DNA of 64,000 nucleotides from an uncultured Bryobacterales bacterium (GTDB taxonomy: Bacteria; Acidobacteriota; Terriglobia; Bryobacterales; UBA6623): positions 5,158,062 to 5,222,061 of the forward strand of contig OX638379.1 of the NCBI GenBank assembly GCA_951813605.1, in the 5' to 3' direction. Position 1 is the stretch's first letter; each line of letters begins with the position of its first letter. Made by a program: the position numbers and the translations under genes. Below are positions 1 through 64,000 of this stretch, piece after piece. Below the pieces are notes generated by a model. That model was given only the letters and a program-made list of their open reading frames with translations, ran no database searches and had not been told where the DNA came from.

Positions 1-95
1 TCCGGGCTGAGACAGCTCGCCCGCGCCGTTGCCGACAGCTTCGGATCGTCGGCGGCCAGCCAGAGAAACGTGCAAGTGTCGATCGGGAGGGTCAT
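1..95 (-). CDS. VapC-like PIN-domain toxin, N-terminal fragment
   Basis: The reverse strand reads from an ATG at 95 off the window edge, giving about 31 residues beginning MTLPIDTCTFLWLAADD. A hydrophobic strand with an early Asp (residue 6) followed by a Thr is the usual first strand of PIN-domain ribonucleases, where this Asp is a metal ligand. Its ATG overlaps the TGA of the upstream antitoxin gene (ATGA), so the two are translationally coupled, as in type II toxin-antitoxin pairs. The rest of the gene, including the other acidic residues, lies outside the window, so activity cannot be judged. PIN toxins of this family usually cut RNA and are held in check by the partner antitoxin. Confidence 0.7.
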   Translation of the reverse strand, partial: MTLPIDTCTFLWLAADDPKLSATARASCLSP

Positions 96-337
96 CGCGG
101 TTCGCTCTTCCCCTCGAATGCCTCGAGGAGCTCTAGCGGGAGCGCTTCGAAGAAACTGTTCGGGACCTTCATTCCGCGATCAATCCCGATCGGGCGTGGT
201 TCGGCTCGCGGGCGGGCAATTGGGCGCAGTTCGGCGATGGGCAGATTGCGCCTGCATACGATAATCGTCTCTCCGCGGATCACGCGGTCTAGGTAGCCCG
301 AGAACCTTGCCTTCATGTCGGCAGTGTTGACCTTCAA
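92..337 (-). CDS. Phd/YefM-type antitoxin
   Basis: A protein of about 80 residues with the Phd/YefM pattern: an N-terminal VNTADMKARFSGYLDRV segment, then GETIIVCRRNLPIAELRP, which matches the DNA-binding half of such antitoxins (a segment on cluttered side chains followed by 'G-E-x-I-I-V-x-R-x-x-x-P-I-A'). The C-terminal half, rich in acidic and hydrophobic residues (FFEALPLELLEAFEG), would be the toxin-binding tail. I prefer a TTG start at 337 because it gives the usual antitoxin length; an in-frame ATG at 391 would add 18 residues unlike the family. It is coupled by ATGA overlap to the PIN toxin. Such antitoxins normally repress their own promoter; I see no clear operator upstream. Confidence 0.75.
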   Translation of the reverse strand: MKVNTADMKARFSGYLDRVIRGETIIVCRRNLPIAELRPIARPRAEPRPIGIDRGMKVPNSFFEALPLELLEAFEGKSEPR

Positions 338-526
338 GATGGTCTGATTGCAGGTCAACAATATGACTCTTTCTTGCCTGCCCCGCGCCACTCCGTGAAT
401 TGGACGACGCCGCAGCGGTCACCCTTGCTGGCAGGTTGAGTGAGGCAACGGCCGGAAAGGCCGTTTCAATACACGCTTCTGCGGAATCCCCGTAGCCGGC
501 GCGCAAGGTCGATGACGGTAGTGCTC

Positions 527-1498
527 CTACTCCGACAGGAAGAGTTCCAGTTTTGCTTTCGCGTCCCCGAAATACGTCGCCAGTTCTTCGACCGGCCCAC
601 CTATCTCGAACACGAGCAGGCCTTGGTAGTCGATCTTGCGGAGCTTTGCGACCAGTCGAGGGTAGTCGACAAACCCGTGAACCAAAGGCTTGTGCTCGGC
701 CCAGGTCGCGGGTTCGATGTCATGCACGTGCATGTGAAAGACCTTGGGGCCTAGCTGGTCGATGATTTCGTGCGTCACGTCGTTGTAGGCTCGGATGGCA
801 TCGGGCGTGCCTCTATCCTCGGGCTTCACACGCGCGATCAGCTCGGCGTAGTTCTTCTGGTGTCCGACATCGATCGTCGCGCCCACGTGCTCGTGATCAA
901 TTTCCCCGATCAGTCTCACGAAGTCCCTCACCGATTCTGGATAGCCGGTTTCTATGGCAAGCCGGAATCCCCGTTCGCGCGCGATGCCCCCCCACCTCCG
1001 GAAGCTGTCGATCAACATGGGCCAGGCATCGTCCATAGAAACGTGCGCGGAGCGCTGCACATGAATGTTGGCTACTTCGGCTCCCAAGAATGCCGTGGCT
1101 TCCAGAGCGGCTTCGATCCTGCTCGCGCCAAACTCGTGTGCCGGCGTGAATGGCGAGAAGTAGGGCGTGTCGACCCACGGCAGGTGCGTGGAGACGTAGC
1201 GGAACGGCCCCAGGGCCTCCTTGATGCGTCGCTTCTGGGCGTCGGAAATCCTGTCGTACTCGAATCCTGGGGGCATGCCCGGTCTCGCCCCTGGCGAGCC
1301 CATGGGGTGCATTTCAATCGTGTGGAACCCTAGCCCGTGCAGTATCCCGATGGACCGGTAGAGGTCATAGCCAGGGAAGTACGGGTTTGCACCGATGATC
1401 GCGGGGTCAAGCCCCCGATCTGCCGCCAAGGCGGGGCCCGCTGCGACACCGAGCCCGCCCATCGCCGATTTCAAGAACTGACGGCGGCTAGAATACAT
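527..1498 (-). CDS. Tat-exported sugar phosphate isomerase/epimerase-like TIM barrel
   Basis: 323 residues. The N-terminus carries a twin-arginine leader (SSRRQFLKS, then a Gly/Ala-rich hydrophobic stretch to about residue 26), so it should be exported folded. The remainder fits the xylose isomerase-like TIM-barrel family (AP endonuclease 2 superfamily): putative metal ligands are Glu183 (AIETG), Asp210 (TIDVGH), His213, His255/257 (FHMHVHD) and Glu308 (LLVFEIGG). Members isomerise or epimerise sugars or inositols, but many exported relatives have unknown substrates. It follows the dimethylformamidase-like gene by 34 bases on the same strand and is probably co-transcribed with it. The fold is clear; the substrate is not. 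Confidence 0.85.
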   Translation of the reverse strand: MYSSRRQFLKSAMGGLGVAAGPALAADRGLDPAIIGANPYFPGYDLYRSIGILHGLGFHTIEMHPMGSPGARPGMPPGFEYDRISDAQKRRIKEALGPFRYVSTHLPWVDTPYFSPFTPAHEFGASRIEAALEATAFLGAEVANIHVQRSAHVSMDDAWPMLIDSFRRWGGIARERGFRLAIETGYPESVRDFVRLIGEIDHEHVGATIDVGHQKNYAELIARVKPEDRGTPDAIRAYNDVTHEIIDQLGPKVFHMHVHDIEPATWAEHKPLVHGFVDYPRLVAKLRKIDYQGLLVFEIGGPVEELATYFGDAKAKLELFLSE

Positions 1499-1532
1499 GC
1501 TCGGTGCTTAACCTCGCTCCAACGCCATAGGG

Positions 1533-3794
1533 TTAGCTCCGCTGCGGCACGCCGAAGTGATGCAGCGCGTTGCGCATGAGAGCCTGCATTTTCGGGTCTG
1601 CCGAGAGCGCCCAACCGCCCGCTATGCATCCTGCGTGGAAGACTGTGCCTCCTTGAGGGCGCTCCCAGAAAGTCATCTCGGCGTAGACTCCGTGGTCCAA
1701 CGGCTCCCAACGCCCGAAGTAGTCGATCCCCCTCCGTCCTTTGTCGACGATCTGCGCTAGCGCCACGATGCCCGGCGGATCGCCCGGGACGGGGTCCGAG
1801 GTCGGGTTTTGCCTCGTAATGGCTCGGATCAGGCTTGGCCGAACATCGGACTCGTGACCTCCGGCCCGAGGCGGCTTTCCGTCGGGGGCCTGGCCGAAGG
1901 TCTCTCCTTCCCGCAGCCCGACCGACTCCGGCTCGTTGAAGAGGAAATGGCTCGAATTGACCACCTTGTACGCACCGAAGTATTCCGATGTGGTCGGCCA
2001 CCAGCCGATGCACTCCAGACCTAGCACCTTCCATGCGGGAAGGTCACAGAATCGCATCAGGCTCCCGCGCTTGCCGTCGTGGCTGTGGAAGATCTCTCCG
2101 ATCTCAGCGCCGCTGCGTCCTCCGATATCCACCCCGTGCTTGCGGCATTCCATAGCCGTGCCGTCCTCGTCGTAGGAAACCCGCCAGAACATCGTGTTGC
2201 CGCTCATCACGATCGCGGCACCGCCCGAGCGAAGGAAGGAGTCGACCGCGCGGTATGCCTCCTCGGACCAGTACTCGCTGTGTCCGTTAATGACGACCAC
2301 CTTGTAGCCGTCGAGCTGGCCTGGATCGAGGTGGAGGTCGTAGTCGCTGGCGACGTCGTACTCGTAGCCGTTCTCCTCGAGCCAGCGGTGAGCGAAGAGC
2401 TCCCCGCGCAACAGGTGGCTGTAGTTGAACTCTTCCCTGCTGAAGATCACGTCCGGTCCAGCGACTGGCCACGGCATTTTCATGCCCATGGCATAAGTGG
2501 GCTGGCCTTGGGCGTGGTTGCGGTAGCAGCAGTAGGCTGGCGCCCGCGAGTGCGCGTTGTCGTGGCCGGTGGTTTGCCAGAACGGCTCCACCGAGTTCCG
2601 GGCGAATGGCGTCGCGCTGTAGGCCTGCCAAGTGTTCGTTGAGCAGAGCATCAGGACCGGCGCCTTGGGCCGATTCGGCGACCTGCGTACCAGGAACGTG
2701 ACGTCATACCGAAGCCGCCTCCCCGCTTGGCGGAACCTGAAGCGGCCCGTGTACACCCCAGGCGCGGAATCGCCCGGAATCTCCACCCTATGGGTGGTCT
2801 GCCAGCGGCAGTCGTAGAGGTCGTCCGATGCGAAGCGCAATCCGTGCCCGCGGAGCCTGTCCGACGAGGGATCGTACTTCTCGTACCGCGGAATCCTCCC
2901 CGCGTCGAAGGAGGGTCCTCCGATCATCCACGTGGCGCGATTCACTATGGTGCCGTGGCGGCTGTTCTTGCTCCCGTCCCGTACCTGCTCGCCACTTTCT
3001 TCGTCGAATGGCCAGAATGCCAGGACCCCGTCGGATGGAGCCTCTAGTGCCCTGGCTCGAAATCGCTCCATGGCTTCAGCCTGGGAGAGAGCCCTGCCGT
3101 AGATCACCGGCATGGCGAGGTCTCCATCTAGGAAATCCGTCGCTGTGCCGTCTGTTCCCGATGCGCCCAATCGCAGCGGAGCGCCACTGGCATCTCCAAA
3201 CCCCGATTGTTCCCAACTGCCGTGAAACCGACCGTCCACGAACAATTGGGCGATTGCACCGTCCCAGCTGAGGACCACATGACGCCACTGCCGCTCGCGC
3301 AGCGGCACGTGGGCAACCCGCCGCTTTCCCAGGAGCGACTCGACCCAGCCGCCTCTCGCCACGAACAGTCCGATACCGGAGTCGCCATCGCACGCTGTCA
3401 CAAGCCCTTGGCGCTTTTCCGAGGACCAACTCCTCACCCACGTCTCGAGGGTAATTGCGTTCAACCGCACGTCGGCCAGTCCATCCGGCACGTGCACGTA
3501 CGAGCCGACGTGGATCGGCTGCATCTCCGGACGCCGGTTTCTCGCGGAAGCGAGGGGTTTGTCACTGCCCGCGCGCGAGACGGTGAGTTCGTAGGGCGTG
3601 TCGCTGCTGATTCTGAAGTCGACCGCCGCGCCTGCTTCCAAGCTTCGCTGGGCGTAGGCATGGAGGCCCGGAACAAGGATTGCCTCGTGCGGCGGAATTC
3701 CGGTCGAGCCAGTGGCTGGCCAAGCGGCCTTTGATGCCGCCATTCCGACGGCGGTCTGGCGTAGGAATCTTCGACGTCCGATCCTAGGCATCAT
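1533..3794 (-). CDS. Tat-exported N,N-dimethylformamidase large-subunit-like protein with LamG-type domain
   Basis: 753 residues. A twin-arginine leader (IGRRRFLRQTAVGMAAS) is followed by a beta-rich region; residues about 95-265 look like a concanavalin/LamG sandwich (WVRSWSSEKRQGLV, RLGASGTDG, DGDLAMPVIYGRALSQAEA). Residues about 310-750 match the C-terminal domain of the N,N-dimethylformamidase large subunit family, with the characteristic stretches MLCSTNTWQAYS, FNYSHLLRGELFAHRWLEENGYEYD, VINGHSEYWS and FLRSGGAAIVMSGNTMFWR. The characterised enzyme hydrolyses DMF using mononuclear iron and needs a small subunit; none is visible here. The true substrate of these acidobacterial exported homologs is unknown. 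The start codon puts the Tat leader at the N-terminus, which supports it. Confidence 0.85.
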   Translation of the reverse strand: MMPRIGRRRFLRQTAVGMAASKAAWPATGSTGIPPHEAILVPGLHAYAQRSLEAGAAVDFRISSDTPYELTVSRAGSDKPLASARNRRPEMQPIHVGSYVHVPDGLADVRLNAITLETWVRSWSSEKRQGLVTACDGDSGIGLFVARGGWVESLLGKRRVAHVPLRERQWRHVVLSWDGAIAQLFVDGRFHGSWEQSGFGDASGAPLRLGASGTDGTATDFLDGDLAMPVIYGRALSQAEAMERFRARALEAPSDGVLAFWPFDEESGEQVRDGSKNSRHGTIVNRATWMIGGPSFDAGRIPRYEKYDPSSDRLRGHGLRFASDDLYDCRWQTTHRVEIPGDSAPGVYTGRFRFRQAGRRLRYDVTFLVRRSPNRPKAPVLMLCSTNTWQAYSATPFARNSVEPFWQTTGHDNAHSRAPAYCCYRNHAQGQPTYAMGMKMPWPVAGPDVIFSREEFNYSHLLRGELFAHRWLEENGYEYDVASDYDLHLDPGQLDGYKVVVINGHSEYWSEEAYRAVDSFLRSGGAAIVMSGNTMFWRVSYDEDGTAMECRKHGVDIGGRSGAEIGEIFHSHDGKRGSLMRFCDLPAWKVLGLECIGWWPTTSEYFGAYKVVNSSHFLFNEPESVGLREGETFGQAPDGKPPRAGGHESDVRPSLIRAITRQNPTSDPVPGDPPGIVALAQIVDKGRRGIDYFGRWEPLDHGVYAEMTFWERPQGGTVFHAGCIAGGWALSADPKMQALMRNALHHFGVPQRS

Positions 3795-4655
3795 CGAGAT
3801 TGTAGTCTATGACCGCCCGAGGCCGTCGCGGATTCTGGGGCTGACCAGTTGACGAAATGGTTCTCTTGCATTCACGGGGATATCGTGCGTTGCATTTCTT
3901 CCTTATCCTCCGATACACCGTCGTTGGCCTAGCAACGCACAGATTCTCCCACGGGCGCAGTCCGTGACGTGCGACAGAGCATCAGGTTGCGGACAGAGCA
4001 GGGTCCCTTGAATGCATTGGACTACGCGCGTCGAAACCCATTCGACAAGCGCGAGTTCATCACTTTCAACGACCGCAAGATATTTGCGGGTGTTCGTGAG
4101 GATCTCCCTCGGTTTCTCCCAGCCGAACGCTAGGCCGTTCATTGCTGAGGTGCCACGGCGATCGACGCAGGCAATCGATGGCGGTCGCGCGGCGGAACTG
4201 AAGAAAATGCAGTGTGATATTCGCTGGCTCGACACGTGCCATCGAAGTCTGGCCGATTGCGGGCAAGCAGACCGCAAGCCAAGAATGCCAAGAACTGTTC
4301 CTGCTTGTCCGGGCGTGTCGGATACGCGATGGAGGGTTACCGCCCGAATTGCGTCGTCCCTCGCAATACGAACTTACTCCCCAGCCCTCCCTGCATGGGA
4401 ACTGCCGCGACAGACCTGGCCGATCGAGGACTACGGGACAAGAAGAAATCGTCACCAAGTTTGCATTCCCCAGTTCGAATATCTGAATCCAGAGGGCCAG
4501 GCAGCTTCCATGGCAACTATTGCGCGCTCGGCAAGGGCGATTCCGGCATGCCGCTCCAGCCAAGGTCAGAATCTGAAATGCGCCGACCCAGTATGCAGAT
4601 TCGAGGCGAGGTCTTTTCTCTGTTGGTCGCCTCGAAAGAGCCTCGGCCCATCACG
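3795..4655. other. 861-bp intergenic region with a possible short coding remnant
   Basis: No convincing intact gene. The plus strand at about 3933-4133 is open in one frame and ends at a TAG (4131-4133). Its last 41 codons read like real protein (…NALDYARRNPF…, then …EFITFNDRKIF…VREDLPRFLPAER), with mixed, non-repetitive composition. There is no start codon with a ribosome-binding site, and the frame closes at 3930-3932, so it looks like the tail of a decayed gene rather than a functional one. I could not assign it to a family. The rest (4134-4655) holds only overlapping open frames of the kind high GC content generates. Confidence 0.4.
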
Positions 4656-6074
4656 TCAGGCCAAGATTTCGCTTACCACTCTTGCCGGGTACTGCCCGAT
4701 CAGCCGTTCTTCCAGGCCATGCACGTTGTAGACAAGCCTTTCCGGGTCCAACCCAAGCAAATGCAGCATCGTTGCGTGGAAGTCATGGACGCTCACTCGG
4801 TCTTCGACGGCCTTGTGCCCGATCTCGTCGGTCGCGCCGTGGACATGCCCGCCCTTCACTCCGCCCCCTGCCATCCAGATACTGAAGCCCGCCGGGCCGT
4901 GGTCCCGTCCGCTTGTCCCGGCCTGTCCAACCTGGGCCAGCGGCATCCGCCCGAACTCCCCGCCCCAGATCACCAGGGTGGAATCGAGGAGGCCGCGCTG
5001 CTTGAGGTCGCGGATCAAGGCCGCCACCGGTTTGTCCGTCTTCGCGCAGGCGTAGCCCAGCTCCCGATCAAGGTTCAGGTGGTTGTCCCAAATCTGGTAC
5101 TCGATAAAGACTTGCACGAATCGCACGCCGCGCTCAACCATGCGCCGCGCTAGAAGCAATCGCGCTCCGTAAGCCCGCGTTCGCTCGTCGTTCATCCCGT
5201 ACATCTCTTTGGTCGCTTCACTCTCGGACGAGAGGTCAGCGACGTCGGTGGCTGCCATTTGCATGCGCGCAGCGAGTTCATAGCTTTCGATCCGGGCGTC
5301 CAATTGCGGCTGCATCGGTCGCGCGTCTCGATGGGCTAGGTTTAGCCGCCGCACAAGCGCTCGTTCCGCCTCGGCTAACGGGCTCGGCAGTTCGTGCTCC
5401 CGTCGCAGGTTCAGCACCGGCGGCCCCTCCGCCCGGAACTTCGTGCCTTGGTAAACCTGAGGGAGCCAGCCCGACTGCCAGTTCTGGAGATCGTTGATCG
5501 GGTAGCCCTTGGGGTCGTCGAGCACGACGTAGCCGGGCAGATTCTGATTTTCCGTGCCCAGCCCGTAAACTGCCCACGCGCCCAGCGCCGGCCGTCCAGG
5601 CAGCGTGCGGCCGGAGTGCATCAGATACAGCGACGGCTCGTGGTTGAAGTGCTCGCCGTACATTGAGCGAATCAACGTGATGTCGTCGACGACAGTGCCC
5701 AGCCCCGGCAGTAGGTCGGAAATCTCCATCCCGCTTTGGCCGTGCTTGCGGAAGCCGTAAGGGGACGGCATCAGTGTTCCCACTTCATTCGTGAACTCGA
5801 GTTGATTGGCGAGGTCCCGCGGGGCCGCCGCTCCGGCATGCTTCTCAAGCTCCGGCTTGTGGTCGAACAGGTCGACCTGGCTCGGCCCGCCGTTCATGAA
5901 CAGGTGGATGACCGACTTGGCCTTGGGTTCGAAATGCGCAGGCCGCGGTTTCTGGTCGTAGATCCTGCGGCCCTCGCTCGCCGACAGTTCCCCGCTGAGC
6001 AGCCAAGCCAGCGCCGCTCCGTGGATGCCGTCGCCGATGCGAGAGAAGAAATCGCGGCGGTTCGGTCGTTTCAT
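4656..6074 (-). CDS. DUF1501 family protein (Tat-exported, sulfatase-like fold)
   Basis: 472 residues. The leader is twin-arginine-like (PNRRDFFSRIGDG then a hydrophobic run). Family hallmarks are all present: SVIHLFMNGGPSQVDLFDHKP near residue 55, the LMPSPYGFRKHGQSGMEISDLLP block, RSMYGEHFNHEPSLYLMHSGR, YGLGTENQNLPGYVV, the RRMVERGVRFVQV segment, and the C-terminal WGGEFGRMPLAQ, SGRDHGPAGFSIWMAGGGVKGG and HDFHATMLHLLGLD motifs. DUF1501 proteins belong to the alkaline-phosphatase/sulfatase superfamily but have no established reaction. The gene starts 8 bases after the PSD1 cytochrome gene and is surely co-transcribed with it, the usual pairing in Planctomycetes and Acidobacteria. Confidence 0.95.
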   Translation of the reverse strand: MKRPNRRDFFSRIGDGIHGAALAWLLSGELSASEGRRIYDQKPRPAHFEPKAKSVIHLFMNGGPSQVDLFDHKPELEKHAGAAAPRDLANQLEFTNEVGTLMPSPYGFRKHGQSGMEISDLLPGLGTVVDDITLIRSMYGEHFNHEPSLYLMHSGRTLPGRPALGAWAVYGLGTENQNLPGYVVLDDPKGYPINDLQNWQSGWLPQVYQGTKFRAEGPPVLNLRREHELPSPLAEAERALVRRLNLAHRDARPMQPQLDARIESYELAARMQMAATDVADLSSESEATKEMYGMNDERTRAYGARLLLARRMVERGVRFVQVFIEYQIWDNHLNLDRELGYACAKTDKPVAALIRDLKQRGLLDSTLVIWGGEFGRMPLAQVGQAGTSGRDHGPAGFSIWMAGGGVKGGHVHGATDEIGHKAVEDRVSVHDFHATMLHLLGLDPERLVYNVHGLEERLIGQYPARVVSEILA

Positions 6075-6082
6075 GGCAGCTC

Positions 6083-8983
6083 TCAGTCGATGTACAGGAA
6101 TTCCGCCGAGTTCAACAGCGCGTGCGCGAACGAGCCCAGCGCCATCCAGCGCGCCGCCGTCTGGCGAGGTCCGACATACCCCGTCCCTTCGAGATGAGCA
6201 AGCCAGTGCTTGTCCAGCGCCGCAACGTCCCCTGCGGCCATGCTTGCTTCCTCGCTCGTCGGGGGTCTTGAAAGGATTCGCTCGTAGGCCGCGACGATCT
6301 GGCCGTCGGTCTTGCCGGGGTGTTCGTCAATCAGGCGGCCCGCCAGGAATCTCGCGTGCTCGAGCGCCGCTTCGCCGTTCATCATCTGCAATGCCTGAGG
6401 GGCTACGTTGGATTCCCGGCGTTCGGTGCAGTTCGGTGCCGGCTTCGGAGCGTCGAAGACCTCGAGCAGGGTCACGGGAGCGCGCCGCTTTCTCAGCACG
6501 TAGACCGCGCGTCTCCAGCCGTGCTCGGTGGCGTCGGGCACGATCTCTCCGTTGTCCTTCTTCGTAACCTTGACAGGCCGCCCGAAGCGCTCGGGGTCTA
6601 GCCTGCCAGTCACGCGCAGGATCGAGTCGTGGAGCACCTCCGCATCCATTCGGCGCAGAGGCATCCGGGACAGCAGGACGTTCTCTGGATCCGTCTCGGC
6701 TGCGCGAGGGTCCACTTGCGAGGACTGGCGGTAGGCTGACGAAGTCATGATCAAGCGGTGCATTGCCTTGATGCTCCACTTCCGGCGAACGAACTCGGTC
6801 GCAAGCCAGTCCAAAAGCTCCGGGTGCGTCGGTCCGGCTCCAGTCAAGCCGAAGTTCGAGGGAGTCGAAACAATCCCCCTTCCGAAGTGGTTGAGCCAGA
6901 TGCGGTTCACCATCACTCGAGCAGTCAGCGGGTGGTCTGGCCGCGTCAGCCAGCGAGCGAACGCCAGGCGGTTGCCGCTGGTCCCGTCCCGGGGCGGGCT
7001 GGGTTCGAACTTCGGCAGCTTCGCCTCCAGCATCCTAGGAACCCCAGGCAGCACCTGCTGGCCGATCGCTTGCGCGTCGCCGCGCTGCAACAGGTAGGTC
7101 CTGGACGGCTTGCCGCCCATGTCAAACACTGCTCGGATCTTCGGTGCCGGAATCAATTCGGCCTTCAGCTCCTTGATTCGCGTGTTGACCGGACCGGCGG
7201 TCTCCTTGAGTTCGGGAAACGCTTCGGCAATCTGATGCCACTCGCCGTCTGTATCCGGGATCTTGAGCAGTTCCTCGTGCTCTTTCGCGAGCTTTCTCTG
7301 CTGGGGCGTCCGTGCCTTGATTGGCGTGTGGGCTAGCGTCCGCAGCAGGCCGTGCAAATCCTCCGGGACTTCGCTCAGCCTTTGCTCCAGCTCGCGCTCG
7401 AAGTAAGGCGTGACCAAGTCATCGAATTCGGCCTCGAGCTTCCCTATCTGCTCTTCCAGCGGCGCGTTCGCGAGCGCGGCGGCTTGTCGCTCCGACGCCA
7501 GGCCCACGTCGAGGAACCGCTCGGTGGGGTCCAGCCAGTCGTAGGGGTCCAGCGCGGACTGCATCACCGCGCTTAGGCTGTAGTACTCCCGTTGCGAAAG
7601 CGGATCGTACTTGTGGTCGTGGCACCGGGCGCAACCCACAGTGATCCCCATCACCGCGGAACTGAGCACTTCAATCTCGTCCGCGACGACGTTGAATCGC
7701 TCGGCGATCGACCCGGTAGCGGATCCGTAGGTGCCGTCCGGCGTCATCCGAAGGAATCCCGTGGCCGCTAGCGTGTCCACGTTCTCCTGGGTGACATCAT
7801 CAAGATTCGGGTAGTCGATGAGTTCGTCGCCCGCCAGTTGCTCGGTCAGGAACAGGTCGTACGGTTTGTCGGCGTTCAGCGCTCGGATCACGTAGTCGCG
7901 GTAGCGCCAGGCGTGGAGTCGCAGCCGGTCCTCGTCGATCACGCCCTCGGAGTCGGCGTAGCCCGCCAAGTCCAGCCAGACCTGTGCCCATCTCTCGCCG
8001 TATTCCGCGGAATCGAGCAGCCGGTCAACTAGCCGAGCATACGCGCCGGGCCGCCTGTCGGAGAGGAACGCTTCGACGTCCCGCGGCGATGGCGGCATGC
8101 CCGTCAGATCCAGGTAAGCCCGCCGGAGAAGGGCGAGTCGACTAGCTTCCGGCGAGAGTTTCAGGCCCCTATTCTCGAGCCTGCGGAGCAGGAAAGCGTC
8201 AATGCTGTTCCGGACTTGCTCGGCGTTCTCCACGTTCGGAGGGTCCGGCCTCGTCGTCGGCTGGAACGCCCAGTGGGAAAGGTCGTTTTCCGTTAGCGGA
8301 GGCTCCGCAAGGGCTTCGTCGGCTTGGGCGGGCCGAGCCCCCTCGGCGATCCATTGGCGCAGGAGAGTGACTTCGGTGTCGGTGGGGGTCTTGATGTTGT
8401 TTTCAAACAGCATGTCGGGCGGAGGCATTTCGCCCGCAGCAATTCTTTGGATCAACAGGCTTTCTTCCGGCTTGCCGGGGACAAGCGCCGGGCCGGAGTT
8501 GCCACCTTTCAGGCGCGACGCCATCGTCCGCAGGTCCAGTCCGCCCTCCTGCTTGCGCTTGCCGTGGCAAAGCTGGCAGCGCATCTGGAAGATTGGTAGG
8601 ACATCGGCCTCGGTCGTGCGGGTCGCTGCCACCAGCTCGCCCGAGCGGCCCGCCCCGTCGATCCATCGCCGAAGAGCGTCGATCTCCGCCTCGGGAAGCT
8701 TCTCGCCCCCCATCGGCATCTGGCCCGATACAACCTTTCCAAGCAGCAGGCTGCGGTCCGGAAAGCCCGGCACGATCGCCGCGCCGGACTGACCGCCCTC
8801 TAGGATTTCGGCCGCAGTGCCTAGGCGAAGGCCTCCCTGGGGGTTCTCGCCGTGGCACGCGACGCAGCGTTGCTTCAAAATGGGCAGCACTTGCGATTCG
8901 AAGTCCGAAGCGCTGGCGGCATGAGGACTCCACGGCACCAAGGCTAGTGCCAGGAAGCCGACGACTATGCGGAAATAGTCCAC
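6083..8983 (-). CDS. PSD1 / planctomycete cytochrome c domain protein (DUF1549-DUF1553)
   Basis: About 966 residues from a GTG at 8983. That start gives a clean signal peptide (VDYFRIVVGFLALALVPW…ASA); a longer in-frame version from 9184 would put 67 Arg/His-rich residues before it and is unlikely. The mature N-terminus has two tandem planctomycete-type cytochrome c modules with heme motifs CVACH and CQLCH, each followed by a 'GGL-x-L' and 'P-x-x-S-L-L' pattern. DUF1549 follows (LLRRAYLDLTGMPPSPRDV, CARCHDHKYDPLSQREYYSL, a third CXXCH), then DUF1553 (LARWLTRPDHPLTARVMVNR, WLNHFGRGIVSTPSNFG). The role is unproven; the hemes and export suggest extracytoplasmic redox chemistry together with the following DUF1501 protein. 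Confidence 0.93.
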   Translation of the reverse strand: MDYFRIVVGFLALALVPWSPHAASASDFESQVLPILKQRCVACHGENPQGGLRLGTAAEILEGGQSGAAIVPGFPDRSLLLGKVVSGQMPMGGEKLPEAEIDALRRWIDGAGRSGELVAATRTTEADVLPIFQMRCQLCHGKRKQEGGLDLRTMASRLKGGNSGPALVPGKPEESLLIQRIAAGEMPPPDMLFENNIKTPTDTEVTLLRQWIAEGARPAQADEALAEPPLTENDLSHWAFQPTTRPDPPNVENAEQVRNSIDAFLLRRLENRGLKLSPEASRLALLRRAYLDLTGMPPSPRDVEAFLSDRRPGAYARLVDRLLDSAEYGERWAQVWLDLAGYADSEGVIDEDRLRLHAWRYRDYVIRALNADKPYDLFLTEQLAGDELIDYPNLDDVTQENVDTLAATGFLRMTPDGTYGSATGSIAERFNVVADEIEVLSSAVMGITVGCARCHDHKYDPLSQREYYSLSAVMQSALDPYDWLDPTERFLDVGLASERQAAALANAPLEEQIGKLEAEFDDLVTPYFERELEQRLSEVPEDLHGLLRTLAHTPIKARTPQQRKLAKEHEELLKIPDTDGEWHQIAEAFPELKETAGPVNTRIKELKAELIPAPKIRAVFDMGGKPSRTYLLQRGDAQAIGQQVLPGVPRMLEAKLPKFEPSPPRDGTSGNRLAFARWLTRPDHPLTARVMVNRIWLNHFGRGIVSTPSNFGLTGAGPTHPELLDWLATEFVRRKWSIKAMHRLIMTSSAYRQSSQVDPRAAETDPENVLLSRMPLRRMDAEVLHDSILRVTGRLDPERFGRPVKVTKKDNGEIVPDATEHGWRRAVYVLRKRRAPVTLLEVFDAPKPAPNCTERRESNVAPQALQMMNGEAALEHARFLAGRLIDEHPGKTDGQIVAAYERILSRPPTSEEASMAAGDVAALDKHWLAHLEGTGYVGPRQTAARWMALGSFAHALLNSAEFLYID

Positions 8984-9312
8984 CCTTCGCCTTATCTTAC
9001 CTACTGCACAGCCGTCGAAGGCACCGAAAGGCGGCGCATGCGATCGAGAACCCAACGAACCGACTGCGCGGGGGTCTCGTCGCAACTCCAATCTGCGGTG
9101 CCGGGCTGCGGACAATCGAAAATGGTCACGGAATGTAGTGCCAGACGCCAGATTCTTGACGCGCAACCTATTTGGCTTGAGCAAGCTATAGAATAAGGCG
9201 CTGAATATGGGTTAGGAATCAGGCGGTCGGCAGGCCTGTCGAGGGGAGATTTCTCTTGATTCTTTTTTCCGCGTGCCCAGCGGAAATTCGCTGGGCGCGA
9301 GGCCGGTGGGCA

Positions 9313-9344
9313 GAAAAACGCCCCGAACCAGGGTGGCTCGGGGC
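9313..9344 (-). terminator. Rho-independent terminator
   Basis: On the minus strand a GCCCCGA…TCGGGGC stem (7 bp, 11-nt loop; plus-strand arms 9320-9326 and 9338-9344) is followed by G and five Ts (A-tract at 9314-9318 on the plus strand). It would end transcripts arriving from the HEAT-like/alternative complex III operon or from a short RNA in between. The 5' arm of the stem is also the 3' arm of the hairpin at 9339-9354, so the two structures are mutually exclusive. Confidence 0.7.
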
Positions 9345-9406
9345 TTGAACCCCGGATGATGGCGGGACCCGCCCTCAAGACAGCACCGTTGCCGAATGCT
9401 GCCTGG
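9328..9406 (-). ncRNA. Candidate structured RNA: three-hairpin junction overlapping the terminator
   Basis: Read on the minus strand, CCAGG (9406-9402) can pair with CCTGG (9332-9328) and encloses three hairpins: CAGCA/TGCTG (9401-9381, 11-nt loop), GGCGG/CCGCC (9373-9361, 3-nt loop) and CGGGG-TTCAAG-CCCCG (9354-9339). The layout resembles a cloverleaf, with a GGTTCAAG-like T-arm, but the middle hairpin has no room for an anticodon loop and the acceptor stem is only 5 bp, so it is not a normal tRNA. The third hairpin excludes the terminator stem, which is the arrangement seen in transcription-attenuating leaders. It could equally be a decayed tRNA. Only the base pairing is seen; function is inference. 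Confidence 0.35.
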
Positions 9407-9646
9407 ATGCTTCAATTCTCCGACGGAAGGCATAAGCGACCATCCGACCCGCCAAGCGATCATCCATCCTGTGTCGCGAATCTAACGAGTCTCGGGGCGC
9501 GCAGTTTTTTCGGCTGGTCCTTGCAAATCTCGTCTCTCCCTCGAAGCCGCCGGGCAGGGTGCCATCGAGCAGGTTCGCCAGGCAGGCCGTGTCGCTGCAG
9601 TAGTCAGGCTCAAGACCAGGCGGGACCTGAATGCGCGCCTCTCCGT

Positions 9647-9670
9647 CGGGACGGTCTCTTGACCGTCCCG
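9647..9670. repeat. REP-like palindrome
   Basis: CGGGACGGTC-TCTT-GACCGTCCCG forms a perfect 10-bp stem with a 4-nt loop. A second, shorter inverted repeat (GCTGGC/GCCAGC) lies about 17 bases to the right. Palindromes of this form are typical of dispersed intergenic repeats, but no second copy was noticed in the window. Confidence 0.5.
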
Positions 9671-9751
9671 CAAGAAGGTGAAGGCTGGCCTCGCCAGCAG
9701 CGAGGGCGACGACCCCGCGCCTGGCGTCCCAATCCGTCACAGTATGCTTTC

Positions 9752-10459
9752 TCATGCGGACGCTTTTCTCCAGCTGGCGCGCTGCTGCTTCAGAGCCTTC
9801 TCGTCCTTCTCGGAGCGCATCAACTTCTCCGCGCGTTCCGCGATTGCGGGGTAGCCACTCTCTCTCGCGAGATTTCCGGGCGAGGTGATGGCATCCGTTC
9901 GCGCGCGCGAGCCGATCTTCTCCCTGCCACACTCCACAAAGCGCCTGGCCAGGGCTTCGATAACCGTGGCTCTCTGCCGGGGCCCGCCTAGGCCAACGCG
10001 CCAGAGGGATTGCAGCGCGTGGCGTGCGGTCACGGTCTTATCATCGTGCAAGTCCGCGGCGAGATTGGGGAAGTCGCGCAGAATCCTCTCTTCGGGACCG
10101 CTGATCGCGAGGCGCGCGAGCATCTGCGCAGCGAACGCGCGCTTGTGCCCCTCGCTGTGCGGGAGGTCGCTGACCATCTGGTCCCACACCTCGTAGGACC
10201 ACTTCACAGGCTTCTCGGTGAGCTTCATCAGCTCGACGAAGGCCGCATACGCGGCGGGCCGGTCCGAAGACTCGCGGGCGGCGACAAGCTCTCTAACGCG
10301 CTTGCTCGTCGGTCCGGTGCCCGCTGTCACACGGGCGCGCGTGCATCTCAAGAAGATGGCCGTCAGGGCCCTCGATGCAGACGCCTCGCCCCCCGTCGCA
10401 GCCGTATGGTCGCGCGCCGCACTGGCGGTGATGTCAACGAGCGGATCTGCCAGCTGCAC
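9752..10459 (-). CDS. Alpha-helical HEAT-like repeat protein, hypothetical
   Basis: Up to 235 residues. The convincing part starts near VRELVAARESSDRPAAYAAF and runs to the C-terminus as pairs of amphipathic helices (WSYEVWDQMVSDL, GHKRAFAAQMLARLAISGPEERIL, TVTARHALQSLWRVGLGGPRQRATVIEAL), as in HEAT or DNA-alkylation-repeat folds. No enzymatic motif is visible. The N-terminal 45 residues are low-complexity and Ala/Thr-rich; the true start may lie inside them, and no good ribosome-binding site decides it. It sits 275 bases downstream of actD on the same strand and may be read through from that operon. I see no signal peptide, so it is probably cytoplasmic. Confidence 0.6.
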   Translation of the reverse strand: MQLADPLVDITASAARDHTAATGGEASASRALTAIFLRCTRARVTAGTGPTSKRVRELVAARESSDRPAAYAAFVELMKLTEKPVKWSYEVWDQMVSDLPHSEGHKRAFAAQMLARLAISGPEERILRDFPNLAADLHDDKTVTARHALQSLWRVGLGGPRQRATVIEALARRFVECGREKIGSRARTDAITSPGNLARESGYPAIAERAEKLMRSEKDEKALKQQRASWRKASA

Positions 10460-10734
10460 CCCGTCGAGGCGCAGGAGCTGGACGAATCGCCGCAGGCGCC
10501 GAAGTCAATGACCCTCGCTGTTGCCGCGTTGGACCCGTGGAATTCTGCGGCTCGAACGACACCTCCAACGACGACAGCGATCTGTGCCCCGGCAGTGCTC
10601 TCCTGTCCGAGAATGCGCTTCCTGCCAGGAGCGCAGCAGCCGATACCCGAGCGAACGGACGACCGGCGTCTGTGGCATGCAACAAGCTGGATTGCGTCAC
10701 CACGCCGATGCGTCACTCGCTATCAGTAGCGAAC

Positions 10735-11262
10735 CTAGCTTGTTCCAGGCCGGCCGCTAGCCTTAACGGCTTCGATCCTCGATGCGCCGGTGTCGGAGAG
10801 AGGCCTCTGTAATGCGGCAGAATCACCCTCGCACTTCACTTGCAGAACGACACCCTCCTCCGGCAAGTCCGGGACAGGAGCCCCGGAGGGGGAGCCGACC
10901 AGGCCGGCTTCCCAGATAAGCATGAAGAGAATTCCGAGCACGGCACCCGCCATGGTCGCTTCGAATGTCACCACTCCGGTTGCCCAACCCGAAGTGATCG
11001 GCATACCGCCTGTCACGAGCGGGTAGTCGAGCTGTGCCCAGAACACCAGGGCCGTTGAAACCGATCCCGCTGTGATCGCGCCGAGGACGGCCACCAGCGA
11101 CATGCGGCTTCGCCGCGGCAGGACCGGCGGATCCGTCTCGACAGGACGGCGAGAATACAACTCCAGCGCGCTCTTGGGGAATCCGGCCTCTGTCAACGCT
11201 TCGATCGCCGCAATCGCGTCTTGGGGCCGGCGGTACTCAGCGTGCAGGTATTGTCTCGTCAT
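10735..11262 (-). CDS. actD: Alternative complex III subunit ActD (DUF3341)
   Basis: 175 residues. The N-terminal half is soluble with the family opening (YLHAEYRRPQDAIAAIEALTEAGFPKSALELYS); two transmembrane helices follow (MSLVAVLGAITAGSVSTALVFW and a GVVTFEATMAGAVLGILFMLIW segment), and the C-terminus ends with a ferredoxin-like tail (GVVLQVKCEGD). This is the DUF3341 subunit of alternative complex III, the quinol:electron-acceptor oxidoreductase that replaces cytochrome bc1 in many Acidobacteriota and Bacteroidota. The start ATG lies inside the end of actC (26-base overlap), so the two are coupled. It is the last recognisable act gene in the run; actE and actF do not follow. Confidence 0.92.
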   Translation of the reverse strand: MTRQYLHAEYRRPQDAIAAIEALTEAGFPKSALELYSRRPVETDPPVLPRRSRMSLVAVLGAITAGSVSTALVFWAQLDYPLVTGGMPITSGWATGVVTFEATMAGAVLGILFMLIWEAGLVGSPSGAPVPDLPEEGVVLQVKCEGDSAALQRPLSDTGASRIEAVKASGRPGTS

Positions 11263-12556
11263 ATTCCCAGATGGCGATGATCGGAAACGCCTTCACGAAC
11301 AGAAGGTAGAGCAGGGCCATCGCCGCGAAGGTCCCCGCCGTAATCGACAGCTCGATCCAACTCGGTGCATAATTTCCCCACGCAGCGGGCAGCGCGGGCC
11401 TCGAGAGGGTCGGCACGACGATCAGGAAGCGTTCCAGCCACATTCCGATCAGAACCGTAGCGCCGCTGATCGAGATCGTCGCAATGCTGCGCAGCCTGGA
11501 CACGCCGAGCAGGACGAACGGGATCGCGAAGTTGCAAGCCACCATCGTCCAGAACACGATCCCGAAGAAACCCTGCTCCCGCAAGTTAAAGACCTGCATT
11601 TCGTACGGCAGATTGCCGTACCAAGTTGTCAGATGCTCGGAGAACGTGAAGTAGAGCCACAGCAGGCTCATCAGCATCAGCAGCTTGCCCAGGTTTACGA
11701 AGTGCTCCTCGCGCAGGTACTCCTCGAGGCCCATCAGTTTCCGCAGCGCGGCCATGACAAGCACGAGCGCGGCGATCCCGCTGAAGATCGCGCCGACGAC
11801 AAAGTACGGCGCGAAGATCGTGCTGTGCCATGTCGGAGCGATGGACATGGAGAAGTCGTATGCGACAACCGAATGCACCGAAACCGCGATTGCTAGGATC
11901 GCCATTGCCATGAGCTTCATCGCCCGCTCCAACGCCTGCCACTGCCGGTCCGAGCCTGTCCAGCCCAGAGACAGCGCTCGATAGATTCGCTGCTTCTTTC
12001 CGGAGCTGCGGCCCGCAATCTCGGCAAGGTCCGGAATCAACGGTAGGTAGAGGTAGATCAAGCTGCCGGTCAGATAGGTCAGAATCGCGGTAAGGTCCCA
12101 GAAAAGCGGCGACCGAAAGTTCGGCCAGAGGAGTCGCTCGTTCGGATAGGGGATCATCCAATAGAAGTACCAGACGCGCCCAATGTGAATCAGCGGGAAA
12201 AGGCCCCCGATCATCAGGCAGAAAACGGTGATCGCCTCGGCTGCGCGCGTGACGGGCTTGCGCCAGCCCGCCCCGGTCAGGCGCAGGATGGCGGAGATCA
12301 ACGTGCCCGCGTGCGAGATGCCGATCCAGAACACGAAGTTGACGATGTAGAAGCCCCAGTAGACGGGCCGACGGAGCCCGGTGTTGCCGAATCCGTTTTG
12401 GATTTGGTAGCCCCACGCGAACAGCGCCCACGCCACGACGGCGCCAAAGAAGCCAATGGCCGCCATATAGCGGCCGCTCGCCCGCGGCATGCGGCTGAGA
12501 ATGTCGTCGCTGATCGACGACGCGCTCAATTCAGTGGGTTCGCCTGAAGGTGCCAT
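11237..12556 (-). CDS. actC: Alternative complex III quinol-site membrane subunit ActC (NrfD family)
   Basis: 439 residues of mostly membrane protein, with about ten hydrophobic helices (for example YMAAIGFFGAVVAWALFAWGYQ, FYIVNFVFWIGISHAGTLISAIL, HSTIFAPYFVVGAIFSGIAALVLV, WGLYFTFSEHLT-type segments). Motifs typical of NrfD/PsrC-like ActC are present: WGFYIVNFVFWIGISHAGT, FPLIHIGRVWYFYWM, SIAPTWHSTIFAPYF and FSEHLTTWYGN. ActC anchors the complex and hosts the quinol-oxidation site. It follows the iron-sulfur gene by 101 bases and overlaps actD. Length and motif order match the family; no defect is seen. Confidence 0.94.
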   Translation of the reverse strand: MAPSGEPTELSASSISDDILSRMPRASGRYMAAIGFFGAVVAWALFAWGYQIQNGFGNTGLRRPVYWGFYIVNFVFWIGISHAGTLISAILRLTGAGWRKPVTRAAEAITVFCLMIGGLFPLIHIGRVWYFYWMIPYPNERLLWPNFRSPLFWDLTAILTYLTGSLIYLYLPLIPDLAEIAGRSSGKKQRIYRALSLGWTGSDRQWQALERAMKLMAMAILAIAVSVHSVVAYDFSMSIAPTWHSTIFAPYFVVGAIFSGIAALVLVMAALRKLMGLEEYLREEHFVNLGKLLMLMSLLWLYFTFSEHLTTWYGNLPYEMQVFNLREQGFFGIVFWTMVACNFAIPFVLLGVSRLRSIATISISGATVLIGMWLERFLIVVPTLSRPALPAAWGNYAPSWIELSITAGTFAAMALLYLLFVKAFPIIAIWEYDETIPAR

Positions 12557-12657
12557 AGCGTCCCTAGCCGTGGGGACAAGAACTCATACTCGACCATGCG
12601 GTACAACGTTCCTTTGCCTAGCAAGAGCACTCGGAATCCGGGTGTCACGGCGTCTCC

Positions 12658-13386
12658 CTAGTCGGCCTTCCGAAGGTAGTAGACTCGCGGCTTCGTTCCG
12701 AGTTCGGACAGCAGCTGTTCTGATCGGCCGCTCTCGATCTTCTTGGAGACCTTGCTATGGGAGTCGCTCATATCCCCGAAGACCATGGCTTCGGCGGGGC
12801 ACGATTGGACACATGCCGGTTGCACGTCCCCGTCCGCGAGGTCGCGATCCTCCGCGTCTGCGTCGAGCTTGGCTCGCTTGATCCTGTGAGCGCAGAATGT
12901 GCATTTCTCCACCACGCCGGCCGGGCGAATCGAGACGTCCGGATTGAGTTGCAGGTCCAGCGGGCCGTCCCATTCCGGAGCGAACCAGTCGAAGAAGCGG
13001 ACCGTATACGGGCAGTTGTTTGCGCAATATCGCGTTCCAATGCAGCGGTTGTAGATCTGGACGTTGAGGCCCTCGGCATTCTGGTACGTTGCGTACACAG
13101 GGCAGACCGGTTCGCACGGGGCGTTGTCGCAATGCTGGCAAAGTACGGGTCGGTACTTAACCTTGATATTCGGGAATTCGCCTTCGTAGTAGCGGTCGAT
13201 GCGGATCCAATGCTTGGCCCGCCCCATGGCGGCTTGCTCCTGCCCCGCCGTAGGGACATTGTTTTCAGCCGAGCACGCCACAACGCAGGCTTCGCAGCCC
13301 GTGCATCGGTCCAGATCGATCGCCATCGCCCATTGCGGGACATGCTCGGATCCGTCCTCTTCGGGATTTCTTTTTCCCTCAGCCAT
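12658..13386 (-). CDS. actB2: Alternative complex III iron-sulfur protein, separate ActB2 part
   Basis: 242 residues from an ATG at 13386, preceded by a strong GAGGGGAGA ribosome-binding site. Four cysteine groups bind Fe-S clusters: CTGCEACVVAC, CQHCDNAPCEPVC, CIGTRYCANNC and the pair CTFC…CVQSC, consistent with the three [4Fe-4S] and one [3Fe-4S] clusters of ActB. In many bacteria this part is fused to the preceding molybdopterin-like domain in one ActB of about 1000 residues; here it is its own gene, 14 bases after ActB1. A longer open frame upstream (to 13755) overlaps ActB1 and is not the gene. It passes electrons from the quinol site to ActA/ActE or directly to an oxidase. Confidence 0.93.
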   Translation of the reverse strand: MAEGKRNPEEDGSEHVPQWAMAIDLDRCTGCEACVVACSAENNVPTAGQEQAAMGRAKHWIRIDRYYEGEFPNIKVKYRPVLCQHCDNAPCEPVCPVYATYQNAEGLNVQIYNRCIGTRYCANNCPYTVRFFDWFAPEWDGPLDLQLNPDVSIRPAGVVEKCTFCAHRIKRAKLDADAEDRDLADGDVQPACVQSCPAEAMVFGDMSDSHSKVSKKIESGRSEQLLSELGTKPRVYYLRKAD

Positions 13387-13400
13387 CGAAATCTCCCCTC

Positions 13401-15563
13401 TTACACTCGGTGCGGTGCCGCGACGCGGTCTTCTCGAGAGAATTGGATCAGCCGTCCAGTCCCCTTCGTCCTGCTGACTATCACTCGTGTTGGACCTAGG
13501 GCGGATGCCCCGGTCTTGCGGTCCCGAATATCTCCTACGACCTTCATCGGGTTCGCCCCTCGTCCGGACGCGTATCGTCCATAGTTTTCGTGACCGGGGC
13601 CGAGCGCCATGGACACCACGCCCGGGATCCCGGCAGGATTGACGTAGACGGGACCCTGGAGGGACCCATATTCGGATTCGACCTGCACGATATCTCCGTT
13701 CCTCACTCCGAGCTTCTCGGCAGTTCCCGGATCCAGTTCCACGGGAATCCCCCACATCGCGCTCGACGCGGGGTCCGGCAGTTCCTGAAGCCAGGGGCGG
13801 TTCGCGCCGCTCCCTTCGCCGAATTGAAGGGATGCATACGCTTGGAACACGAGCGGGTCTTGCTTGCCTTCTGGACGGAAAGCGCCCAGCTGCGAGGCTT
13901 GCGCGGACTTGTGCACGAGCCGCTCTCCACTCCAGCCACCTTGCCGCAGACTCTCCGCTACGAAGCTGTCAGCATCGGCCTCGCCCGCGCCGGAATCCAA
14001 CTCGGCGTGAAGCTGGACCAAACTCGCATCGACCTCGAGAGTTTCGAATGGCTTGCCCGCCGCCCCGGCCAGTGCCGCGAGGAGGGTCTCGGTCGGCCTC
14101 GAGTCGTACAAGGGGGCGGCGAACGCGGCGGCGGCTGTGACCGCGGGTACCGGCGAGGCGTCGGGGACGGACAGGGCCGTCCCTTCGAGAGGGTCGTGAT
14201 CGGGCAGGATCCAGTCCGCGAACAACGAAGTGTCGTCCAAGAAGGACGAAAAGCTGATGACGGTGCCCGCGCCAGACAAAGCATCCCGGCTTGACGGGGA
14301 GCTATACGCCGGATTCACGCGGTCGACGAAGACGACCGCCGCTTGCGCCAATCGCTCGACCCAGCCCGCGGACGAAGGCCGGGTGCTCTCCAGACGGGTC
14401 CCCGAAACCGATGGCGCTATCACGCCGCCGGCCTTGCCGAGATTGCCCAGCAGCAGATTCAGCGCGCACGCCGCCGTTACGGCGTCTGCCGAATTCCGCC
14501 GGACCATCGATGCGCCTGCCAGCACGAGCGGCGCCGACGCGCTCGCCAGATCGGCCGCCACCTCTTGTATCGCCGCTACCGGAATCCCCGAATCTGACGA
14601 GGCCGCTTCCAAGTCGGTTTCCGCGTACGCTGAAACCAGCTCCTGCGGAGCTTCGGCGAGGGCGGGAGCGAGTTTTTCGGTCACCAGCACGTGCCCTATT
14701 CCCAGTGCCAACGCGAGTTCGCCACCAGGCCACACAGGCAGCCAGCGGTCCGCGTTCCACGCCGTAAGCGAAAACCTGGACTCGGCGTGGATAAGCCGTC
14801 CGCGCAATTCGCGACGCCCTTGCCGCATATGGCCGTAACGGCGGGAGTAAAGGACAGGGGATACCCAGCCGCTGAGAAAATCCGCCCCGATCGACAGGAG
14901 AAGCGTTGAGTCCTGGATTTCGTATACGGGAATGCCGTTCCATCCGTAGGCGCGTCTCGACGCTTCGGTCTCCGCGGCGAAGTCCCCGACGCCGATACCG
15001 CTTGGCGCAGGGGCCCCGAGCGAGTTCAGAAAGCGGGCGATATTCGCTGTCCGAAGGGTTGCTCGGGATTGCGTCAAGAAAAGCACCTTGCTGGGGTCGG
15101 AGTTCACCGTCGCGGCGAGTGCATCGCCGACCTCTCCAATAGCGGTTTCCCAAGACACGGGCTCGAATCGTCCTTCCCCGCGAGAACCGACCCGCTTCAT
15201 AGGCCCCTGCAAGCGATCCGGGTTGTATAGCGATTGCAGAGCCGCATGGCCTCGGGCGCAGAGCCGACCGCCGCTAACCGGATCGAGCGGGTTGCCTTCG
15301 AGCTTCTTAATCGACGCGATCCGCTGGCGCACGAGCTCTCCTTCGACTTCGATCTCACGCTCGGACGCCATGAGCCGCGCGATCGTCCCGCAACCGGCCC
15401 CGCATTCCTGGCAGACGCTGGGATGCCACGCCTCGACGCCCGGAACAATTTCTTCTTCCGGAACGAGGAGCGGGATGATTTCCTGGGCCTGCTTTCCGCA
15501 GGCTCCAGTCATGGCACCGCCCGATGCCGTGCCCACTACCTTGAAGAAGCTGCGCCGATCCAT
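13401..15563 (-). CDS. actB1: Alternative complex III molybdopterin-oxidoreductase-like subunit ActB1 (Tat)
   Basis: 720 residues. A twin-arginine motif (MDRRSFFKVVGT) opens it and a Cys at 22 (GACGKQ) could be a lipobox-like site. The N-terminal cysteines CQECGAGC (51-58) and LCARGH (Cys102) mirror the Fe-S site of molybdopterin enzymes, followed by the family hallmark SLYNPDRLQGPMKR. The central region is diverged from true molybdoenzymes, in line with ActB1 domains, which are known to lack Mo cofactor. The C-terminus has the MopB-type barrel (GIPVELDPGTAEKLGVRNGDIVQVESEYGSLQGPVYVNPAG). It lies between actA and the iron-sulfur gene on the same strand. The B1/B2 split is the only unusual aspect. 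Confidence 0.93.
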   Translation of the reverse strand: MDRRSFFKVVGTASGGAMTGACGKQAQEIIPLLVPEEEIVPGVEAWHPSVCQECGAGCGTIARLMASEREIEVEGELVRQRIASIKKLEGNPLDPVSGGRLCARGHAALQSLYNPDRLQGPMKRVGSRGEGRFEPVSWETAIGEVGDALAATVNSDPSKVLFLTQSRATLRTANIARFLNSLGAPAPSGIGVGDFAAETEASRRAYGWNGIPVYEIQDSTLLLSIGADFLSGWVSPVLYSRRYGHMRQGRRELRGRLIHAESRFSLTAWNADRWLPVWPGGELALALGIGHVLVTEKLAPALAEAPQELVSAYAETDLEAASSDSGIPVAAIQEVAADLASASAPLVLAGASMVRRNSADAVTAACALNLLLGNLGKAGGVIAPSVSGTRLESTRPSSAGWVERLAQAAVVFVDRVNPAYSSPSSRDALSGAGTVISFSSFLDDTSLFADWILPDHDPLEGTALSVPDASPVPAVTAAAAFAAPLYDSRPTETLLAALAGAAGKPFETLEVDASLVQLHAELDSGAGEADADSFVAESLRQGGWSGERLVHKSAQASQLGAFRPEGKQDPLVFQAYASLQFGEGSGANRPWLQELPDPASSAMWGIPVELDPGTAEKLGVRNGDIVQVESEYGSLQGPVYVNPAGIPGVVSMALGPGHENYGRYASGRGANPMKVVGDIRDRKTGASALGPTRVIVSRTKGTGRLIQFSREDRVAAPHRV

Positions 15564-15680
15564 TCTATTTCGCCTTGTTGGACGGGGTCCCGCACGCTTC
15601 CGCCGGGGCAGGCATAACCAGCCCTGTCGGCAGTTTCCGACGGTGCGACGCTAGAGTCCCAGGCAGTCTCCATGCCTCCA

Positions 15681-16145
15681 CTAGAAATGACATGCTAGAC
15701 AGTCGTCGCTCGCCTTGTTCTCGCGGTGGCATCCAATGCAGGTTCCCATCGTGTGCCGTACGGTCTTGACGGCCACGGTCATAGTCGAGACCTCGCCGTG
15801 GCACTGCGCGCAAGCGATCTCAGCGCGCGCGTGGGGGGCGTGGCGGAATTGGACTGCCGCCTCCTTCTTGAATCCGTAAACCCGTGCCCAAGGCACCTCG
15901 TGCTTCCGTTCCCAGTATTCCGCCAGCCGGACTACCTCCGGGTGGTCCTTGGCGATGAACTGATGGCAGAGCATGCACTTCCGTATCGACGGAATGCCCG
16001 CCTGGTCCCGCGACGTTGCCCCGACATGGCAGTCGGTACACTGCATGCGGGCTTTCCCGATGTGCGCGGAATGGGAGAACCCTAACGGCTGCTGGGCTTC
16101 GGCGACGGGAAGCGCCACGAGCATGAGTAGGATAACGAGCATCAA
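15681..16145 (-). CDS. actA: Alternative complex III pentaheme cytochrome c subunit ActA
   Basis: 154 residues with a short signal peptide (MMLVILLMLVALPVAEA). Five c-type heme motifs are visible: CTDCH, CMLCH, CAQCH, CIGCH and CLACH. The opening FSHSAHIGKARMQCTDCHVGA and the final 'C-I-G-C-H…C-L-A-C-H' spacing match the cytochrome c3/c7-like ActA of alternative complex III, which takes electrons from ActB on the periplasmic side. It is the first gene of the minus-strand act operon, 117 bases ahead of actB1. A promoter is expected in 16146-16333, but I cannot pick a convincing one. Confidence 0.92.
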   Translation of the reverse strand: MMLVILLMLVALPVAEAQQPLGFSHSAHIGKARMQCTDCHVGATSRDQAGIPSIRKCMLCHQFIAKDHPEVVRLAEYWERKHEVPWARVYGFKKEAAVQFRHAPHARAEIACAQCHGEVSTMTVAVKTVRHTMGTCIGCHRENKASDDCLACHF

Positions 16146-16333
16146 CGCGGCTGCAAGCTACCGGGCAGAAGACAGTTAAGCATAGCCTAAGTTGGGCCGA
16201 GGACACTCACCGCAACGCCCAGATGTCTTGTGGACCTTGAAACGAGACCTTTCACGCGGATTGAGCGAGCCAATTGGCTGTGCTGCAGAGGGGGTGCCGG
16301 TGACCCTAGGCGGCCGGCCAAGGCACGCTGCAA

Positions 16334-17485
16334 CTAGGTCCGCCAGGAAAACGACTTGGCAAGGTCCAGTCTTCGTTCCGCCTTTCGGTACCAGCCCTGC
16401 GGAGCATACTGGCTTGTGTGAAGGTAGCACCGGACCAGCGCCTCGGATCCGCTGATGCTCCATACGCGGCTCATAGGCAGCGTCGTCTTCCGAGCGTGCC
16501 TCTGAGACAAGGCGCTCACGTTGACGAACCACACGCCCCACTTCCTTTCAACGTGGGACCTCCCCCCGTAGGTGTCGTCGGGACTGGTATGTGTGTGACC
16601 GCCTAGCCAGATATCGATCGCTCCTGGGTGACGCTCGAGGTAACGTTCGAAGGCTTGTGCGTCGGGCCGAGAGCCGACCCAATAAAGGTACGAGGCGCCC
16701 TTCGGCGTGCCTCGCTCCTTGTAGCCATGGTAGTGCGATACCCATTTGCCGCTCGGATCGCGTCGAACGCCTTCCCATTCGCCCGACGCAACCGTCGTTT
16801 CCTTCAACAGGTAGTGGTGAGCAGACACGATGATCTTGTCTTGGTTGGACTCAACCTTGCGTCTCCACCAATCGAATGTCTCGGCCGAGACGACACCGCC
16901 GGGGTTCCCACCCAAGGGACCGCGCCCGATGGTCTGCGTCGGTTCGTTGATGTCGCTCATCATCAGGACCAGCATGTTCCCCACTTGAAACGAATAGCGT
17001 TCCCATGTTCCTGTCACCGGATGCGGTCGATTCCTGGGATCGACGCGGGAGTGCTCGGAGTGCTCTCCGGTTGGGTCGAGCCACTTGCGCCACCACCAGT
17101 TTTGCGGCTCGTCCAAGCCGCTGCGGTCGTGGTTGCCTCCGAGACTGTAAACGTGCTCGCGCGCATGTTTCTTCAGGCCTTGCCGGAACTGCCGCACGAT
17201 TTCTTCCCCCTCCTCGTCCTGCGGGGTGTCTTGACCGCCGGACATGTCGCCCAGATCTAGGGCCAAATCCCAGTCGAACGGCGGGCCGCCTTCCTCCCCG
17301 CCGAACTCGGAATGTCGAAGCGAGTCCTCCAAGCTGCCCCGGCCGAATTGCTTGTCCGTGCCCACGTGCGCATCACTGAACGTCCATAGACGCAACATCT
17401 CGGACCGGCCGGACGGCCCTTGACTCTGCGCCAGCGATGTGGCAGAGACCGTGGCGGCGGATTGCAGGAATGCCCGTCGGTTCAT
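16334..17485 (-). CDS. Tat-exported calcineurin-like metallophosphoesterase
   Basis: 383 residues with a twin-arginine leader (NRRAFLQSAATVSATSLA). The dinuclear-metal motifs are in order: D38-x-H40 (FSDAHVG), G79-D80 (LDLGDMSGGQD), GNHD (118-120), H224-H225 (SAHH) and GGHTH (296-300). All metal-binding residues of the family are therefore present, so it is likely active as a phosphodiesterase or phosphatase in the periplasm. The substrate cannot be read from the sequence. It begins 13 bases after the ceramidase-like gene on the same strand and is probably co-transcribed with it. Confidence 0.9.
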   Translation of the reverse strand: MNRRAFLQSAATVSATSLAQSQGPSGRSEMLRLWTFSDAHVGTDKQFGRGSLEDSLRHSEFGGEEGGPPFDWDLALDLGDMSGGQDTPQDEEGEEIVRQFRQGLKKHAREHVYSLGGNHDRSGLDEPQNWWWRKWLDPTGEHSEHSRVDPRNRPHPVTGTWERYSFQVGNMLVLMMSDINEPTQTIGRGPLGGNPGGVVSAETFDWWRRKVESNQDKIIVSAHHYLLKETTVASGEWEGVRRDPSGKWVSHYHGYKERGTPKGASYLYWVGSRPDAQAFERYLERHPGAIDIWLGGHTHTSPDDTYGGRSHVERKWGVWFVNVSALSQRHARKTTLPMSRVWSISGSEALVRCYLHTSQYAPQGWYRKAERRLDLAKSFSWRT

Positions 17486-17498
17486 CTCGGTCCCTCGC

Positions 17499-19025
17499 TT
17501 ACTCGACCTGCGGGGGGACGTTGCCGTATGACCAGGGTCCCCTGAAGGGTCGATGCGCCGGCGGCTCCGGCGATTTGCCCGGAGTCATCCGTTTCGTGAG
17601 GCCTATGGACGCGTCGGCGATCTTGGTACCCGCCGTGATCTCGAGGTTGCTGTAGCTGGTAAGGCGCGTCTCGTAGCCGCCGCCGTTCGGGCCGAACGCT
17701 TCCTCGGTGGGTACATACCCAACGAAGCCGTTCGCCAGTTCGACGGGGAATGTGTAGGGGAACGGGCTCTCGCGCTTGATGCGAAGGCCGTACTCCACGA
17801 AGTACTCTGCTGGGTTGGAAACGAATACTGCGGGACCGACTTGGATGGCCTGGACCTCGACGTCGACGGCAGGTTCCGTTTGAAGCAATGCGTCCAAGAG
17901 GACCGTCTCTTTGGCGAACACCCACTCGGCGGAGGCAGGGTCCGGCGTCCGGCGAGCGAGTTCCCGGGCTTCGGCAAGCCGTCGGGGGACGGGAGCCCTG
18001 CGCGAAATTCGAAGCACCGTCGAGTCATGGTCCAAGGGCCCGAACGATCCCGCCGTCATCGAAAGCAGGGCCTTGACCGCCTCGGCTCCAACCCGCCCAC
18101 CAACGAAACGCTGCGCTTCACCGCCGCTCGGCGCCAGGTGCGGACTGAGATTGTCGACCTGGGTCACGTCTCCGTTGGCCCCTGCCAAGAAAGCAACGAC
18201 CACGTCGGGACCGAAGGCTCCGCGGACCACGCGTTCCATCCAGTAAATCCAGTTGGCCGAGATTCCAGGCGGTCCGGCGGTGGCATGGCAAGCGTAGTTG
18301 ACCGTGCAGCCGAGAAGGCGCCCGCGGGCGTCCCACGCACCGATCACGCCGACTTCCGGGTCCGTGGGGCCAGCCGGTCCGGCGATGTCGGGATTGCCTT
18401 GGCGCGGATGAGTGTACGTCAGGCCGTTTTTCATCCGAAATCGGCGGTTTATCCCCGCCGCAGTCTCGTGGCCCCAGCCGAACCCGCAGGCCGCCGGAAC
18501 GCGCGTCGCGTCGGCTTGGCAGGTTGCGCTGACGATTCGATCTTCGACCAGCTTGAGATAGCTCGCATCCGCGCACGAGGACTGCTCGTAGGCGAGCCGC
18601 TGGACGAACGCGTCAGCATGGTCGTACTGCCCCGGAAGAACCATCCCCGTCGGTCCGGACGAATGCGAGTGCGACGCCGCGATCATCACGGCGCGCGGTT
18701 CGATGCCGCAAACGTCCCGGAGCCGCTCTCGGGCGGCAGCAACGGTCTGGCGAGGGATGACCAAAACATCCAATCCCACGAGTGCGACCCTTGAATCGCC
18801 GGATCCAAAAACGGCCGCGCGAACCTTGCAGCTGTCGAAGAATTGACGATGGATGACCTTGCCGTAGTTACCGGGGCGCTCCATGCCGATGTCCGGAGTG
18901 ATGTCGGCCTCGGCGAAGCCCGCGGTTTGTTCCGGCAGTCCAGGAACCGGATCGTAACGCTGTGAGGAGAGCGTCCGCGCGATCGAGAGCCCCAAGCCGA
19001 GACCTAAGAAACTTCTCCGGTACAT
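17499..19025 (-). CDS. Tat-exported neutral/alkaline ceramidase-like hydrolase
   Basis: 508 residues with a twin-arginine leader (YRRSFLGLGLGLSIA). Ceramidase-type signatures: AGFAEADITPDIG near residue 35, VALVGLDVLVIP, the ASHSHSSGPTG loop (where the nucleophilic Ser of neutral ceramidases lies, flanked by zinc-binding His), VNYACHATAGPP, and FLAGANGDVTQVD. It is shorter than characterised bacterial neutral ceramidases (about 650) because the C-terminal immunoglobulin-like domain is missing, as in many environmental homologs that are annotated only as 'neutral/alkaline non-lysosomal ceramidase N-terminal domain' proteins. An amide substrate is likely, but ceramide itself is not proven. It shares an operon with the phosphoesterase. 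Confidence 0.85.
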   Translation of the reverse strand: MYRRSFLGLGLGLSIARTLSSQRYDPVPGLPEQTAGFAEADITPDIGMERPGNYGKVIHRQFFDSCKVRAAVFGSGDSRVALVGLDVLVIPRQTVAAARERLRDVCGIEPRAVMIAASHSHSSGPTGMVLPGQYDHADAFVQRLAYEQSSCADASYLKLVEDRIVSATCQADATRVPAACGFGWGHETAAGINRRFRMKNGLTYTHPRQGNPDIAGPAGPTDPEVGVIGAWDARGRLLGCTVNYACHATAGPPGISANWIYWMERVVRGAFGPDVVVAFLAGANGDVTQVDNLSPHLAPSGGEAQRFVGGRVGAEAVKALLSMTAGSFGPLDHDSTVLRISRRAPVPRRLAEARELARRTPDPASAEWVFAKETVLLDALLQTEPAVDVEVQAIQVGPAVFVSNPAEYFVEYGLRIKRESPFPYTFPVELANGFVGYVPTEEAFGPNGGGYETRLTSYSNLEITAGTKIADASIGLTKRMTPGKSPEPPAHRPFRGPWSYGNVPPQVE

Positions 19026-19378
19026 TTCGGCTTTATCTTAGCCGCCGCCGACGTGCGACTGAGAGCGCTCTGACTTGAGAGCATCGAACTCCGACACCCT
19101 ATCGGCCTCGGAGGATCACAGGGAGTCGGCAATGAGCGATTCGACTCGACTCCATTTCTGGAACGCAATCCTCGACCGGTCTCGCAGCCAAAGCTGATAG
19201 TGCGTTCAGTGGCCGCCGAACCGGGATTGACAACGAATATCGCAGGGAACGCTGCGTCCCGCAGCTGCTGACAGCGCTCGCATTCTTCTTGCCAGTCGTC
19301 GAAGTCACGGCGACAGTCGCTGACGATCTTGCGGTGGCGCCGCGGCTTAGCGGTTTCGACCCCGCACTGGCGAGGGGC
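19026..19378. other. Intergenic region, nothing recognised
   Basis: 353 bases between two minus-strand genes. Only a short minus-strand open frame (19099-19308) is present, with no family resemblance and Ser/Arg-rich composition typical of non-coding high-GC DNA. The ceramidase operon promoter is expected within about 150 bases of 19025, but no clear -10/-35 pair stands out. Confidence 0.5.
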
Positions 19379-20920
19379 TTAGCGAATGCCGAACAGGTCC
19401 GAGCGAGCGTGCTTGTAGATGAAACGATTGGGATTCACAGCGGTGAGGCCGGGCGTGTCGACTTCGATAATGGTGCCGGCGATCGGCTCGTAGGCGGCTC
19501 GAAACGCGACGGCCGCCTTCACCACCAATATCTGCTGCCGCTCGGGAACGATTCCGGCGCTAGTGAGCTGCCCAAGGCTGAAAGGCGTGTGCCGCTTGCT
19601 GTTGATCAATACCACGTTCGGGAGATCCGGAGTGGAGCCCTCGGCATGGATCACCGCAGACAGTCCTTGGTCTAGATAGCGGCGGCCGCCGTGTCGGATC
19701 GCCGTTTCGATGTACTTGCCGTCGTAGATGAGCTGGACCCTTCCCCGTATCCGTACGGGTGCCCCGTGCAGGTCATCGCTCTTGCCGCCCAGCGGCCTGT
19801 CGAAATCGCCTCCAATCCCAAGCGCTACCGCGTGCCGAACCGCCTCTGGATCGAACATCGCTGACACATAGCCTCTAGCATTCTGCTTGACGAGTTCCGC
19901 GAGGATAGCGGTGCTGTCACCGGCCGATCCTCCTCCGATGTTGTCGCCCATTTCGACCAGGACCACTGGCGTTTCGGGCTCGGCCATGGCTCGCTTTACG
20001 GCCTCGGCGGCATCCGGCAGGTCCAGCTTCATTACCTTGCGGTGCTCCCACATCATGTCCGCCAGCCGCTTGGCTTCCATTCGCGCGAGTTCCGGATCGC
20101 TGTCCGTTACAACGACGACGCTGGGACCCATCTGAGGCACGTCCGCGTACTGATAGCCGACCGGGACGCTTACCCCTAGGATCTTTGGATTCGCCTTCTC
20201 GAGGCGGCGCGCTTCTTGGACCAGCGGAAGCATGGGCTCACGATTGGTGTTGTGGAAGAGGATGTTGTAGAGCAGAGGCGGCTTCTCGATGGCCTGGGTG
20301 GGCCTCGCGCCTTCCTTGAGGATCTTCGCCATGATCTCGGCTGCGTGAATGCCGCGCTCGCGCTGGTCCACGTGGGGCACTTCCTTGTACAGCACCAGTG
20401 CTGTGGATAGCTCGGTCTCCTGCGGAGCGACGTTGGCGTGAGCATCGTGGGTGACGACGATCGGCAACTCGTCTCCGAACGCCTTCCGCAGCCTCCGAAG
20501 CACTTCCGCGTCCCCGTCGGGATAGCTCTCGACGACCATTGCCCCGTGCAGCGCGAGCAGAAGTCCGTCCGCCGGCCCCACCTGCCTCAGGCGTTCGATG
20601 AGCTCCGACGTTAGCGTTTCGAAGGCTCGGTCCGTGACCGGCCCGGCAGGCGTTGCGTTGGCGACCACCGTGAACGCGAGATCGAGACCGTGCCTTTCCG
20701 CGCCCTCGATGTAGCCTCCGATCTCGTGCTGGGAGCGGGCGTACTCGTCGCGCACCTCTTCTCCGCGCCGGATCGACCGACCGGCGAAGTCTTCGAGGTC
20801 CGTCGGGTCAGACGCGAAGGTGTTGGATTCGTGAAGGATCCCACCGACGGCGACACGCGGTTTCCTGGCTTGTCCACTGAGCGCCAACGCAGCTGCGAAA
20901 AAAAGAAGGAACCTCTTCAT
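19379..20920 (-). CDS. Exported M81 family metallopeptidase (MlrC-like)
   Basis: 513 residues from an ATG at 20920, which gives a signal peptide (MKRFLLFFAAALALSGQA). The longer open frame upstream overlaps the aldolase gene and is a shadow. Family features: VAVGGILHESNTFA (His30), GLLLALHGAM, VVTHDAHANV and, in the MlrC C-terminal domain, VLVEMGDNIGGGSAGDST. M81 proteins include microcystinase C (MlrC), which cleaves linear microcystin products; most members act on unknown small peptides or amides. It starts 20 bases after the HpcH/HpaI aldolase and is co-directional, so the two probably share a transcript. The export signal is unusual for the family, which is normally cytoplasmic. Confidence 0.9.
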   Translation of the reverse strand: MKRFLLFFAAALALSGQARKPRVAVGGILHESNTFASDPTDLEDFAGRSIRRGEEVRDEYARSQHEIGGYIEGAERHGLDLAFTVVANATPAGPVTDRAFETLTSELIERLRQVGPADGLLLALHGAMVVESYPDGDAEVLRRLRKAFGDELPIVVTHDAHANVAPQETELSTALVLYKEVPHVDQRERGIHAAEIMAKILKEGARPTQAIEKPPLLYNILFHNTNREPMLPLVQEARRLEKANPKILGVSVPVGYQYADVPQMGPSVVVVTDSDPELARMEAKRLADMMWEHRKVMKLDLPDAAEAVKRAMAEPETPVVLVEMGDNIGGGSAGDSTAILAELVKQNARGYVSAMFDPEAVRHAVALGIGGDFDRPLGGKSDDLHGAPVRIRGRVQLIYDGKYIETAIRHGGRRYLDQGLSAVIHAEGSTPDLPNVVLINSKRHTPFSLGQLTSAGIVPERQQILVVKAAVAFRAAYEPIAGTIIEVDTPGLTAVNPNRFIYKHARSDLFGIR

Positions 20921-20940
20921 GGCGATTCTCCGTCCTTGCA

Positions 20941-21906
20941 CTACCATGGCCGAGGGCGCTGGGTGAGGCGCCGACCCAGAGCGGCCGCTTCCACGTAGCG
21001 AGTGGCACCGATGCGCACCCCTTCCTTGATGCGCTCCTCGACATTCTCCAGCGTCATCACGTCCAGAAAGGAGATACCGGCGTCTTTGCAGGCATTCAAG
21101 ACTCGCAAGCGCGCGGCCGCGACTGTCGGAGGATACGGAGGGTCGTGAATCTCCGGGAAGCCCAGTGACAGGCCCATGTCGCCCGGCCCCCATTCCGCAT
21201 AGCCGATTCCGGGGGTCTTGGCGATCTTTTCGGAGTGCTCTAGCGCGTAGCGGTCCTCGATCTTCAGGCCGAGGAGGATCTCGCCGTCCGGATTGAGCGG
21301 CCACACGTCCGCTCGCCTCATATACTCGCGCGGTGAAATGCCCCAAACCTGCGAAGCGTGCAACTGCCCTCCGTTTCCGCGGAGCCCCTCTTCCAGGGGG
21401 CCGTCATCAACCCCTTGGCGGTGGTGCGGCAGTCGCGCCAGCCTGACGAACTCGCGCACCGCTGCTGGGTCGCGGGCGTGACAAAGCGTGACCCCATGGA
21501 CGCCGGCGGCAAGCACCTGTTGCACCACCCAATGGTTCGCCCGGACGGTGGCCACGTCCAGGCCGCTGAAGGGCAGCACGGCTTGGACTGCCGGAGTCCT
21601 ATGGCCGCTGGCGGTTGGCCCTCCCTGCACCAAACCCGCCATAAATTCGCGCAGCTCGGTCACATCGTAGGCGCCGAACTCCATCTCGTAGATGATCAGG
21701 TCGGCCCACGTCTTTGCCAGCCTCAGCCCCTCTTTGAAACCTCCTTGGCTGCCGCCGCGCCCTTCGGTGAAGTAGTAGACCGGTTGATCTTGCGAAAGCA
21801 GGTCAATCGCTTTGTTGATGCGGATTCGCTCGGCTTGAGTGGCCCAGATCGAGTACGATCCGAGGCCGGCAACGATCGTTACGGCAGCCACCACTCGGTT
21901 CGGCAT
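20941..21906 (-). CDS. HpcH/HpaI aldolase-like protein with N-terminal hydrophobic leader
   Basis: 321 residues. Residues 1-24 form a hydrophobic leader (VVAAVTIVAGLGSYSIWATQA). The rest is the phosphoenolpyruvate/pyruvate TIM barrel of class II HpcH/HpaI aldolases, which split 2-keto-3-deoxy acids to pyruvate and an aldehyde using a divalent metal. Metal ligands Glu (GLKIEDRYALE) and Asp (WGPGDMGLSLG) are kept. The usual 'D-x-E-H-G' block reads YEMEFGAYD, with Phe in place of His, so catalysis could differ. It precedes the M81 gene in the same direction and is divergent from the SelA-like gene. Confidence 0.85.
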   Translation of the reverse strand: MPNRVVAAVTIVAGLGSYSIWATQAERIRINKAIDLLSQDQPVYYFTEGRGGSQGGFKEGLRLAKTWADLIIYEMEFGAYDVTELREFMAGLVQGGPTASGHRTPAVQAVLPFSGLDVATVRANHWVVQQVLAAGVHGVTLCHARDPAAVREFVRLARLPHHRQGVDDGPLEEGLRGNGGQLHASQVWGISPREYMRRADVWPLNPDGEILLGLKIEDRYALEHSEKIAKTPGIGYAEWGPGDMGLSLGFPEIHDPPYPPTVAAARLRVLNACKDAGISFLDVMTLENVEERIKEGVRIGATRYVEAAALGRRLTQRPRPW

Positions 21907-22493
21907 GGCCCTATGCTATCCGACTCGATTGTCCGTTGGTGGCTTCCAGTTCGGACGCGGAGCCCAAACAAAGCAATGAAGATGCCACCGACACGGTGCG
22001 CGACAGGGGAGCACCTGGGGAGCCGGCGACCCCGCACTCGAAAATCCCGTGCGCTGCCGAAACCGGCATCCCAGCATTAGCAATCGCCGCCTGGGCTTCT
22101 TTGGAATGGACGCTTAGGAAAAGAATCGCGGCAATGGAACCAGCCCGGCGGCGCGGAGCGCTTCTTCCAGCCCTCGAGCGCGCTGGCGCGATGCAGGTCG
22201 CGAGTTGGGGAAGGTTCCCAATTGCCGATTCACGGCCGAGAGTGAGCTAGCGCTTGGTTCTGGCAGCGGTCGGAAGCCCGATTTGCATTCAGGTCCCTGT
22301 CTTGCAAGGATTCGCGTCTCGGGAATGCCCGTGCTCCCTGGCCGGGCGACCTGGGCGTTTGCTGGCAAGCACTGGGTGGCGGAAGCCTGCGGTGGCCGGG
22401 TTCGGCGCGAGAATTCTCCTCGTGCGCGAATGCCTCGTACCGCACAATAGAGGCGACGATCCCAGTTTCGACCCTTTGAAGGCGGTGACTCCC
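21907..22493. other. Divergent intergenic region between aldolase and SelA-like genes
   Basis: 587 bases separating divergently transcribed genes, so it should hold both promoters. No clear sigma-70 pair or operator repeat can be picked by eye. A minus-strand frame ends at 22114 with some helix-like sequence (RARGLEEALRAAGLVPLPRF), but it has no credible start and no family match. No RNA gene is seen. Confidence 0.45.
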
Positions 22494-24092
22494 ATGGTCC
22501 GCGAGCGTTCCCCATTGAACCGACGTGCTTTCCTCGGATGCAGCCCCGCTGTTGCCGCAGTGCTGGCGGACGCAGCCGCTGTCGCGGCGGAAGGCGCCCC
22601 GGTGACTGGAGCGTCTGCAGCCGTCTACACCAAGATCGGGGCCAAGCCGTTCATCAACTGCACTGCAACGGTCACTGTCAACGGCGGCTCGCGCCTGCTG
22701 CCCGAGGTGATCGAAGCCGTCGAGCAGGCGTCGCACTATCACGTGAATCTCGATCAGTTGATGGAGGCCGCAGGAAAGCGCATCGCCCAGCTACTGGAGG
22801 TTCCTTGGGCTTTCGTATCTTCGGGTGCCGCCGGCGCCCTCGCGCACGCCAGCGCGGCGTGTGTCGCCGGCACGGATCCCGAACGCATGCAACAGCTTCC
22901 CGACGTCACCGGTCTGAAGAACGAGGCGATCATGCCAGCGTCATCCCGGAACGCCTACGACCATGCGGTCAGAATGGTCGGACTCAAGAGCGTCGAAGTG
23001 GATTCGGTTGAAGAATTGAAGGCGAAGATCAATCACCGGACTGCGCTCGTGATGGTTCTCGGCAACCGTTTTGACAAGGTGCGTCTCGGGCTCGCTACCG
23101 TAGCGCCGATCGCGAACCGGGCTGGCGTCCCGGTCTTGGTCGACGCGGCCGCGGACTACCTGATCGTTCCCGACCCGTATTTGGCGGCGGGGGCGGACCT
23201 AGTCTGCTATAGCGGCGGGAAGATCTTGCGCGGTCCGCAAACAGCGGGGCTCCTGCTCGGCCGCGAGGATCTCGTGCGGGCAGCCTTTGCCAACAGCGCT
23301 CCCCACCACGCCTTCGGACGGCCGATGAAGGTCAGCAAGGAAGAGATCGTCGGAATGGTGGCCGCCGTCGATGCCTGGGTGAACAAACGCGACATCGAAT
23401 CTGAATACCTTGAATGGCGCCGATGGCACGCGCACATCCGCGAGGTCATCACCGAGGTTTCCGGCGTGACGGCGGAGGTCGCTGAGCCGACCCGCGGAGG
23501 TCCGTTTCCCACGATGAACATTTCGTGGGATCCCGACCGCATCGGCCTCACCGCGGGCGAGTTGCATGACCTGCTATTGGACGGCACGCCTTCGATTCAA
23601 ACTCATGCTGCGGGATCCGGCCACGAGTTTCGCTTTCGCCCAGTGGCCATGAAGCCGGGCGAGTACCAGATCGTCGCCGATCGGCTGGCCGAGGTCTTCC
23701 GCGCTGCGCCGAAGCGGAAAACGGTCAAATTGCGAGCGGCCAAGGCCGATGTTTCCGGACGCTGGGATGTCCGGGTGAAGTTTGCGGCGGGAGAAGCCGA
23801 CCACCTCTTGTTCCTGCAGGGAGATGGCAATCGGGTTTTCGGAACGCACGTCGGCTCGATCCAGCGCGGTCCGCTGCAGGGGACGATTGACGGCGATGCC
23901 GTGTCGTTTCGCAGCGTTCTGTCGGTCGAGGGTTCAAAGCTCGGGTACTCTTTCAGCGGTCGCATCCGAGGAGACCGCATGGAAGGAGCCCTGGATCTCG
24001 GGGAATACCCGGCGGCCACTTGGACCGCGGTGCGGCATGGCCAAGGCGGAAGCATGCCAACCGACCCGGCGGTTTCCGGCAAGGTCGCTTGA
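22494..24092 (+). CDS. Tat-exported SelA/DgaE-like PLP enzyme with C-terminal beta domain
   Basis: 532 residues from an ATG at 22494; the start follows from the twin-arginine leader (LNRRAFLGCSPAVAAVLAD). Residues about 45-430 match the SelA-like PLP fold-type I family that contains D-glucosaminate-6-phosphate ammonia lyase: GAKPFINCTATVTVNGGSRL at the start, VSSGAAGALAHASAACVAGTD, VLVDAAADY (Asp217, PLP nitrogen) and SGGK (Lys243, Schiff base) then GPQTAGLLLGR. About 95 residues follow that look like a lipocalin-type beta domain (VSGRWDVRVKFAAGEADHLLFLQGDGNRV). Similar exported enzymes appear next to aldolases and amidohydrolases; the substrate is unknown. Tat export fits a protein that must bind its cofactor before leaving the cytoplasm. 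Confidence 0.88.
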   Translation: MVRERSPLNRRAFLGCSPAVAAVLADAAAVAAEGAPVTGASAAVYTKIGAKPFINCTATVTVNGGSRLLPEVIEAVEQASHYHVNLDQLMEAAGKRIAQLLEVPWAFVSSGAAGALAHASAACVAGTDPERMQQLPDVTGLKNEAIMPASSRNAYDHAVRMVGLKSVEVDSVEELKAKINHRTALVMVLGNRFDKVRLGLATVAPIANRAGVPVLVDAAADYLIVPDPYLAAGADLVCYSGGKILRGPQTAGLLLGREDLVRAAFANSAPHHAFGRPMKVSKEEIVGMVAAVDAWVNKRDIESEYLEWRRWHAHIREVITEVSGVTAEVAEPTRGGPFPTMNISWDPDRIGLTAGELHDLLLDGTPSIQTHAAGSGHEFRFRPVAMKPGEYQIVADRLAEVFRAAPKRKTVKLRAAKADVSGRWDVRVKFAAGEADHLLFLQGDGNRVFGTHVGSIQRGPLQGTIDGDAVSFRSVLSVEGSKLGYSFSGRIRGDRMEGALDLGEYPAATWTAVRHGQGGSMPTDPAVSGKVA

Positions 24093-24575
24093 GAGGGAAG
24101 GCGACGGCGGACCGACCGGCACGGATCTCACAGGAAGGCGCCGGCACCCGCGGCGAAAGGGCCTTCGAGGTCGAGCATGGCCGCAGTCCTCCCCGAGCGC
24201 GCAATTCGCTCGCTTTCGCTCGCGTTCAGGGCCTGCTCGATCAGGGCGCAGTTCTTTACGATCTGATCGATCGCAAGCGTGGCAGGGTGCAGCTTGCATA
24301 CCACTTCGTGCTACAACCCCCGAACGAGGTCCGCGGTCAAGGGAGAGTCTTGCGGGGCTGCGTCAGTCAGGTTGACCAATGGCCGGGCGGGAGAGTCCAC
24401 TCTCGCAAAGGACGGTCTGCTCCGTGCTGCTTCCCGATCCGTGCGGTCGTCCCGGCGAGGTACCCGAGCCGACCGCAGGCCCGCAGCTTGGTCACCGCCC
24501 GTGCCCGCACCCTTGAAACGATGCAGCAGTCGCCCCGCGCGCTGATCGAATCCCGTCCGCCGCGAGTCTGATAAC
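24093..24575. other. Intergenic region, nothing recognised
   Basis: 483 bases between two plus-strand genes. Open frames exist on both strands but are rich in Arg/Pro and have no starts with ribosome-binding sites. A promoter for the PSD1 gene is expected near 24500-24570; I see no strong consensus. Confidence 0.45.
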
Positions 24576-27161
24576 GTGACTTTGAACCGGTCATTGCTAC
24601 TCGTGAAGCAGATATTCCGCATTGTGCCGGCCGCAAGCCTGTGGGCGCTTGCCGTCGCTGCTCAGATACCGGAAATTGACTTTCAGAGGGACATCGAGCC
24701 GATATTCCGCCAGCATTGCATCGCGTGCCACGGCGAGGCGATCCGATCCGGAGGCTTGCGCCTCGACAACCCTGACGATGCCTTGCGAGGAGGCTACTCG
24801 GGCGTGGCCATCGATGCGGGCGACGGCTCCGGAAGCCGGCTGGTCAAGATGCTGGTGCGGCCCGATTCGGAGGGTCCGACCATGCCGTTCGGGGGTGACC
24901 GCCTCTCGTCCGAGCAGATTGCGTCGGTCACCGCTTGGATCGACCAAGGCGCGGAATGGCCGGAAATCCGGGGCTGGGAACAAGAGCCACGGGATGCTAG
25001 CCAGCATTGGTCTTTCGCGCGCCCGCAGCGGCCCGCCGTCCCCGTTGTACAAACCAAGTCTTGGGTGCGGAATCCGATTGACTCGTTCATTGCGGCCCGT
25101 CTGGAGTCGGAAGGGATCGCCCCTTCGCCGGAGGCACCTCCGGCCATCTTGCTGAGGCGCCTCAGCCTCGACCTTACGGGGCTGCCTCCGGCGCCGGGCG
25201 AAGTCGATTTGTTCTCCCGCGGACGGGAGAGCTACGAGAGAGCCGTGGAGCGCTTGCTTGCGTCGCCCCACTACGGCGAGATGCAGGCGCTTCACTGGCT
25301 CGACCAAGCTCGCTTCGGGGAGAGCGATGGCTACCAAGCCGATTACATTCGACCTTACGCATGGCGCTGGCGCCATTGGGTCATCGACGCATTCAACCGC
25401 AACATCGGATTCAACAGGTTCACCGTGGAGCAGATCGCGGGCGACCTGATTCCGGGCGCGACCGTCAGTGAGCGCGTCGCCACCGGATTCCACCGTAACG
25501 CCCTTCACAACCGGGAGGGCGGCTTCCCGATTGAGATGGACCGAGTCGAAAGGACCGTCGAACGCACGAGCGCGGTCGCCACTGTGTGGCTGGGCCTGAC
25601 AGCCGGTTGCGCCCGCTGCCACGACCACAAGTTCGACCCGGTCAGCCAGAGGGACTTCTACGGGCTGTACGCCTTCTTCAACACCGCGGTGGAGCGCGAC
25701 ATCGACGCACCCCTCGCGGGAGAGGGGGCCCTGTACGTGAAGCGGCGCCCAGAATTCGAAAGGCGGCGCGCGGAACTGCTCGAGCGTTACAAGATTCCCG
25801 AGCTGCAGGCCTATTGGGAGAGCAGAATCCTCGAGGCTGCGACAAATCCGGATTCCGGTCTGGAGCCGATTTGGAAGATCCTCTGGGAACTGCTCCTGTT
25901 CGAGCTGGACGGCGGGACCGAAACCGTCCGGACGCCTAGCGATCAACGCACGAGCAAGCAGAGCGACCTCCTCTCCCGATACTTCGTGCGAAACGTGGTC
26001 GGCGGATACGACTTCCAGACGCCGGATGGTTACAAGGATCTCGAGTTCGCCGATCTCAAGAAGGCATTCAAGGAGCTGGAAGAAGAGTTCCCGGGGCTCA
26101 CGCAAGCCTACACGATGGCGGAGAATCCCCGTCCGCCCGAGACGCGCGTCTTGCTTCGGGGGAATTATCGCAATCCCGGAATCCTTGTCGCGCCGGCTGC
26201 TCCAGCGGCGCTGCCGCCATTGCCGGCGGGCGAGCCGAATCGCCTGGCGCTTGCGGAGTGGCTGGTTTCCCGTGACAATCCGCTCACGGCGCGAGTGACG
26301 GTCAACCGTGTCTGGCAACAGCATTTCGGAACTGGCTTGGTCTCCACTCCGGAGGATTTCGGGACGCGGGGCGAGCGCCCCAGCCATCCGGAACTGCTCG
26401 ACTGGCTTGCGGTCGAATTCATGGAGAGCGGCTGGGACCTCAAGGCTCTGCACCGTCTGATCGTGGCGTCTGCAACCTATCGCCAGTCCTCCGACATCCG
26501 AGCTGACCTCACGGAAATCGATCCTTCTAACCGCTTCCTGGCGCGTCAGTCCCGCGTCCGGCTGCCGGCAGAGATCATACGCGACGCCGCGTTCGCGGCA
26601 GCAGGCTTGCTGGACACCCGGATCGGCGGTCCAAGCGTACGACCCTACCTTCCGGAGGGTGCCACCGAGATCGGATTCGGCGACTTCGTCCAGTGGCCCC
26701 AGAGTGCGGGGTCGGACAACTACCGACGCGGCTTGTACATATTCCGTCAGCGCACGTTGCCATACCCGCAGCTGGAGACATTCGATGCTCCCGACACGGT
26801 CCGGGTCACCTGCCGGCGAGACCGCTCGACCACGCCCCTCCAAGCGCTTATCCTGCTGAATGATCCGGTATTTACGGAGGCTGCCCGCGAGCTCGCGTCG
26901 CGGGTTGCGAGGGAAGGCGGTATCGCGCTGGAGGGACGGCTTCGTCGTGCATTCCGGCTGGCCTTGTCGCGGGATCCAACTCCCGCGGAGATTAAACGTC
27001 TCGCCGACTATTTCAATCAGCAGCGCCGCATTCTCGCCGACGGGGCTCAATCATCCGGCCCGACGGAATCGACTGCTTCCGCTAGTGATCTTGAAGCCCG
27101 CTCCTGGACCGCCGTGGCTAGCGTGCTGTTGAACTTGGCGGAGTTTCTCACCCGGTCCTGA
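24576..27161 (+). CDS. PSD1 / planctomycete cytochrome c domain protein (DUF1549-DUF1553)
   Basis: 861 residues with a signal peptide (QIFRIVPAASLWALAVAAQ). One planctomycete-type cytochrome c module lies at the mature N-terminus (CIACH, then GGLRLDNPDDALRGG and MPFGGDRLSSEQI). DUF1549 covers about residues 165-370 (LLRRLSLDLTGLPPAPGEV, GCARCHDHKFDPVSQRDFYG, second CXXCH), and DUF1553 about 540-800 (LALAEWLVSRDNPLTARVTVNR, WQQHFGTGLVSTPEDFG, RLPAEIIRDAAF, LLNDPVFTEAARELA). It has only one N-terminal heme module compared with two in the paralog at 6083-8983. A DUF1501 gene lies about 0.95 kb downstream on the same strand, but a minus-strand gene interrupts the usual tight pairing. Confidence 0.93.
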   Translation: MTLNRSLLLVKQIFRIVPAASLWALAVAAQIPEIDFQRDIEPIFRQHCIACHGEAIRSGGLRLDNPDDALRGGYSGVAIDAGDGSGSRLVKMLVRPDSEGPTMPFGGDRLSSEQIASVTAWIDQGAEWPEIRGWEQEPRDASQHWSFARPQRPAVPVVQTKSWVRNPIDSFIAARLESEGIAPSPEAPPAILLRRLSLDLTGLPPAPGEVDLFSRGRESYERAVERLLASPHYGEMQALHWLDQARFGESDGYQADYIRPYAWRWRHWVIDAFNRNIGFNRFTVEQIAGDLIPGATVSERVATGFHRNALHNREGGFPIEMDRVERTVERTSAVATVWLGLTAGCARCHDHKFDPVSQRDFYGLYAFFNTAVERDIDAPLAGEGALYVKRRPEFERRRAELLERYKIPELQAYWESRILEAATNPDSGLEPIWKILWELLLFELDGGTETVRTPSDQRTSKQSDLLSRYFVRNVVGGYDFQTPDGYKDLEFADLKKAFKELEEEFPGLTQAYTMAENPRPPETRVLLRGNYRNPGILVAPAAPAALPPLPAGEPNRLALAEWLVSRDNPLTARVTVNRVWQQHFGTGLVSTPEDFGTRGERPSHPELLDWLAVEFMESGWDLKALHRLIVASATYRQSSDIRADLTEIDPSNRFLARQSRVRLPAEIIRDAAFAAAGLLDTRIGGPSVRPYLPEGATEIGFGDFVQWPQSAGSDNYRRGLYIFRQRTLPYPQLETFDAPDTVRVTCRRDRSTTPLQALILLNDPVFTEAARELASRVAREGGIALEGRLRRAFRLALSRDPTPAEIKRLADYFNQQRRILADGAQSSGPTESTASASDLEARSWTAVASVLLNLAEFLTRS

Positions 27162-27301
27162 TCTCGTCAGGGCGATCCGTCGAATGCCCGTTGCGGCGGG
27201 CATCGCTCTCGGGCCGTGACTGGCCCTGGCAGCCGGCGCATCCGTTCTTGACGGCCCCGCATGACGGATTCCTCAAGCTCCAAGTTCCGGCGAATCTTGG
27301 C

Positions 27302-27844
27302 TCAGGCGAGGTAGTTTCGCTTTCTAGTGCCCTCACCGCTGACATCGGGGCGCTCTTCGATCAGTTCTTCAGCTTGCACTGTGTGGAACGATACAACGGC
27401 CCAATTCTCGATGCCCATGACCCCCTGGTGCCAGACCCCCGCGGGAATCGATAGCCAACGGTCCTCCAACGGGGCATCCGGCTGGCTGACCAAGCGATTC
27501 GAAATCCATCCTTTCCCCGGGCTGGTTTGGAGGTCAGCCGACCCGCGATAGGACATCACTCTTTGAATGCTGTTCGGGTGCCTTTCAGCTCCCGACACCG
27601 ATTTCGCCCTCAGCACGAACACCCAGCTCGAGCGAATTCCGGGCGGCAGGGACCTTCCGTAGATCGACAGATCCAGTGGTTCCCAAGCAAGGCAGGCCGA
27701 TGAATCGGCATCCAGGTTATCCTCGACGCGCCGCACAGCCGAGTCCAGCACTCGACGCACGGAGTCTTGACGGACCAACGCGTCAAGGGTCTCGAGCATT
27801 GCTCTCTCGCCGCCGTCAGTGACCAACATAGGCTCGACCATCAC
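27302..27844 (-). CDS. Small cupin-like hypothetical protein
   Basis: 180 residues with no signal peptide. The C-terminal half has a beta-rich pattern ending in WLSIPAGVWHQGVMGIENWAVVSFHTV, in which the P-A-G-x-W-H-x-G turn resembles a cupin metal-binding strand. The middle part (GIRSSWVFVLRAKSV, RVMSYRGSADLQT) fits more barrel strands. I do not recognise a named family; a cysteine-dioxygenase-like or general cupin fold is possible. It lies on the minus strand between the PSD1 and DUF1501 genes, facing both. Between it and the PSD1 stop is an inverted repeat (ATGCCCG/CGGGCAT, 27184-27203) without a T-tract. Confidence 0.6.
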   Translation of the reverse strand: MMVEPMLVTDGGERAMLETLDALVRQDSVRRVLDSAVRRVEDNLDADSSACLAWEPLDLSIYGRSLPPGIRSSWVFVLRAKSVSGAERHPNSIQRVMSYRGSADLQTSPGKGWISNRLVSQPDAPLEDRWLSIPAGVWHQGVMGIENWAVVSFHTVQAEELIEERPDVSGEGTRKRNYLA

Positions 27845-28108
27845 GGCCCGCTAAGGTGCGGGTCGGGCAAACCCCTTCCATCCAAGGCTAGCGCAAAGGG
27901 TCTGCTCGACATTCCGAGCGAAGGGCTTGCAAGACCGACCGCTTCCCGACCGGCGATTTCATCTATCGAGTTCGCACTGCCAATCGACGGAAGCCGCTCC
28001 GTCGAACCCGGCGAGACTTGGTGCCTCGCCCAGGTTCGCGCCAGCTCATACGACGCACTCTTCTTCTCTTTGCCGGTAAGACCGGCTGTTATGCTGATCG
28101 GCTGGAGG

Positions 28109-29569
28109 ATGGGTTTCCGGTCTCGAGTGGCACCGCCGATCGGTCGCGAATCCGCGGATGCCCTTCCGGCACGGCGCCGCTTCCTATCCGATTCCGCCGG
28201 CGGACTTGGCGCGGTTGCCCTCGCTCACCTTCTCGCCGACGACGGCCTGCTCGCTTCGGAAACAGATCCTCTAGTTCCTAAAGAACCGCACTTCCGCCCT
28301 TCCGCTAGCAGCGTAATCTTCCTATTCCAGGCCGGCGGCCCCAGCCAGCTCGACCTGCTTGATTCCAAGCCTTCGATGCGCAAGTGGGACGGAGAGTCCC
28401 TGCCGGAGTCTCTCGCCCGAGACCTTGAACTCGCCTTCATCCGTGCCGACGCCAAGATCTGGGCCAGCCCCCGTCGTTTTGATCGTCATGGCGAAAGCGG
28501 CCTCGAGTTCTCCGAGCTGCTGCCGCACACGGCAAGTCGCGCCGACGACCTCTGCGTGGTCCGGTCGATGACAACCGAGCAAATCAACCACCACACCGGC
28601 CAGCTCATGATGGCCTGCGGCACTCCGTTCGTCGGGCATCCCTCGATGGGTGCTTGGATTACGTACGGACTTGGCAGCGAATCACGCGACCTTCCTGGCT
28701 TCGTGGTTCTCAATTCCGGCAGCGGCGCCGATGCGGGGAGCGGAATCTGGTCGAGCGGGTTCTTGCCGTCCACCTATCAAGGCGTGCCATTTCGCAGCAA
28801 GGGTGACGCCGTGCTGCACCTGTCGAGTCCGCCCGGCTATACGCGGGCTGCCCAGCGCGCCCGCCTCGATGCCCTGCTCGACCTCAACGCCATGCACCGT
28901 GCCGAGAGTGGAGACCCGGAGGTTGACGCGCGCATCGCCTCCTACGAGCTGGCCTTTCGAATGCAAATGGCTGCCCCGGAATTGCTCGACTTCTCCGGGG
29001 AATCCCCGGCGACTCTCGATGCCTACGGAGTCAACGGACCGGAGACCGCCCAATTCGGGCGCAACTGCCTGCTGGCCAGGCGCTTGGTCGAGCGTGGCGT
29101 GCGCTTCGTGCAACTTGTGCATGCCAGCTGGGACCACCATGCCGAGCTCAAGAAAGGCATAGAGCAAGAGTCCTTGGCCACAGACAAGCCCTCGGCGGCG
29201 CTTGTGGCCGATCTGCGGCAGCGCGGGCTATTGGACTCGACTCTCGTTGTCTGGGGCGGGGAATTCGGCCGGACTCCGATGGTCGAGGACCGCACCCCCC
29301 GCCGCGAGGCGAGTCGCGGACGAGACCACCATAGGCTGGCCTTCAGCATGTGGCTGGCCGGTGGCGGAGTCCGTGCCGGCCACTCGGTCGGCCAAACCGA
29401 CGAGCTCGGCCTCGAAGTAGTCGAGGACTCGGTCAACGTGAACGATCTGCAGGCGACGATCCTTCACTGCCTCGGCATGGACCATACGAAGCTGACATTC
29501 CGGCACCAGGGGCGTGATTTCCGGTTGACCGATGTCCGCGGGAACGTCATTCGGAAGCTGCTTGCTTAG
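28109..29569 (+). CDS. DUF1501 family protein (Tat-exported)
   Basis: About 486 residues. A Tat-like motif (PARRRFLSDSAGGLGAVALA) follows about 20 N-terminal residues. DUF1501 landmarks: VIFLFQAGGPSQLDLLDSKP, the WASPRRFDRHGESGLEFSELLPH block, VRSMTTEQINHHTGQLMMACG, YGLGSESRDLPGFVVLNSG, RRLVERGVRFVQL, VVWGGEFGRTPMVED, RGRDHHRLAFSMWLAGGGVRAG and NDLQATILHCLGMDH. The start is uncertain: ATGs at 28091 and 28109 are both in frame, and a GGAGG lies directly against 28109, too close to act as its binding site but fitting neither perfectly. The longer open frame from 27767 overlaps the cupin-like gene and is unlikely. Confidence 0.93.
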   Translation: MGFRSRVAPPIGRESADALPARRRFLSDSAGGLGAVALAHLLADDGLLASETDPLVPKEPHFRPSASSVIFLFQAGGPSQLDLLDSKPSMRKWDGESLPESLARDLELAFIRADAKIWASPRRFDRHGESGLEFSELLPHTASRADDLCVVRSMTTEQINHHTGQLMMACGTPFVGHPSMGAWITYGLGSESRDLPGFVVLNSGSGADAGSGIWSSGFLPSTYQGVPFRSKGDAVLHLSSPPGYTRAAQRARLDALLDLNAMHRAESGDPEVDARIASYELAFRMQMAAPELLDFSGESPATLDAYGVNGPETAQFGRNCLLARRLVERGVRFVQLVHASWDHHAELKKGIEQESLATDKPSAALVADLRQRGLLDSTLVVWGGEFGRTPMVEDRTPRREASRGRDHHRLAFSMWLAGGGVRAGHSVGQTDELGLEVVEDSVNVNDLQATILHCLGMDHTKLTFRHQGRDFRLTDVRGNVIRKLLA

Positions 29570-29778
29570 CGCCGCCGCTTCGGCTCCAGCGCGACCTGAG
29601 AATTCGGACTCCGGTCCTTTGGCGCGGCCGGACGATGGCGCCATCAAACGCCCCAAGGCATCCTCTGGCCGGCCCGCGCTCGGCGACCTCTTGACCGGAC
29701 AATCGGAGTGAGGGAAGCTGCGGGGCAGCCCGGGCCTGTAAACTACGGCTCAGTTGGCCGTTTGGCCTCGAATTCGGA

Positions 29779-31596
29779 ATGTCGCGACCTTCGGCGAAGC
29801 AAGCTGTTTGGGGCTTCGTGCTCTGCCTTCCGCTATCGCTATTGGCGGGGGACCAGGCTTTCGAAGCTAATCCGCGCCGAATTTGGCATGGAGATGGGGT
29901 CAACCTCTGGGGCGCGCCCACCCCGGATGGACAGTGGGTCTCGTTCGTGGAGGCATCGACAGGCGCCGTCACTCTAAGAAACGTAAACAACGACTCGGAG
30001 CGGCATTTGGCTGGCAGTTCCGGCAAGAACGCCGGCGAGTTCGCGTATTTCTCCGTATTCGATCGTTCCGGAGAGCGCGTGGCCTACGCATGGTTCAACT
30101 CGGAAGGCTACTACGAGTTGCGGGTCGCCGCCGCCGCTTTGGGTCAGACCGTAGCCAACGGTCCACAAGTGTTGTTCAGCAATCCCGAAGTGCCATTCGT
30201 CCAGCCATGCGCTTGGTCGCACGACGGGGAGCGGATCTTGGCTCTTTTTTTCCGGGAGGACAACACTAGCCAGATTGCTCTCGTGAACGTCGACGACGGT
30301 ACGGTCCGCGTACTGCGGTCCTTGCATTGGATATATCCGAAGCGAATGGATTTGTCTCCGGACGGACGCTACTTGGTGTACGACAACCTAGCGGAGCGCG
30401 AGGGCTTCGAGCGGGATCTCTATCTCCTTCGCACCGACGGTTCCGAAGAACGGCGACTGCTGGCAGGGCCCGCGGACGACCAGTCGCCCGTCTGGTCCCA
30501 CGATGGCGGGAAGATTTGGTTCGTCAGCGACCGGGGCGGAGACCAGGCCATCTGGTCGGTGAGCGTCGGCGACGGTGCCTCGAACGGTCCGCCACGGCGT
30601 TTAACGGGGCCGCTAGAGCGTGTACTGCTGATGGGTGCTACCCGCTCCGGAGAAGTGTTCTACGGGCAGCGCAAAGGAGCCGTGCGCCTTTACTTGCAGC
30701 AATGGGACAAGGTTGCAAGCGCCCCGGTATCCGATCCCGTCCCGATGCCCGCTGAGACTCTTGAACCGGATCGCCAGCTCCCGGTTTTCTCACCCGACGG
30801 CGAGCACTTGGCGTTCCTCGCCCGAATTGGGACGGAGAACCAAGGTCGCGAGCACCGCGCCGTCGTGCTCCAGTCGCTGAGAAACGGAAGTAGCGCCGCA
30901 GTGCCAACACGCCTCACATTCGTCCGATCGATGCGATTCTCCCCGGACGGCCGCCTCCTGCTTCTGTCGGGGAGCGACAGGCGGGGACGCTCGGGACTGT
31001 TCCTGCACGACCGGCGCTCGGAACGCACGCGACCGGTGGAACTAGCGGAGAGCAATTCAGTCGAAGGCATACCTGGCACATTCGGCCGATCAGGAGACAC
31101 GGTGCTCCTTGCGGTGGCGGACTCGTCCCAGGAAGGCTTCGCGGTGGTGGAAAGGCGCTTGGACGGCGATGCCCCGCAGCGTCGGATTGCCGCTCTTCCC
31201 TGGGGAAAGCGATTGGTCGCAATCGCCGCTGCTCGGGACGGAGGCCGTGTTGCCCTCGCATGGAAAGGAGACGACAGTTCCTTGTCGTCGACGCTCGCCG
31301 TGGTCGATGCGCGTGGCGGCCGCCCGAAGCCGATTCTTGCCTTGCCGAGCGGGGACTTGACCGGATTGACCTGGGCTCCGGGCGATTCGGACCTTCTCGT
31401 TGGCACGCGAGGAAGCGGCGGCGCCCGCCTGTGGCTGGTATCTGCGTCCGGGCAGTCGATGACCGAGGTCCCGTCTCCGACCGACCGCCTGCCCGGGCTG
31501 AGCTTTTCCCCGGACGGAACGCGGCTGGCGTACGCCGCGGGCCGCACGAGCGAGGAAGTGTGGGTCCTGGAGCATGGCACCAAGCCGCAGCGTTGA
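29779..31596 (+). CDS. Exported TolB-like beta-propeller protein (PD40 repeats)
   Basis: 605 residues with a signal peptide (AVWGFVLCLPLSLLAGDQA). Repeated blade signatures run throughout: APTPDGQWVSFVE, FDRSGERVAYAW, AWSHDGERILALF, DLSPDGRYLVYDN, VWSHDGGKIWFVSDRGG, VFSPDGEHLAFLAR, RFSPDGRLLLLSG and SFSPDGTRLAYAAGRTSEEVWVLEH. These are PD40/WD40-type repeats as in TolB, probably forming one or two propellers in the periplasm that bind protein or sugar partners. No catalytic domain is attached, unlike prolyl oligopeptidases. Its end overlaps the start of the diheme peroxidase gene by 23 bases if that gene begins at 31574. Confidence 0.88.
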   Translation: MSRPSAKQAVWGFVLCLPLSLLAGDQAFEANPRRIWHGDGVNLWGAPTPDGQWVSFVEASTGAVTLRNVNNDSERHLAGSSGKNAGEFAYFSVFDRSGERVAYAWFNSEGYYELRVAAAALGQTVANGPQVLFSNPEVPFVQPCAWSHDGERILALFFREDNTSQIALVNVDDGTVRVLRSLHWIYPKRMDLSPDGRYLVYDNLAEREGFERDLYLLRTDGSEERRLLAGPADDQSPVWSHDGGKIWFVSDRGGDQAIWSVSVGDGASNGPPRRLTGPLERVLLMGATRSGEVFYGQRKGAVRLYLQQWDKVASAPVSDPVPMPAETLEPDRQLPVFSPDGEHLAFLARIGTENQGREHRAVVLQSLRNGSSAAVPTRLTFVRSMRFSPDGRLLLLSGSDRRGRSGLFLHDRRSERTRPVELAESNSVEGIPGTFGRSGDTVLLAVADSSQEGFAVVERRLDGDAPQRRIAALPWGKRLVAIAAARDGGRVALAWKGDDSSLSSTLAVVDARGGRPKPILALPSGDLTGLTWAPGDSDLLVGTRGSGGARLWLVSASGQSMTEVPSPTDRLPGLSFSPDGTRLAYAAGRTSEEVWVLEHGTKPQR

Positions 31597-32575
31597 GCGC
31601 ATGCTGCTAGCGCTGCTTGCGGGGGCATTGCTGCCGGCCGCGCCGTGTGCCGGCCAGGCACTCGAGCCGTTGCAGGGCTTGGACGCCTACATGGCGATAC
31701 CGCCCGCAAACCCGCTGACTCCGGAGAAGGCCGCCTTGGGCAAGCGCTTGTTCTTCGACGAGGGCCTCTCCGCCGACGGCAAAGTCTCATGCGCCGCTTG
31801 TCACGAACCTGAGCGTGCCTTCACGGATGCCAGACTGGTTGCCGTGGGAGCGTTCGGCCGCACGGGAACCCGGCGCGTGCCGAAGCTGGTCAATCGCGGA
31901 TTCGGCACGAGCTTCTTCTGGGACGGCAGCTCGCCGACGCTGGAGGAGCAGGTGTTCAAGCCAATCCTGAACAGCCTCGAGATGGCGCTCTCCGAAGACG
32001 AAGCGGTGGAGCGCGTTCGCCGGCACCCTGCCTACGTTCGGGCATTTCGGCTGGCGTTCGGATCGCCGCCGGATCGAGAATCCATCGCGTTCGCGCTGGC
32101 CAGCTACGTCCGCACCATCCGTAGCGGGGATTCGGCCTACGACCGCTTCCAGGCCGGCGACATGGATGCCCTCAGCGTGGGCCAGCGTCGCGGATTGAAA
32201 CTATTCAGGGCCAAGGCGAACTGCGTCGTCTGCCACTTGGGACCCAACTTCACCGACGAAGAGTTTCACAACACCGGAATCGGCTGGAGCAACGGCGCCA
32301 TCGAGGACGCGGGCCGGTTCCGAGTGACCGGCCGCGCCTCGGACACTGGCAGCTTCAAGACGCCCACTCTGCGGGAAGCTTCCCGCACGTCGCCGTACAT
32401 GCACGACGGCAGCCTCGCTACGCTGGACGAAGTCATTGACTTCTACAACGACGGCGGGATCGCCAACCCGTACCTAGATGCGGAAATCGTTCCGCTGGGA
32501 CTGTCGGAAACGGAGAAACTCGACCTGAAGGGGTTCTTGGAAGCGCTGAACGGACGGGTCGCCGACGGCTTTTAG
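31574..32575 (+). CDS. Diheme cytochrome c peroxidase / MauG family protein
   Basis: 333 residues with a signal peptide (MLLALLAGALLPAAPCAGQA). Two c-type heme motifs are in the expected halves: VSCAACHEPERAFTD and NCVVCHLGPNFTDEEFHN. Other family marks are ALGKRLFFDEGLSADGKVSC, TRRVPKLVNRGFGTSFFWDG, SLEEQ-type ALLEEQVFKPILN-like segment, and FKTPTLREASRTSPYMHDGSLATLDEVIDFYNDGG. These enzymes reduce peroxide, or oxidise other proteins in MauG-type members, in the periplasm. The first ATG (31574) lies inside the propeller gene; an ATG at 31601 would give a tighter signal peptide and cannot be excluded. The genes overlap, so they are co-transcribed. Confidence 0.92.
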   Translation: MAPSRSVERMLLALLAGALLPAAPCAGQALEPLQGLDAYMAIPPANPLTPEKAALGKRLFFDEGLSADGKVSCAACHEPERAFTDARLVAVGAFGRTGTRRVPKLVNRGFGTSFFWDGSSPTLEEQVFKPILNSLEMALSEDEAVERVRRHPAYVRAFRLAFGSPPDRESIAFALASYVRTIRSGDSAYDRFQAGDMDALSVGQRRGLKLFRAKANCVVCHLGPNFTDEEFHNTGIGWSNGAIEDAGRFRVTGRASDTGSFKTPTLREASRTSPYMHDGSLATLDEVIDFYNDGGIANPYLDAEIVPLGLSETEKLDLKGFLEALNGRVADGF

Positions 32576-32622
32576 CCGGCCGGCGACCCGCTATTCAGGC
32601 CTTGAGCAGGCGCTGCGCCCTG

Positions 32623-35600
32623 TCACCAGATAAAGCGCAGGCTGTATTGCATCTCGCGGCCCGAGTGGGTTCGCAGCTGGCTGCGCACTTGGCCGAACGT
32701 GCCGGCGTTCACGTTGGTGCTCGGGTTCGCGCCCATGAAGCTGTTCGTCAGGTTGTAAGCTTCCATGCGGATCTCCAAGTCCAGCCCTTCCGTGACTTGG
32801 ATCTCCTTCATCAGCGTCATGTCCAAGTTGGAGAAAAACGGGCCGCGCAAACCGTCGTACGACCACGGGTTCGAGCGACGTGTGAACGCAGGCAGGTTGG
32901 AGAAGACCGACGTGTCGAACATCCGGTCGTGTGTCGGATTGCTCACCTTCGGATTGCCGCTTACCTGCAGCGACCCGAAGCGCAAGATCTGGCCGCTCCA
33001 ATACTGGTAGATCCAGCTTGCCTGCCAGCCCCCGATCACTTTGTCCAGAGCCGCCGGCATGTTGCCGCCGATCTTGCGCTGCTTCCCGACTGGCAATTCG
33101 TACACGCCGCTCAGAGTTACCTTGTGGCCGGTCTCCGGATCCTCCTGGTACGTCAGCCTGCGATCGAACGCGTCGACGCTGTCGTAAAATTCCTGGTTCC
33201 GGGCGGCATTCCAGTTATAACCCAGGAGGAAGTTGAATCCGTCCGCGAACGGGCGCTGGATCTTAAGCTGCAGAGCCCTGTACCGCTCGTCGCGCAGGCC
33301 GACTCCGCGCTGCCAGATGTCGAAGAAATGCGGGTACGGGCGAATGAGCTGCGAGACGGCGACCGTGCGTCTGTTCCGCAGGGCGCCCGGCATGATCGAC
33401 TCGTCCACGCCGAAGAACGGGTTCGGGACGTTCCTGCTGACGGCCGAGCCGTGCGTGTAGGAGATCCTCGGGTCGGCGAGATTGAGCGGGATGTTCTCCG
33501 CGTGGTTCCGTCCGAAGTTCATGAACAGGGTTGCGTCGATCACGAATCGATTCCAAGTCTCGTGCTGCACGGTGATGTTGATCCGGTCGTTGATGCCTGC
33601 GTTCCAGTCTTGGTTGAAGAAGATGGATTCGCTCGTGCCGACCGTGGAATAGATCCCGTAGCGCTTGCCGGGAGGCTCCACGAGCGGATTGGGGTGCTCG
33701 CCCCCGGACGGGAACGGATCGGCCATGTAGGACCGCGGCACGCCTTCCGCCGGTGACAGGGGCACAGTCTGCGCACTGAATCCCGGGTAAGGGGTGCTGC
33801 CAAGAATGCCAAGCGAGTCCCTCTCCTGGACCGGCGGCACGGCGTACCGGGCGTACCCGATACGCAGCGCGGTCTTGTCGTTGACCCGGTAAGCCAGGCC
33901 GATGCGCGGAAGGATAACGTTCCTCTGAGCGTTCCACGAGTATGGGTTGTCTCCATCCGTGAAGTACCACGCGCCGTTCAGCCTGACGGGCTCGTTCCGA
34001 AGAGCCATGGCGTCACTTGGAAACGCGCCGACTGCGGCCTCCAGGTCCGGAAGGCCCTGGTTGAGGTCAATGTACCGTGACAAGCGGTACTCGGGATCCC
34101 GCATGGGCGTTTCGTACTCGTATCGCAACCCCAGGTTCAGCGTGATCCGCGACGTGATCCGAAAGTCATCGTGCAGATAGAAGCCGAATACGTCGAGGTG
34201 GGGGCGGTTCGTCGGCACGGTGCGCACGCGGCCGCTGTTGAGGGCGCCCAGCATCATCGAGGCCCAAGCGTGGCCGACCTGGCCCGTGTTGGGACTGAAG
34301 ATCGTGTCTGCCGTCTCGTTCGGCCTGAAGCGGAAGAACATCCCGCGCGGCCGTCCGGCGTCGACGCGCTGGGCCCGGTATTGATGTCCCAGCTTGATGT
34401 AGTGCCGGCCGACATTCTTCGCCAGCTTCACGTCCCAATTCCAGGTGCGCGGCTCCTGGTACCAGAAGCCTGACCGCCCGAACCGCGCCCGCGTGTCGGC
34501 GCGGACGTCGATCTCGGGGAAGTAGATTTCCGGAATGTCCCGGATGTGGGACGAGTACCACTTGTTCCCGGGCCACAGCCGGTCCAGCCCCTCCTCGCCG
34601 ATGATCGTTTCGGGCGTGTAGAAGGAGTCCGTGATCTTGGAGAACGAGGCCCGCACGTTGAACACCGTCGTCGGGCTGATCGTCCAGACTACGTCGCCGG
34701 ACGTCTGGAACGTATTGCGCGCGCTCCCTTGGCGGCGCTGCATGATGGAGCCGCCCGTGTAATTGGGTTCGCTCTGGTCCGTCTTGAACCGGCTGACACG
34801 GTAGAACATCTTCAGGCTGTCATTGATGTTCCAGTCCACTCTGTCGGAGAAATTGTAGTACTTGAAAGTGATCGGGAACGTGTAGCGGTAGTTATTGGCC
34901 CCGCTGGGGTTGTCGGGAGCCCTGTTCGGCTCCCAGACATCCTGCATCATGGTCAGCGAGGTCGCGTCGAGATCGGACCTCGGAATCGTGTTGTTTACGA
35001 AAGGAGTGCGAACCGCTTCCCTGTCGCCGGTGATCCGGGTGGTGCGCGGATCGAAGATTTGGCGCAGTCCGCCGCTTCGATTCAAGCTCTGCGAGAAGTC
35101 GCCCCCGCGCTCCAAGCTGGTCGGCAGCGCCATGGAGATCGAACTCGGAGAGCGCACGTTCTGGCCTTCGTAGGCAAAGAAGTTGAAGACCTTGTTCTTG
35201 ACCATCGCGTTCCCGACCGTGGCGCCCCAGACGTTCCGGCGCACGACGCTCTTCTGGGAGGTGAGCGGATTCGGCCGAGCGTTCAAGGCCGGATTGCGGC
35301 CAAAGTAGTAGGCGGTGCCGTGGAACTCGTTCGTGCCGCTCTTCATCTGGACCGAGACGACACCTCCCGCGGAATGCCCGAACTCGGAATCAGTCGCGTT
35401 CTGCTGCACGTTGACTTCCGAGACGGCATCGACCGCCGGCACGTAGGTGCCCTTCGCCCCGACCAGCTGCGGCACGCCGTCCAGCAGCACGCTGTTCTTG
35501 AGCCCGGTATTGCCTCCTACGTCGAGCTGGCTGGCCGCCCAGTGGTGGAACGGGCTGTTTTCGCGACCGCCGCGGTAGTTGACGGCCGGATCGAGCGTCA

Positions 35601-36087
35601 CCAGCAGGAACGGGTTGCGATGGATGATCGGCAGCTCGTTCACCATCTTGGTGTCGAGGGTCGTTTCCATCGTGGTGGAGTTGAATTTCACCGCTACCGG
35701 AGTTTCGGACACGGTCACGGTTTCGGCTAGTGCGCCGATCCGGAGCGCGGCGTTCACGGTAACGTCACCGCGGGTCTGAACAAGAATGTTTTGCTGCACG
35801 AACGACTGGAAGCCCTCGGACTCGACGCGCACCTCGTAGTTTCCGGGGGAAACGAAGTCAAAGGCGAACTGCCCTGCTTCGTTTGTCTGCCGGTCGACTG
35901 TGACTGTTGTGTTGATGTTCGTCAATGACACGTTCGCAGCGGGAATCACGGCGCCCGACTCGTCGGACACAGTGCCGGAAACCCGGCCGCGCAACTCCTG
36001 GGCATGGACAGGCTCGGGCAGGTGCCAGGCCAGCGCGAGCGTCATGGCAAGGAATGCTAGCCGCAGCCTTGTTTGCTGGAAATTCAT
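32623..36087 (-). CDS. TonB-dependent receptor, Oar-like, with carboxypeptidase-regulatory domain
   Basis: 1154 residues with signal peptide (LRLAFLAMTLALAWHLPEPVHA). Residues about 30-115 are a carboxypeptidase-regulatory-like (Ig-type) domain (GRVSGTVSDESGAVIPAANVSLTN, GQFAFDFVSPGNYEVRVESEGF). A plug follows (VKFNSTTMETTLDTKMVNELPIIHRNPFLLVTLDP, NSVLLDGVPQLVG), then a very large 22-strand-type barrel with the C-terminal aromatic (SLRFIW). Oar-like receptors in Acidobacteriota are numerous and thought to import or export large substrates such as oligosaccharides, peptides or siderophores; the ligand is unknown here. The gene is transcribed divergently from the multiheme cytochrome, with a 131-base shared upstream region. 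Confidence 0.93.
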   Translation of the reverse strand: MNFQQTRLRLAFLAMTLALAWHLPEPVHAQELRGRVSGTVSDESGAVIPAANVSLTNINTTVTVDRQTNEAGQFAFDFVSPGNYEVRVESEGFQSFVQQNILVQTRGDVTVNAALRIGALAETVTVSETPVAVKFNSTTMETTLDTKMVNELPIIHRNPFLLVTLDPAVNYRGGRENSPFHHWAASQLDVGGNTGLKNSVLLDGVPQLVGAKGTYVPAVDAVSEVNVQQNATDSEFGHSAGGVVSVQMKSGTNEFHGTAYYFGRNPALNARPNPLTSQKSVVRRNVWGATVGNAMVKNKVFNFFAYEGQNVRSPSSISMALPTSLERGGDFSQSLNRSGGLRQIFDPRTTRITGDREAVRTPFVNNTIPRSDLDATSLTMMQDVWEPNRAPDNPSGANNYRYTFPITFKYYNFSDRVDWNINDSLKMFYRVSRFKTDQSEPNYTGGSIMQRRQGSARNTFQTSGDVVWTISPTTVFNVRASFSKITDSFYTPETIIGEEGLDRLWPGNKWYSSHIRDIPEIYFPEIDVRADTRARFGRSGFWYQEPRTWNWDVKLAKNVGRHYIKLGHQYRAQRVDAGRPRGMFFRFRPNETADTIFSPNTGQVGHAWASMMLGALNSGRVRTVPTNRPHLDVFGFYLHDDFRITSRITLNLGLRYEYETPMRDPEYRLSRYIDLNQGLPDLEAAVGAFPSDAMALRNEPVRLNGAWYFTDGDNPYSWNAQRNVILPRIGLAYRVNDKTALRIGYARYAVPPVQERDSLGILGSTPYPGFSAQTVPLSPAEGVPRSYMADPFPSGGEHPNPLVEPPGKRYGIYSTVGTSESIFFNQDWNAGINDRINITVQHETWNRFVIDATLFMNFGRNHAENIPLNLADPRISYTHGSAVSRNVPNPFFGVDESIMPGALRNRRTVAVSQLIRPYPHFFDIWQRGVGLRDERYRALQLKIQRPFADGFNFLLGYNWNAARNQEFYDSVDAFDRRLTYQEDPETGHKVTLSGVYELPVGKQRKIGGNMPAALDKVIGGWQASWIYQYWSGQILRFGSLQVSGNPKVSNPTHDRMFDTSVFSNLPAFTRRSNPWSYDGLRGPFFSNLDMTLMKEIQVTEGLDLEIRMEAYNLTNSFMGANPSTNVNAGTFGQVRSQLRTHSGREMQYSLRFIW

Positions 36088-36218
36088 GAATTACCCCTTG
36101 ATCGATTTGGCGTCGGGTGACGACAGCCTAAAGTGGAGCCAGGACAGTATTCCTACCGATAATCTAGCCCACCACCCCCAAAATTAACACATGTCACACT
36201 ACCAGATAGGAATCCTGA
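36088..36218. promoter_or_regulatory. Divergent promoter region between TonB receptor and multiheme cytochrome
   Basis: 131 AT-richer bases between two divergent genes. ATTCCTA (36148-36154) and TAGGAAT (36207-36213) form a 7-bp inverted repeat with a 52-base gap flanking the likely promoter cores. No clean -10/-35 pair can be named. A shared regulator binding the inverted repeat is only a possibility. Confidence 0.35.
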
Positions 36219-37487
36219 TTGCAGGTCTATTCCTTTTCGCCGTGTAAAGTGCTGATTCGAAACAATTTGCGCCGCAATGAAGCCCGCATTCAGGGTAATA
36301 GCGCGTTGGAAGCGATCAAAAACAGAGCCTTTTTGGGAGTGTTCGGCCGGGTTTCGGCTCTCGTTGCCCCGTGCGGGCGAAAGCGGAAGCGGCGGACTTT
36401 CGTCAGCCTGTGCCTTGCCACGGGGGCGGTCTTCGGCGGTCTGGCCGACGCCCAGAGCGGCGGTTCGGACTCCGCGTACAGCGGTTCCGCAAGCTGCCAG
36501 GCATGCCACCCGGAGCAAGGCGCCTCGCAGGCGCTTTCCGGCCACGCCAATTCGCTCGCGAGACCGTGGCAGCACAGATTGGCGGAGACGTTCGCGTCAG
36601 GCTCGGTCAAGCGGGTTTCGGACCGAGGACGGGTGCGTTTGCGAATCGACGGCAAGAGCGCTGCCATCGAGACATCCGCTGGAACTGCAGCCGACTCCGA
36701 ACCGGCCGACTGGGCCTTCGGGGCCGGCGAGCAGGCGGTCACGTTCGTGAGCCGGGTCGACCGCGACTGGTACCTCGAGCACCGCTGGAGTTACTATGCC
36801 GCCACCGGAGCTCTGGAGCTAACGCCGGGCCATCAGGCAACCGACCCGGACGAATCCGGGAGTTCCACGGGAATCCGTTACCGCATCTTCAGTCCGCGGG
36901 CGGAAATCCTGAATTGCTTCGGCTGCCATTCAACAGGACCGCTCCGGCTTGGGAATGGGTATTCGATTGTCCCCTCGGAGCCGGGCGTGCGATGCGAAGC
37001 ATGCCACGGAGGGGGCGCGACCCACATTCGCGCGGTTGCCAAGGGGAACCTAGAGCGAGCTCTGGCGCTGATCCGCCATCCCGGACGCTTGCCTCCAGGC
37101 GATCTGAATGCGTATTGCGGCGCGTGTCACCGGCCTCCCCAGTCGAACCCGGAAGAGATCGACTGGGGTGATCCTTGGAACGTCCGTCATCAGCCGGTCT
37201 ACCTGAGCCGAAGCCTCTGCTTCCAGTCTGAGCGGGGCTTGAGCTGCCTGTCGTGCCACGATCCCCACACGCCGCTCGTTCGCGCCGGGACCGAGCACTA
37301 CAATGCCCGGTGTATGGAATGCCATGCCGGACCGGTCAGCGCCCCGGCCGCGGTGTGCCCGCCGTCCGAAGCCGCGGCTTGCTCGTCCTGCCACATGCCC
37401 CGTGTGAGGCCGCAGGCCGAACTGGAATTCACAAATCACTGGATCGGGGTCTACCAGGCCGGGAACCGCTTGCAGCCCCGTCGGTGA
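36219..37487 (+). CDS. Heptaheme c-type cytochrome
   Basis: Up to 422 residues with seven CXXCH motifs: CQACH, CFGCH, CEACH, CGACH, CLSCH, CMECH and CSSCH. The pattern resembles the cytochrome c554/multiheme family in which several 'C-x-x-C-H' lie near tetraheme-type turns (RCEACHGGGATH, GLSCLSCHDPHTPL). A signal-like segment (RKRKRRTFVSLCLATGAVFGGLADAQ) sits at about residues 54-79, so the true start is probably internal; a GTG at 36339 would give a shorter n-region but has no clear binding site. The role is likely extracytoplasmic electron transfer. It is divergent from the TonB receptor. Confidence 0.85.
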   Translation: MQVYSFSPCKVLIRNNLRRNEARIQGNSALEAIKNRAFLGVFGRVSALVAPCGRKRKRRTFVSLCLATGAVFGGLADAQSGGSDSAYSGSASCQACHPEQGASQALSGHANSLARPWQHRLAETFASGSVKRVSDRGRVRLRIDGKSAAIETSAGTAADSEPADWAFGAGEQAVTFVSRVDRDWYLEHRWSYYAATGALELTPGHQATDPDESGSSTGIRYRIFSPRAEILNCFGCHSTGPLRLGNGYSIVPSEPGVRCEACHGGGATHIRAVAKGNLERALALIRHPGRLPPGDLNAYCGACHRPPQSNPEEIDWGDPWNVRHQPVYLSRSLCFQSERGLSCLSCHDPHTPLVRAGTEHYNARCMECHAGPVSAPAAVCPPSEAAACSSCHMPRVRPQAELEFTNHWIGVYQAGNRLQPRR

Positions 37488-37525
37488 GCGGAGCGCTCAC
37501 AAGCACGGCCCGGAGAGCTCCGCAG

Positions 37526-38752
37526 CTAGCGCAACTCGGCCGCGGCGATAGCGGAACGGGCCTCGGCAGCCATCTGGCCGGCTTCCTCGCCGTGGCGCAC
37601 GAGAATCGACAACACTCGACGAAACAGGCCCGCCGCCTCGCTACGGTTGCCCTTGGCTAGGAGCAAGTACCCAAGGTTGAAGATGCTATCCGCCACTCGC
37701 ATGTCGGAGTCGCCGTAGCTTCCCTCTAGGATCTCGATGGCGCGGCGATAGAGCGGTTCCGCTTCGGCTAGCCGCTCCGCAACGTGATGCACGCCGGCAA
37801 GGTTGTTCAGCGTGACGGCCACGTCCGGATGGCGCGGCCCGAGAATTCGAATGCGCAATTCGAGCGTGGCCGCGAGCACTCGGGAGGCGGCGTCCAAGTC
37901 CCCTGAAGCGCGCAGCACGTTGCCCAGAGAATCGGCTGCGGACGCAGCCGCCTCGTTGTCGATACCCGAGGAACGCGCGAACGCCTCGCCTGCGCGCACT
38001 AGCAGGTCGCGAGCTCGCAGGTACTCCGCGTCATTTGCAGCGAGCAGTCCCATGCGGTGGAGTATTTCGCCGGCCTGAGGATGCGGAGGTGCGTCCGGAG
38101 CGGTCCGCAATGCGAGTGCTCTTGACAAGACACTCTCGGCTTTCCTTGGTTCGCCGAGGCGTTCCAGGACATCCGCGAGATCGAGCATCGACGAGGGGTC
38201 CGGACGGATCTTTATGGCTGCGGCGTACCGGTCCTCGGCCGCCCTCAAGTCATCCCGCTCGATGGCCAGAGCCGCGTGCAGCAGCTGAGCCTCGGCTTGG
38301 AGGCCCGAGTCCCTGCCCCCGACGTCTTGCAGAAGCCGGATCGCTTTGCCGCAGAGGATTTCGCTTTGTTCGTTCCGGCCGAGCCGGCGGGCGGCTTGGG
38401 CCAGCCCAAATAGATCTCGCGCCATTTCGAGACTGTCCGGGTTCGAGGTGCTCTCTCTTGCCCGGAGAGCGTTACGAAGGCAGCCTTCCGCCTCCTGAGC
38501 TCGATCGCGTGCAAGCAGGAAAAGCCCGAGGTCCCGCCAAGCAGAAGCGGTGACCGGGTGCGTCGGTCCCAATTCTTGCTGCTTGCGGCGGACAGCTTCC
38601 CGGTGCAGCAGTTCAATGTGCTGCTGGCGCTCCGCGAGGGGTTCGAAAGGCTGGGCTTGCAGCTGCAGCGAAGGCGCGGGCGAGACGCACACAAGGCATG
38701 CCTGCCCCAAGGCTCCCAAGACCAAGGGGAGGAGACTCCTGCTCGGCATCAT
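37526..38752 (-). CDS. Exported TPR protein (NB-ARC-like TPR_10/12 type repeats)
   Basis: 408 residues with a signal peptide (SLLPLVLGALGQACLVCVSP; a Cys near 19-22 could be lipidated). The rest is tetratricopeptide repeats of about 42 residues, including the typical 'LGPxHPxVAxxLNNLAxxxxxxxxLxEAEPLYRRAIEIxE' form (LGPRHPDVAVTLNNLAGVHHVAERLAEAEPLYRRAIEILEG) and a related N-terminal copy (LGPTHPVTASAWRDLG). TPRs mediate protein binding; no enzymatic motif is seen. It overlaps the upstream TPR gene by four bases (38749-38752) and is the third gene of the CRTAC1-TPR-TPR operon. Confidence 0.85.
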   Translation of the reverse strand: MMPSRSLLPLVLGALGQACLVCVSPAPSLQLQAQPFEPLAERQQHIELLHREAVRRKQQELGPTHPVTASAWRDLGLFLLARDRAQEAEGCLRNALRARESTSNPDSLEMARDLFGLAQAARRLGRNEQSEILCGKAIRLLQDVGGRDSGLQAEAQLLHAALAIERDDLRAAEDRYAAAIKIRPDPSSMLDLADVLERLGEPRKAESVLSRALALRTAPDAPPHPQAGEILHRMGLLAANDAEYLRARDLLVRAGEAFARSSGIDNEAAASAADSLGNVLRASGDLDAASRVLAATLELRIRILGPRHPDVAVTLNNLAGVHHVAERLAEAEPLYRRAIEILEGSYGDSDMRVADSIFNLGYLLLAKGNRSEAAGLFRRVLSILVRHGEEAGQMAAEARSAIAAAELR

Positions 38753-39864
38753 GGCTTTCCGTCCGTGGCGGCATTCCGGGCGAGTTGGCCTGCTTGGAGC
38801 TTCCGAAACTCCGTCGCGTGTCGCCGTGCCTCTTCCCCGGCTCCCAACCGACGGTAGACCTGGGACAGCTGATAGTGGATGCGGATCTTCCGCGCGATTT
38901 CGCTTGCATCGGCCATCGCGCGAAGAAGCGCGTCGAGCGCTGCTTCGAAATGGCCTTGGTCGGACCGTGAGCGTGCGAGCAGTTCCAGAGCTTCGGCGTT
39001 TGCACTGTCCAATTCGAGCGATCTCTGCAGGATGTCCTCGGCGCTGGCGCTGTCGCCTTTCAGCAAGAGGACATCCCCCAGCCGCACGAGCGGCTTGGCC
39101 TCGTAGGGCATCAGCGCGGACTCCTCGCGAAAGAGCTCTTCCGCTGCGTCATGAGCCCCCCGTGCCAGCAGCAGATCCCCCAGCGCCAGCCTTACGCCGC
39201 GTCGGTGCGGGTCCATCTGCAAGACAGTTTCGTACGCTTCCTCCGCTTCGCTCCATTCGTTGGCGGCCTGAAGCGTCTCGGCTGCCGTGATCTTTGCGGC
39301 TGCGGAGCCCGGAGCTGCACGCATAAGCTGCCGGCGAAGTTCCGCCGAGCGGCTTCCGGCGACAAGAATCCGCAAGCGCATCAACTCCGGGTCGACAGCC
39401 GCTTGGCCTCGCAGCACCTCGACCTGCGCCTCCGCTTCACGCATTCGGCCGAGTCGAATCAACGATCTGGCCAGCCAAAACCGCGCCTTCACGTCATCCG
39501 GATTCCGGTCCAGCGCCTCTCTCAGCGTCTCGTCCGCCTCGTTCGCCCGACCCGTTTCAAGAAGCGCGTGCCCAAGGAATCCATGCACGCCTTCGACGCT
39601 CCGGTCGAGCGCGAGTGCATCGCGGAACGACCTTGCGGCCCCTACGTAGTCGAGTCGCTCGTAACGGACGAGACCGAGGTTCAGATGGACCGGAAGGAAC
39701 CATGGCACCTGTCGCGCAAGTTGGTCCAAGGCTTGCTCGGCCGCCTGCAGGTCCCCTCTTTCGCGGGCCGCGATGCCGGACCTCGCCAGGTCCGCTTGCT
39801 CCGGCTCCAACACTTGGGCGATGGCCGAGTGTGCCGTCGCAACTAGCAGCGCGGAAAGAATCAA
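38749..39864 (-). CDS. Exported TPR protein, coupled to CRTAC1 gene
   Basis: About 371 residues from a TTG at 39864, which overlaps the TGA of the CRTAC1 gene (TTGA); this start puts a signal peptide first (LILSALLVATAHSAIAQ). An ATG at 39948 would add Arg-rich residues inside the CRTAC1 frame and is less likely. At least eight degenerate tetratricopeptide repeats follow (GIAARERGDLQAAEQALDQLAR, VHLNLGLVRYERLDYVGAARSFRDALALD, GFLGHALLETGRANEADETLREALDRNPDD, VRLALGDLLLARGAHDAAEELFREESALMP). It probably acts as a scaffold in the periplasm or at the surface. Tight coupling to the propeller gene suggests fixed stoichiometry. Confidence 0.85.
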   Translation of the reverse strand: MILSALLVATAHSAIAQVLEPEQADLARSGIAARERGDLQAAEQALDQLARQVPWFLPVHLNLGLVRYERLDYVGAARSFRDALALDRSVEGVHGFLGHALLETGRANEADETLREALDRNPDDVKARFWLARSLIRLGRMREAEAQVEVLRGQAAVDPELMRLRILVAGSRSAELRRQLMRAAPGSAAAKITAAETLQAANEWSEAEEAYETVLQMDPHRRGVRLALGDLLLARGAHDAAEELFREESALMPYEAKPLVRLGDVLLLKGDSASAEDILQRSLELDSANAEALELLARSRSDQGHFEAALDALLRAMADASEIARKIRIHYQLSQVYRRLGAGEEARRHATEFRKLQAGQLARNAATDGKP

Positions 39865-41543
39865 TCGTCGACAGCCCGGCCTTCCCGAACTGTCAAGAAG
39901 CGGTCGGCGCGCACATTGCGCAACTCCTGCTCGATACCGCTGGACCATCGAATTCGAATCCTTTCGACTGTCTCGTTCGCCCCGAGACCAAAGTGCACCC
40001 GCGGATCGCTGGCGGAGAGGTAACTTCCCGCTGTGGTCGCGAATCGATGCTGTTGCCCGCCATCCGGGGTACGGATAGAAACACGGGTTCCTTGTCCGTC
40101 GCGGGGACTCTTGTCTCCCACGAGCCGCAAGCCTATCCAGTGCCGGCCCGAGCCTGCGGCGTCATTGTAGAGGACGCGCGGCCTGCCGTTCAAGACGCTC
40201 ATGACGATGTCGATATCTCCGTCGTTGTCGAGATCTCCGAACGCCGCTCCACGTCCGGCCAGAGGTTGCGAGAAGACCTGGCCCGCATTTGCAGAGACAT
40301 CCTCGAACCGACCGTTCGCCCCCAATGCGAGCAACGGGGGTTGCTTATAGCGCAGGCCCGGGTCGGTGCGCTCGATCGTATCTAGCACGTGCCCTTGTGC
40401 CGCGAAGACATCCTTCCATCCGTCGAGGTCGAGATCGGCGAGCCGCAATCCCCACCCCGACATTGTTGCCGTGATCGTGGCGAGTCGGCTCTGGCGGGTG
40501 GCATAGCCGAAAAGGCAATCTCCTTCGTTGCGGAACAGGGCGTAGAGTTCCCTCGCCAGGTTCGTGATCAGAATGTCAGGCAGTCCGTCATTGTCATAGT
40601 CCTCGAAGTCGACGCCCATGCCTGCAAACCTCCCGCCATCCTCGTTGTAGGCGACTCCTGCCTCTAGAGCGACTTCCTCGAGCTTGAACTCGCCTCGGTT
40701 GCGAAGAAGCTGCTGGGCCTCGGAGTCGTTCGCTACAACTATGTCGATATCTCCGTCGGGCTCGATGTCGTTAAATGCGACGCCAAGCGCCTTCCCCGGC
40801 AGTCCGGCCATTCCCGATCGCTTGGATACGTCAACGAACCTTGATGCGCCCGAATTCGCGAACACCTTGCTTGTCACGGCTGCGTGACGTACCGGAGGGC
40901 AGTAGCTGGGCAGGTCTTGCCCGCACGCGACGTGGTCGGCAAAGCTCCAGTCCAGATATCGAGTAACGACGAGATCCAGCAATCCGTCGCCGTTCAGATC
41001 GGCGAAGCCTGCGCTCGCCGTCCAGCCCGTTGCGTCGACACCGCTATGTGCAGTAATGTCGCGAAAGACGCCGTGTCCATCATTGTGAAAGAGCTGTGCC
41101 CCTCCGTATCCGGTGATGAGCAAATCGGTGCGCCCGTCATTGTCAAAATCGCCGGTGGCGGCTCCCATTCCGTAGATCTGGGCGTGATGCTGGGAAAGTC
41201 CCGACTTGTCCGTGACGTCCGTAAAGCTCCCGTCGCCGGCATTCCTGTACAGGCGGTTGTGCAAAGTTGGCTCCAAGCGGTCGATACGCGGAGAGGCAGG
41301 GGAGTCACGAATGGCTCCGCTGTTCACGAGAAGGATGTCAAGCCACCCGTCGTCATCGAAGTCGAGCAGCGCGACCCCGCCCCCCATGGTCTCGATCAGA
41401 TACTTTGACGCAGTCGGGCTTGCGCTGTGGCGGAATTCGATCCCGGCCTGTTCGGTTCGGTCTTCCAAGGTAGCCGCCGGCGACCCTGGGACCAGGCTCG
41501 CCAGGATGCAAGAGGAGAAGGCTGTCGCGGCCTTGGCGCGCAT
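39861..41543 (-). CDS. CRTAC1 family protein (FG-GAP/VCBS propeller with ASPIC/UnbV C-terminus)
   Basis: About 560 residues from an ATG at 41543; a longer start at 41630 precedes the signal peptide by 29 Arg-rich residues. Signal: AATAFSSCILASLVPGSPA. Seven calcium-loop motifs of the D-x-D-x-D-G-x-x-D type are spaced along the protein (DFDDDGWLD, DFDNDGRTD, DLNGDGLLD, DIEPDGDID, DYDNDGLPD, DLDLDGWKD, DLDNDGDID), fitting a seven-bladed integrin-alpha-like propeller. The C-terminal ASPIC/UnbV domain shows GTRVSIRTPDG, HRFATTAGSYLSASDPRVHFGLG and RIRWSSG. Function in bacteria is unknown; adhesion or assembly is suspected. It is first of three coupled genes. Confidence 0.93.
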   Translation of the reverse strand: MRAKAATAFSSCILASLVPGSPAATLEDRTEQAGIEFRHSASPTASKYLIETMGGGVALLDFDDDGWLDILLVNSGAIRDSPASPRIDRLEPTLHNRLYRNAGDGSFTDVTDKSGLSQHHAQIYGMGAATGDFDNDGRTDLLITGYGGAQLFHNDGHGVFRDITAHSGVDATGWTASAGFADLNGDGLLDLVVTRYLDWSFADHVACGQDLPSYCPPVRHAAVTSKVFANSGASRFVDVSKRSGMAGLPGKALGVAFNDIEPDGDIDIVVANDSEAQQLLRNRGEFKLEEVALEAGVAYNEDGGRFAGMGVDFEDYDNDGLPDILITNLARELYALFRNEGDCLFGYATRQSRLATITATMSGWGLRLADLDLDGWKDVFAAQGHVLDTIERTDPGLRYKQPPLLALGANGRFEDVSANAGQVFSQPLAGRGAAFGDLDNDGDIDIVMSVLNGRPRVLYNDAAGSGRHWIGLRLVGDKSPRDGQGTRVSIRTPDGGQQHRFATTAGSYLSASDPRVHFGLGANETVERIRIRWSSGIEQELRNVRADRFLTVREGRAVDD

Positions 41544-41899
41544 CCGATTGCGTTCGATCCGTCGGTAGATCCGGAACGATCCCTGGATGCTGCGAACGCA
41601 TCTTCGGAGCAGCCGCGTCGCGATTGTCACTTCCTGTAAGTATCGGCTCTTGTCCGTCCGGGCTCAAGCTCCAGCCTTTGCTGGCCCGTGCTGGCGTGCA
41701 TTGCCGAACAATCCGCGAGCCAATAGGTTGTTTCGCGCTCGGTCTTCAAATGAGGCCCGCGGCCCCGAGCGAGGCCCCATGGGGCTTCGTGCGCCAACTG
41801 ATCAACGGCAGGTTCCGCCGCACTATGCTCGGCACCTCCCGATCGGTTGTCGTTTCGCGAAGAGTTGCGTGCTTCCGAATGGACAGAGTGACGCATGGT

Positions 41900-43150
41900 C
41901 TAGGCGCCTTCCCAAAGTGCTCGAACGGGTACCGCGTACATCGAGTCTCCGAAACTCGCGCTGGTCTCGCCATCGTAGAGCACCACGCCAGCGGCAAATT
42001 TCCCCCCTGCAGCTGACTTTAGCTTGCGCAGTCCGCGGAAATCGGACTGCGTCGCAGTGGCTGCCGCCTTGACCTCAATTCCAGCCACCTCCAGAGCGCC
42101 TCGCTCTATGACTAGGTCTACCTCTGCTTGATCCCTGTCTCGAAAATGAAAGAACGAGTACGGCTGGCCGCGCCAACTCGCTTGTCGGCGGATTTCCTGA
42201 ACGACGAACGACTCCAGCATCTGACCGAGAAGCGGTCGATTCGCCATGAGTCCCATAGGCTGGACGCCAACCAGCGCGCATGCCAGCCCCGAGTCCTCCA
42301 TGTGGATCTTCGGAGTCTTGACCAGACGGCTCATTCGATTGCTGTGCCAAGGCGCAAGCTTGTCTACTAGGAAAAGTCGCTCCAGCAAAGTGAAATAGTC
42401 TCGAATTGTGTTCCGGCTAAGTTGAAACGGCGCTGCCAGCTTGCTCAGATTGAAGAGTCGGGCTGTCTGTGCGGCGGCCAATTCAAGCAGTCTCGGTAGC
42501 GCCTCAAACGAGTGAATCCTGGCCAGGTCTCGCACGTCGCGCTGGACTAGGAGGTCAGCGTAATCCCGGTACCAAGCCGAGCGTCGGCGTCCGAGCGGGC
42601 GCACCAGGGCCGCAGGGAAACCGCCACTTGCAATCCGTTCGGCGAGATCGCCGGGCAATCGGTCCGATTGTCGGGTCTGGAACTGGCCCGCGAACAAGGC
42701 TTCTAGGAACCCGTTGGTCTGACACTTCGCGATTTCACCTTGCGAAAACGGACAAAGGCGGACGATTTGCATTCGGCCCGCCAGCGAGTCGGCCAGACGC
42801 GAAACCAGCAGCACATTGCTTGAACCGGTCAGAATGAATCGACCCGGCGCCCGATTGCGATCAACAGCGATCTTGAGTGCGTTGAACAAAGTCGGTACTC
42901 GCTGAACTTCATCCAGGATGACTCGCTCCGGCAACTCAAATACGAAGCCCGACGGATCACTTTGCGCCGCGCCTCTAGCGACATCGTCGTCGAAGCTAAC
43001 GTAGGCGTATCCGCGCGGCTCGCCCACCATCCGTGCAAGAGTGGTTTTTCCGCACTGGCGAGGGCCGTGAATGAGCGTTACCGGCGAGTCGGCCAGCGAT
43101 TCTGTTACAAGGACTTCTGCGCAGCGGGGATATAACTTTTCCGTTTGCAT
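41900..43150 (-). CDS. AAA ATPase with DUF4143 domain
   Basis: 416 residues. Walker A is HGPRQCGKTT (residues about 29-38), Walker B VILDEVQRVP, and sensor-1 ILTGSSN. DUF4143 follows at about residues 210-400 (YADLLVQRDVRDLARI, FNLSKLAAPFQLSRNTIRDYFTLLERLFLVDKLAPW, and the nuclease-like tail FHFRDRDQAEVDLVIE…EVAGIEVKAAATATQSDFRGLRKL, which has the D-x-V-I-E…E-V-K core of PD-(D/E)xK enzymes). Members are widespread, often beside toxin-antitoxin or mobile DNA; the biochemical role is unclear. It stands alone, next to a tandem repeat and a pseudogene. Confidence 0.92.
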   Translation of the reverse strand: MQTEKLYPRCAEVLVTESLADSPVTLIHGPRQCGKTTLARMVGEPRGYAYVSFDDDVARGAAQSDPSGFVFELPERVILDEVQRVPTLFNALKIAVDRNRAPGRFILTGSSNVLLVSRLADSLAGRMQIVRLCPFSQGEIAKCQTNGFLEALFAGQFQTRQSDRLPGDLAERIASGGFPAALVRPLGRRRSAWYRDYADLLVQRDVRDLARIHSFEALPRLLELAAAQTARLFNLSKLAAPFQLSRNTIRDYFTLLERLFLVDKLAPWHSNRMSRLVKTPKIHMEDSGLACALVGVQPMGLMANRPLLGQMLESFVVQEIRRQASWRGQPYSFFHFRDRDQAEVDLVIERGALEVAGIEVKAAATATQSDFRGLRKLKSAAGGKFAAGVVLYDGETSASFGDSMYAVPVRALWEGA

Positions 43151-43169
43151 GCGTCCAGTGCCCGCTAGG

Positions 43170-43262
43170 TTCGGCTAACTGTCAGTTTACACGTCGGCTG
43201 ATTGTCAGTTTACACCTCGGCTGATTGTCAGATCATGTCTCGACTGATTGTCAGATTGCACA
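43170..43262. repeat. Four tandem 23-bp repeats, resembling an IS21-family end
   Basis: The unit is about 23 bp, with a consensus of TCGGCTGATTGTCAGTTTACA-type sequence. Copy 1 starts near 43170, copies 2-4 at 43193, 43216 and 43239; copies 1 and 2 share CTGTCAGTTTACAC/TTGTCAGTTTACAC, and copies 3 and 4 are more diverged. Multiple short repeats starting near TGTCAGTTTACAC are a known feature of IS21-family ends, but no transposase gene and no opposite end are visible. It is either a remnant of an insertion sequence or an independent tandem array. Confidence 0.6.
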
Positions 43263-43289
43263 TTCGCTCGCCGGCTCTGCTGGCAAGGT

Positions 43290-44338
43290 CGACATTCCTT
43301 GCGGCCATCGCGACGACGGCCCCAGCTCAGCTTCATCGGGTCGGTGTTGGCCGCGGCACTGAACCGACCGTCAGGAGTGGACTTATATCATCCCGGGAGC
43401 GTTTACATCGCTGATAGTCGACGTCTCCGGATTCGGAAAGGAAATACTGTCGCAATCATCAGGTCCATTGCGGGGACAGGGAGGTCAGGATGCGACGCAG
43501 ACCGCAGTCCGGCGACGAGCTTCAGCCTCGGAATCTCAACCGCCGTTGCCGGCGACCTTGAAGGGGCTGCCTGCGTGGTGGAACTTCGCACCCACCGCAT
43601 TCGAGTTGTGGCCTAGGAAATCCCCGCTCAGGAAGTCATCGCGGGCCTCAACGGCGCGAGCCATCCCGATAGCGTGACTCTGGAACCGCAGTAATGCTGG
43701 CCGGAACAAGCTTGGCTTCCGGCACGCGTTCCGCCACCCCTGTGCCGCAGTCGGCTCCGGTGCCGACGTCGATGCTTGGTGAGTGCATGACAGTCGCCGA
43801 CGGTGCCCTGCCGGGGCGCGAGGCGGGCCTGTACTCGGTTTTTCAGACTGGAATCAGGTTCCTGCTACCCGAATCGACCGTGACGGGGCTCGCGGTAGTG
43901 ACATTGCATCGGGACGGCGCGAAGTCCCAAGAGCTAGCGGTGCGCTTCAGCGGCGTCGCTGCGGCGTCGGCCTTTCGTGTTTCCCGGGAAGGCAGCCACA
44001 CTTGACTCGAAATCGCGCGGTACGATGCCGCACTCAGCGGATGCGTGCGCGTTCCGCCGGACTTCGGCTCTGGGCTCGACAAGCCGTACGTCGGACTCTC
44101 CGGGGCGAGCATGCGGGGCGCAACCAGGAAGGCTGGCTTGACGATCCGCGGGAAGCACGTAATTGTGGAGTCCTCAGGGCTTTCGGACGGGGTCCACGGT
44201 GTAGACGAGGGTGTGGACGAGGTGCTCGTCGGGCCGCTGTCGCGCTCGTTCCGCCGTCGCGGTGCGACCGATGCCTTGGCTAGCGTCGTTGTCGTCGACG
44301 GGCAGACGTCGAACACAGTGACGATCGCCTGCAACTAG
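43290..44338 (+). pseudogene. Decayed NHL-repeat + TIGR03437-type secreted protein
   Basis: Three pieces of one gene survive in different frames. First (frame of 43248), NHL repeat sequence: RPSGVDLYHPGSVYIADS, RSIAGTGRSG, ADRSPATSFSLG and THRIRVV, closed by a TAG at 43614. The frame reopens as VIAGLNGASHPDSVTLEPQ and stops with TAA at 43692. Second, another frame from 43694 reads AGTSLASGTRSAT…VPTSMLGECMTVADG…GLYSVFQTGIRFLLPESTVTGLAVVTLHRDG, up to TGA at 44003. Third, the same frame from about 44012 gives YVGLSGASMRG…VGPLSRSFRRRG…VVVDGQTSNTVTI, which is the end of the acidobacterial TIGR03437 domain. Two stops and a frameshift make it non-functional. A signal-peptide-like piece (STFLAAIATTAPAQ) upstream could mark the old start, next to the 23-bp repeats. 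Confidence 0.8.
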
Positions 44339-44446
44339 GCGAAGCGGAAAGACGGCTCGGAATCTTTTGGGCAAGTGTGGCCTGCCTCTGCCCGTCGCGC
44401 GACAATTTGGCGCCTCCTATTGGCCGGAGGGAGTGTGCCGGAGGTC

Positions 44447-45040
44447 CTACCCGGTGCCTAGGGCCCGATTGAGCAGCGTCGCGCAGCGAGGCGGGTAGTC
44501 GATCGTGAGCGCGGCTTGCTGACCTTCCTCGGACATCTTCCGCCAAGTGCGTCGCAGAATGTTGACCATGCTGGTTTCTTCCTGCGCATCGGAAAACGCA
44601 TCGAAGTAGTGGTCGAGGAAGACCAGGCAGGCCACGTCTTCCAGCAGCTGCGCCCAAGGGTCGATCTTGAATTTCTCTTTGCGGATTATGCCCTGTACTC
44701 GTGCCACCATTTCGTCTTCAAACCTACACTCGCGCATGATCGCGCCCGCCACGTCGGCATGGAATCGGCCCAGATCTCGTCTCCATTTGAGATAGGCCCT
44801 CCGCCCTGCGGGGTAGCTTGCGCGAGGAATCTCCCACCGGCGGATGTGCTGCGCTCGTACCGCCAGCCTGACTTCGTCCGGGGCGCTCGGGTCCAAGCGG
44901 TCCAGCCATGCCGACATCCGCTGGCCGTAGACGAGTTCTTTCGGTGTCCCGTCTGGTTCGTGGTTCGGGTCTTCCGCATTGGCCGAGTCGAACCGCGCGA
45001 TGCAGGCACGCATCCGTTCGGCTTCCGATTGGCTCGTCAC
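44447..45040 (-). CDS. DUF4202 domain protein
   Basis: 197 residues, no signal peptide. Family landmarks are ARFDSANAEDPNHE, KELVYGQRMSAWLDRLDP, AVRAQHIRRWEIPRASYPAGRRAYLKWRRDLGRFHAD and LEDVACLVFLDHYFDAFS. The His/Asp pattern (QHIRRWE…FHAD…DVACLVFLDHY) resembles HD-type metal-binding helices, though the family has no assigned activity. Its ATG overlaps the TGA of rsmE (ATGA), so it is coupled to it. Role is unknown; a link to ribosome or sulfur metabolism is not shown. Confidence 0.9.
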   Translation of the reverse strand: MTSQSEAERMRACIARFDSANAEDPNHEPDGTPKELVYGQRMSAWLDRLDPSAPDEVRLAVRAQHIRRWEIPRASYPAGRRAYLKWRRDLGRFHADVAGAIMRECRFEDEMVARVQGIIRKEKFKIDPWAQLLEDVACLVFLDHYFDAFSDAQEETSMVNILRRTWRKMSEEGQQAALTIDYPPRCATLLNRALGTG

Positions 45041-45747
45041 TCCTCCTCCTTGGCAACGCTAGCGCATATCGCGGCCATGGCAACGGCCGCCGTTTCGGCG
45101 CGCAGGACTGTTGCGCCGAGGCTTGCCGCCTCGAACCCGTTCGCTTTCGCCAGGTCTTGCTCATCGGCGCTCCAGCCGCCCTCCGGGCCCACTAGGAACC
45201 GCGCCGTCTCGCCTCCGTAAACCCGCGTGACCGGCCTTCCGCCAAGATCGGCGAGCAAAATCCGTTCGGCCCGGCCGCCCCGCAGTGCCTCGGCGAAGCC
45301 AGTCGGCGGCTCCACGGCCGGCGCTGCGAGCCTTCTGGATTGCTGCGCTGCCTCGAAGCTGATCCGACGCCACCGCTCCAGACGCTTGGACGCTGCTGCC
45401 ACGAGCCGGGTGTCGCTGCGCTGGGCGATCACCGGGATGATGCACTGCACGCCGAGTTCGGTAAGCTTCTCGATCGCCCACTCGAAACGGCTAAATCTGA
45501 TGATGGCGATCGCGGCCTCAAGGTGGTGAGTTGGGAGGGTTTCAGGCAAGCGCCCCTCGATCCGGAAACGCACTTCCGAGGGAGAGCATGACTCGGTTAC
45601 GGCCCGGTAGGCTCGGACTTGGTCCGAAACTTCGATACGCTCTCCCGGACGCAACCGGGCCACCCGGGCCAAATGGTGCGCGGCACTTCCATGTGCTACT
45701 GCTTTGCCCTCCGAGATCGAGTCGACGAACACGCGGCGCAACGCCAT
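45037..45747 (-). CDS. rsmE: 16S rRNA (uracil1498-N3)-methyltransferase RsmE
   Basis: 236 residues. The N-terminal PUA-like part (VFVDSISEGKAVAHGSAAHHLARVARLRPGERIEV) is followed by a SPOUT methyltransferase domain with the knotted SAM-binding motifs RFLVGPEGGWSADEQDLA and LGATVLRAETAAVAMAAI. The LTELGVQCIIPVIAQRSDTRL and ISFEAAQQSRRL segments are also standard. RsmE methylates U1498 of 16S rRNA in the 30S subunit using S-adenosylmethionine. It overlaps the following DUF4202 gene by four bases and is divergent from the EEP gene (49 bases apart). Confidence 0.95.
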   Translation of the reverse strand: MALRRVFVDSISEGKAVAHGSAAHHLARVARLRPGERIEVSDQVRAYRAVTESCSPSEVRFRIEGRLPETLPTHHLEAAIAIIRFSRFEWAIEKLTELGVQCIIPVIAQRSDTRLVAAASKRLERWRRISFEAAQQSRRLAAPAVEPPTGFAEALRGGRAERILLADLGGRPVTRVYGGETARFLVGPEGGWSADEQDLAKANGFEAASLGATVLRAETAAVAMAAICASVAKEEE

Positions 45748-45796
45748 TCCTCAACCACTTTAGCCGCAAGCCCGCAGCGTCTCTGTAGACTGGAGG

Positions 45797-47026
45797 TTGG
45801 AACCGGGACCCGTCGGGACGGCTTCGCACGAGGTCGGCGAAGGCCTTTCCTGCCAGGCAGCAGCTCGAATCGTCCGGGAGCGCCTGCGCCCAAGGTTCGC
45901 CGCTCTCGCCCGCTGCGCCTCGACGCCTGCGTTGCTTGCGCACCCGTCCTACCGGGAGATCCGTCATCTGGCGGAACGAGTCCTGGGAACCACCGAGACC
46001 GGTAGCTTCGCTCCGCACGGCGCCCCTGCTAAGTCGTTTTATCGCTTGGTGGCATGGAACCTTGAGCGAGGAATCGAGTACGAGGGCCAGCTGGAAGCGC
46101 TGCGAAACCATCCGTACCTCAGGTCGGCCGACGTTTACTTGGTCACCGAAACCGACGTGGGTATGGCCCGCTCGGGCAATCGCAATATCGCCCGGGACCT
46201 AGCGGCCAGCCTTCGCCTTAACTACGCTTTCGCACCGTGCTATCTGAACTTGTCCAAGGGCGCTGGCGTCGAGAGCGAAGCCTACGGCGAGAACGATCTC
46301 GGGTTGCACGGCAACGCCATCTTGAGCCGCTATCCGATTCGCAATCCCCGGCCCATCGCACTCGCGAACGGCCGAGACAAGATGCGCGGAGGTGAGAAGC
46401 GCCTCGGCCGTCAAGCCGCGATCGCCGCCGAAATCGACCTTCCCGGCTTGGGCCTGAGCGTCTGCTCCGTGCATTTGGACGCCCAATCCAGCCAGCGCCA
46501 TCGCCGGAACCAGATGGAAGCAATTATCAAAGCGCTGCCGCAGTGGGGGCCAGCGGTCATCGGGGGCGACTGGAACACGACCACCTTCGATGCTTCCAGC
46601 GCTTCGTCGGCGATCGCTGGCTTCTGGGTCCGCGTGATGATCGGAGGGCGCAATACCATTCGGAACCACTTCCTGAGACCGTACGCGTATTTCGAAAGGG
46701 AGCTCTTTCGCTTGCTGGAGCGGCGCGGATTCAACTGGCGCGCAGCCAATCTGCTCGATGAGCGAACCACGTCTTACGACGTCGAGGATGCGAAGACGCA
46801 CGAGAACCTGCGCGAGTGGGTGCCCGCTTGGTGCTTTGACTTCATTCGCTGGGCACTGCGCGAGTTTGACGGAAAGTGCCCGCTCAAGATCGACTGGTTC
46901 GCTGTTCGCGAACTAGAGCCGCTCGCACCCGTGGTGCTGCACGAGTTCCGGGAACGCAGCCGCCCGCCCCTTTCTGACCACGACGCGATCGGCATCGACC
47001 TTCGCGTCCACGCGGCGGCAATATAA
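45797..47026 (+). CDS. Endonuclease/exonuclease/phosphatase (EEP) superfamily protein
   Basis: 409 residues. EEP motifs: VAWNLERGIEYEGQLEAL (Asn and metal-binding Glu), LVTETDVGMARSGNRNIA, VCSVHLDA, VIGGDWNTTTF (Asp and Asn) and the final LSDHDAIGIDL (catalytic His). All conserved catalytic residues of the DNase I-like fold are therefore present. An N-terminal extension of about 70 residues precedes the catalytic core. No signal peptide is clear, so it is likely cytoplasmic. The substrate may be nucleic acid, lipid or inositol phosphate; the family does not decide. It lies 15 bases before metW on the same strand. Confidence 0.88.
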   Translation: MEPGPVGTASHEVGEGLSCQAAARIVRERLRPRFAALARCASTPALLAHPSYREIRHLAERVLGTTETGSFAPHGAPAKSFYRLVAWNLERGIEYEGQLEALRNHPYLRSADVYLVTETDVGMARSGNRNIARDLAASLRLNYAFAPCYLNLSKGAGVESEAYGENDLGLHGNAILSRYPIRNPRPIALANGRDKMRGGEKRLGRQAAIAAEIDLPGLGLSVCSVHLDAQSSQRHRRNQMEAIIKALPQWGPAVIGGDWNTTTFDASSASSAIAGFWVRVMIGGRNTIRNHFLRPYAYFERELFRLLERRGFNWRAANLLDERTTSYDVEDAKTHENLREWVPAWCFDFIRWALREFDGKCPLKIDWFAVRELEPLAPVVLHEFRERSRPPLSDHDAIGIDLRVHAAAI

Positions 47027-47041
47027 TTAGGAAACGATTCG

Positions 47042-47668
47042 ATGCCCGCATTAGAGGCGATGGAAGAGACAGTCGCGACGCCGGACTCGCTGGGCCGGAA
47101 GGAGCTCGCCATCATCTCCGAGCTCGTTGCGGATTCGGCGCGAGTGCTCGATCTAGGATGCGGGGAAGGCGACCTGCTCGCTTGGCTCGTGAAGTACAAG
47201 AAGGTGCAGGCGCGCGGTGTCGAGATCGCCACCGAAAAGGTTCGGCGCTGCGTTGAGCTCGGCCTGTCGGTTTTCCAAGGCGATATCAACAAGGGGCTTG
47301 CCGACTACCCCGACGCCTGCTTTGACTATGTGATCCTTAGCCAGACGCTGCAAGTGGTGCGGCAGCCTCTGAAGGTATTGCGGGAAATGAGGCGGGTGGG
47401 GCAGCGTATCGTCGTGGAATTCCCCAATTTCGGCCACTGGTCGGTGCGGCTCTCGCTCCTTTGCTCCGGCCGGGCTCCCCGGACCAGACATCTGCCTTAC
47501 GCTTGGTACGACTCCCCGAATATCCGCGTGCTGACGATTCTGGACTTCGAGGAACTGCTCCGCGATGAGGGCCTGCGCGCCGAGAAGGCCTTCTACCTTC
47601 GGCGCGGGCAGCTCATCAGCGTCTGGCCCAACATGCGAGCTGACTCGGCGATCTACCTGCTCAGCTGA
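47042..47668 (+). CDS. metW: MetW family methyltransferase-like protein
   Basis: 208 residues. The class I methyltransferase fold starts with VLDLGCGEGDLLAWLV; MetW-specific features follow: GVEIATEKVRRCVELGLSVFQGDIN, FDYVILSQTLQVVRQPLKVLREMRRVGQRIVVEFPNFGHWSVRLSLLCSGRAP, and LPYAWYDSPNIRVLTILDFEELL. In Proteobacteria MetW partners with homoserine acetyltransferase MetX in methionine synthesis; no metX is nearby. It follows the EEP gene and its end overlaps the convergent GT9 gene by eight bases. Confidence 0.92.
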   Translation: MPALEAMEETVATPDSLGRKELAIISELVADSARVLDLGCGEGDLLAWLVKYKKVQARGVEIATEKVRRCVELGLSVFQGDINKGLADYPDACFDYVILSQTLQVVRQPLKVLREMRRVGQRIVVEFPNFGHWSVRLSLLCSGRAPRTRHLPYAWYDSPNIRVLTILDFEELLRDEGLRAEKAFYLRRGQLISVWPNMRADSAIYLLS

Positions 47669-48683
47669 ACGCGCCGCGCCGGGACAACACTTCCGCGACC
47701 GCCTCGGAGACTGAATCGGGCGCCACCGACAGGATGCAGCGAGGTGCATCGAACGCGTAGCATCGGTCGCCCCGGCACGGCTTGCAGTCCCAGGCGGTTT
47801 CGACGACACGGTGGGGGCTGCGCCAAGGGTGCCATGCCCGGGAGTCCGATGAGCCGAAGATCGTAATGCACGGAACGCCGAACGCCGCGGCGACATGAGA
47901 GGGTCCGGAGTCGTTACCGACGAATAGTTCGGCCCCTGCCATCAAGGACATGAGCCTGGCGACGGGCAAACCCTTTCGGACCTCAAAGCCGGACACCTGA
48001 TTGGCCAGGTCCTCTTCTCCCGGGCCGGCCACGAACACCGGCTCGAGATCGTGCCGTTCCCGAATCTCCGTGGCAAGAGAGAGGAAGTGAGGCAGCGGCC
48101 AGGCTTTGGTGAAATAGGCTGCTCCGGCATGGATGACCGCGTAGGGCCGGCCGGCCTTCTGTGGCTCCGCCACGAGACGCGAGTTCGGAATCTCGCCCGG
48201 CGCCGCTCCTAGGTGAATCATGGCGGCAGCATGGTGCTCGGCGGTGTGCACCGTAGCATCGGAGGCGCGGCCCAGCACCTCCTGGGCGCGCGGAATCCGC
48301 ACATTGTAGGCCCACGAGTGCCGGAAATGCCCGAACCCGGCGCGGCAGCCGGCACCGGACAGGGCAGTGAGCCATGCCGCCGTCGACCCGCCGTGCATGT
48401 CCACGCATAGGTCCGGTCGCAATGCTCGCACCTGCCGCACCAGATTGGCTTTCGCAGCGATTCCCGCTTGCGGCTCGATGCGCAGGACCCCATCGATGTC
48501 AGGCTGACGAACAAGCAGGTCCGCGAACCGCTCGTCCATCGCCACGTGAATGCTGGCGGTCGGAAGCGCGCGACGCAGTAGCGCGAAGGCGGGGGTAGCT
48601 AGAACGGTGTCTCCGAGCGACCGAAGCCTCACAAGGACAACGGAAGCCTCGGGGCCTAGCCGGGCGAAAACAGAGTCGCCCAC
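47661..48683 (-). CDS. Glycosyltransferase family 9 (heptosyltransferase-like)
   Basis: 340 residues. GT9 marks: ASVVLVRLRSLGDTVLATPAFALLRRALP at the N-terminus, CVDMHGGSTAAWLTALSGA, YAVIHAGAAYFTKAWPLPHFLSLA, and the C-terminal donor site LFVGNDSGPSHVAAAFGVPCITIFGSSDSRAWHPW. Members add heptose or a related sugar from an ADP-activated donor to lipid A-core at the inner membrane. A Cys pair in CKPCRGDRCYAFDAPRC near the end is unusual and could bind metal. It is nine bases downstream of the KDPG-type aldolase and co-directional, and converges on metW. Confidence 0.93.
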   Translation of the reverse strand: MGDSVFARLGPEASVVLVRLRSLGDTVLATPAFALLRRALPTASIHVAMDERFADLLVRQPDIDGVLRIEPQAGIAAKANLVRQVRALRPDLCVDMHGGSTAAWLTALSGAGCRAGFGHFRHSWAYNVRIPRAQEVLGRASDATVHTAEHHAAAMIHLGAAPGEIPNSRLVAEPQKAGRPYAVIHAGAAYFTKAWPLPHFLSLATEIRERHDLEPVFVAGPGEEDLANQVSGFEVRKGLPVARLMSLMAGAELFVGNDSGPSHVAAAFGVPCITIFGSSDSRAWHPWRSPHRVVETAWDCKPCRGDRCYAFDAPRCILSVAPDSVSEAVAEVLSRRGAFS

Positions 48684-48692
48684 TCGACCGCC

Positions 48693-49343
48693 TCAGGCTG
48701 CGCGCCCTTCGGCCACTGTTTCCATGAAGCCCCGGGCGGCGGTCTCTATGCGGGCGAATTCCCGCTTTTGCAGCCATCGCTTGTTGACAAGGTCCGACCC
48801 TACGGCGACGGCGCTCGCGCCGGCGCGGAAGAATTCCGCTGCGTTATCCAGGTTCACGCCACCCGTCGGCACCAGCAACACCTGCGGCAGGGGCGCTTTG
48901 AGCGCCCTGATGTACCTAGCGCCGCCCAGGGCGCCTACAGGAAAGACTTTGACCATTGTGGCCCCCGCATTCCACGCCATCATGATCTCGGTCGGCGTCA
49001 GTGCCCCGGGGACCACGCACTTGGAATAGCGGTTGCAAATCTCGATCGTTTCGAGATCCAGCGAGGGGGTGACGCAGAATTCCGCCCCGGCCAGCATGCA
49101 GTTCCGGGCAGTCGTGGCGTCCAAGACCGTTCCCGCTCCGAGCACCAAGCTGTCGCCGAAGCGATCGCACGCCGTCTCCAGGGTCTTGAGGGCCCCGGGG
49201 ACCGTCATGGTGACTTCAAGGAGCGGAATGCCCGCGCTGTAGATGGCCTCGATCGCATACAAAGCGTGGGCCGAGTTGTCGGTGCGGACGATCGGGATGA
49301 TGCCGACATCCAGGATGGTGTTCAAGATGTCTTGCTTGGCCAT
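48693..49343 (-). CDS. KHG/KDPG aldolase family protein
   Basis: 216 residues from an ATG at 49343; a longer frame to 49523 carries an Arg/Ala-rich extension and is unlikely. Features of the class I Schiff-base aldolase: IIPIVRTDN, LEVTMTVPGAL (Glu), LVLGAGTVLDATTARNCMLAGAEFCVTPSLD, MVKVFPVGALGGARYIRALKAPLPQVLLVPTGGVNLDNAAEFFRAGASAVAVGSDLV, where the Lys of VKVFP forms the Schiff base. It would split 2-keto-3-deoxy-6-phosphogluconate or 4-hydroxy-2-oxoglutarate to pyruvate. In E. coli Eda an Arg follows the Glu (LEVTLR); here that position is Thr (TMTV), so substrate phosphate or carboxylate binding may differ. Confidence 0.9.
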   Translation of the reverse strand: MAKQDILNTILDVGIIPIVRTDNSAHALYAIEAIYSAGIPLLEVTMTVPGALKTLETACDRFGDSLVLGAGTVLDATTARNCMLAGAEFCVTPSLDLETIEICNRYSKCVVPGALTPTEIMMAWNAGATMVKVFPVGALGGARYIRALKAPLPQVLLVPTGGVNLDNAAEFFRAGASAVAVGSDLVNKRWLQKREFARIETAARGFMETVAEGRAA

Positions 49344-49708
49344 TGGTGCAGCAACCCAAGCCGATACAGTACCAGAGCCGCGGAAGGCACGGCAATTCGG
49401 TGCAGGCTGAGAGCTGCGCGCAGGGTTTCGAGCGCGTCCCGAGCCGAAAGCCTTTGCGGTTCTGTCCTGCGAGGCCAGCCAAGGCGCGGCCCATCGGTGG
49501 CAAGTCCGCGATGCGGGGGGCAAGGGGTCGCTCGGGGGAGTTGCCCATCGAATGTTTCCAGCTTTGCCTTGCTACTACTTCGCGAAGCTAGAAGCGGCAA
49601 GTGCCCAGGAACTTCAAGCCACGCCACTGTGCTTGGATTGGGGCCGAAGCGCGCGACGGGCGGTTCGATGCTGGAGCGCCCGACGAATGCTCACTACACT
49701 GAGAGTGC
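49344..49708. other. Divergent intergenic region between the aldolase and DegT genes
   Basis: 365 bases. A minus-strand open frame (49322-49627) runs into the first bases of the aldolase gene; its last 50 codons look helical (RLSARDALETLRAALSLHRIAVPSAALVLYRLGLLHQW), but it has no recognisable family or ribosome-binding site. Otherwise nothing is seen; promoters for both flanking genes are expected. Confidence 0.4.
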
Positions 49709-50920
49709 ATGTCGCGCTCGGTTTTGGCTTTGGAGGGCGGGGATGCGCTTCGTCAGGCCCCCTACCCTGCTTGGCCCGCGCTGGGACCGGGAGACTTGGA
49801 TCGAGTCAAAGCCGTTCTCGACAGCTCCGTATGGGGGGGGAGCAATCAGGCTGTGGAGGCATTTGAGGGCCTCTTCGCCCACTTTCACGACGCGAGTTTC
49901 GGTATCGCCGTCTCGAGCGGCACGATGGCTCTGGAACTGGCGATGCACGCAGCAGGAATCGGCCCCGGGGACGAGGTGATCGTGCCCGCTCACAGTTTCG
50001 TCGCCACGGCGACCGCCGTCAGTCGGGCTGGGGCGGTGCCGGTATTCGTCGATATCGAGCGGGACACGTTCAACATCGACTCCTTGCGGGTCGCCGAGGC
50101 GGTCTCAGAACGGACGAAGGCACTGGTCCCGGTCCATTTCGGAGGTGTCATGGCGGACATGGACCGGCTCGCCCTCGTCGCCAAGGACCGCGATTTCGCG
50201 CTGATCGAGGACGCTGCTCACGCTCACGGGGCGGAATGGTTCGGCACTCGGGCCGGGGGCTTGGGTGAAATCGGCGTCTTCAGCTTCCAAGACTCCAAGG
50301 CCATGACTGCCGGTGAGGGCGGCATCTTCATTACGAGCGACGAAAACTTGGCAGCCAGGGCGCGCTCCATTGCCAATGCCGGGAGGCTCGAGGGGCAGGG
50401 TTGGTTCAAGCACTTCGAGCTAGGCACCAACCTAAGGATGACAGCGCCGCAGGCGGCCTTGCTGCACGGCCAGCTGGAGAGACTTCAGGACCAGATTCGC
50501 CTTCGAGCGGCCAATTTTTCGCGGTTCCAAGAGGGTCTGGAGGAAGTCGACGGTGTCGGGCTCCAGCGAGCGCCGGCCGGTGCTACGGTCCAAACCCGCT
50601 ACATCGTTCCCGGACGCATAGACGAACGTCGGTTCGGGGCGGGCCGAGACCGCTTCGTCGAGGCTGTGCAAGCCGAGGGCGTTCCCGTGCGGCCCTTTTA
50701 CCCGCACACGCTTTACGAAAATCCCTTGTACCGGCTACAGCCGCACCGGGCTCTGCCCTGTCCCGTCGCCGAGCACGCAACGCGAGATTCTTTCTGGCTG
50801 CCAATGAATCTGTTCATGGGGACCGAGGAGGATGCGATGGACGCTGCCCGGGCGATTGCCAAGGTGCATCGGGCATTCAAGCCCCGCAAGTCGCACCGCG
50901 TCAACGGATCGGCGGCATGA
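49709..50920 (+). CDS. DegT/DnrJ/EryC1/StrS family aminotransferase
   Basis: 403 residues. The PLP fold-type I aminotransferase family of sugar aminations is evident: ALGPGDLDRVKAVLDSSVWGG, VSSGTMALELAMHAAGIGPGDEVIVPAHSFVATATAVSRAGAVPVFVDIERDTFNID, ALIEDAAHAHGAEW and FSFQDSKAMTAGEGGIFIT, where Lys of Q-D-S-K is the PLP Schiff base. It probably makes an amino sugar for the envelope, in keeping with the nearby GT9 gene; a cofactor-dependent dehydratase is not nearby. The stop is followed by a 14-bp palindrome (50918-50931, TGACAGGCCTGTCA) in the 12-base gap to the convergent CRTAC1 gene. Confidence 0.94.
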   Translation: MSRSVLALEGGDALRQAPYPAWPALGPGDLDRVKAVLDSSVWGGSNQAVEAFEGLFAHFHDASFGIAVSSGTMALELAMHAAGIGPGDEVIVPAHSFVATATAVSRAGAVPVFVDIERDTFNIDSLRVAEAVSERTKALVPVHFGGVMADMDRLALVAKDRDFALIEDAAHAHGAEWFGTRAGGLGEIGVFSFQDSKAMTAGEGGIFITSDENLAARARSIANAGRLEGQGWFKHFELGTNLRMTAPQAALLHGQLERLQDQIRLRAANFSRFQEGLEEVDGVGLQRAPAGATVQTRYIVPGRIDERRFGAGRDRFVEAVQAEGVPVRPFYPHTLYENPLYRLQPHRALPCPVAEHATRDSFWLPMNLFMGTEEDAMDAARAIAKVHRAFKPRKSHRVNGSAA

Positions 50921-50932
50921 CAGGCCTGTCAG

Positions 50933-52573
50933 TCAGTCCCCGGTCCTAGGCTCGCGGATCTTGTGAACGAGACGTGACGCGAGCCTGCCCAAGCGCTGGA
51001 TCTTGCCGCTTGGCCAATGGACCTCGACATCGGCCGCATCGCTAGCGCCCAGCCCGAAATGGAGTCTCAGGTCGTGCTGGGAAATGTAGCTGCCGCCCCC
51101 TCGGACTTCGCCGCTCTGGCTCCGTCCCGAGCTTCGGACCAGCACTCGTGCCCCGATCGCGCTCCGGTTCGACTCAGTTCCCTCGAGGTCAAGGAGAATC
51201 CAGTTTTCCCAGGCCTCCCCAGTCTGCGCGAGCAAGGCCGGACGTTCGTTCTGGCTGTTGATCAGCGCCTCGAGCCTCCCGTCGTTGTCGATGTCGGCTA
51301 AGGCCAGGCCCCGCGCGGCTCGGCGCTCTGCCAGTCCCGGCCCGGATGTCAGCGAGATGTCCACGAATCGCTTCCCTCCGAGGTTGCGGTAGAGGACGGG
51401 CCTCTCGCGGTAGTTCAGGTCGCTGTCTGCCAGGTTCTCCACTTCCGGGAAGACGTGGCCGTTGACTAGCAGAACGTCGCGCCAGCCGTCATTGTCGGCG
51501 TCGAGGAAGGCGCATCCCCACCCCACGAAGCGCGTGTTGACCCCCAGCCCGTACCGCACCGTCGCGTCGTCGTAGTCGCCGTTCCCGCGATTGGCGTACA
51601 AGGTTGAGCGCTCGTCGGAAAAATTAGTGCGGAACAAGTCGTCCCTGCCATCGCCGTCGAAATCGCCAGCGGCGACGCCCATGCCGGAAAGTGCCTCGCC
51701 GTGCTCGTCAAAGGCCACCCCGCGCAGAACCGCTTCGTCGCGGAAGGTGCCGTCGCCCTGGTTCACGTAAAGGATGGAAGGGGTGCGGTCGCAGGCTACG
51801 TAGATATCCGTCCAGCCGTCGGCGTTATAATCGCCGGTCACCGCCCCGAGCGAGTAATTCCGTCGCGGCAAGCCGATTCCGCTGGCCAGCGACACATCCT
51901 TGAACTCACCGCGACCTTCGTTTCGCAGCAGCTCGTTCCGAGCGAATGGAAGGCCCCTGGGGCCGCACGCCACAGGAATGTTGCGGTAGAAGCAGTAGGG
52001 GTTCTCGCCAGGTTCGGGGGTCGTTTCGAAGTCGAATCGCAGATAGTTCGAGATAAAGAGGTCGAGGTCGCCGTCGTTGTCGTGGTCGACAAAGGCACAG
52101 CCGGTGCTGTAGCTGCCGCTGTCGGGCACTGGCACGGCCTCGAATTGCAGGCCCGATTTATTCTCGTAGAGCCTGTTCGTGCCCCAGTACGTGACGAAGA
52201 GGTCGGTGAAGCCATCGTTGTTGAAGTCGCCCGCGCAGACTCCTTGCCCCCAGCCATCGCTTTGCAGGCGCAGACGCTCGGTCGCGTCCTCGAAACGCCT
52301 CGCCCCCAGATTCTGGTAGAGGCGGTTCGTGCCGCCCGGCCCGGAAACCGCGAAGGCGTCCTGAAGGCCGTCGGCGTTGAAATCGAGAAATGCCGCGCCG
52401 CTACCGGTCGTCTCGAGAATCCATTTCTTGGCTTGGTCGCCGCCGTTCGGCAAGACATGCGTGAGCCCTGCGTCCTCGGCGATGTCGACATAGCGAATTG
52501 ACGAGCCTGCCGCAATTCCGGCACTGGAGATCGCTGCCGCCATTGCGGCGAGTCGAAAGCGGATTGGTATCAC
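50933..52573 (-). CDS. CRTAC1 family protein (seven-bladed FG-GAP propeller with ASPIC/UnbV)
   Basis: 546 residues with a signal peptide (RLAAMAAAISSAGIAAG). Seven D-x-D-x-D-G loops: DFNADGLQD, DFNNDGFTD, DHDNDGDLD, DYNADGWTD, DFDGDGRDD, DADNDGWRD and DIDNDGRLE. The ASPIC/UnbV tail reads ENWILLDLEGTESNRSAIGARVLVRSSG, RGGGSYISQHDLRLHFGLG and EVHWPSGK. It is the last gene of a four-gene operon; its ATG overlaps the stop of the TPR gene by four bases. Family members sit at the outer membrane or are secreted, but no bacterial function has been shown. Confidence 0.93.
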   Translation of the reverse strand: MIPIRFRLAAMAAAISSAGIAAGSSIRYVDIAEDAGLTHVLPNGGDQAKKWILETTGSGAAFLDFNADGLQDAFAVSGPGGTNRLYQNLGARRFEDATERLRLQSDGWGQGVCAGDFNNDGFTDLFVTYWGTNRLYENKSGLQFEAVPVPDSGSYSTGCAFVDHDNDGDLDLFISNYLRFDFETTPEPGENPYCFYRNIPVACGPRGLPFARNELLRNEGRGEFKDVSLASGIGLPRRNYSLGAVTGDYNADGWTDIYVACDRTPSILYVNQGDGTFRDEAVLRGVAFDEHGEALSGMGVAAGDFDGDGRDDLFRTNFSDERSTLYANRGNGDYDDATVRYGLGVNTRFVGWGCAFLDADNDGWRDVLLVNGHVFPEVENLADSDLNYRERPVLYRNLGGKRFVDISLTSGPGLAERRAARGLALADIDNDGRLEALINSQNERPALLAQTGEAWENWILLDLEGTESNRSAIGARVLVRSSGRSQSGEVRGGGSYISQHDLRLHFGLGASDAADVEVHWPSGKIQRLGRLASRLVHKIREPRTGD

Positions 52574-53598
52574 GGGGCCTCGCCGATTCGGCGCAAGAAT
52601 TCGCTGAACTCGCCTTCATCGGTAGACTGCAGCCGCTCCAGCGCCCGTTGCAGGCGCTCGGCGTCGGCGCGCCGCCCCGCGTTGCGGTAGGCCAGCATCA
52701 GGCTGTAGTGGGCGGGCTCGCTCTGGGGGTGCAATTCCAAGGCCCGCTCCAGGAGATCGATCGCTTCGTCGAACTGCTCCGACGTTGCGCGCAGCTTGCC
52801 GAGCGCTATCAGAGCCTCTGGAAACGCACCGTCCAGGTCCACGGCCCGTTCGAAATGCCGGGCGGCTTCGGACGGTCGGCCCAGCACCTGATGGATCTGG
52901 CCAATCTGGAATTCGGCGACAGCGTCGTTCGGGTTTAGCCGCAGCTCGGCTCGGAACTCGGCAAGCGCTCCCTCCAGCGCCTGCGGTTCATGCGACCGCA
53001 TCAGCAGCGCTCGTCCCAAGCGGTAGTGCAAGTTGATCGTGGCGGGAGCCTTTTCGATCGCCTTGCGATATTCGTGCACGGCGTCGTCGTAGCGGCCTTG
53101 GATCTCGAAGATCTCCGCAGAGAGCTGGTTGACGCGAAACGAGGCGGGCGCCGCGGCAAACATCGCGGCCACTGCATCGTTCCAGCCCTTGAGGTGCAAG
53201 CGGGCGGTCTCGTAAAGGATTTCGGGGTCGGCCGGATCCCCTGATCGGAGGTTGGCCAAGGTGTTCAGTGCGGTGTCGAATTGCTGGCCGGCAATAGCGC
53301 ACCGCGCCGCCGCGAGCCCGGCCAGCTTGGCCGTCGACGCGTCGCCCTCGGCAGCCGCAGCGAGTTTCGGGAGTACGTCGGCACAGCCGCCGAGAGAAGC
53401 CTCTACTATCGCCGCGAGCGCTCCGGCACGCGGGTCAGCCGATTCCGCGAATCGCTTCTTGGCCATCAGGTAGTCGCCGGATTCGACCAGACGCAGGCCG
53501 TCTTCGAACGGCACGTCCGCCCGGGCAGTGCTTGCTCCCATGGCAAGCGCTGCGGCAATCGCCAGCGAGGCAGGGCCATGCCCTCTAGTGGCCGGCAT
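52570..53598 (-). CDS. Exported TPR protein of the CRTAC1 operon
   Basis: 342 residues with a signal peptide (LAIAAALAMGASTARA). The protein is tetratricopeptide repeats, clearest at the C-terminus: INLHYRLGRALLMRSHEPQALEGALAEFRAELRLNPNDAVAEFQIGQIHQVLGRPSEAARHFERAVDLDGAFPEALIALGKLRATSEQFDEAIDLLERALELHPQSEPAHYSLM is broken into pieces such as VAEFQIGQIHQVLGRPSEAA and AHYSLMLAYRNAGRRADAER. No enzymatic motif is visible. It overlaps the 98-aa gene by 14 bases and the CRTAC1 gene by four, so translation of all three is linked. Confidence 0.88.
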   Translation of the reverse strand: MPATRGHGPASLAIAAALAMGASTARADVPFEDGLRLVESGDYLMAKKRFAESADPRAGALAAIVEASLGGCADVLPKLAAAAEGDASTAKLAGLAAARCAIAGQQFDTALNTLANLRSGDPADPEILYETARLHLKGWNDAVAAMFAAAPASFRVNQLSAEIFEIQGRYDDAVHEYRKAIEKAPATINLHYRLGRALLMRSHEPQALEGALAEFRAELRLNPNDAVAEFQIGQIHQVLGRPSEAARHFERAVDLDGAFPEALIALGKLRATSEQFDEAIDLLERALELHPQSEPAHYSLMLAYRNAGRRADAERLQRALERLQSTDEGEFSEFLRRIGEAP

Positions 53599-53881
53599 CG
53601 TCCATCATCAGGTCTAGTTCGCCGAACCGGTGGCGCCGCCGATCCTCCAAGTAGCGGAATGCCAGCATGGGCGGGTCTCCGGGCGCCAAGCGCGATTGCG
53701 GTTGCAATCGCTCGGACGAAGACACCCCGAGGGTGTCCAGCCGTCCGGAACGCTCGATTCTCGCGAGAATTGCCGACTCGGCCTGCCGGTCTCCCGCCGC
53801 CCGCGGTACCGCGCAAACAGCGAGCGCCATGGCTAACAGCCACCTCATCATCCGTGTCCGGCTTGCCGCTTCCGGCTTCAT
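53585..53881 (-). CDS. Small exported hypothetical protein
   Basis: 98 residues with a signal peptide (MRWLLAMALAVCAVPRAAGD, after an 11-residue n-region; Cys at 23 is within it). The mature part has no recognised fold: LERIxxSGR-type charged helix (ILARIERSGRLDTLGVS) and a conserved-looking end (LAFRYLEDRRRHRFGELDLMMDDAGH). The ATG directly follows the stop of the 463-aa gene (TGAATG), and its end overlaps the TPR gene by 14 bases, which strongly supports it as real. It is too short to have many alternatives; its role is tied to the operon. I do not recognise a family. Confidence 0.75.
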   Translation of the reverse strand: MKPEAASRTRMMRWLLAMALAVCAVPRAAGDRQAESAILARIERSGRLDTLGVSSSERLQPQSRLAPGDPPMLAFRYLEDRRRHRFGELDLMMDDAGH

Positions 53882-55273
53882 TCAGAGTAGCGCGGGACCG
53901 GCGGCGATCTTCGCTTCGGGGCTCGGATTCCCGGGTTCCAGCCCTAGCCAGTGCGCGCAGGATAGGAAGACCTCCTCGAGCCGCTGCGGGCCATCGACTG
54001 CAAAGAGAGGGAAATCGGGAGGAGCGACCGCGAACAGTGCGTCCATCCCGATTCCAATGAAGAGGTATGCCGTGTTGCGTCTGTACTCGGCGTACTTTTC
54101 GCACTCCTGCCAGATGTATTGATAGAACACCTCGAGATCGACGTAGGTACCGAGCATGTCGGCTTGGGTCGGGATGGGGCTTGTCTCTTCTTGGTCCGAG
54201 TAGATCAGCAGGCTGCTGAACGGTTTGACCTTGTTGCGGATCCCGAACGAGGCCAGCAGCACGGAAGGCCGGGCACGGCGGATCGCTTGGAGTGCCGTCC
54301 ATTCCACGAAGGTGTTGTTGATGAGAAGCGTGCCGTTGCCGTTCAGCAACACGGATTGGAGGAAGTCTTGCATCACGGGGTCGCGTCCGGCGGCCCGGCG
54401 CAAAGCCCCGGGGCTCATCTTCTGCAGGCGCTCGCCTAGCTGGCGCGGCCCCGGGATCTTCTCTTGCGTGACGAGCTCGTTGACCTCTTTCATGAGCATC
54501 CGCCGCAGGTCTGCCAGGCGCGCGTAGCTCAAGCCGACCCAGCCTTCGAAGGACTGCGCCAGCCGCAGAATCGGATCGGCGGCCTCGACAACCCAGGCGT
54601 CGGACGGATTTCGCCCGCGCTGCCGGGCGTAAAGGTCGAAGACGCTCGGGGCTTGATTCGCGCGCGGCGCCCCGCAGAGCAGCCGTGCCAAGTAGTCCGA
54701 GAGCTTGGCATCATCGGCCAGCTCCAGCGGCACTAGACGGCCCCTGTCGCGGATGCGAGTCCACATTCGGTCGGGTCCTATGGGCAGTTCCGCCGGCGAA
54801 ACGACCGTCACCAGCCTGGGGTTGCCCGACCTTGCGACTTCCGCGTCCAGAATCGGGTCGATCTTGTAGAAGACACCCGCGATCGCGGCCCTCCACTCCG
54901 CGAGATGTCGGCTGCGCTGCAAGAAGTCCACGTGCTCGAGAGTGAACTTGCGCGTCTTCCAGATCCCCCCGCCGATGTCCATCTTCCGCTCGACGTCGCG
55001 AAGCGGGACGAAGAGTTTCCTGACCGCATCGGCCGAGGACCGGTCCAGCAGCCCGAAGAGCCGCTCGAAATACTCGTGCTCCGCGGGAAAGAGCTTCTTC
55101 CAGTCGCTGATCCGATCGAGCGAGTATACGGAGAAGGTCGCGGGCAGTCGTTCAAAGAGGCCGTTCTCGACCAGCCGCCGGATCGTCGGGCTGTAGTCTT
55201 GCATGAACCACGGGCCTAAGGGGCCCAGCCGCGGGCCGGGCCGGGAGCCCGTCACCGCGGCATCCTCACTCAT
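53882..55273 (-). CDS. Uncharacterised 463-aa protein, first gene of the CRTAC1 operon
   Basis: 463 residues with no signal peptide, mixed alpha/beta, likely cytoplasmic. Noticeable stretches: LGPWFMQDYSPTIRRLVENGLFERLP, HEYFERLFGLLDR, RKMDIGGGIWKTRKFTLEHVDFLQRSRHLAEWRAAIAGVFYKIDP, LLINNTFVEWTALQAIRRARPSVLLASFGIRNKVKPFSSLLIYSDQEETSPIPTQ and FIGIGMDALFAVAPPDFPLFAVDGP. I know no family that matches, and no nucleotide- or metal-binding motif stands out. The TGAATG junction with the next gene and the same direction as the TPR and CRTAC1 genes place it as the leader of a coupled unit. The sequence is well mixed and ungapped, so it is a genuine protein. Confidence 0.8.
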   Translation of the reverse strand: MSEDAAVTGSRPGPRLGPLGPWFMQDYSPTIRRLVENGLFERLPATFSVYSLDRISDWKKLFPAEHEYFERLFGLLDRSSADAVRKLFVPLRDVERKMDIGGGIWKTRKFTLEHVDFLQRSRHLAEWRAAIAGVFYKIDPILDAEVARSGNPRLVTVVSPAELPIGPDRMWTRIRDRGRLVPLELADDAKLSDYLARLLCGAPRANQAPSVFDLYARQRGRNPSDAWVVEAADPILRLAQSFEGWVGLSYARLADLRRMLMKEVNELVTQEKIPGPRQLGERLQKMSPGALRRAAGRDPVMQDFLQSVLLNGNGTLLINNTFVEWTALQAIRRARPSVLLASFGIRNKVKPFSSLLIYSDQEETSPIPTQADMLGTYVDLEVFYQYIWQECEKYAEYRRNTAYLFIGIGMDALFAVAPPDFPLFAVDGPQRLEEVFLSCAHWLGLEPGNPSPEAKIAAGPALL

Positions 55274-55387
55274 CCTACAGTCCAGAACGCGGCTGCCAAG
55301 AGCTTCCGGTAGCGACTGCCGACGGCCGCCGCCCGGTGATGCGGCAGCAACCCCGCGCTTCGGAGAGTGAGTGCAAGCGTTGCGACA

Positions 55388-55705
55388 ATGAACGCAACCA
55401 TGGTCCGTGTTATCGCGTCCATCCGCGTCAAGCGCGGCGCGCTCGGGGAATATGTCGCGCTGTTCAAGGAAAACGTGCCCAAGGTCCTCGCCGAGGAAGG
55501 CTGTATCGAGTACTCCCCGTGCTTAGATGCCGATACGGGCTGGAAGAACCAGGCGCTAGACGCTTGTCGGATGACAGTTGTCGAGAAGTGGGCGAGCATG
55601 GATGCATTGCAGGCCCACGCACGAGCGCCTCACATGGCTGCGTTCCGCAAGAGGGCGGGCCACTTGGTCGGCGGTATAGAGCTGCAGGTCGTTGCCGACG
55701 TCTGA
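55388..55705 (+). CDS. ABM-fold monooxygenase (putative quinol monooxygenase)
   Basis: About 105 residues from an ATG at 55388; a further ATG four codons on is also possible. The antibiotic-biosynthesis-monooxygenase fold is seen: VRVIASIRVKRGALGEYVALFKENVPKVLAEEGCIEYSPC, CRMTVVEKWASMDALQAHARAPHMAAFRK and a final GIELQVVAD strand. The pattern of a beta strand, a helix with E-x-x-x-C-I-x-Y and a E-K-W-x-S-x-x-A-L-x-x-H block is diagnostic. Members oxidise quinols or act as heme-degrading or stress proteins without cofactor. It lies alone on the plus strand between two minus-strand genes. Confidence 0.9.
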   Translation: MNATMVRVIASIRVKRGALGEYVALFKENVPKVLAEEGCIEYSPCLDADTGWKNQALDACRMTVVEKWASMDALQAHARAPHMAAFRKRAGHLVGGIELQVVADV

Positions 55706-55725
55706 TCGCGCCGCGGTCTGCGCCG

Positions 55726-56406
55726 TTAAGCCGCTTCCTGGATCAGGTTCCGGTGGCGCGACTGCTCCTTGATGCCGCGGAAAAGCCATGCACTGACGTA
55801 CATCACGGGCGTGTCAGCGGCAGCAACCACCAGCTTGTAAACGTAGCTGGCTAGGATGACGGCCCCGATCTCGGGCCAGTCCCAGACGCCGTAGAACAGG
55901 ATGACCACCACGGCAATCGTGTCGATGAGCTGGCTCAGCATCGTCGATGCATTGTTGCGGAGCCAGAGATGGCGGCCGTTCGTGAGCTTTCGCCAGAAAT
56001 GGTAGAGGCGGACGTCGACGAGCTGGGCTATCAGGTAGGCGACCATGCTGGCGAAGATGGCCCTGGTGCTCTGCCCGAAGACGGCAACGTAGTGGACTTG
56101 GATTGATTCGTCTTGCAGGTGCGAGACAGGCAGCGCTTTTCCCAGCAGCAGCAGCGCCAGCATGTATACCGAGACGAGGAAGCCCACCATCACGATCGCG
56201 TTGGCGCGTTTCTTGCCGTACAGCTCGCTGATCAGGTCGGTGCAGAGGAACGTGACCGGGTACGGCAGAACGCCAGCGCTGATCGTGGCGAGCCCGAAGA
56301 GAGGCAGCTGAATGTCCACGAACTTGAACACCATTGCATTCGCTAGAACCAAGCTGGCCAGAAAAAAGCCAGAAAGGAGCAAGAACACGAAATCGTACCT
56401 GCGCAT
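55726..56406 (-). CDS. yhhQ: Queuosine precursor transporter (YhhQ/VUT family)
   Basis: 226 residues with about six hydrophobic helices (FVFLLLSGFFLASLVLANAMVFKF, LFGLATISAGVLPYPVTFLCTDLISELYG, AIVMVGFLVSVYMLALLLLGK, AIFASMVAYLIAQLVDVRLYHFWR, MLSQLIDTIAVVVILFYGVW). The VLPYPVTFLCTDLISELYGKKRA and SMVAYLIAQLVDVRLYHFW motifs identify the VUT/YhhQ family, which imports queuine or preQ0/preQ1 precursors for tRNA queuosine modification. Length matches the family. It is convergent with the ABM gene (20 bases) and divergent from the DUF1501 gene (35 bases). Confidence 0.93.
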   Translation of the reverse strand: MRRYDFVFLLLSGFFLASLVLANAMVFKFVDIQLPLFGLATISAGVLPYPVTFLCTDLISELYGKKRANAIVMVGFLVSVYMLALLLLGKALPVSHLQDESIQVHYVAVFGQSTRAIFASMVAYLIAQLVDVRLYHFWRKLTNGRHLWLRNNASTMLSQLIDTIAVVVILFYGVWDWPEIGAVILASYVYKLVVAAADTPVMYVSAWLFRGIKEQSRHRNLIQEAA

Positions 56407-56441
56407 CGCGTTGCCTATGACGCTACCATCTAAGTGCCACT

Positions 56442-57806
56442 ATGCCTGCAGCCAGGCCGAATCGACGCCAGATAATCCGCTCGCTGGCCGGCGGCGGCTT
56501 GCTCTTGCCCGGCCTGCTGTCGGAAATGATGGCTTCCACGCAGGAAGACCCGCTGGCGGCGAAGTCTCCGCATTACCCCGCCAAGGCCAAGCACGTGATC
56601 TTCCTGTTCATGACTGGCGGCGTGTCGCACGTCGACACGTTCGACCCAAAGCCGCTCCTGCGCGAGAACCACGACAAGCCTCACAGCAAGAATCGCGTCT
56701 ACAAAGGGACCGACTGGGAGTTTCGTGCGTACGGAAAGAGCGGGACCGAGGTAAGCGACCTCTTCCCCGAGATCGGGAAGGTCATTGACGAAATCGCGGT
56801 CGTGCGCTCGATGAAGAACATCAACGGCGACCACTTTGGCGCTACGCTGGGCATCCATACTGGATCCGCGACGTTCAACCGGCCCAGCATTGGGTCGTGG
56901 GTCAGCTACGGCCTAGGCACGATTAACACGAACCTGCCGTCCTTTGTCGTCATCGCGCCTGAGATTCCCTACGCCGGCGGGCAGGTATGGGGCTCGGACT
57001 TCCTCCCGGTCCTGCATCAGGGGACGCGCATCGTTCCGGGCGACGAGCCCATCGCGCACATGAGCCGGCGGATCTCGTCCGGCCAGCAGCGCACCGAACT
57101 TGACATGCTCGAGTACTTCAATCGCCAGCACCTCCGCGGGCGCGAGCGCGACAGCAACCTCTCCGCCCGCATCAAGTCATTCGAGACCGCATTCGGCATG
57201 CAGGCCGAGGCCCCGGATGCGTTCGATCTCTCGGGCGAGTCGGACGCGACCTTGAAGATGTACGGCTTGGAGAGGGGAAGCACCGAAGGCTTCGCTTGGC
57301 AGTGCATGGTGGCGCGTCGGCTCGTCGAGCGCGGCGTGCGCTTCGTCGAGCTTATCGACGGCGGCACGATGCTGGACAAGAACTGGGACTCGCACGCCAA
57401 GATGGCGAACTACAACCGCATGGCACGGAACGTCGACAAGCCGATCGGCGCGCTAATCAGCGACCTGAAGTCGAGGGGGATGCTCGACGAGACGATCGTC
57501 GTTTGGACCACCGAGTTCGGCCGGACGCCGACCTGTCCTTCGCCCGGGGCCGAAGGACGCGGACACCACGCCAAAGTGTATAGCTCGTGGCTGGCCGGAG
57601 GCGGCATCAAGGGCGGCGTGGTCTACGGGGCGAGTGACGAGATGGGCTTCGACGTCGCGGAGGATCCCGTCACGGTGCATGATTTCCAAGCGACAATCCT
57701 CGACCGGCTGGGCATGGACCACGAGCGGCTGACGTACCGCCACGCGGGTCGCGACTTCCGGCTCACTGACGTGCACGGGCGGGTAGTGAAGGAACTCTTG
57801 GCGTAG
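56442..57806 (+). CDS. DUF1501 family protein (Tat-type leader)
   Basis: 454 residues. The leader is twin-arginine-like (RPNRRQIIRSLAGGGLLLPGLL). Family landmarks: HVIFLFMTGGVSHVDTFDPKP, WEFRAYGKSGTEVSDLFPEIG, RSMKNINGDHFGATLGIHTGS, YGLGTINTNLPSFVVIAPE, RRLVERGVRFVELIDGG, VVWTTEFGRTPTCPSPGAEGRGHHAKVYSSWLAGGGIKGGVVYG, and HDFQATILDRLGMDH. Compared with the two other copies in the window it has TTEFG instead of GGEFG in the core. It is not paired with a PSD1 cytochrome gene here; the next gene is a TonB receptor with its own promoter. Confidence 0.94.
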   Translation: MPAARPNRRQIIRSLAGGGLLLPGLLSEMMASTQEDPLAAKSPHYPAKAKHVIFLFMTGGVSHVDTFDPKPLLRENHDKPHSKNRVYKGTDWEFRAYGKSGTEVSDLFPEIGKVIDEIAVVRSMKNINGDHFGATLGIHTGSATFNRPSIGSWVSYGLGTINTNLPSFVVIAPEIPYAGGQVWGSDFLPVLHQGTRIVPGDEPIAHMSRRISSGQQRTELDMLEYFNRQHLRGRERDSNLSARIKSFETAFGMQAEAPDAFDLSGESDATLKMYGLERGSTEGFAWQCMVARRLVERGVRFVELIDGGTMLDKNWDSHAKMANYNRMARNVDKPIGALISDLKSRGMLDETIVVWTTEFGRTPTCPSPGAEGRGHHAKVYSSWLAGGGIKGGVVYGASDEMGFDVAEDPVTVHDFQATILDRLGMDHERLTYRHAGRDFRLTDVHGRVVKELLA

Positions 57807-57950
57807 CCGCGAAAGGGGAGTCAAGATCTCCCGGGCATTCAGGCGGATTCCCTGAGAGTCGGATCGGATTCACGTTCTTGGCTTGAGCAGTCAGTGCGGC
57901 GCTGTCCTATCGGAGCTGTGCGGCCTGGGGCCCCCTAGTCGGTTTCCGTG

Positions 57951-57956
57951 TATAAT
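57951..57956 (+). promoter_or_regulatory. Probable -10 box of the TonB receptor gene
   Basis: A perfect TATAAT, with TG just before it (GTGTATAAT), lies 92 bases ahead of the receptor start. The -35 region is weak. It implies a leader transcript of about 80 bases containing a small hairpin followed by T6 (AGTC-TTGAG-GACTTTTTT near 57979-57992) and then a good ribosome-binding site (AGAGGAGTGA). Confidence 0.55.
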
Positions 57957-58047
57957 CACATCGGTGGGATTAGCTAGTCTTGAGGACTTTTTTACCCGCT
58001 TAGAGCAAAACGGGGCATCTAAGGCCCTCCAGAGGAGTGAACTATCC

Positions 58048-61000
58048 ATGCGAGCAACTGTATTTCGCGTGATCCCGATTCTCCTTCTCGCTTGCCTCGC
58101 GGCGATGCCCGCGGCGGCGCAGCGAGACATGGGAACGCTGCTCGGCAGCGTAACGGATCCGTCCGGCGCCGCGATTCCCGGCGCTACGATCACGATTACC
58201 GAGGAGTCCACCGGCGTCACCGACATGGTCGAGTCGGATGTCGTGGGCAACTACATCCGGCCCTTGATCAAGCCGGGCACCTACACTATCGGGTGCGAAT
58301 CGCCCGGCTTCAAGAGGTCCGTGCAGACGGGCGTGACCCTGCAGTCGGCGGGCCGCGTCCAGTCGAACTTCGTTCTCGAGATCGGCGAAGTCACCGAGAC
58401 CATCGAGGTGTCCGCCGCCCCGCCCGCCTTGCAGACGGAAACCACGCAGATGGGCGGCACACTGGAGACCCGCCAGACGAGCGAGCTTCCGCTCGGCGGG
58501 CAGCGGCGCTTCGCGTTCCTTGCGCGGACGGTGCCGGCGGTGGTGCCGGCCGAGCCCGGCGCGCGCGATGCGGCGGGCGGCGGGTTTTCGGCCAACGGCG
58601 TGCGCTCGAACGGCCAGAACAACTTCCTGCTGAACGGCGTTGACAACAACGTCAACGTGATCGACTTCATCAACCAGACCGCCTACGTGGTCGGGCCGTC
58701 GGTGGAGGCGATCGGCGAGATGCAGATCCTGACGAACGGCTACAACGCCGAGTACGGGCGCGCCGCCGGAGGCGTGGTCAACGTCACGATCAAGTCCGGC
58801 ACGAACGAGGTCCACGGGACGCTCTTCGAGTTCCTGCAGAACACGAAGTTGAACGCCAATCCCTGGCATCTCAACAAGAACAACAACCCTCGGCAGCCCT
58901 ACAAGCAGAACCAATTCGGCGCGGCAGTCGGCGGACCCATCGCCAGGAACCGCACGTTCTGGTTCGCGGACTACCAAGGGACCCTCATTCGCGACGGGAG
59001 CTTGGCTAGCACGCTGACCGTTCCGAGTCCAGGCATGGCCAGCGGTGACTTCTCCAACATCCTCGTCCCGGGCGAAATCCTCGGCGTCGACGCCGTAGGA
59101 AGGAATGTGGCGCGCGGGCAGATCTACGACCGCATGACGCAGAGGGAAGTCGGCGGTAAAGTGATCCGCGACCCGTTCCCCAACAACATGATTCCCGCGG
59201 CTAGATTCGACTCCATCGCGTCGAACCTGATCGGCCAGTATCCCAGCGAGAACCAGAATCTCAGCGGGGCCGGCAAGCGCCCCGGCAGCAACTACTTCAC
59301 CACGCGCAATGCCGAACGGGACGTGCATCAGTGGGACGTGCGCGTCGACCACCGGATTTCCGACAACGACAGCCTTTTCGGCAGTCTGAGCTGGATCGAC
59401 GAGCAGAAGTTCCAGTCGCCGCCGCTTCCCGGTCATCTGGACGCGGGCGGCTTTCTTGGCGAGACCGAGGAGAACCTCAGCCGGGCAGCGATGATGAGCT
59501 ACACGAAGATCTGGTCCCCGACCTTCATCACCGAGTCTCGCGTCGCCTACTCGCGGCTCATCACCACCCGCGTGCAGAGCAATGCCGACAGCGATTCGTT
59601 CGGGGAACTGGGCTTCGGCGGCCTGAATCCGTTCACGACGAACAACGGCGGCCTCATGCGGCTCGGGCCGGCGGGCTACAGCACAGTCGGCGGGTCCGAA
59701 TGGCTTCCGACGCAGGAGTACAACAACGTCTGGGACTTCATCCAGAACGTATCGTGGAACAAGGGCTCCCACGCCATCAAGTTCGGAGCCGAATACCGGC
59801 CGATCGGCTTCCCCTTCTTCCAGGTGCCCTCCCCGCGCGGCCAGATGCGTTTCGATCGAGCCGATTCCAACCAAGTGGGTTTCGCTGACACTGGCGACGG
59901 CATGGCGTCTTGGCTGCTCGGCGACGTCCATTGGGCCCGCATCACAACCGCGAACTTCATTTCCTCGTTCAAGGACGCCTATTCGTTCTTCGTGCAGGAT
60001 GACTGGAAGGTTTCTTCCAAGCTGACCATCAATCTCGGCGTGCGCTATGAACTAACCACTCCGATCGGCGAGAAGTTCGGGCGCCAGGCCCACCTTGACG
60101 TTTTCGGATCGGACCACAATGTCCCGACGCTGGTCATTCCGAAGGGCAAGGACCAGGAGTCGCCGCTGCCGCCCAACTTCGTGACGGACTATCCCAGCAT
60201 TGCCATCGAGCGCGGGGTTGCTTCGACGTACCTGACCGAGTGGGATCGGACCAATCTCGCACCCCGGATCGGTTTCGCTTACGAAGCGATGCCCGGTACC
60301 GTCATCCGTGCAGGGTACGGGATCTTCTACGGTGCCGAAGAGAACGAGGGGGGCAACCCCAACCGCGGGGAGAACGTCCCGTTCAACCAAGAGACTCGTT
60401 TCGTAAAGGCGCGGAATTCGGATCAGAACCCGTTCGTCAAGCGGTTCTCGGACGGGTTTCCTGTCGACGCATTCACCCTTCCCGCGCCGATTTCATTCCG
60501 CTCCCTCTACACCCAGAGACGCTGGCCTCTGGTCAACAAGTGGAACTTCAACCTGCAGCGCGACCTAGGATGGAACTCTGTTCTCGAAGTCGCCTACATC
60601 GGCTCCAAGGGCAACAGGCTCACGGACAACTACAACGGGAACCCTCTAGTTAACGACCCGCGTCCGAACCAGGCGACGCTCCCGCGCCGACCCTTCAAGT
60701 TCGTCGATTCCGGGATTTCGTTCACCAACAGCAACGGCCGCTCGACGTACAGCGCGTTCACCGCGAAGCTCGACAAGCGGTACTCTGACGGATTGGGCTT
60801 CCTGGCTGCCTATACGTGGGGGCACGCGCTGGCGGATACAGGCACCACCCTATCGGGCGGGCCAGGCAATCGCACTCCGCACCAGTCCCTCGAGTACGCG
60901 CACGCTAGCTTCGACGTCCGGCACCGATTCGTTCTGAGCGGCAACTGGAATCTGCCCAGCCCCGCCAACCTGTCCGGGCCGGCGCGCGTGATCGTCGGCG

Positions 61001-61449
61001 GGTGGCAGTTGAACGGCATTCTCACGCTTCAGACTGGCAACTACTTCAACATCGGTACCAACCGATCCGTGTGCTCTTGTTCCGGCACGACACGCCCGGA
61101 CCCCGTTTCCGGAAGGGATCCCAACGCAGCTCCGTCTGGAGGTCGCACGCCCGAGCAGTGGTTTGACACGTCGGCATTCCAAGACCCGGTGGTTGGCACC
61201 TACGGATCTCTCGGCAACTACAGCAACATCGGACCGCCCACAAACACGGTCGACCTCTCGCTGTTCAAGGACTTCCCGATCACGGAGAGTTCCAAGGTGC
61301 AGTTTCGCATCGAGTCTTTCAACCTTATGAACACGCCGCAGTTCAGCAGGCCGCAATCCACGCAGGGCAGGCCCGACTTCGGGCGGATCAACAGCGCGCG
61401 CGGCGGCCTGAACCGGCAGTTCCAATTCGCCTTGCGCTTCATGTTCTAG
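58048..61449 (+). CDS. TonB-dependent receptor, Oar-like, with carboxypeptidase-regulatory domain
   Basis: 1133 residues from an ATG at 58048, chosen for its AGAGGAG ribosome-binding site and signal peptide (VFRVIPILLLACLAAMPAAAQ). A carboxypeptidase-regulatory domain spans about residues 28-115 (GTLLGSVTDPSGAAIPGATITITEES, VVGNYIRPLIKPGTYTIGCESPGF). The plug includes NFLLNGVDNNVNVIDFINQTAYVVGPSVEAIGEMQILTNGYNAEYGRAAGGVVNVTIKSGTNEVHGTLFEFLQN, a hallmark of this clade. The barrel ends in LRFMF, with the typical terminal Phe. It is the second such receptor in the window and probably imports a large organic ligand; which one is unknown. It ends in a strong terminator. Confidence 0.94.
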   Translation: MRATVFRVIPILLLACLAAMPAAAQRDMGTLLGSVTDPSGAAIPGATITITEESTGVTDMVESDVVGNYIRPLIKPGTYTIGCESPGFKRSVQTGVTLQSAGRVQSNFVLEIGEVTETIEVSAAPPALQTETTQMGGTLETRQTSELPLGGQRRFAFLARTVPAVVPAEPGARDAAGGGFSANGVRSNGQNNFLLNGVDNNVNVIDFINQTAYVVGPSVEAIGEMQILTNGYNAEYGRAAGGVVNVTIKSGTNEVHGTLFEFLQNTKLNANPWHLNKNNNPRQPYKQNQFGAAVGGPIARNRTFWFADYQGTLIRDGSLASTLTVPSPGMASGDFSNILVPGEILGVDAVGRNVARGQIYDRMTQREVGGKVIRDPFPNNMIPAARFDSIASNLIGQYPSENQNLSGAGKRPGSNYFTTRNAERDVHQWDVRVDHRISDNDSLFGSLSWIDEQKFQSPPLPGHLDAGGFLGETEENLSRAAMMSYTKIWSPTFITESRVAYSRLITTRVQSNADSDSFGELGFGGLNPFTTNNGGLMRLGPAGYSTVGGSEWLPTQEYNNVWDFIQNVSWNKGSHAIKFGAEYRPIGFPFFQVPSPRGQMRFDRADSNQVGFADTGDGMASWLLGDVHWARITTANFISSFKDAYSFFVQDDWKVSSKLTINLGVRYELTTPIGEKFGRQAHLDVFGSDHNVPTLVIPKGKDQESPLPPNFVTDYPSIAIERGVASTYLTEWDRTNLAPRIGFAYEAMPGTVIRAGYGIFYGAEENEGGNPNRGENVPFNQETRFVKARNSDQNPFVKRFSDGFPVDAFTLPAPISFRSLYTQRRWPLVNKWNFNLQRDLGWNSVLEVAYIGSKGNRLTDNYNGNPLVNDPRPNQATLPRRPFKFVDSGISFTNSNGRSTYSAFTAKLDKRYSDGLGFLAAYTWGHALADTGTTLSGGPGNRTPHQSLEYAHASFDVRHRFVLSGNWNLPSPANLSGPARVIVGGWQLNGILTLQTGNYFNIGTNRSVCSCSGTTRPDPVSGRDPNAAPSGGRTPEQWFDTSAFQDPVVGTYGSLGNYSNIGPPTNTVDLSLFKDFPITESSKVQFRIESFNLMNTPQFSRPQSTQGRPDFGRINSARGGLNRQFQFALRFMF

Positions 61450-61469
61450 GCGGCCGGCCGCCCGGCTCA

Positions 61470-61502
61470 GGGCCCTCGCCCTCCGGGGCGGGGGCCTTTT
61501 TT
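61470..61502 (+). terminator. Rho-independent terminator after TonB receptor
   Basis: GGCCCTCGCCC-TCCG-GGGCGGGGGCC forms an 11-bp GC-rich stem (one mismatch) with a 4-nt loop and is followed directly by T6. It lies 21 bases after the receptor stop and separates it from the CRTAC1 gene. Confidence 0.88.
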
Positions 61503-61595
61503 CTGGCCTCCGGGCTGGCTCGAGCCCACGCCTCCAGCAATCGGATATGGTGTGGTCTTGGACGGCTGCGCGTCCGCGCAGAGGCTGCTCGGATC

Positions 61596-63377
61596 GTGGC
61601 AACGCCTAGCTCAATGGGAATCGAAACCGTGATTGCCGGGCAAGACACGAGTTCCGGCCTGCAGATTCGCTGCCCGCGACTTTGCAGCTGGTTGTTTGCC
61701 GTGCTCGCCCTCCTGCCCGGCATGCAGGGCGCAGCTCCTCGATACGAGGATGTCGCCCGGGAAGCGGGCATCCGCGACACGGTGACCTACGGCAGCGCGA
61801 CCTCCAACAGCTATATCTTGGAAACGACCGGCACGGGCGCTGCGATTCTCGATTTTGATCGCGACGGCGACAACGATGTTTTGGTCGTGAACGGCACGAC
61901 CTTTGACCTATGGGCTTCAGGGGACAGCCCGCCTCTGTTGCTATACATCAACAACGGAAATGGCGAGTTTCGTGAAGCCGCTGAGGCAGCTGGACTCTCT
62001 GGCCGTGGGTGGGGCCAGGGTGCTTGCGTCGGTGACATCGACAACGACGGCTGGGACGACCTGCTGGTCACGTACTACGGGTCCAACGTTCTGTATCGGA
62101 ACGGCAGCGGGCGATTCCAGGACGCTAGCAGCGGACTGGCTCAAACGGCCGGCCAGCGGCGCTGGGGCGCCGGTTGCGCGTTCTTCGACTACGACGCGGA
62201 CGGACTTCTCGACTTGTTTGTCGCCAACTACGTGGACTTCGATCCTGAAAGCACGCCGAAGCCCGGCTCCAGCGGGGCGTGCGAATGGAAGGGGATTCCA
62301 GTCATGTGCGGCCCGCGCGGACTGCCTCGCGCGACCAACATCCTATACCGGAATCTAGGGGGCGGCGAGTTCGAGGACGTGTCGTCGTCGTCGGGAATTC
62401 TTGAACCGGGCGGCCGCTACTCCCTCGGCGTCGTCGCGGCGGACTTCGACAACGACGGTGACTCCGATGTCTACGTCGCCTGCGACATGACACCCAGCCT
62501 GCTTTACAGGAACAACGGGGACGGCACATTCACGGACATTGCCTCGCTGGCAGGGGTCGGCTACAACGCGGACGGACAACTCCAAGCAGGGATGGGAGTC
62601 GCGGTGGCCGACTACGACCGGAACGGCTTCTTGGATATTGCGAAGACGAATTTCTCGGGCGACCTGCCGTCGCTCTATAACAACGAGGACGGGGTCTTTT
62701 TCGAGGACGTCGCTTTCGATGCCGGCCTCGGCAAGCATCAACTCCTGGGATGGGGCGCGGTGTTCGTCGATGCGGACGAGGATGGGCTGCCGGACCTGAT
62801 GATGGCCAACGGCCACGTGTATCCGGAGGTCGACGCGGCACCCATAGGCGAAACCTATCGACAGCAGACGGTGCTCTACAAGAACCTGGGGGACGGAACT
62901 TTCGAAGACATCACCGGACGCGCAGGTCCGGCTCTGCAGGATGGGCGGCCGGCCCGCGGCATGGCTTCGGGTGACTTGGACGGGGACGGGCACCCGGAGA
63001 TTGTATTGGTGAATGTCAACGCCCCGCCTTCGCTTCTGAAGAACACCGATTTCGCAGGCAAAGCCGCCTCGATCCGTCTGCAAGGAACCGATTCGAATCG
63101 GAATGCGATTGGATCTCGCGTCGATCTCGTAATCGGCAAGCGGCGTTTCATGCAGGCGGTGGTCGGGGGCGGCAGCTATTACTCGCAAAGCGACTTCGCG
63201 CTTCACTTCGGTCTTGGTGACGCCGACACGATCGACGCGATCGAAATCGCTTGGCCCAACGGACTTCGGCAGCGGTGGACTGATCTCGCGGGAAATCGCC
63301 GGTACTTGTTCGTGGAAGGCCGTGCGGAGGTGGAGTCTGCCTCTCTCAATCGCAGAGGGCCGACCGGCTCACGGTGA
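61596..63377 (+). CDS. CRTAC1 family protein (seven-bladed FG-GAP propeller with ASPIC/UnbV)
   Basis: 593 residues; a signal peptide lies at about residues 27-46 (LCSWLFAVLALLPGMQGA), so the real start may be the ATG at 61614 rather than 61596. Seven calcium loops are present: DFDRDGDND, DIDNDGWDD, DYDADGLLD, DFDNDGDSD, DYDRNGFLD, DADEDGLPD and DLDGDGHPE. The ASPIC/UnbV domain shows AASIRLQGTDSNRNAIGSRVDLVIG, VVGGGSYYSQSDFALHFGLG and EIAWPNGL. It is not coupled to a TPR gene, unlike the two other copies, but follows the TonB receptor after its terminator. Confidence 0.93.
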   Translation: MATPSSMGIETVIAGQDTSSGLQIRCPRLCSWLFAVLALLPGMQGAAPRYEDVAREAGIRDTVTYGSATSNSYILETTGTGAAILDFDRDGDNDVLVVNGTTFDLWASGDSPPLLLYINNGNGEFREAAEAAGLSGRGWGQGACVGDIDNDGWDDLLVTYYGSNVLYRNGSGRFQDASSGLAQTAGQRRWGAGCAFFDYDADGLLDLFVANYVDFDPESTPKPGSSGACEWKGIPVMCGPRGLPRATNILYRNLGGGEFEDVSSSSGILEPGGRYSLGVVAADFDNDGDSDVYVACDMTPSLLYRNNGDGTFTDIASLAGVGYNADGQLQAGMGVAVADYDRNGFLDIAKTNFSGDLPSLYNNEDGVFFEDVAFDAGLGKHQLLGWGAVFVDADEDGLPDLMMANGHVYPEVDAAPIGETYRQQTVLYKNLGDGTFEDITGRAGPALQDGRPARGMASGDLDGDGHPEIVLVNVNAPPSLLKNTDFAGKAASIRLQGTDSNRNAIGSRVDLVIGKRRFMQAVVGGGSYYSQSDFALHFGLGDADTIDAIEIAWPNGLRQRWTDLAGNRRYLFVEGRAEVESASLNRRGPTGSR

Positions 63378-63695
63378 TTGGAACGGGAGCATTCATCGAA
63401 CGAGGACTAGGGCTTCATTCCGCCCGACTTGTTCGAAGTTGCATCGCCATTGAAATGTGTGGTGCGTTCTTCTGGTCGTGATCGTAGGCGGGACAATTAC
63501 CACTTGTCCCAAGGTGCGAAGGCTCGAGGCGGCGGAAGCCGCAAGCGGTGCTGCGCGACGAAGGGTGCCGGGCAGTGCTGACCGGCCTGTAATTGTTCCG
63601 AGGGCCGCGTCGTACAGTTGGAACTAGGGCCGTCTTAGAATGACCGATTCCAAGATGGAGCAGCACCGGATCGAGGCATTCGCGACGGGAAGCAG
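63378..63695. other. Intergenic region, nothing recognised
   Basis: 318 bases between the CRTAC1 gene and the ADP-ribosylglycohydrolase remnant. No RNA gene, promoter or repeat stands out. Confidence 0.45.
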
Positions 63696-64000
63696 TTGTT
63701 CCCGGATTCCTTTACCAATCGGGCCCGGGGCGCTCTCATAGCGGCAGCTGCGGGCGACGCGTTAGGTGGGCCTCACGAGGGGAAGCTCCCTAGAGGTCCA
63801 AGACGCCCGACTTTTCGCTTGACTGAGTCGAACAAGCTCATGGGCCGCGGATACAAACAGCCGGTGCCTCCCGGAGAACTCATTCGGCTGGGCGAGTATA
63901 AGCGACGACACCTGTCTTGTAACGGCCCTCGGCCACCGGCGCTTCGTGGCCGCTCCAAGGTTTTAGGGTGGGACGGACTATGAGCCATGCATCTTTACGG
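63696..64000 (+). pseudogene. Frameshifted ADP-ribosylglycohydrolase, N-terminal part
   Basis: From a TTG at 63696 (preceded by GGGAAG) the sequence reads FTNRARGALIAAAAGDALGGPHEGK, which is the opening of the ADP-ribosylglycohydrolase family, then …PVPPGELIRLGEY. The next family motif, S-D-D-T, is found one frame over: after GEY the +1 frame reads SDDTCLVTALGH (from about 63905), while the original frame continues KRRHLSCNG and stops at 63981-63983. The +1 frame itself stops with TAG near 63966. One frameshift and at least one later stop mean the gene is broken unless the assembly has errors. The family removes ADP-ribose from proteins or related substrates using two metal ions. The gene runs off the window. 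Confidence 0.7.

Follow-up and report, generated by a model that had tools for sequence, protein, structure and literature searches.

How a protein without a signal peptide comes to be encoded in tight coupling with three proteins that are likely exported is the question raised by a 4.3 kb minus-strand operon in the window, the 64,000-nucleotide stretch from an uncultured Bryobacterales bacterium (Acidobacteriota) analyzed here. Its four ORFs encode u463, u98, a TPR protein, and a CRTAC1 protein (Table 1). An ORF check returned their coordinates and three junctions exactly as given in the initial annotation, which had read the four genes as one functional unit. The analysis points instead to a different partner: u463 is probably a non-catalytic partner with an alkaline phosphatase (AP) fold, either a subunit or a maturation factor, of a paralogue termed c3.

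Table 1. Genes and junctions of the four-gene operon, in window coordinates.
Feature	Coordinates	Strand	Size or sequence	Description	Basis
u463	53882..55273	-	463 aa	Predicted AP fold; putative active site missing	ORF, AlphaFold, structure matches, c3 profile
u98	53585..53881	-	98 aa	Hydrophobic N-terminus (likely exported); first gene of the u98-TPR-CRTAC1 module	
TPR protein	52570..53598	-	342 aa	Likely exported	ORF, Pfam, gene order
CRTAC1	50933..52573	-	546 aa	Seven-bladed FG-GAP propeller with UnbV_ASPIC; likely exported	
u463/u98 junction	53879..53884	-	TGAATG	Stop-start; candidate translational coupling	
u98/TPR overlap	53585..53598	-	14 bases	Gene overlap	
TPR/CRTAC1 overlap	52570..52573	-	GTGA, 4 bases	Gene overlap	

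The CRTAC1 gene encodes an FG-GAP propeller (FG-GAP_3, Pfam E 3.9e-49) together with an UnbV_ASPIC domain (E 7.7e-18), the composition of the CRTAC1/ASPIC-UnbV family. Its description as seven-bladed is borne out by seven D-x-[DN]-x-DG blade motifs counted by eye, with six FG-GAP_3 stretches found by Pfam, which also backs the identity of the TPR gene. The 14-base overlap between u98 and the TPR gene recurs at loci L002-L005, L007, L011, L015, and L025. The true start of u463 is probably M24, near position 55204, because the ORFs of close relatives (L002-L005 and L025) begin at this position (MQDYSP...); the protein would then have 440 residues, with the first 23 of the ORF probably untranslated. 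In some close relatives, u463 and u98 are separated by roughly 1 kb of additional, ORF-containing sequence (L002 9445-10416, L005 9531-10160, L025 9361-10416), which interrupts the tight coupling of the window. A divergent second cluster occupies 56442-63377 on the plus strand and comprises a DUF1501 protein (56442-57806, Pfam E 1.8e-133), an Oar-like outer membrane protein (57883-61449), and a CRTAC1-like protein (~61596-63377). The DUF1501 gene adjoins u463 in a conserved manner in L002-L006 and L008.

The three downstream genes hold together. The order u98, TPR, CRTAC1 is found in 27 of 30 loci, and u98 carries a hydrophobic N-terminus in 13 of 14 relatives. No match to u98 was found in Pfam, NCBIfam, PHROGs, or PADLOC, and its distribution is confined to one order of Acidobacteriota; in a draw of genomes across the phylum only its own genome matched. 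It is nonetheless a real gene, since its frame is open in 41 genomes and is under protein-level selection (dN/dS ~0.2-0.3); the same conservation and dN/dS rule out a chance ORF. The C-terminus of u98, ...DDAGH, is invariant. Its codons overlap the first codons of the TPR gene (53585-53598), so part of this conservation is imposed by the TPR reading frame. Together, u98, TPR, and CRTAC1, all three probably exported, make up a conserved module.

A contig scan of genomes yielded 28 u463 loci, all from Acidobacteriota. A hydrophobic N-terminus is present in none of the 28 relatives, in agreement with the initial reading of u463 as a protein without a signal peptide. There is no match to u463 in Pfam, NCBIfam, PHROGs, PADLOC, or the PDB sequences, and a housekeeping or other known family was rejected on this basis; its placement outside any family thus holds for the sequence libraries, whereas by fold it falls within the AP superfamily. 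The AlphaFold model (pLDDT 83.5, pTM 0.83) places an AP-type α/β core in the C-terminal two thirds of the protein, preceded by an extra helical N-terminal part (residues ~1-150). All 50 VIA matches listed are AP superfamily members, with Z scores of 14.8-16.1 over model residues 150-463 (best match: Z 16.1, rmsd 3.9 over ~210 residues). Foldseek agrees in that its best 23 PDB matches are all AP superfamily proteins, with weak E values (best 3.4e-3, none below 1e-3).

The protein most often encoded next to u463 is c3, an exported AP-superfamily protein of ~385 aa, which is in turn often accompanied by c4 (~230 aa). The predicted fold of c3 is the clearer of the two: structural comparison aligns it to PafA with Z 25.7 and rmsd 3.4 over 296 residues, and Foldseek returns an E value of 3.5e-9, both consistent with an AP-type core. 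By sequence, c3 yields only a sub-threshold Sulfatase match in Pfam and, in the PDB, only a short C-terminal match to PafA (E 7e-4); it does not reach the gathering score of DUF1501 (PF07394), with no match at E up to 10. Residues D264, H269, and D317 are invariant in 28 of 28 sequences, and D266 and H327 are conserved in 27 of 28. Comparison of motifs indicates a non-canonical active site, with glycine in place of the first metal-motif aspartate and histidine at the nucleophile position; hydrolase activity of this unusual site is putative. A Tat-like signal ([RK]Rx[FLM]) was found in all 15 c3 proteins examined by a simple motif and hydropathy test rather than a trained predictor. c4 belongs to PF00174 (Oxidored_molyb, E 3.5e-35), and its best NCBIfam match is MsrP (E 5e-25), although its 88.4 bits fall short of the equivalog cut-off of 207.

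Profile comparison relates u463 to c3. In hhalign the two align with Prob 90 and E 1.7e-6, and with more distant members added the score is 38.7, with residues 157-453 of u463 colinear with 71-413 of c3; the reversed control scores 14.4 and eight block-shuffled controls score 15.1-26.5. When the c3 profile is run against the 6.2-Mb genome of the window, c3 ranks first and u463 second (E 0.016). Two other relationships were considered and rejected: u463 shows no relation to c4 by profile comparison (Prob 0.1), and it is not a DUF1501 member, given a negative profile comparison and no Pfam DUF1501 match at E up to 1.

What separates the paralogues is the putative active site. In a joint alignment of 47 u463 relatives, the positions of c3 D264 and H269 are replaced in every one (no D and no H in any of the 47), the loop bearing D317 and H327 is deleted in all 47, and the D266 position is replaced in almost all; the position of c3 H87 shows no conservation. 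By this comparison u463 has lost the nucleophile and metal ligands expected of an active AP superfamily member, where the c3 residues are assigned as putative metal ligands by their place in the AP motifs and "inactive" is meant relative to the invariant residues of c3. The gene is not decaying but strongly constrained, as its dN/dS is ~0.1. On these sequence and model comparisons, u463 is best described as a maintained pseudoenzyme-like paralogue of c3, because the predicted fold and the alignment to c3 are kept, the invariant residues and loop are gone, and dN/dS is low. Retention of a pseudoenzyme beside an enzyme-like paralogue is a known kind of arrangement.

The constraint on u463 could also mean that it is still an enzyme. 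Its own motif, GxGT...TFxxW...RRxxP...R..KP, is conserved out to the most distant relatives, and a lysine or arginine occupies the c3 H269 position in 44 of 47 sequences; both, along with the low dN/dS, would suit an AP-like core that has acquired a new site for catalysis or ligand binding. Against this, u463 has lost the metal-loop part of the fold, and no pocket can be argued for the motif because the model is less confident over some of it (residues 341-370, pLDDT 57-72). A re-purposed active site is very unlikely, and the pseudoenzyme reading is preferred.

The company that u463 keeps supports c3 as its partner. Among 150 genomes of the window's order, 61 carry u463, and 60 of these also carry c3 (Fisher p 8e-36, uncorrected for common descent). 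In the order survey c3 lies directly upstream of u463 on the same strand in 50 of 66 loci, most of the exceptions coming from contig ends or from the genus of the window. In four genomes c3 is seen without u463; two of these are fragments, and in G002 both c3 and c4 are interrupted by stop codons. G035 contains c3 and c4 with no u463 found in a draft that is 91% complete with 7% contamination, and in G057 u463 is partial and c3 missing. G002, a member of the window's genus, has neither u463 nor u98 in addition to the stops in c3 and c4 (G002:C109:77323-79095), an apparent co-loss. Across the phylum, 22 of 297 genomes surveyed contain u463 relatives; most belong to a single family within the same class, taken to be Acidobacteriaceae, and c3 adjoins u463 in 18 of 19 loci examined. 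L167 (Acidobacteriaceae) and L170 have the c3-u463 pair in an otherwise unrelated gene context free of CRTAC1/TPR genes, with the two genes overlapping by 4 and 1 bases, respectively.

These distributions bear on the reading from which the analysis set out, namely that the four genes form one unit, perhaps with u463 as the cytoplasmic factor that readies or controls a surface complex built from the CRTAC1 propeller and the TPR scaffold. The junctions in the window are coupled, and u98 is almost never found without u463 (u463 is present in 39 of 41 u98-positive genomes and, at genus level, 20 of 22, both uncorrected for common descent). u463 precedes u98-TPR-CRTAC1 in several genera; the order is direct in L013 and L015, with ATGA overlaps, and near-direct in G068 and G092. 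On the other hand, 22 of the 61 u463-positive genomes lack u98, L167 and L170 pair u463 with c3 only, and u463 lies within 4 kb of u98 on the same strand in only 16 of 41 u98 loci, being apart or on another contig in 25. The unit proposed initially therefore survives in part: u98-TPR-CRTAC1 is conserved and u98 is rarely without u463, but the constant partner of u463 is c3. The finding that the initial annotation had named as grounds for refutation, homologs regularly found apart from CRTAC1/TPR genes, applies to u463 and not to u98, so u463 is not intrinsic to the CRTAC1 operon. A dedicated role for u463 in preparing or controlling the surface complex is accordingly unlikely, and the four-gene operon is a composite in which u463 is joined to a separate u98-TPR-CRTAC1 unit.

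A probable origin of this composite can be read from relatives. Clustering of neighboring ORFs shows that many of them have one long operon, c4-c3-u463-[CRTAC1/TPR fusion]-u98-TPR-CRTAC1, often preceded by genes for an Oar-like outer-membrane protein and a TPR protein. The fusion gene (~1,100 aa) is not always present; in L007, L011, L012, and L014 it is coupled to u98 by an ATGA overlap, a point in favor of the initial one-unit reading. In the window's genome the operon is distributed over three distant pieces, all of which are kept: u463-u98-TPR-CRTAC1 at 5.21 Mb, c4-c3 at 2.708-2.710 Mb, and a CRTAC1/TPR fusion with 54% identity at 2.317 Mb. The c4-c3 piece, with c3 at G000:C1:2708159-2709307, follows genes for a histidine kinase and a response regulator of OmpR type (L039 9154-13574; G000:C1 ~2.708-2.713 Mb). 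E. coli MsrP is also encoded near a two-component system, a parallel that may be coincidence. Two further fusion genes are found at G000:C1:5037824-5041090 and 1052825-1055986, with one in-frame TGA counted in each. A further match to the fusion query at 5212034-5212945 was discarded as an off-frame hit over u463 that arose from an over-extended query ORF (L007 8309-12763).

Because all parts of the split operon have been kept, their continued joint use is argued for, though not proven. The dispersal can also be taken to mean that the tight u463-u98 junction is a by-product of rearrangement and that u463 acts only in trans with c3, unrelated to the surface operon; the location of c4-c3 and the fusion gene at two other sites of the same genome, and the c3-u463 pair as the minimal unit elsewhere, are compatible with this. 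Yet u463 and u98 are linked within 4 kb on one strand in eight other genera, and the link therefore predates the rearrangement, which leaves a purely accidental junction improbable.

The predicted fold, the paralogy with c3, the loss of its invariant residues, the constraint, the co-occurrence, and the order and splitting of the operon are results of computation; complex formation between u463 and c3, a route of export, and a role in the envelope are inferences. In the favored reading of u463 as a partner of c3, the two proteins, in most relatives made from neighboring, coupled genes, would bind to each other after synthesis, and u463 would stabilize or hold c3. By one route, u463 would be carried through the Tat pore together with c3 as a hitchhiker, which fits the lack of a signal peptide in u463 and the Tat-like signal of c3; by the other, it would stay in the cytoplasm as a maturation factor of c3. 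c3 would then act in the cell envelope and, in one branch, do so together with c4 and the CRTAC1/TPR proteins. In the window's genus, the splitting of the old operon over three loci would have left u463 coupled to u98-TPR-CRTAC1. A bolder and rather unlikely extension is that an active-like (c3) and an inactive (u463) AP-fold chain form a heteromer, with u463 carried by Tat, that modifies or repairs the u98-TPR-CRTAC1 proteins together with the MsrP-like enzyme. If true, a heteromer and a molybdoenzyme acting on these proteins would constitute an undescribed envelope system of Acidobacteriota.

The open-access literature yielded no paper on CRTAC1/TPR operons in Acidobacteria; the Solibacter paper (PMC3174227) mentions an ASPIC/UnbV paralogue only in a listing. 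To our knowledge, the u463-c3 pair is new, as is its association with a molybdoenzyme and with CRTAC1/TPR proteins. Two protein families that had no name in any library searched, u463 and c3, thereby acquire a fold, a partner, and a role that can be tested across the Acidobacteriota, whose members abound in soil but are difficult to study. The tandem of an AP-superfamily protein with a conserved, inactive paralogue is a clean natural case of a pseudoenzyme retained next to its relative, and one unit of the CRTAC1 neighborhood, u98-TPR-CRTAC1, is separated from what is joined to it.

Among known systems, the AP superfamily (PafA/SPAP, NPP, sulfatases, iPGM, LtaS, and YejM) shares its predicted fold with both u463 (Z ~16) and c3 (Z up to 25.7). 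u463 differs in having neither the residues nor the loop that correspond to c3 D264, D266, H269, D317, and H327, as well as in its extra helical N-terminal part and lack of a signal peptide. The DUF1501 protein of the window has motifs in common with c3 (GGV..(D/E)TF.P, HF..T....TG, and E[LF]GR, as seen by eye), and comparison of c3 with the DUF1501 set of the window gives a weak profile match (P 0.017). Similar to MsrP/YedY and SoxC, c4 matches PF00174, and it precedes c3 in the operon of many relatives; in contrast to MsrP, it scores far below the equivalog cut-off, and in the window it does not adjoin u463. Hitchhiker export through Tat is known for E. coli PaoABC (PMC4273604) and for the hitchhiker protein of an FAD glucose dehydrogenase (PMC6719666). 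As in these systems, u463 is a signal-less protein encoded with a partner that bears a Tat signal, and it combines the absence of its own signal with a Tat partner and gene adjacency, the last at 50 of 66 loci, the window's genus being an exception. Whereas the partners in those two systems are not paralogues, u463, whose export is putative, is a paralogue of the signal-bearing c3.
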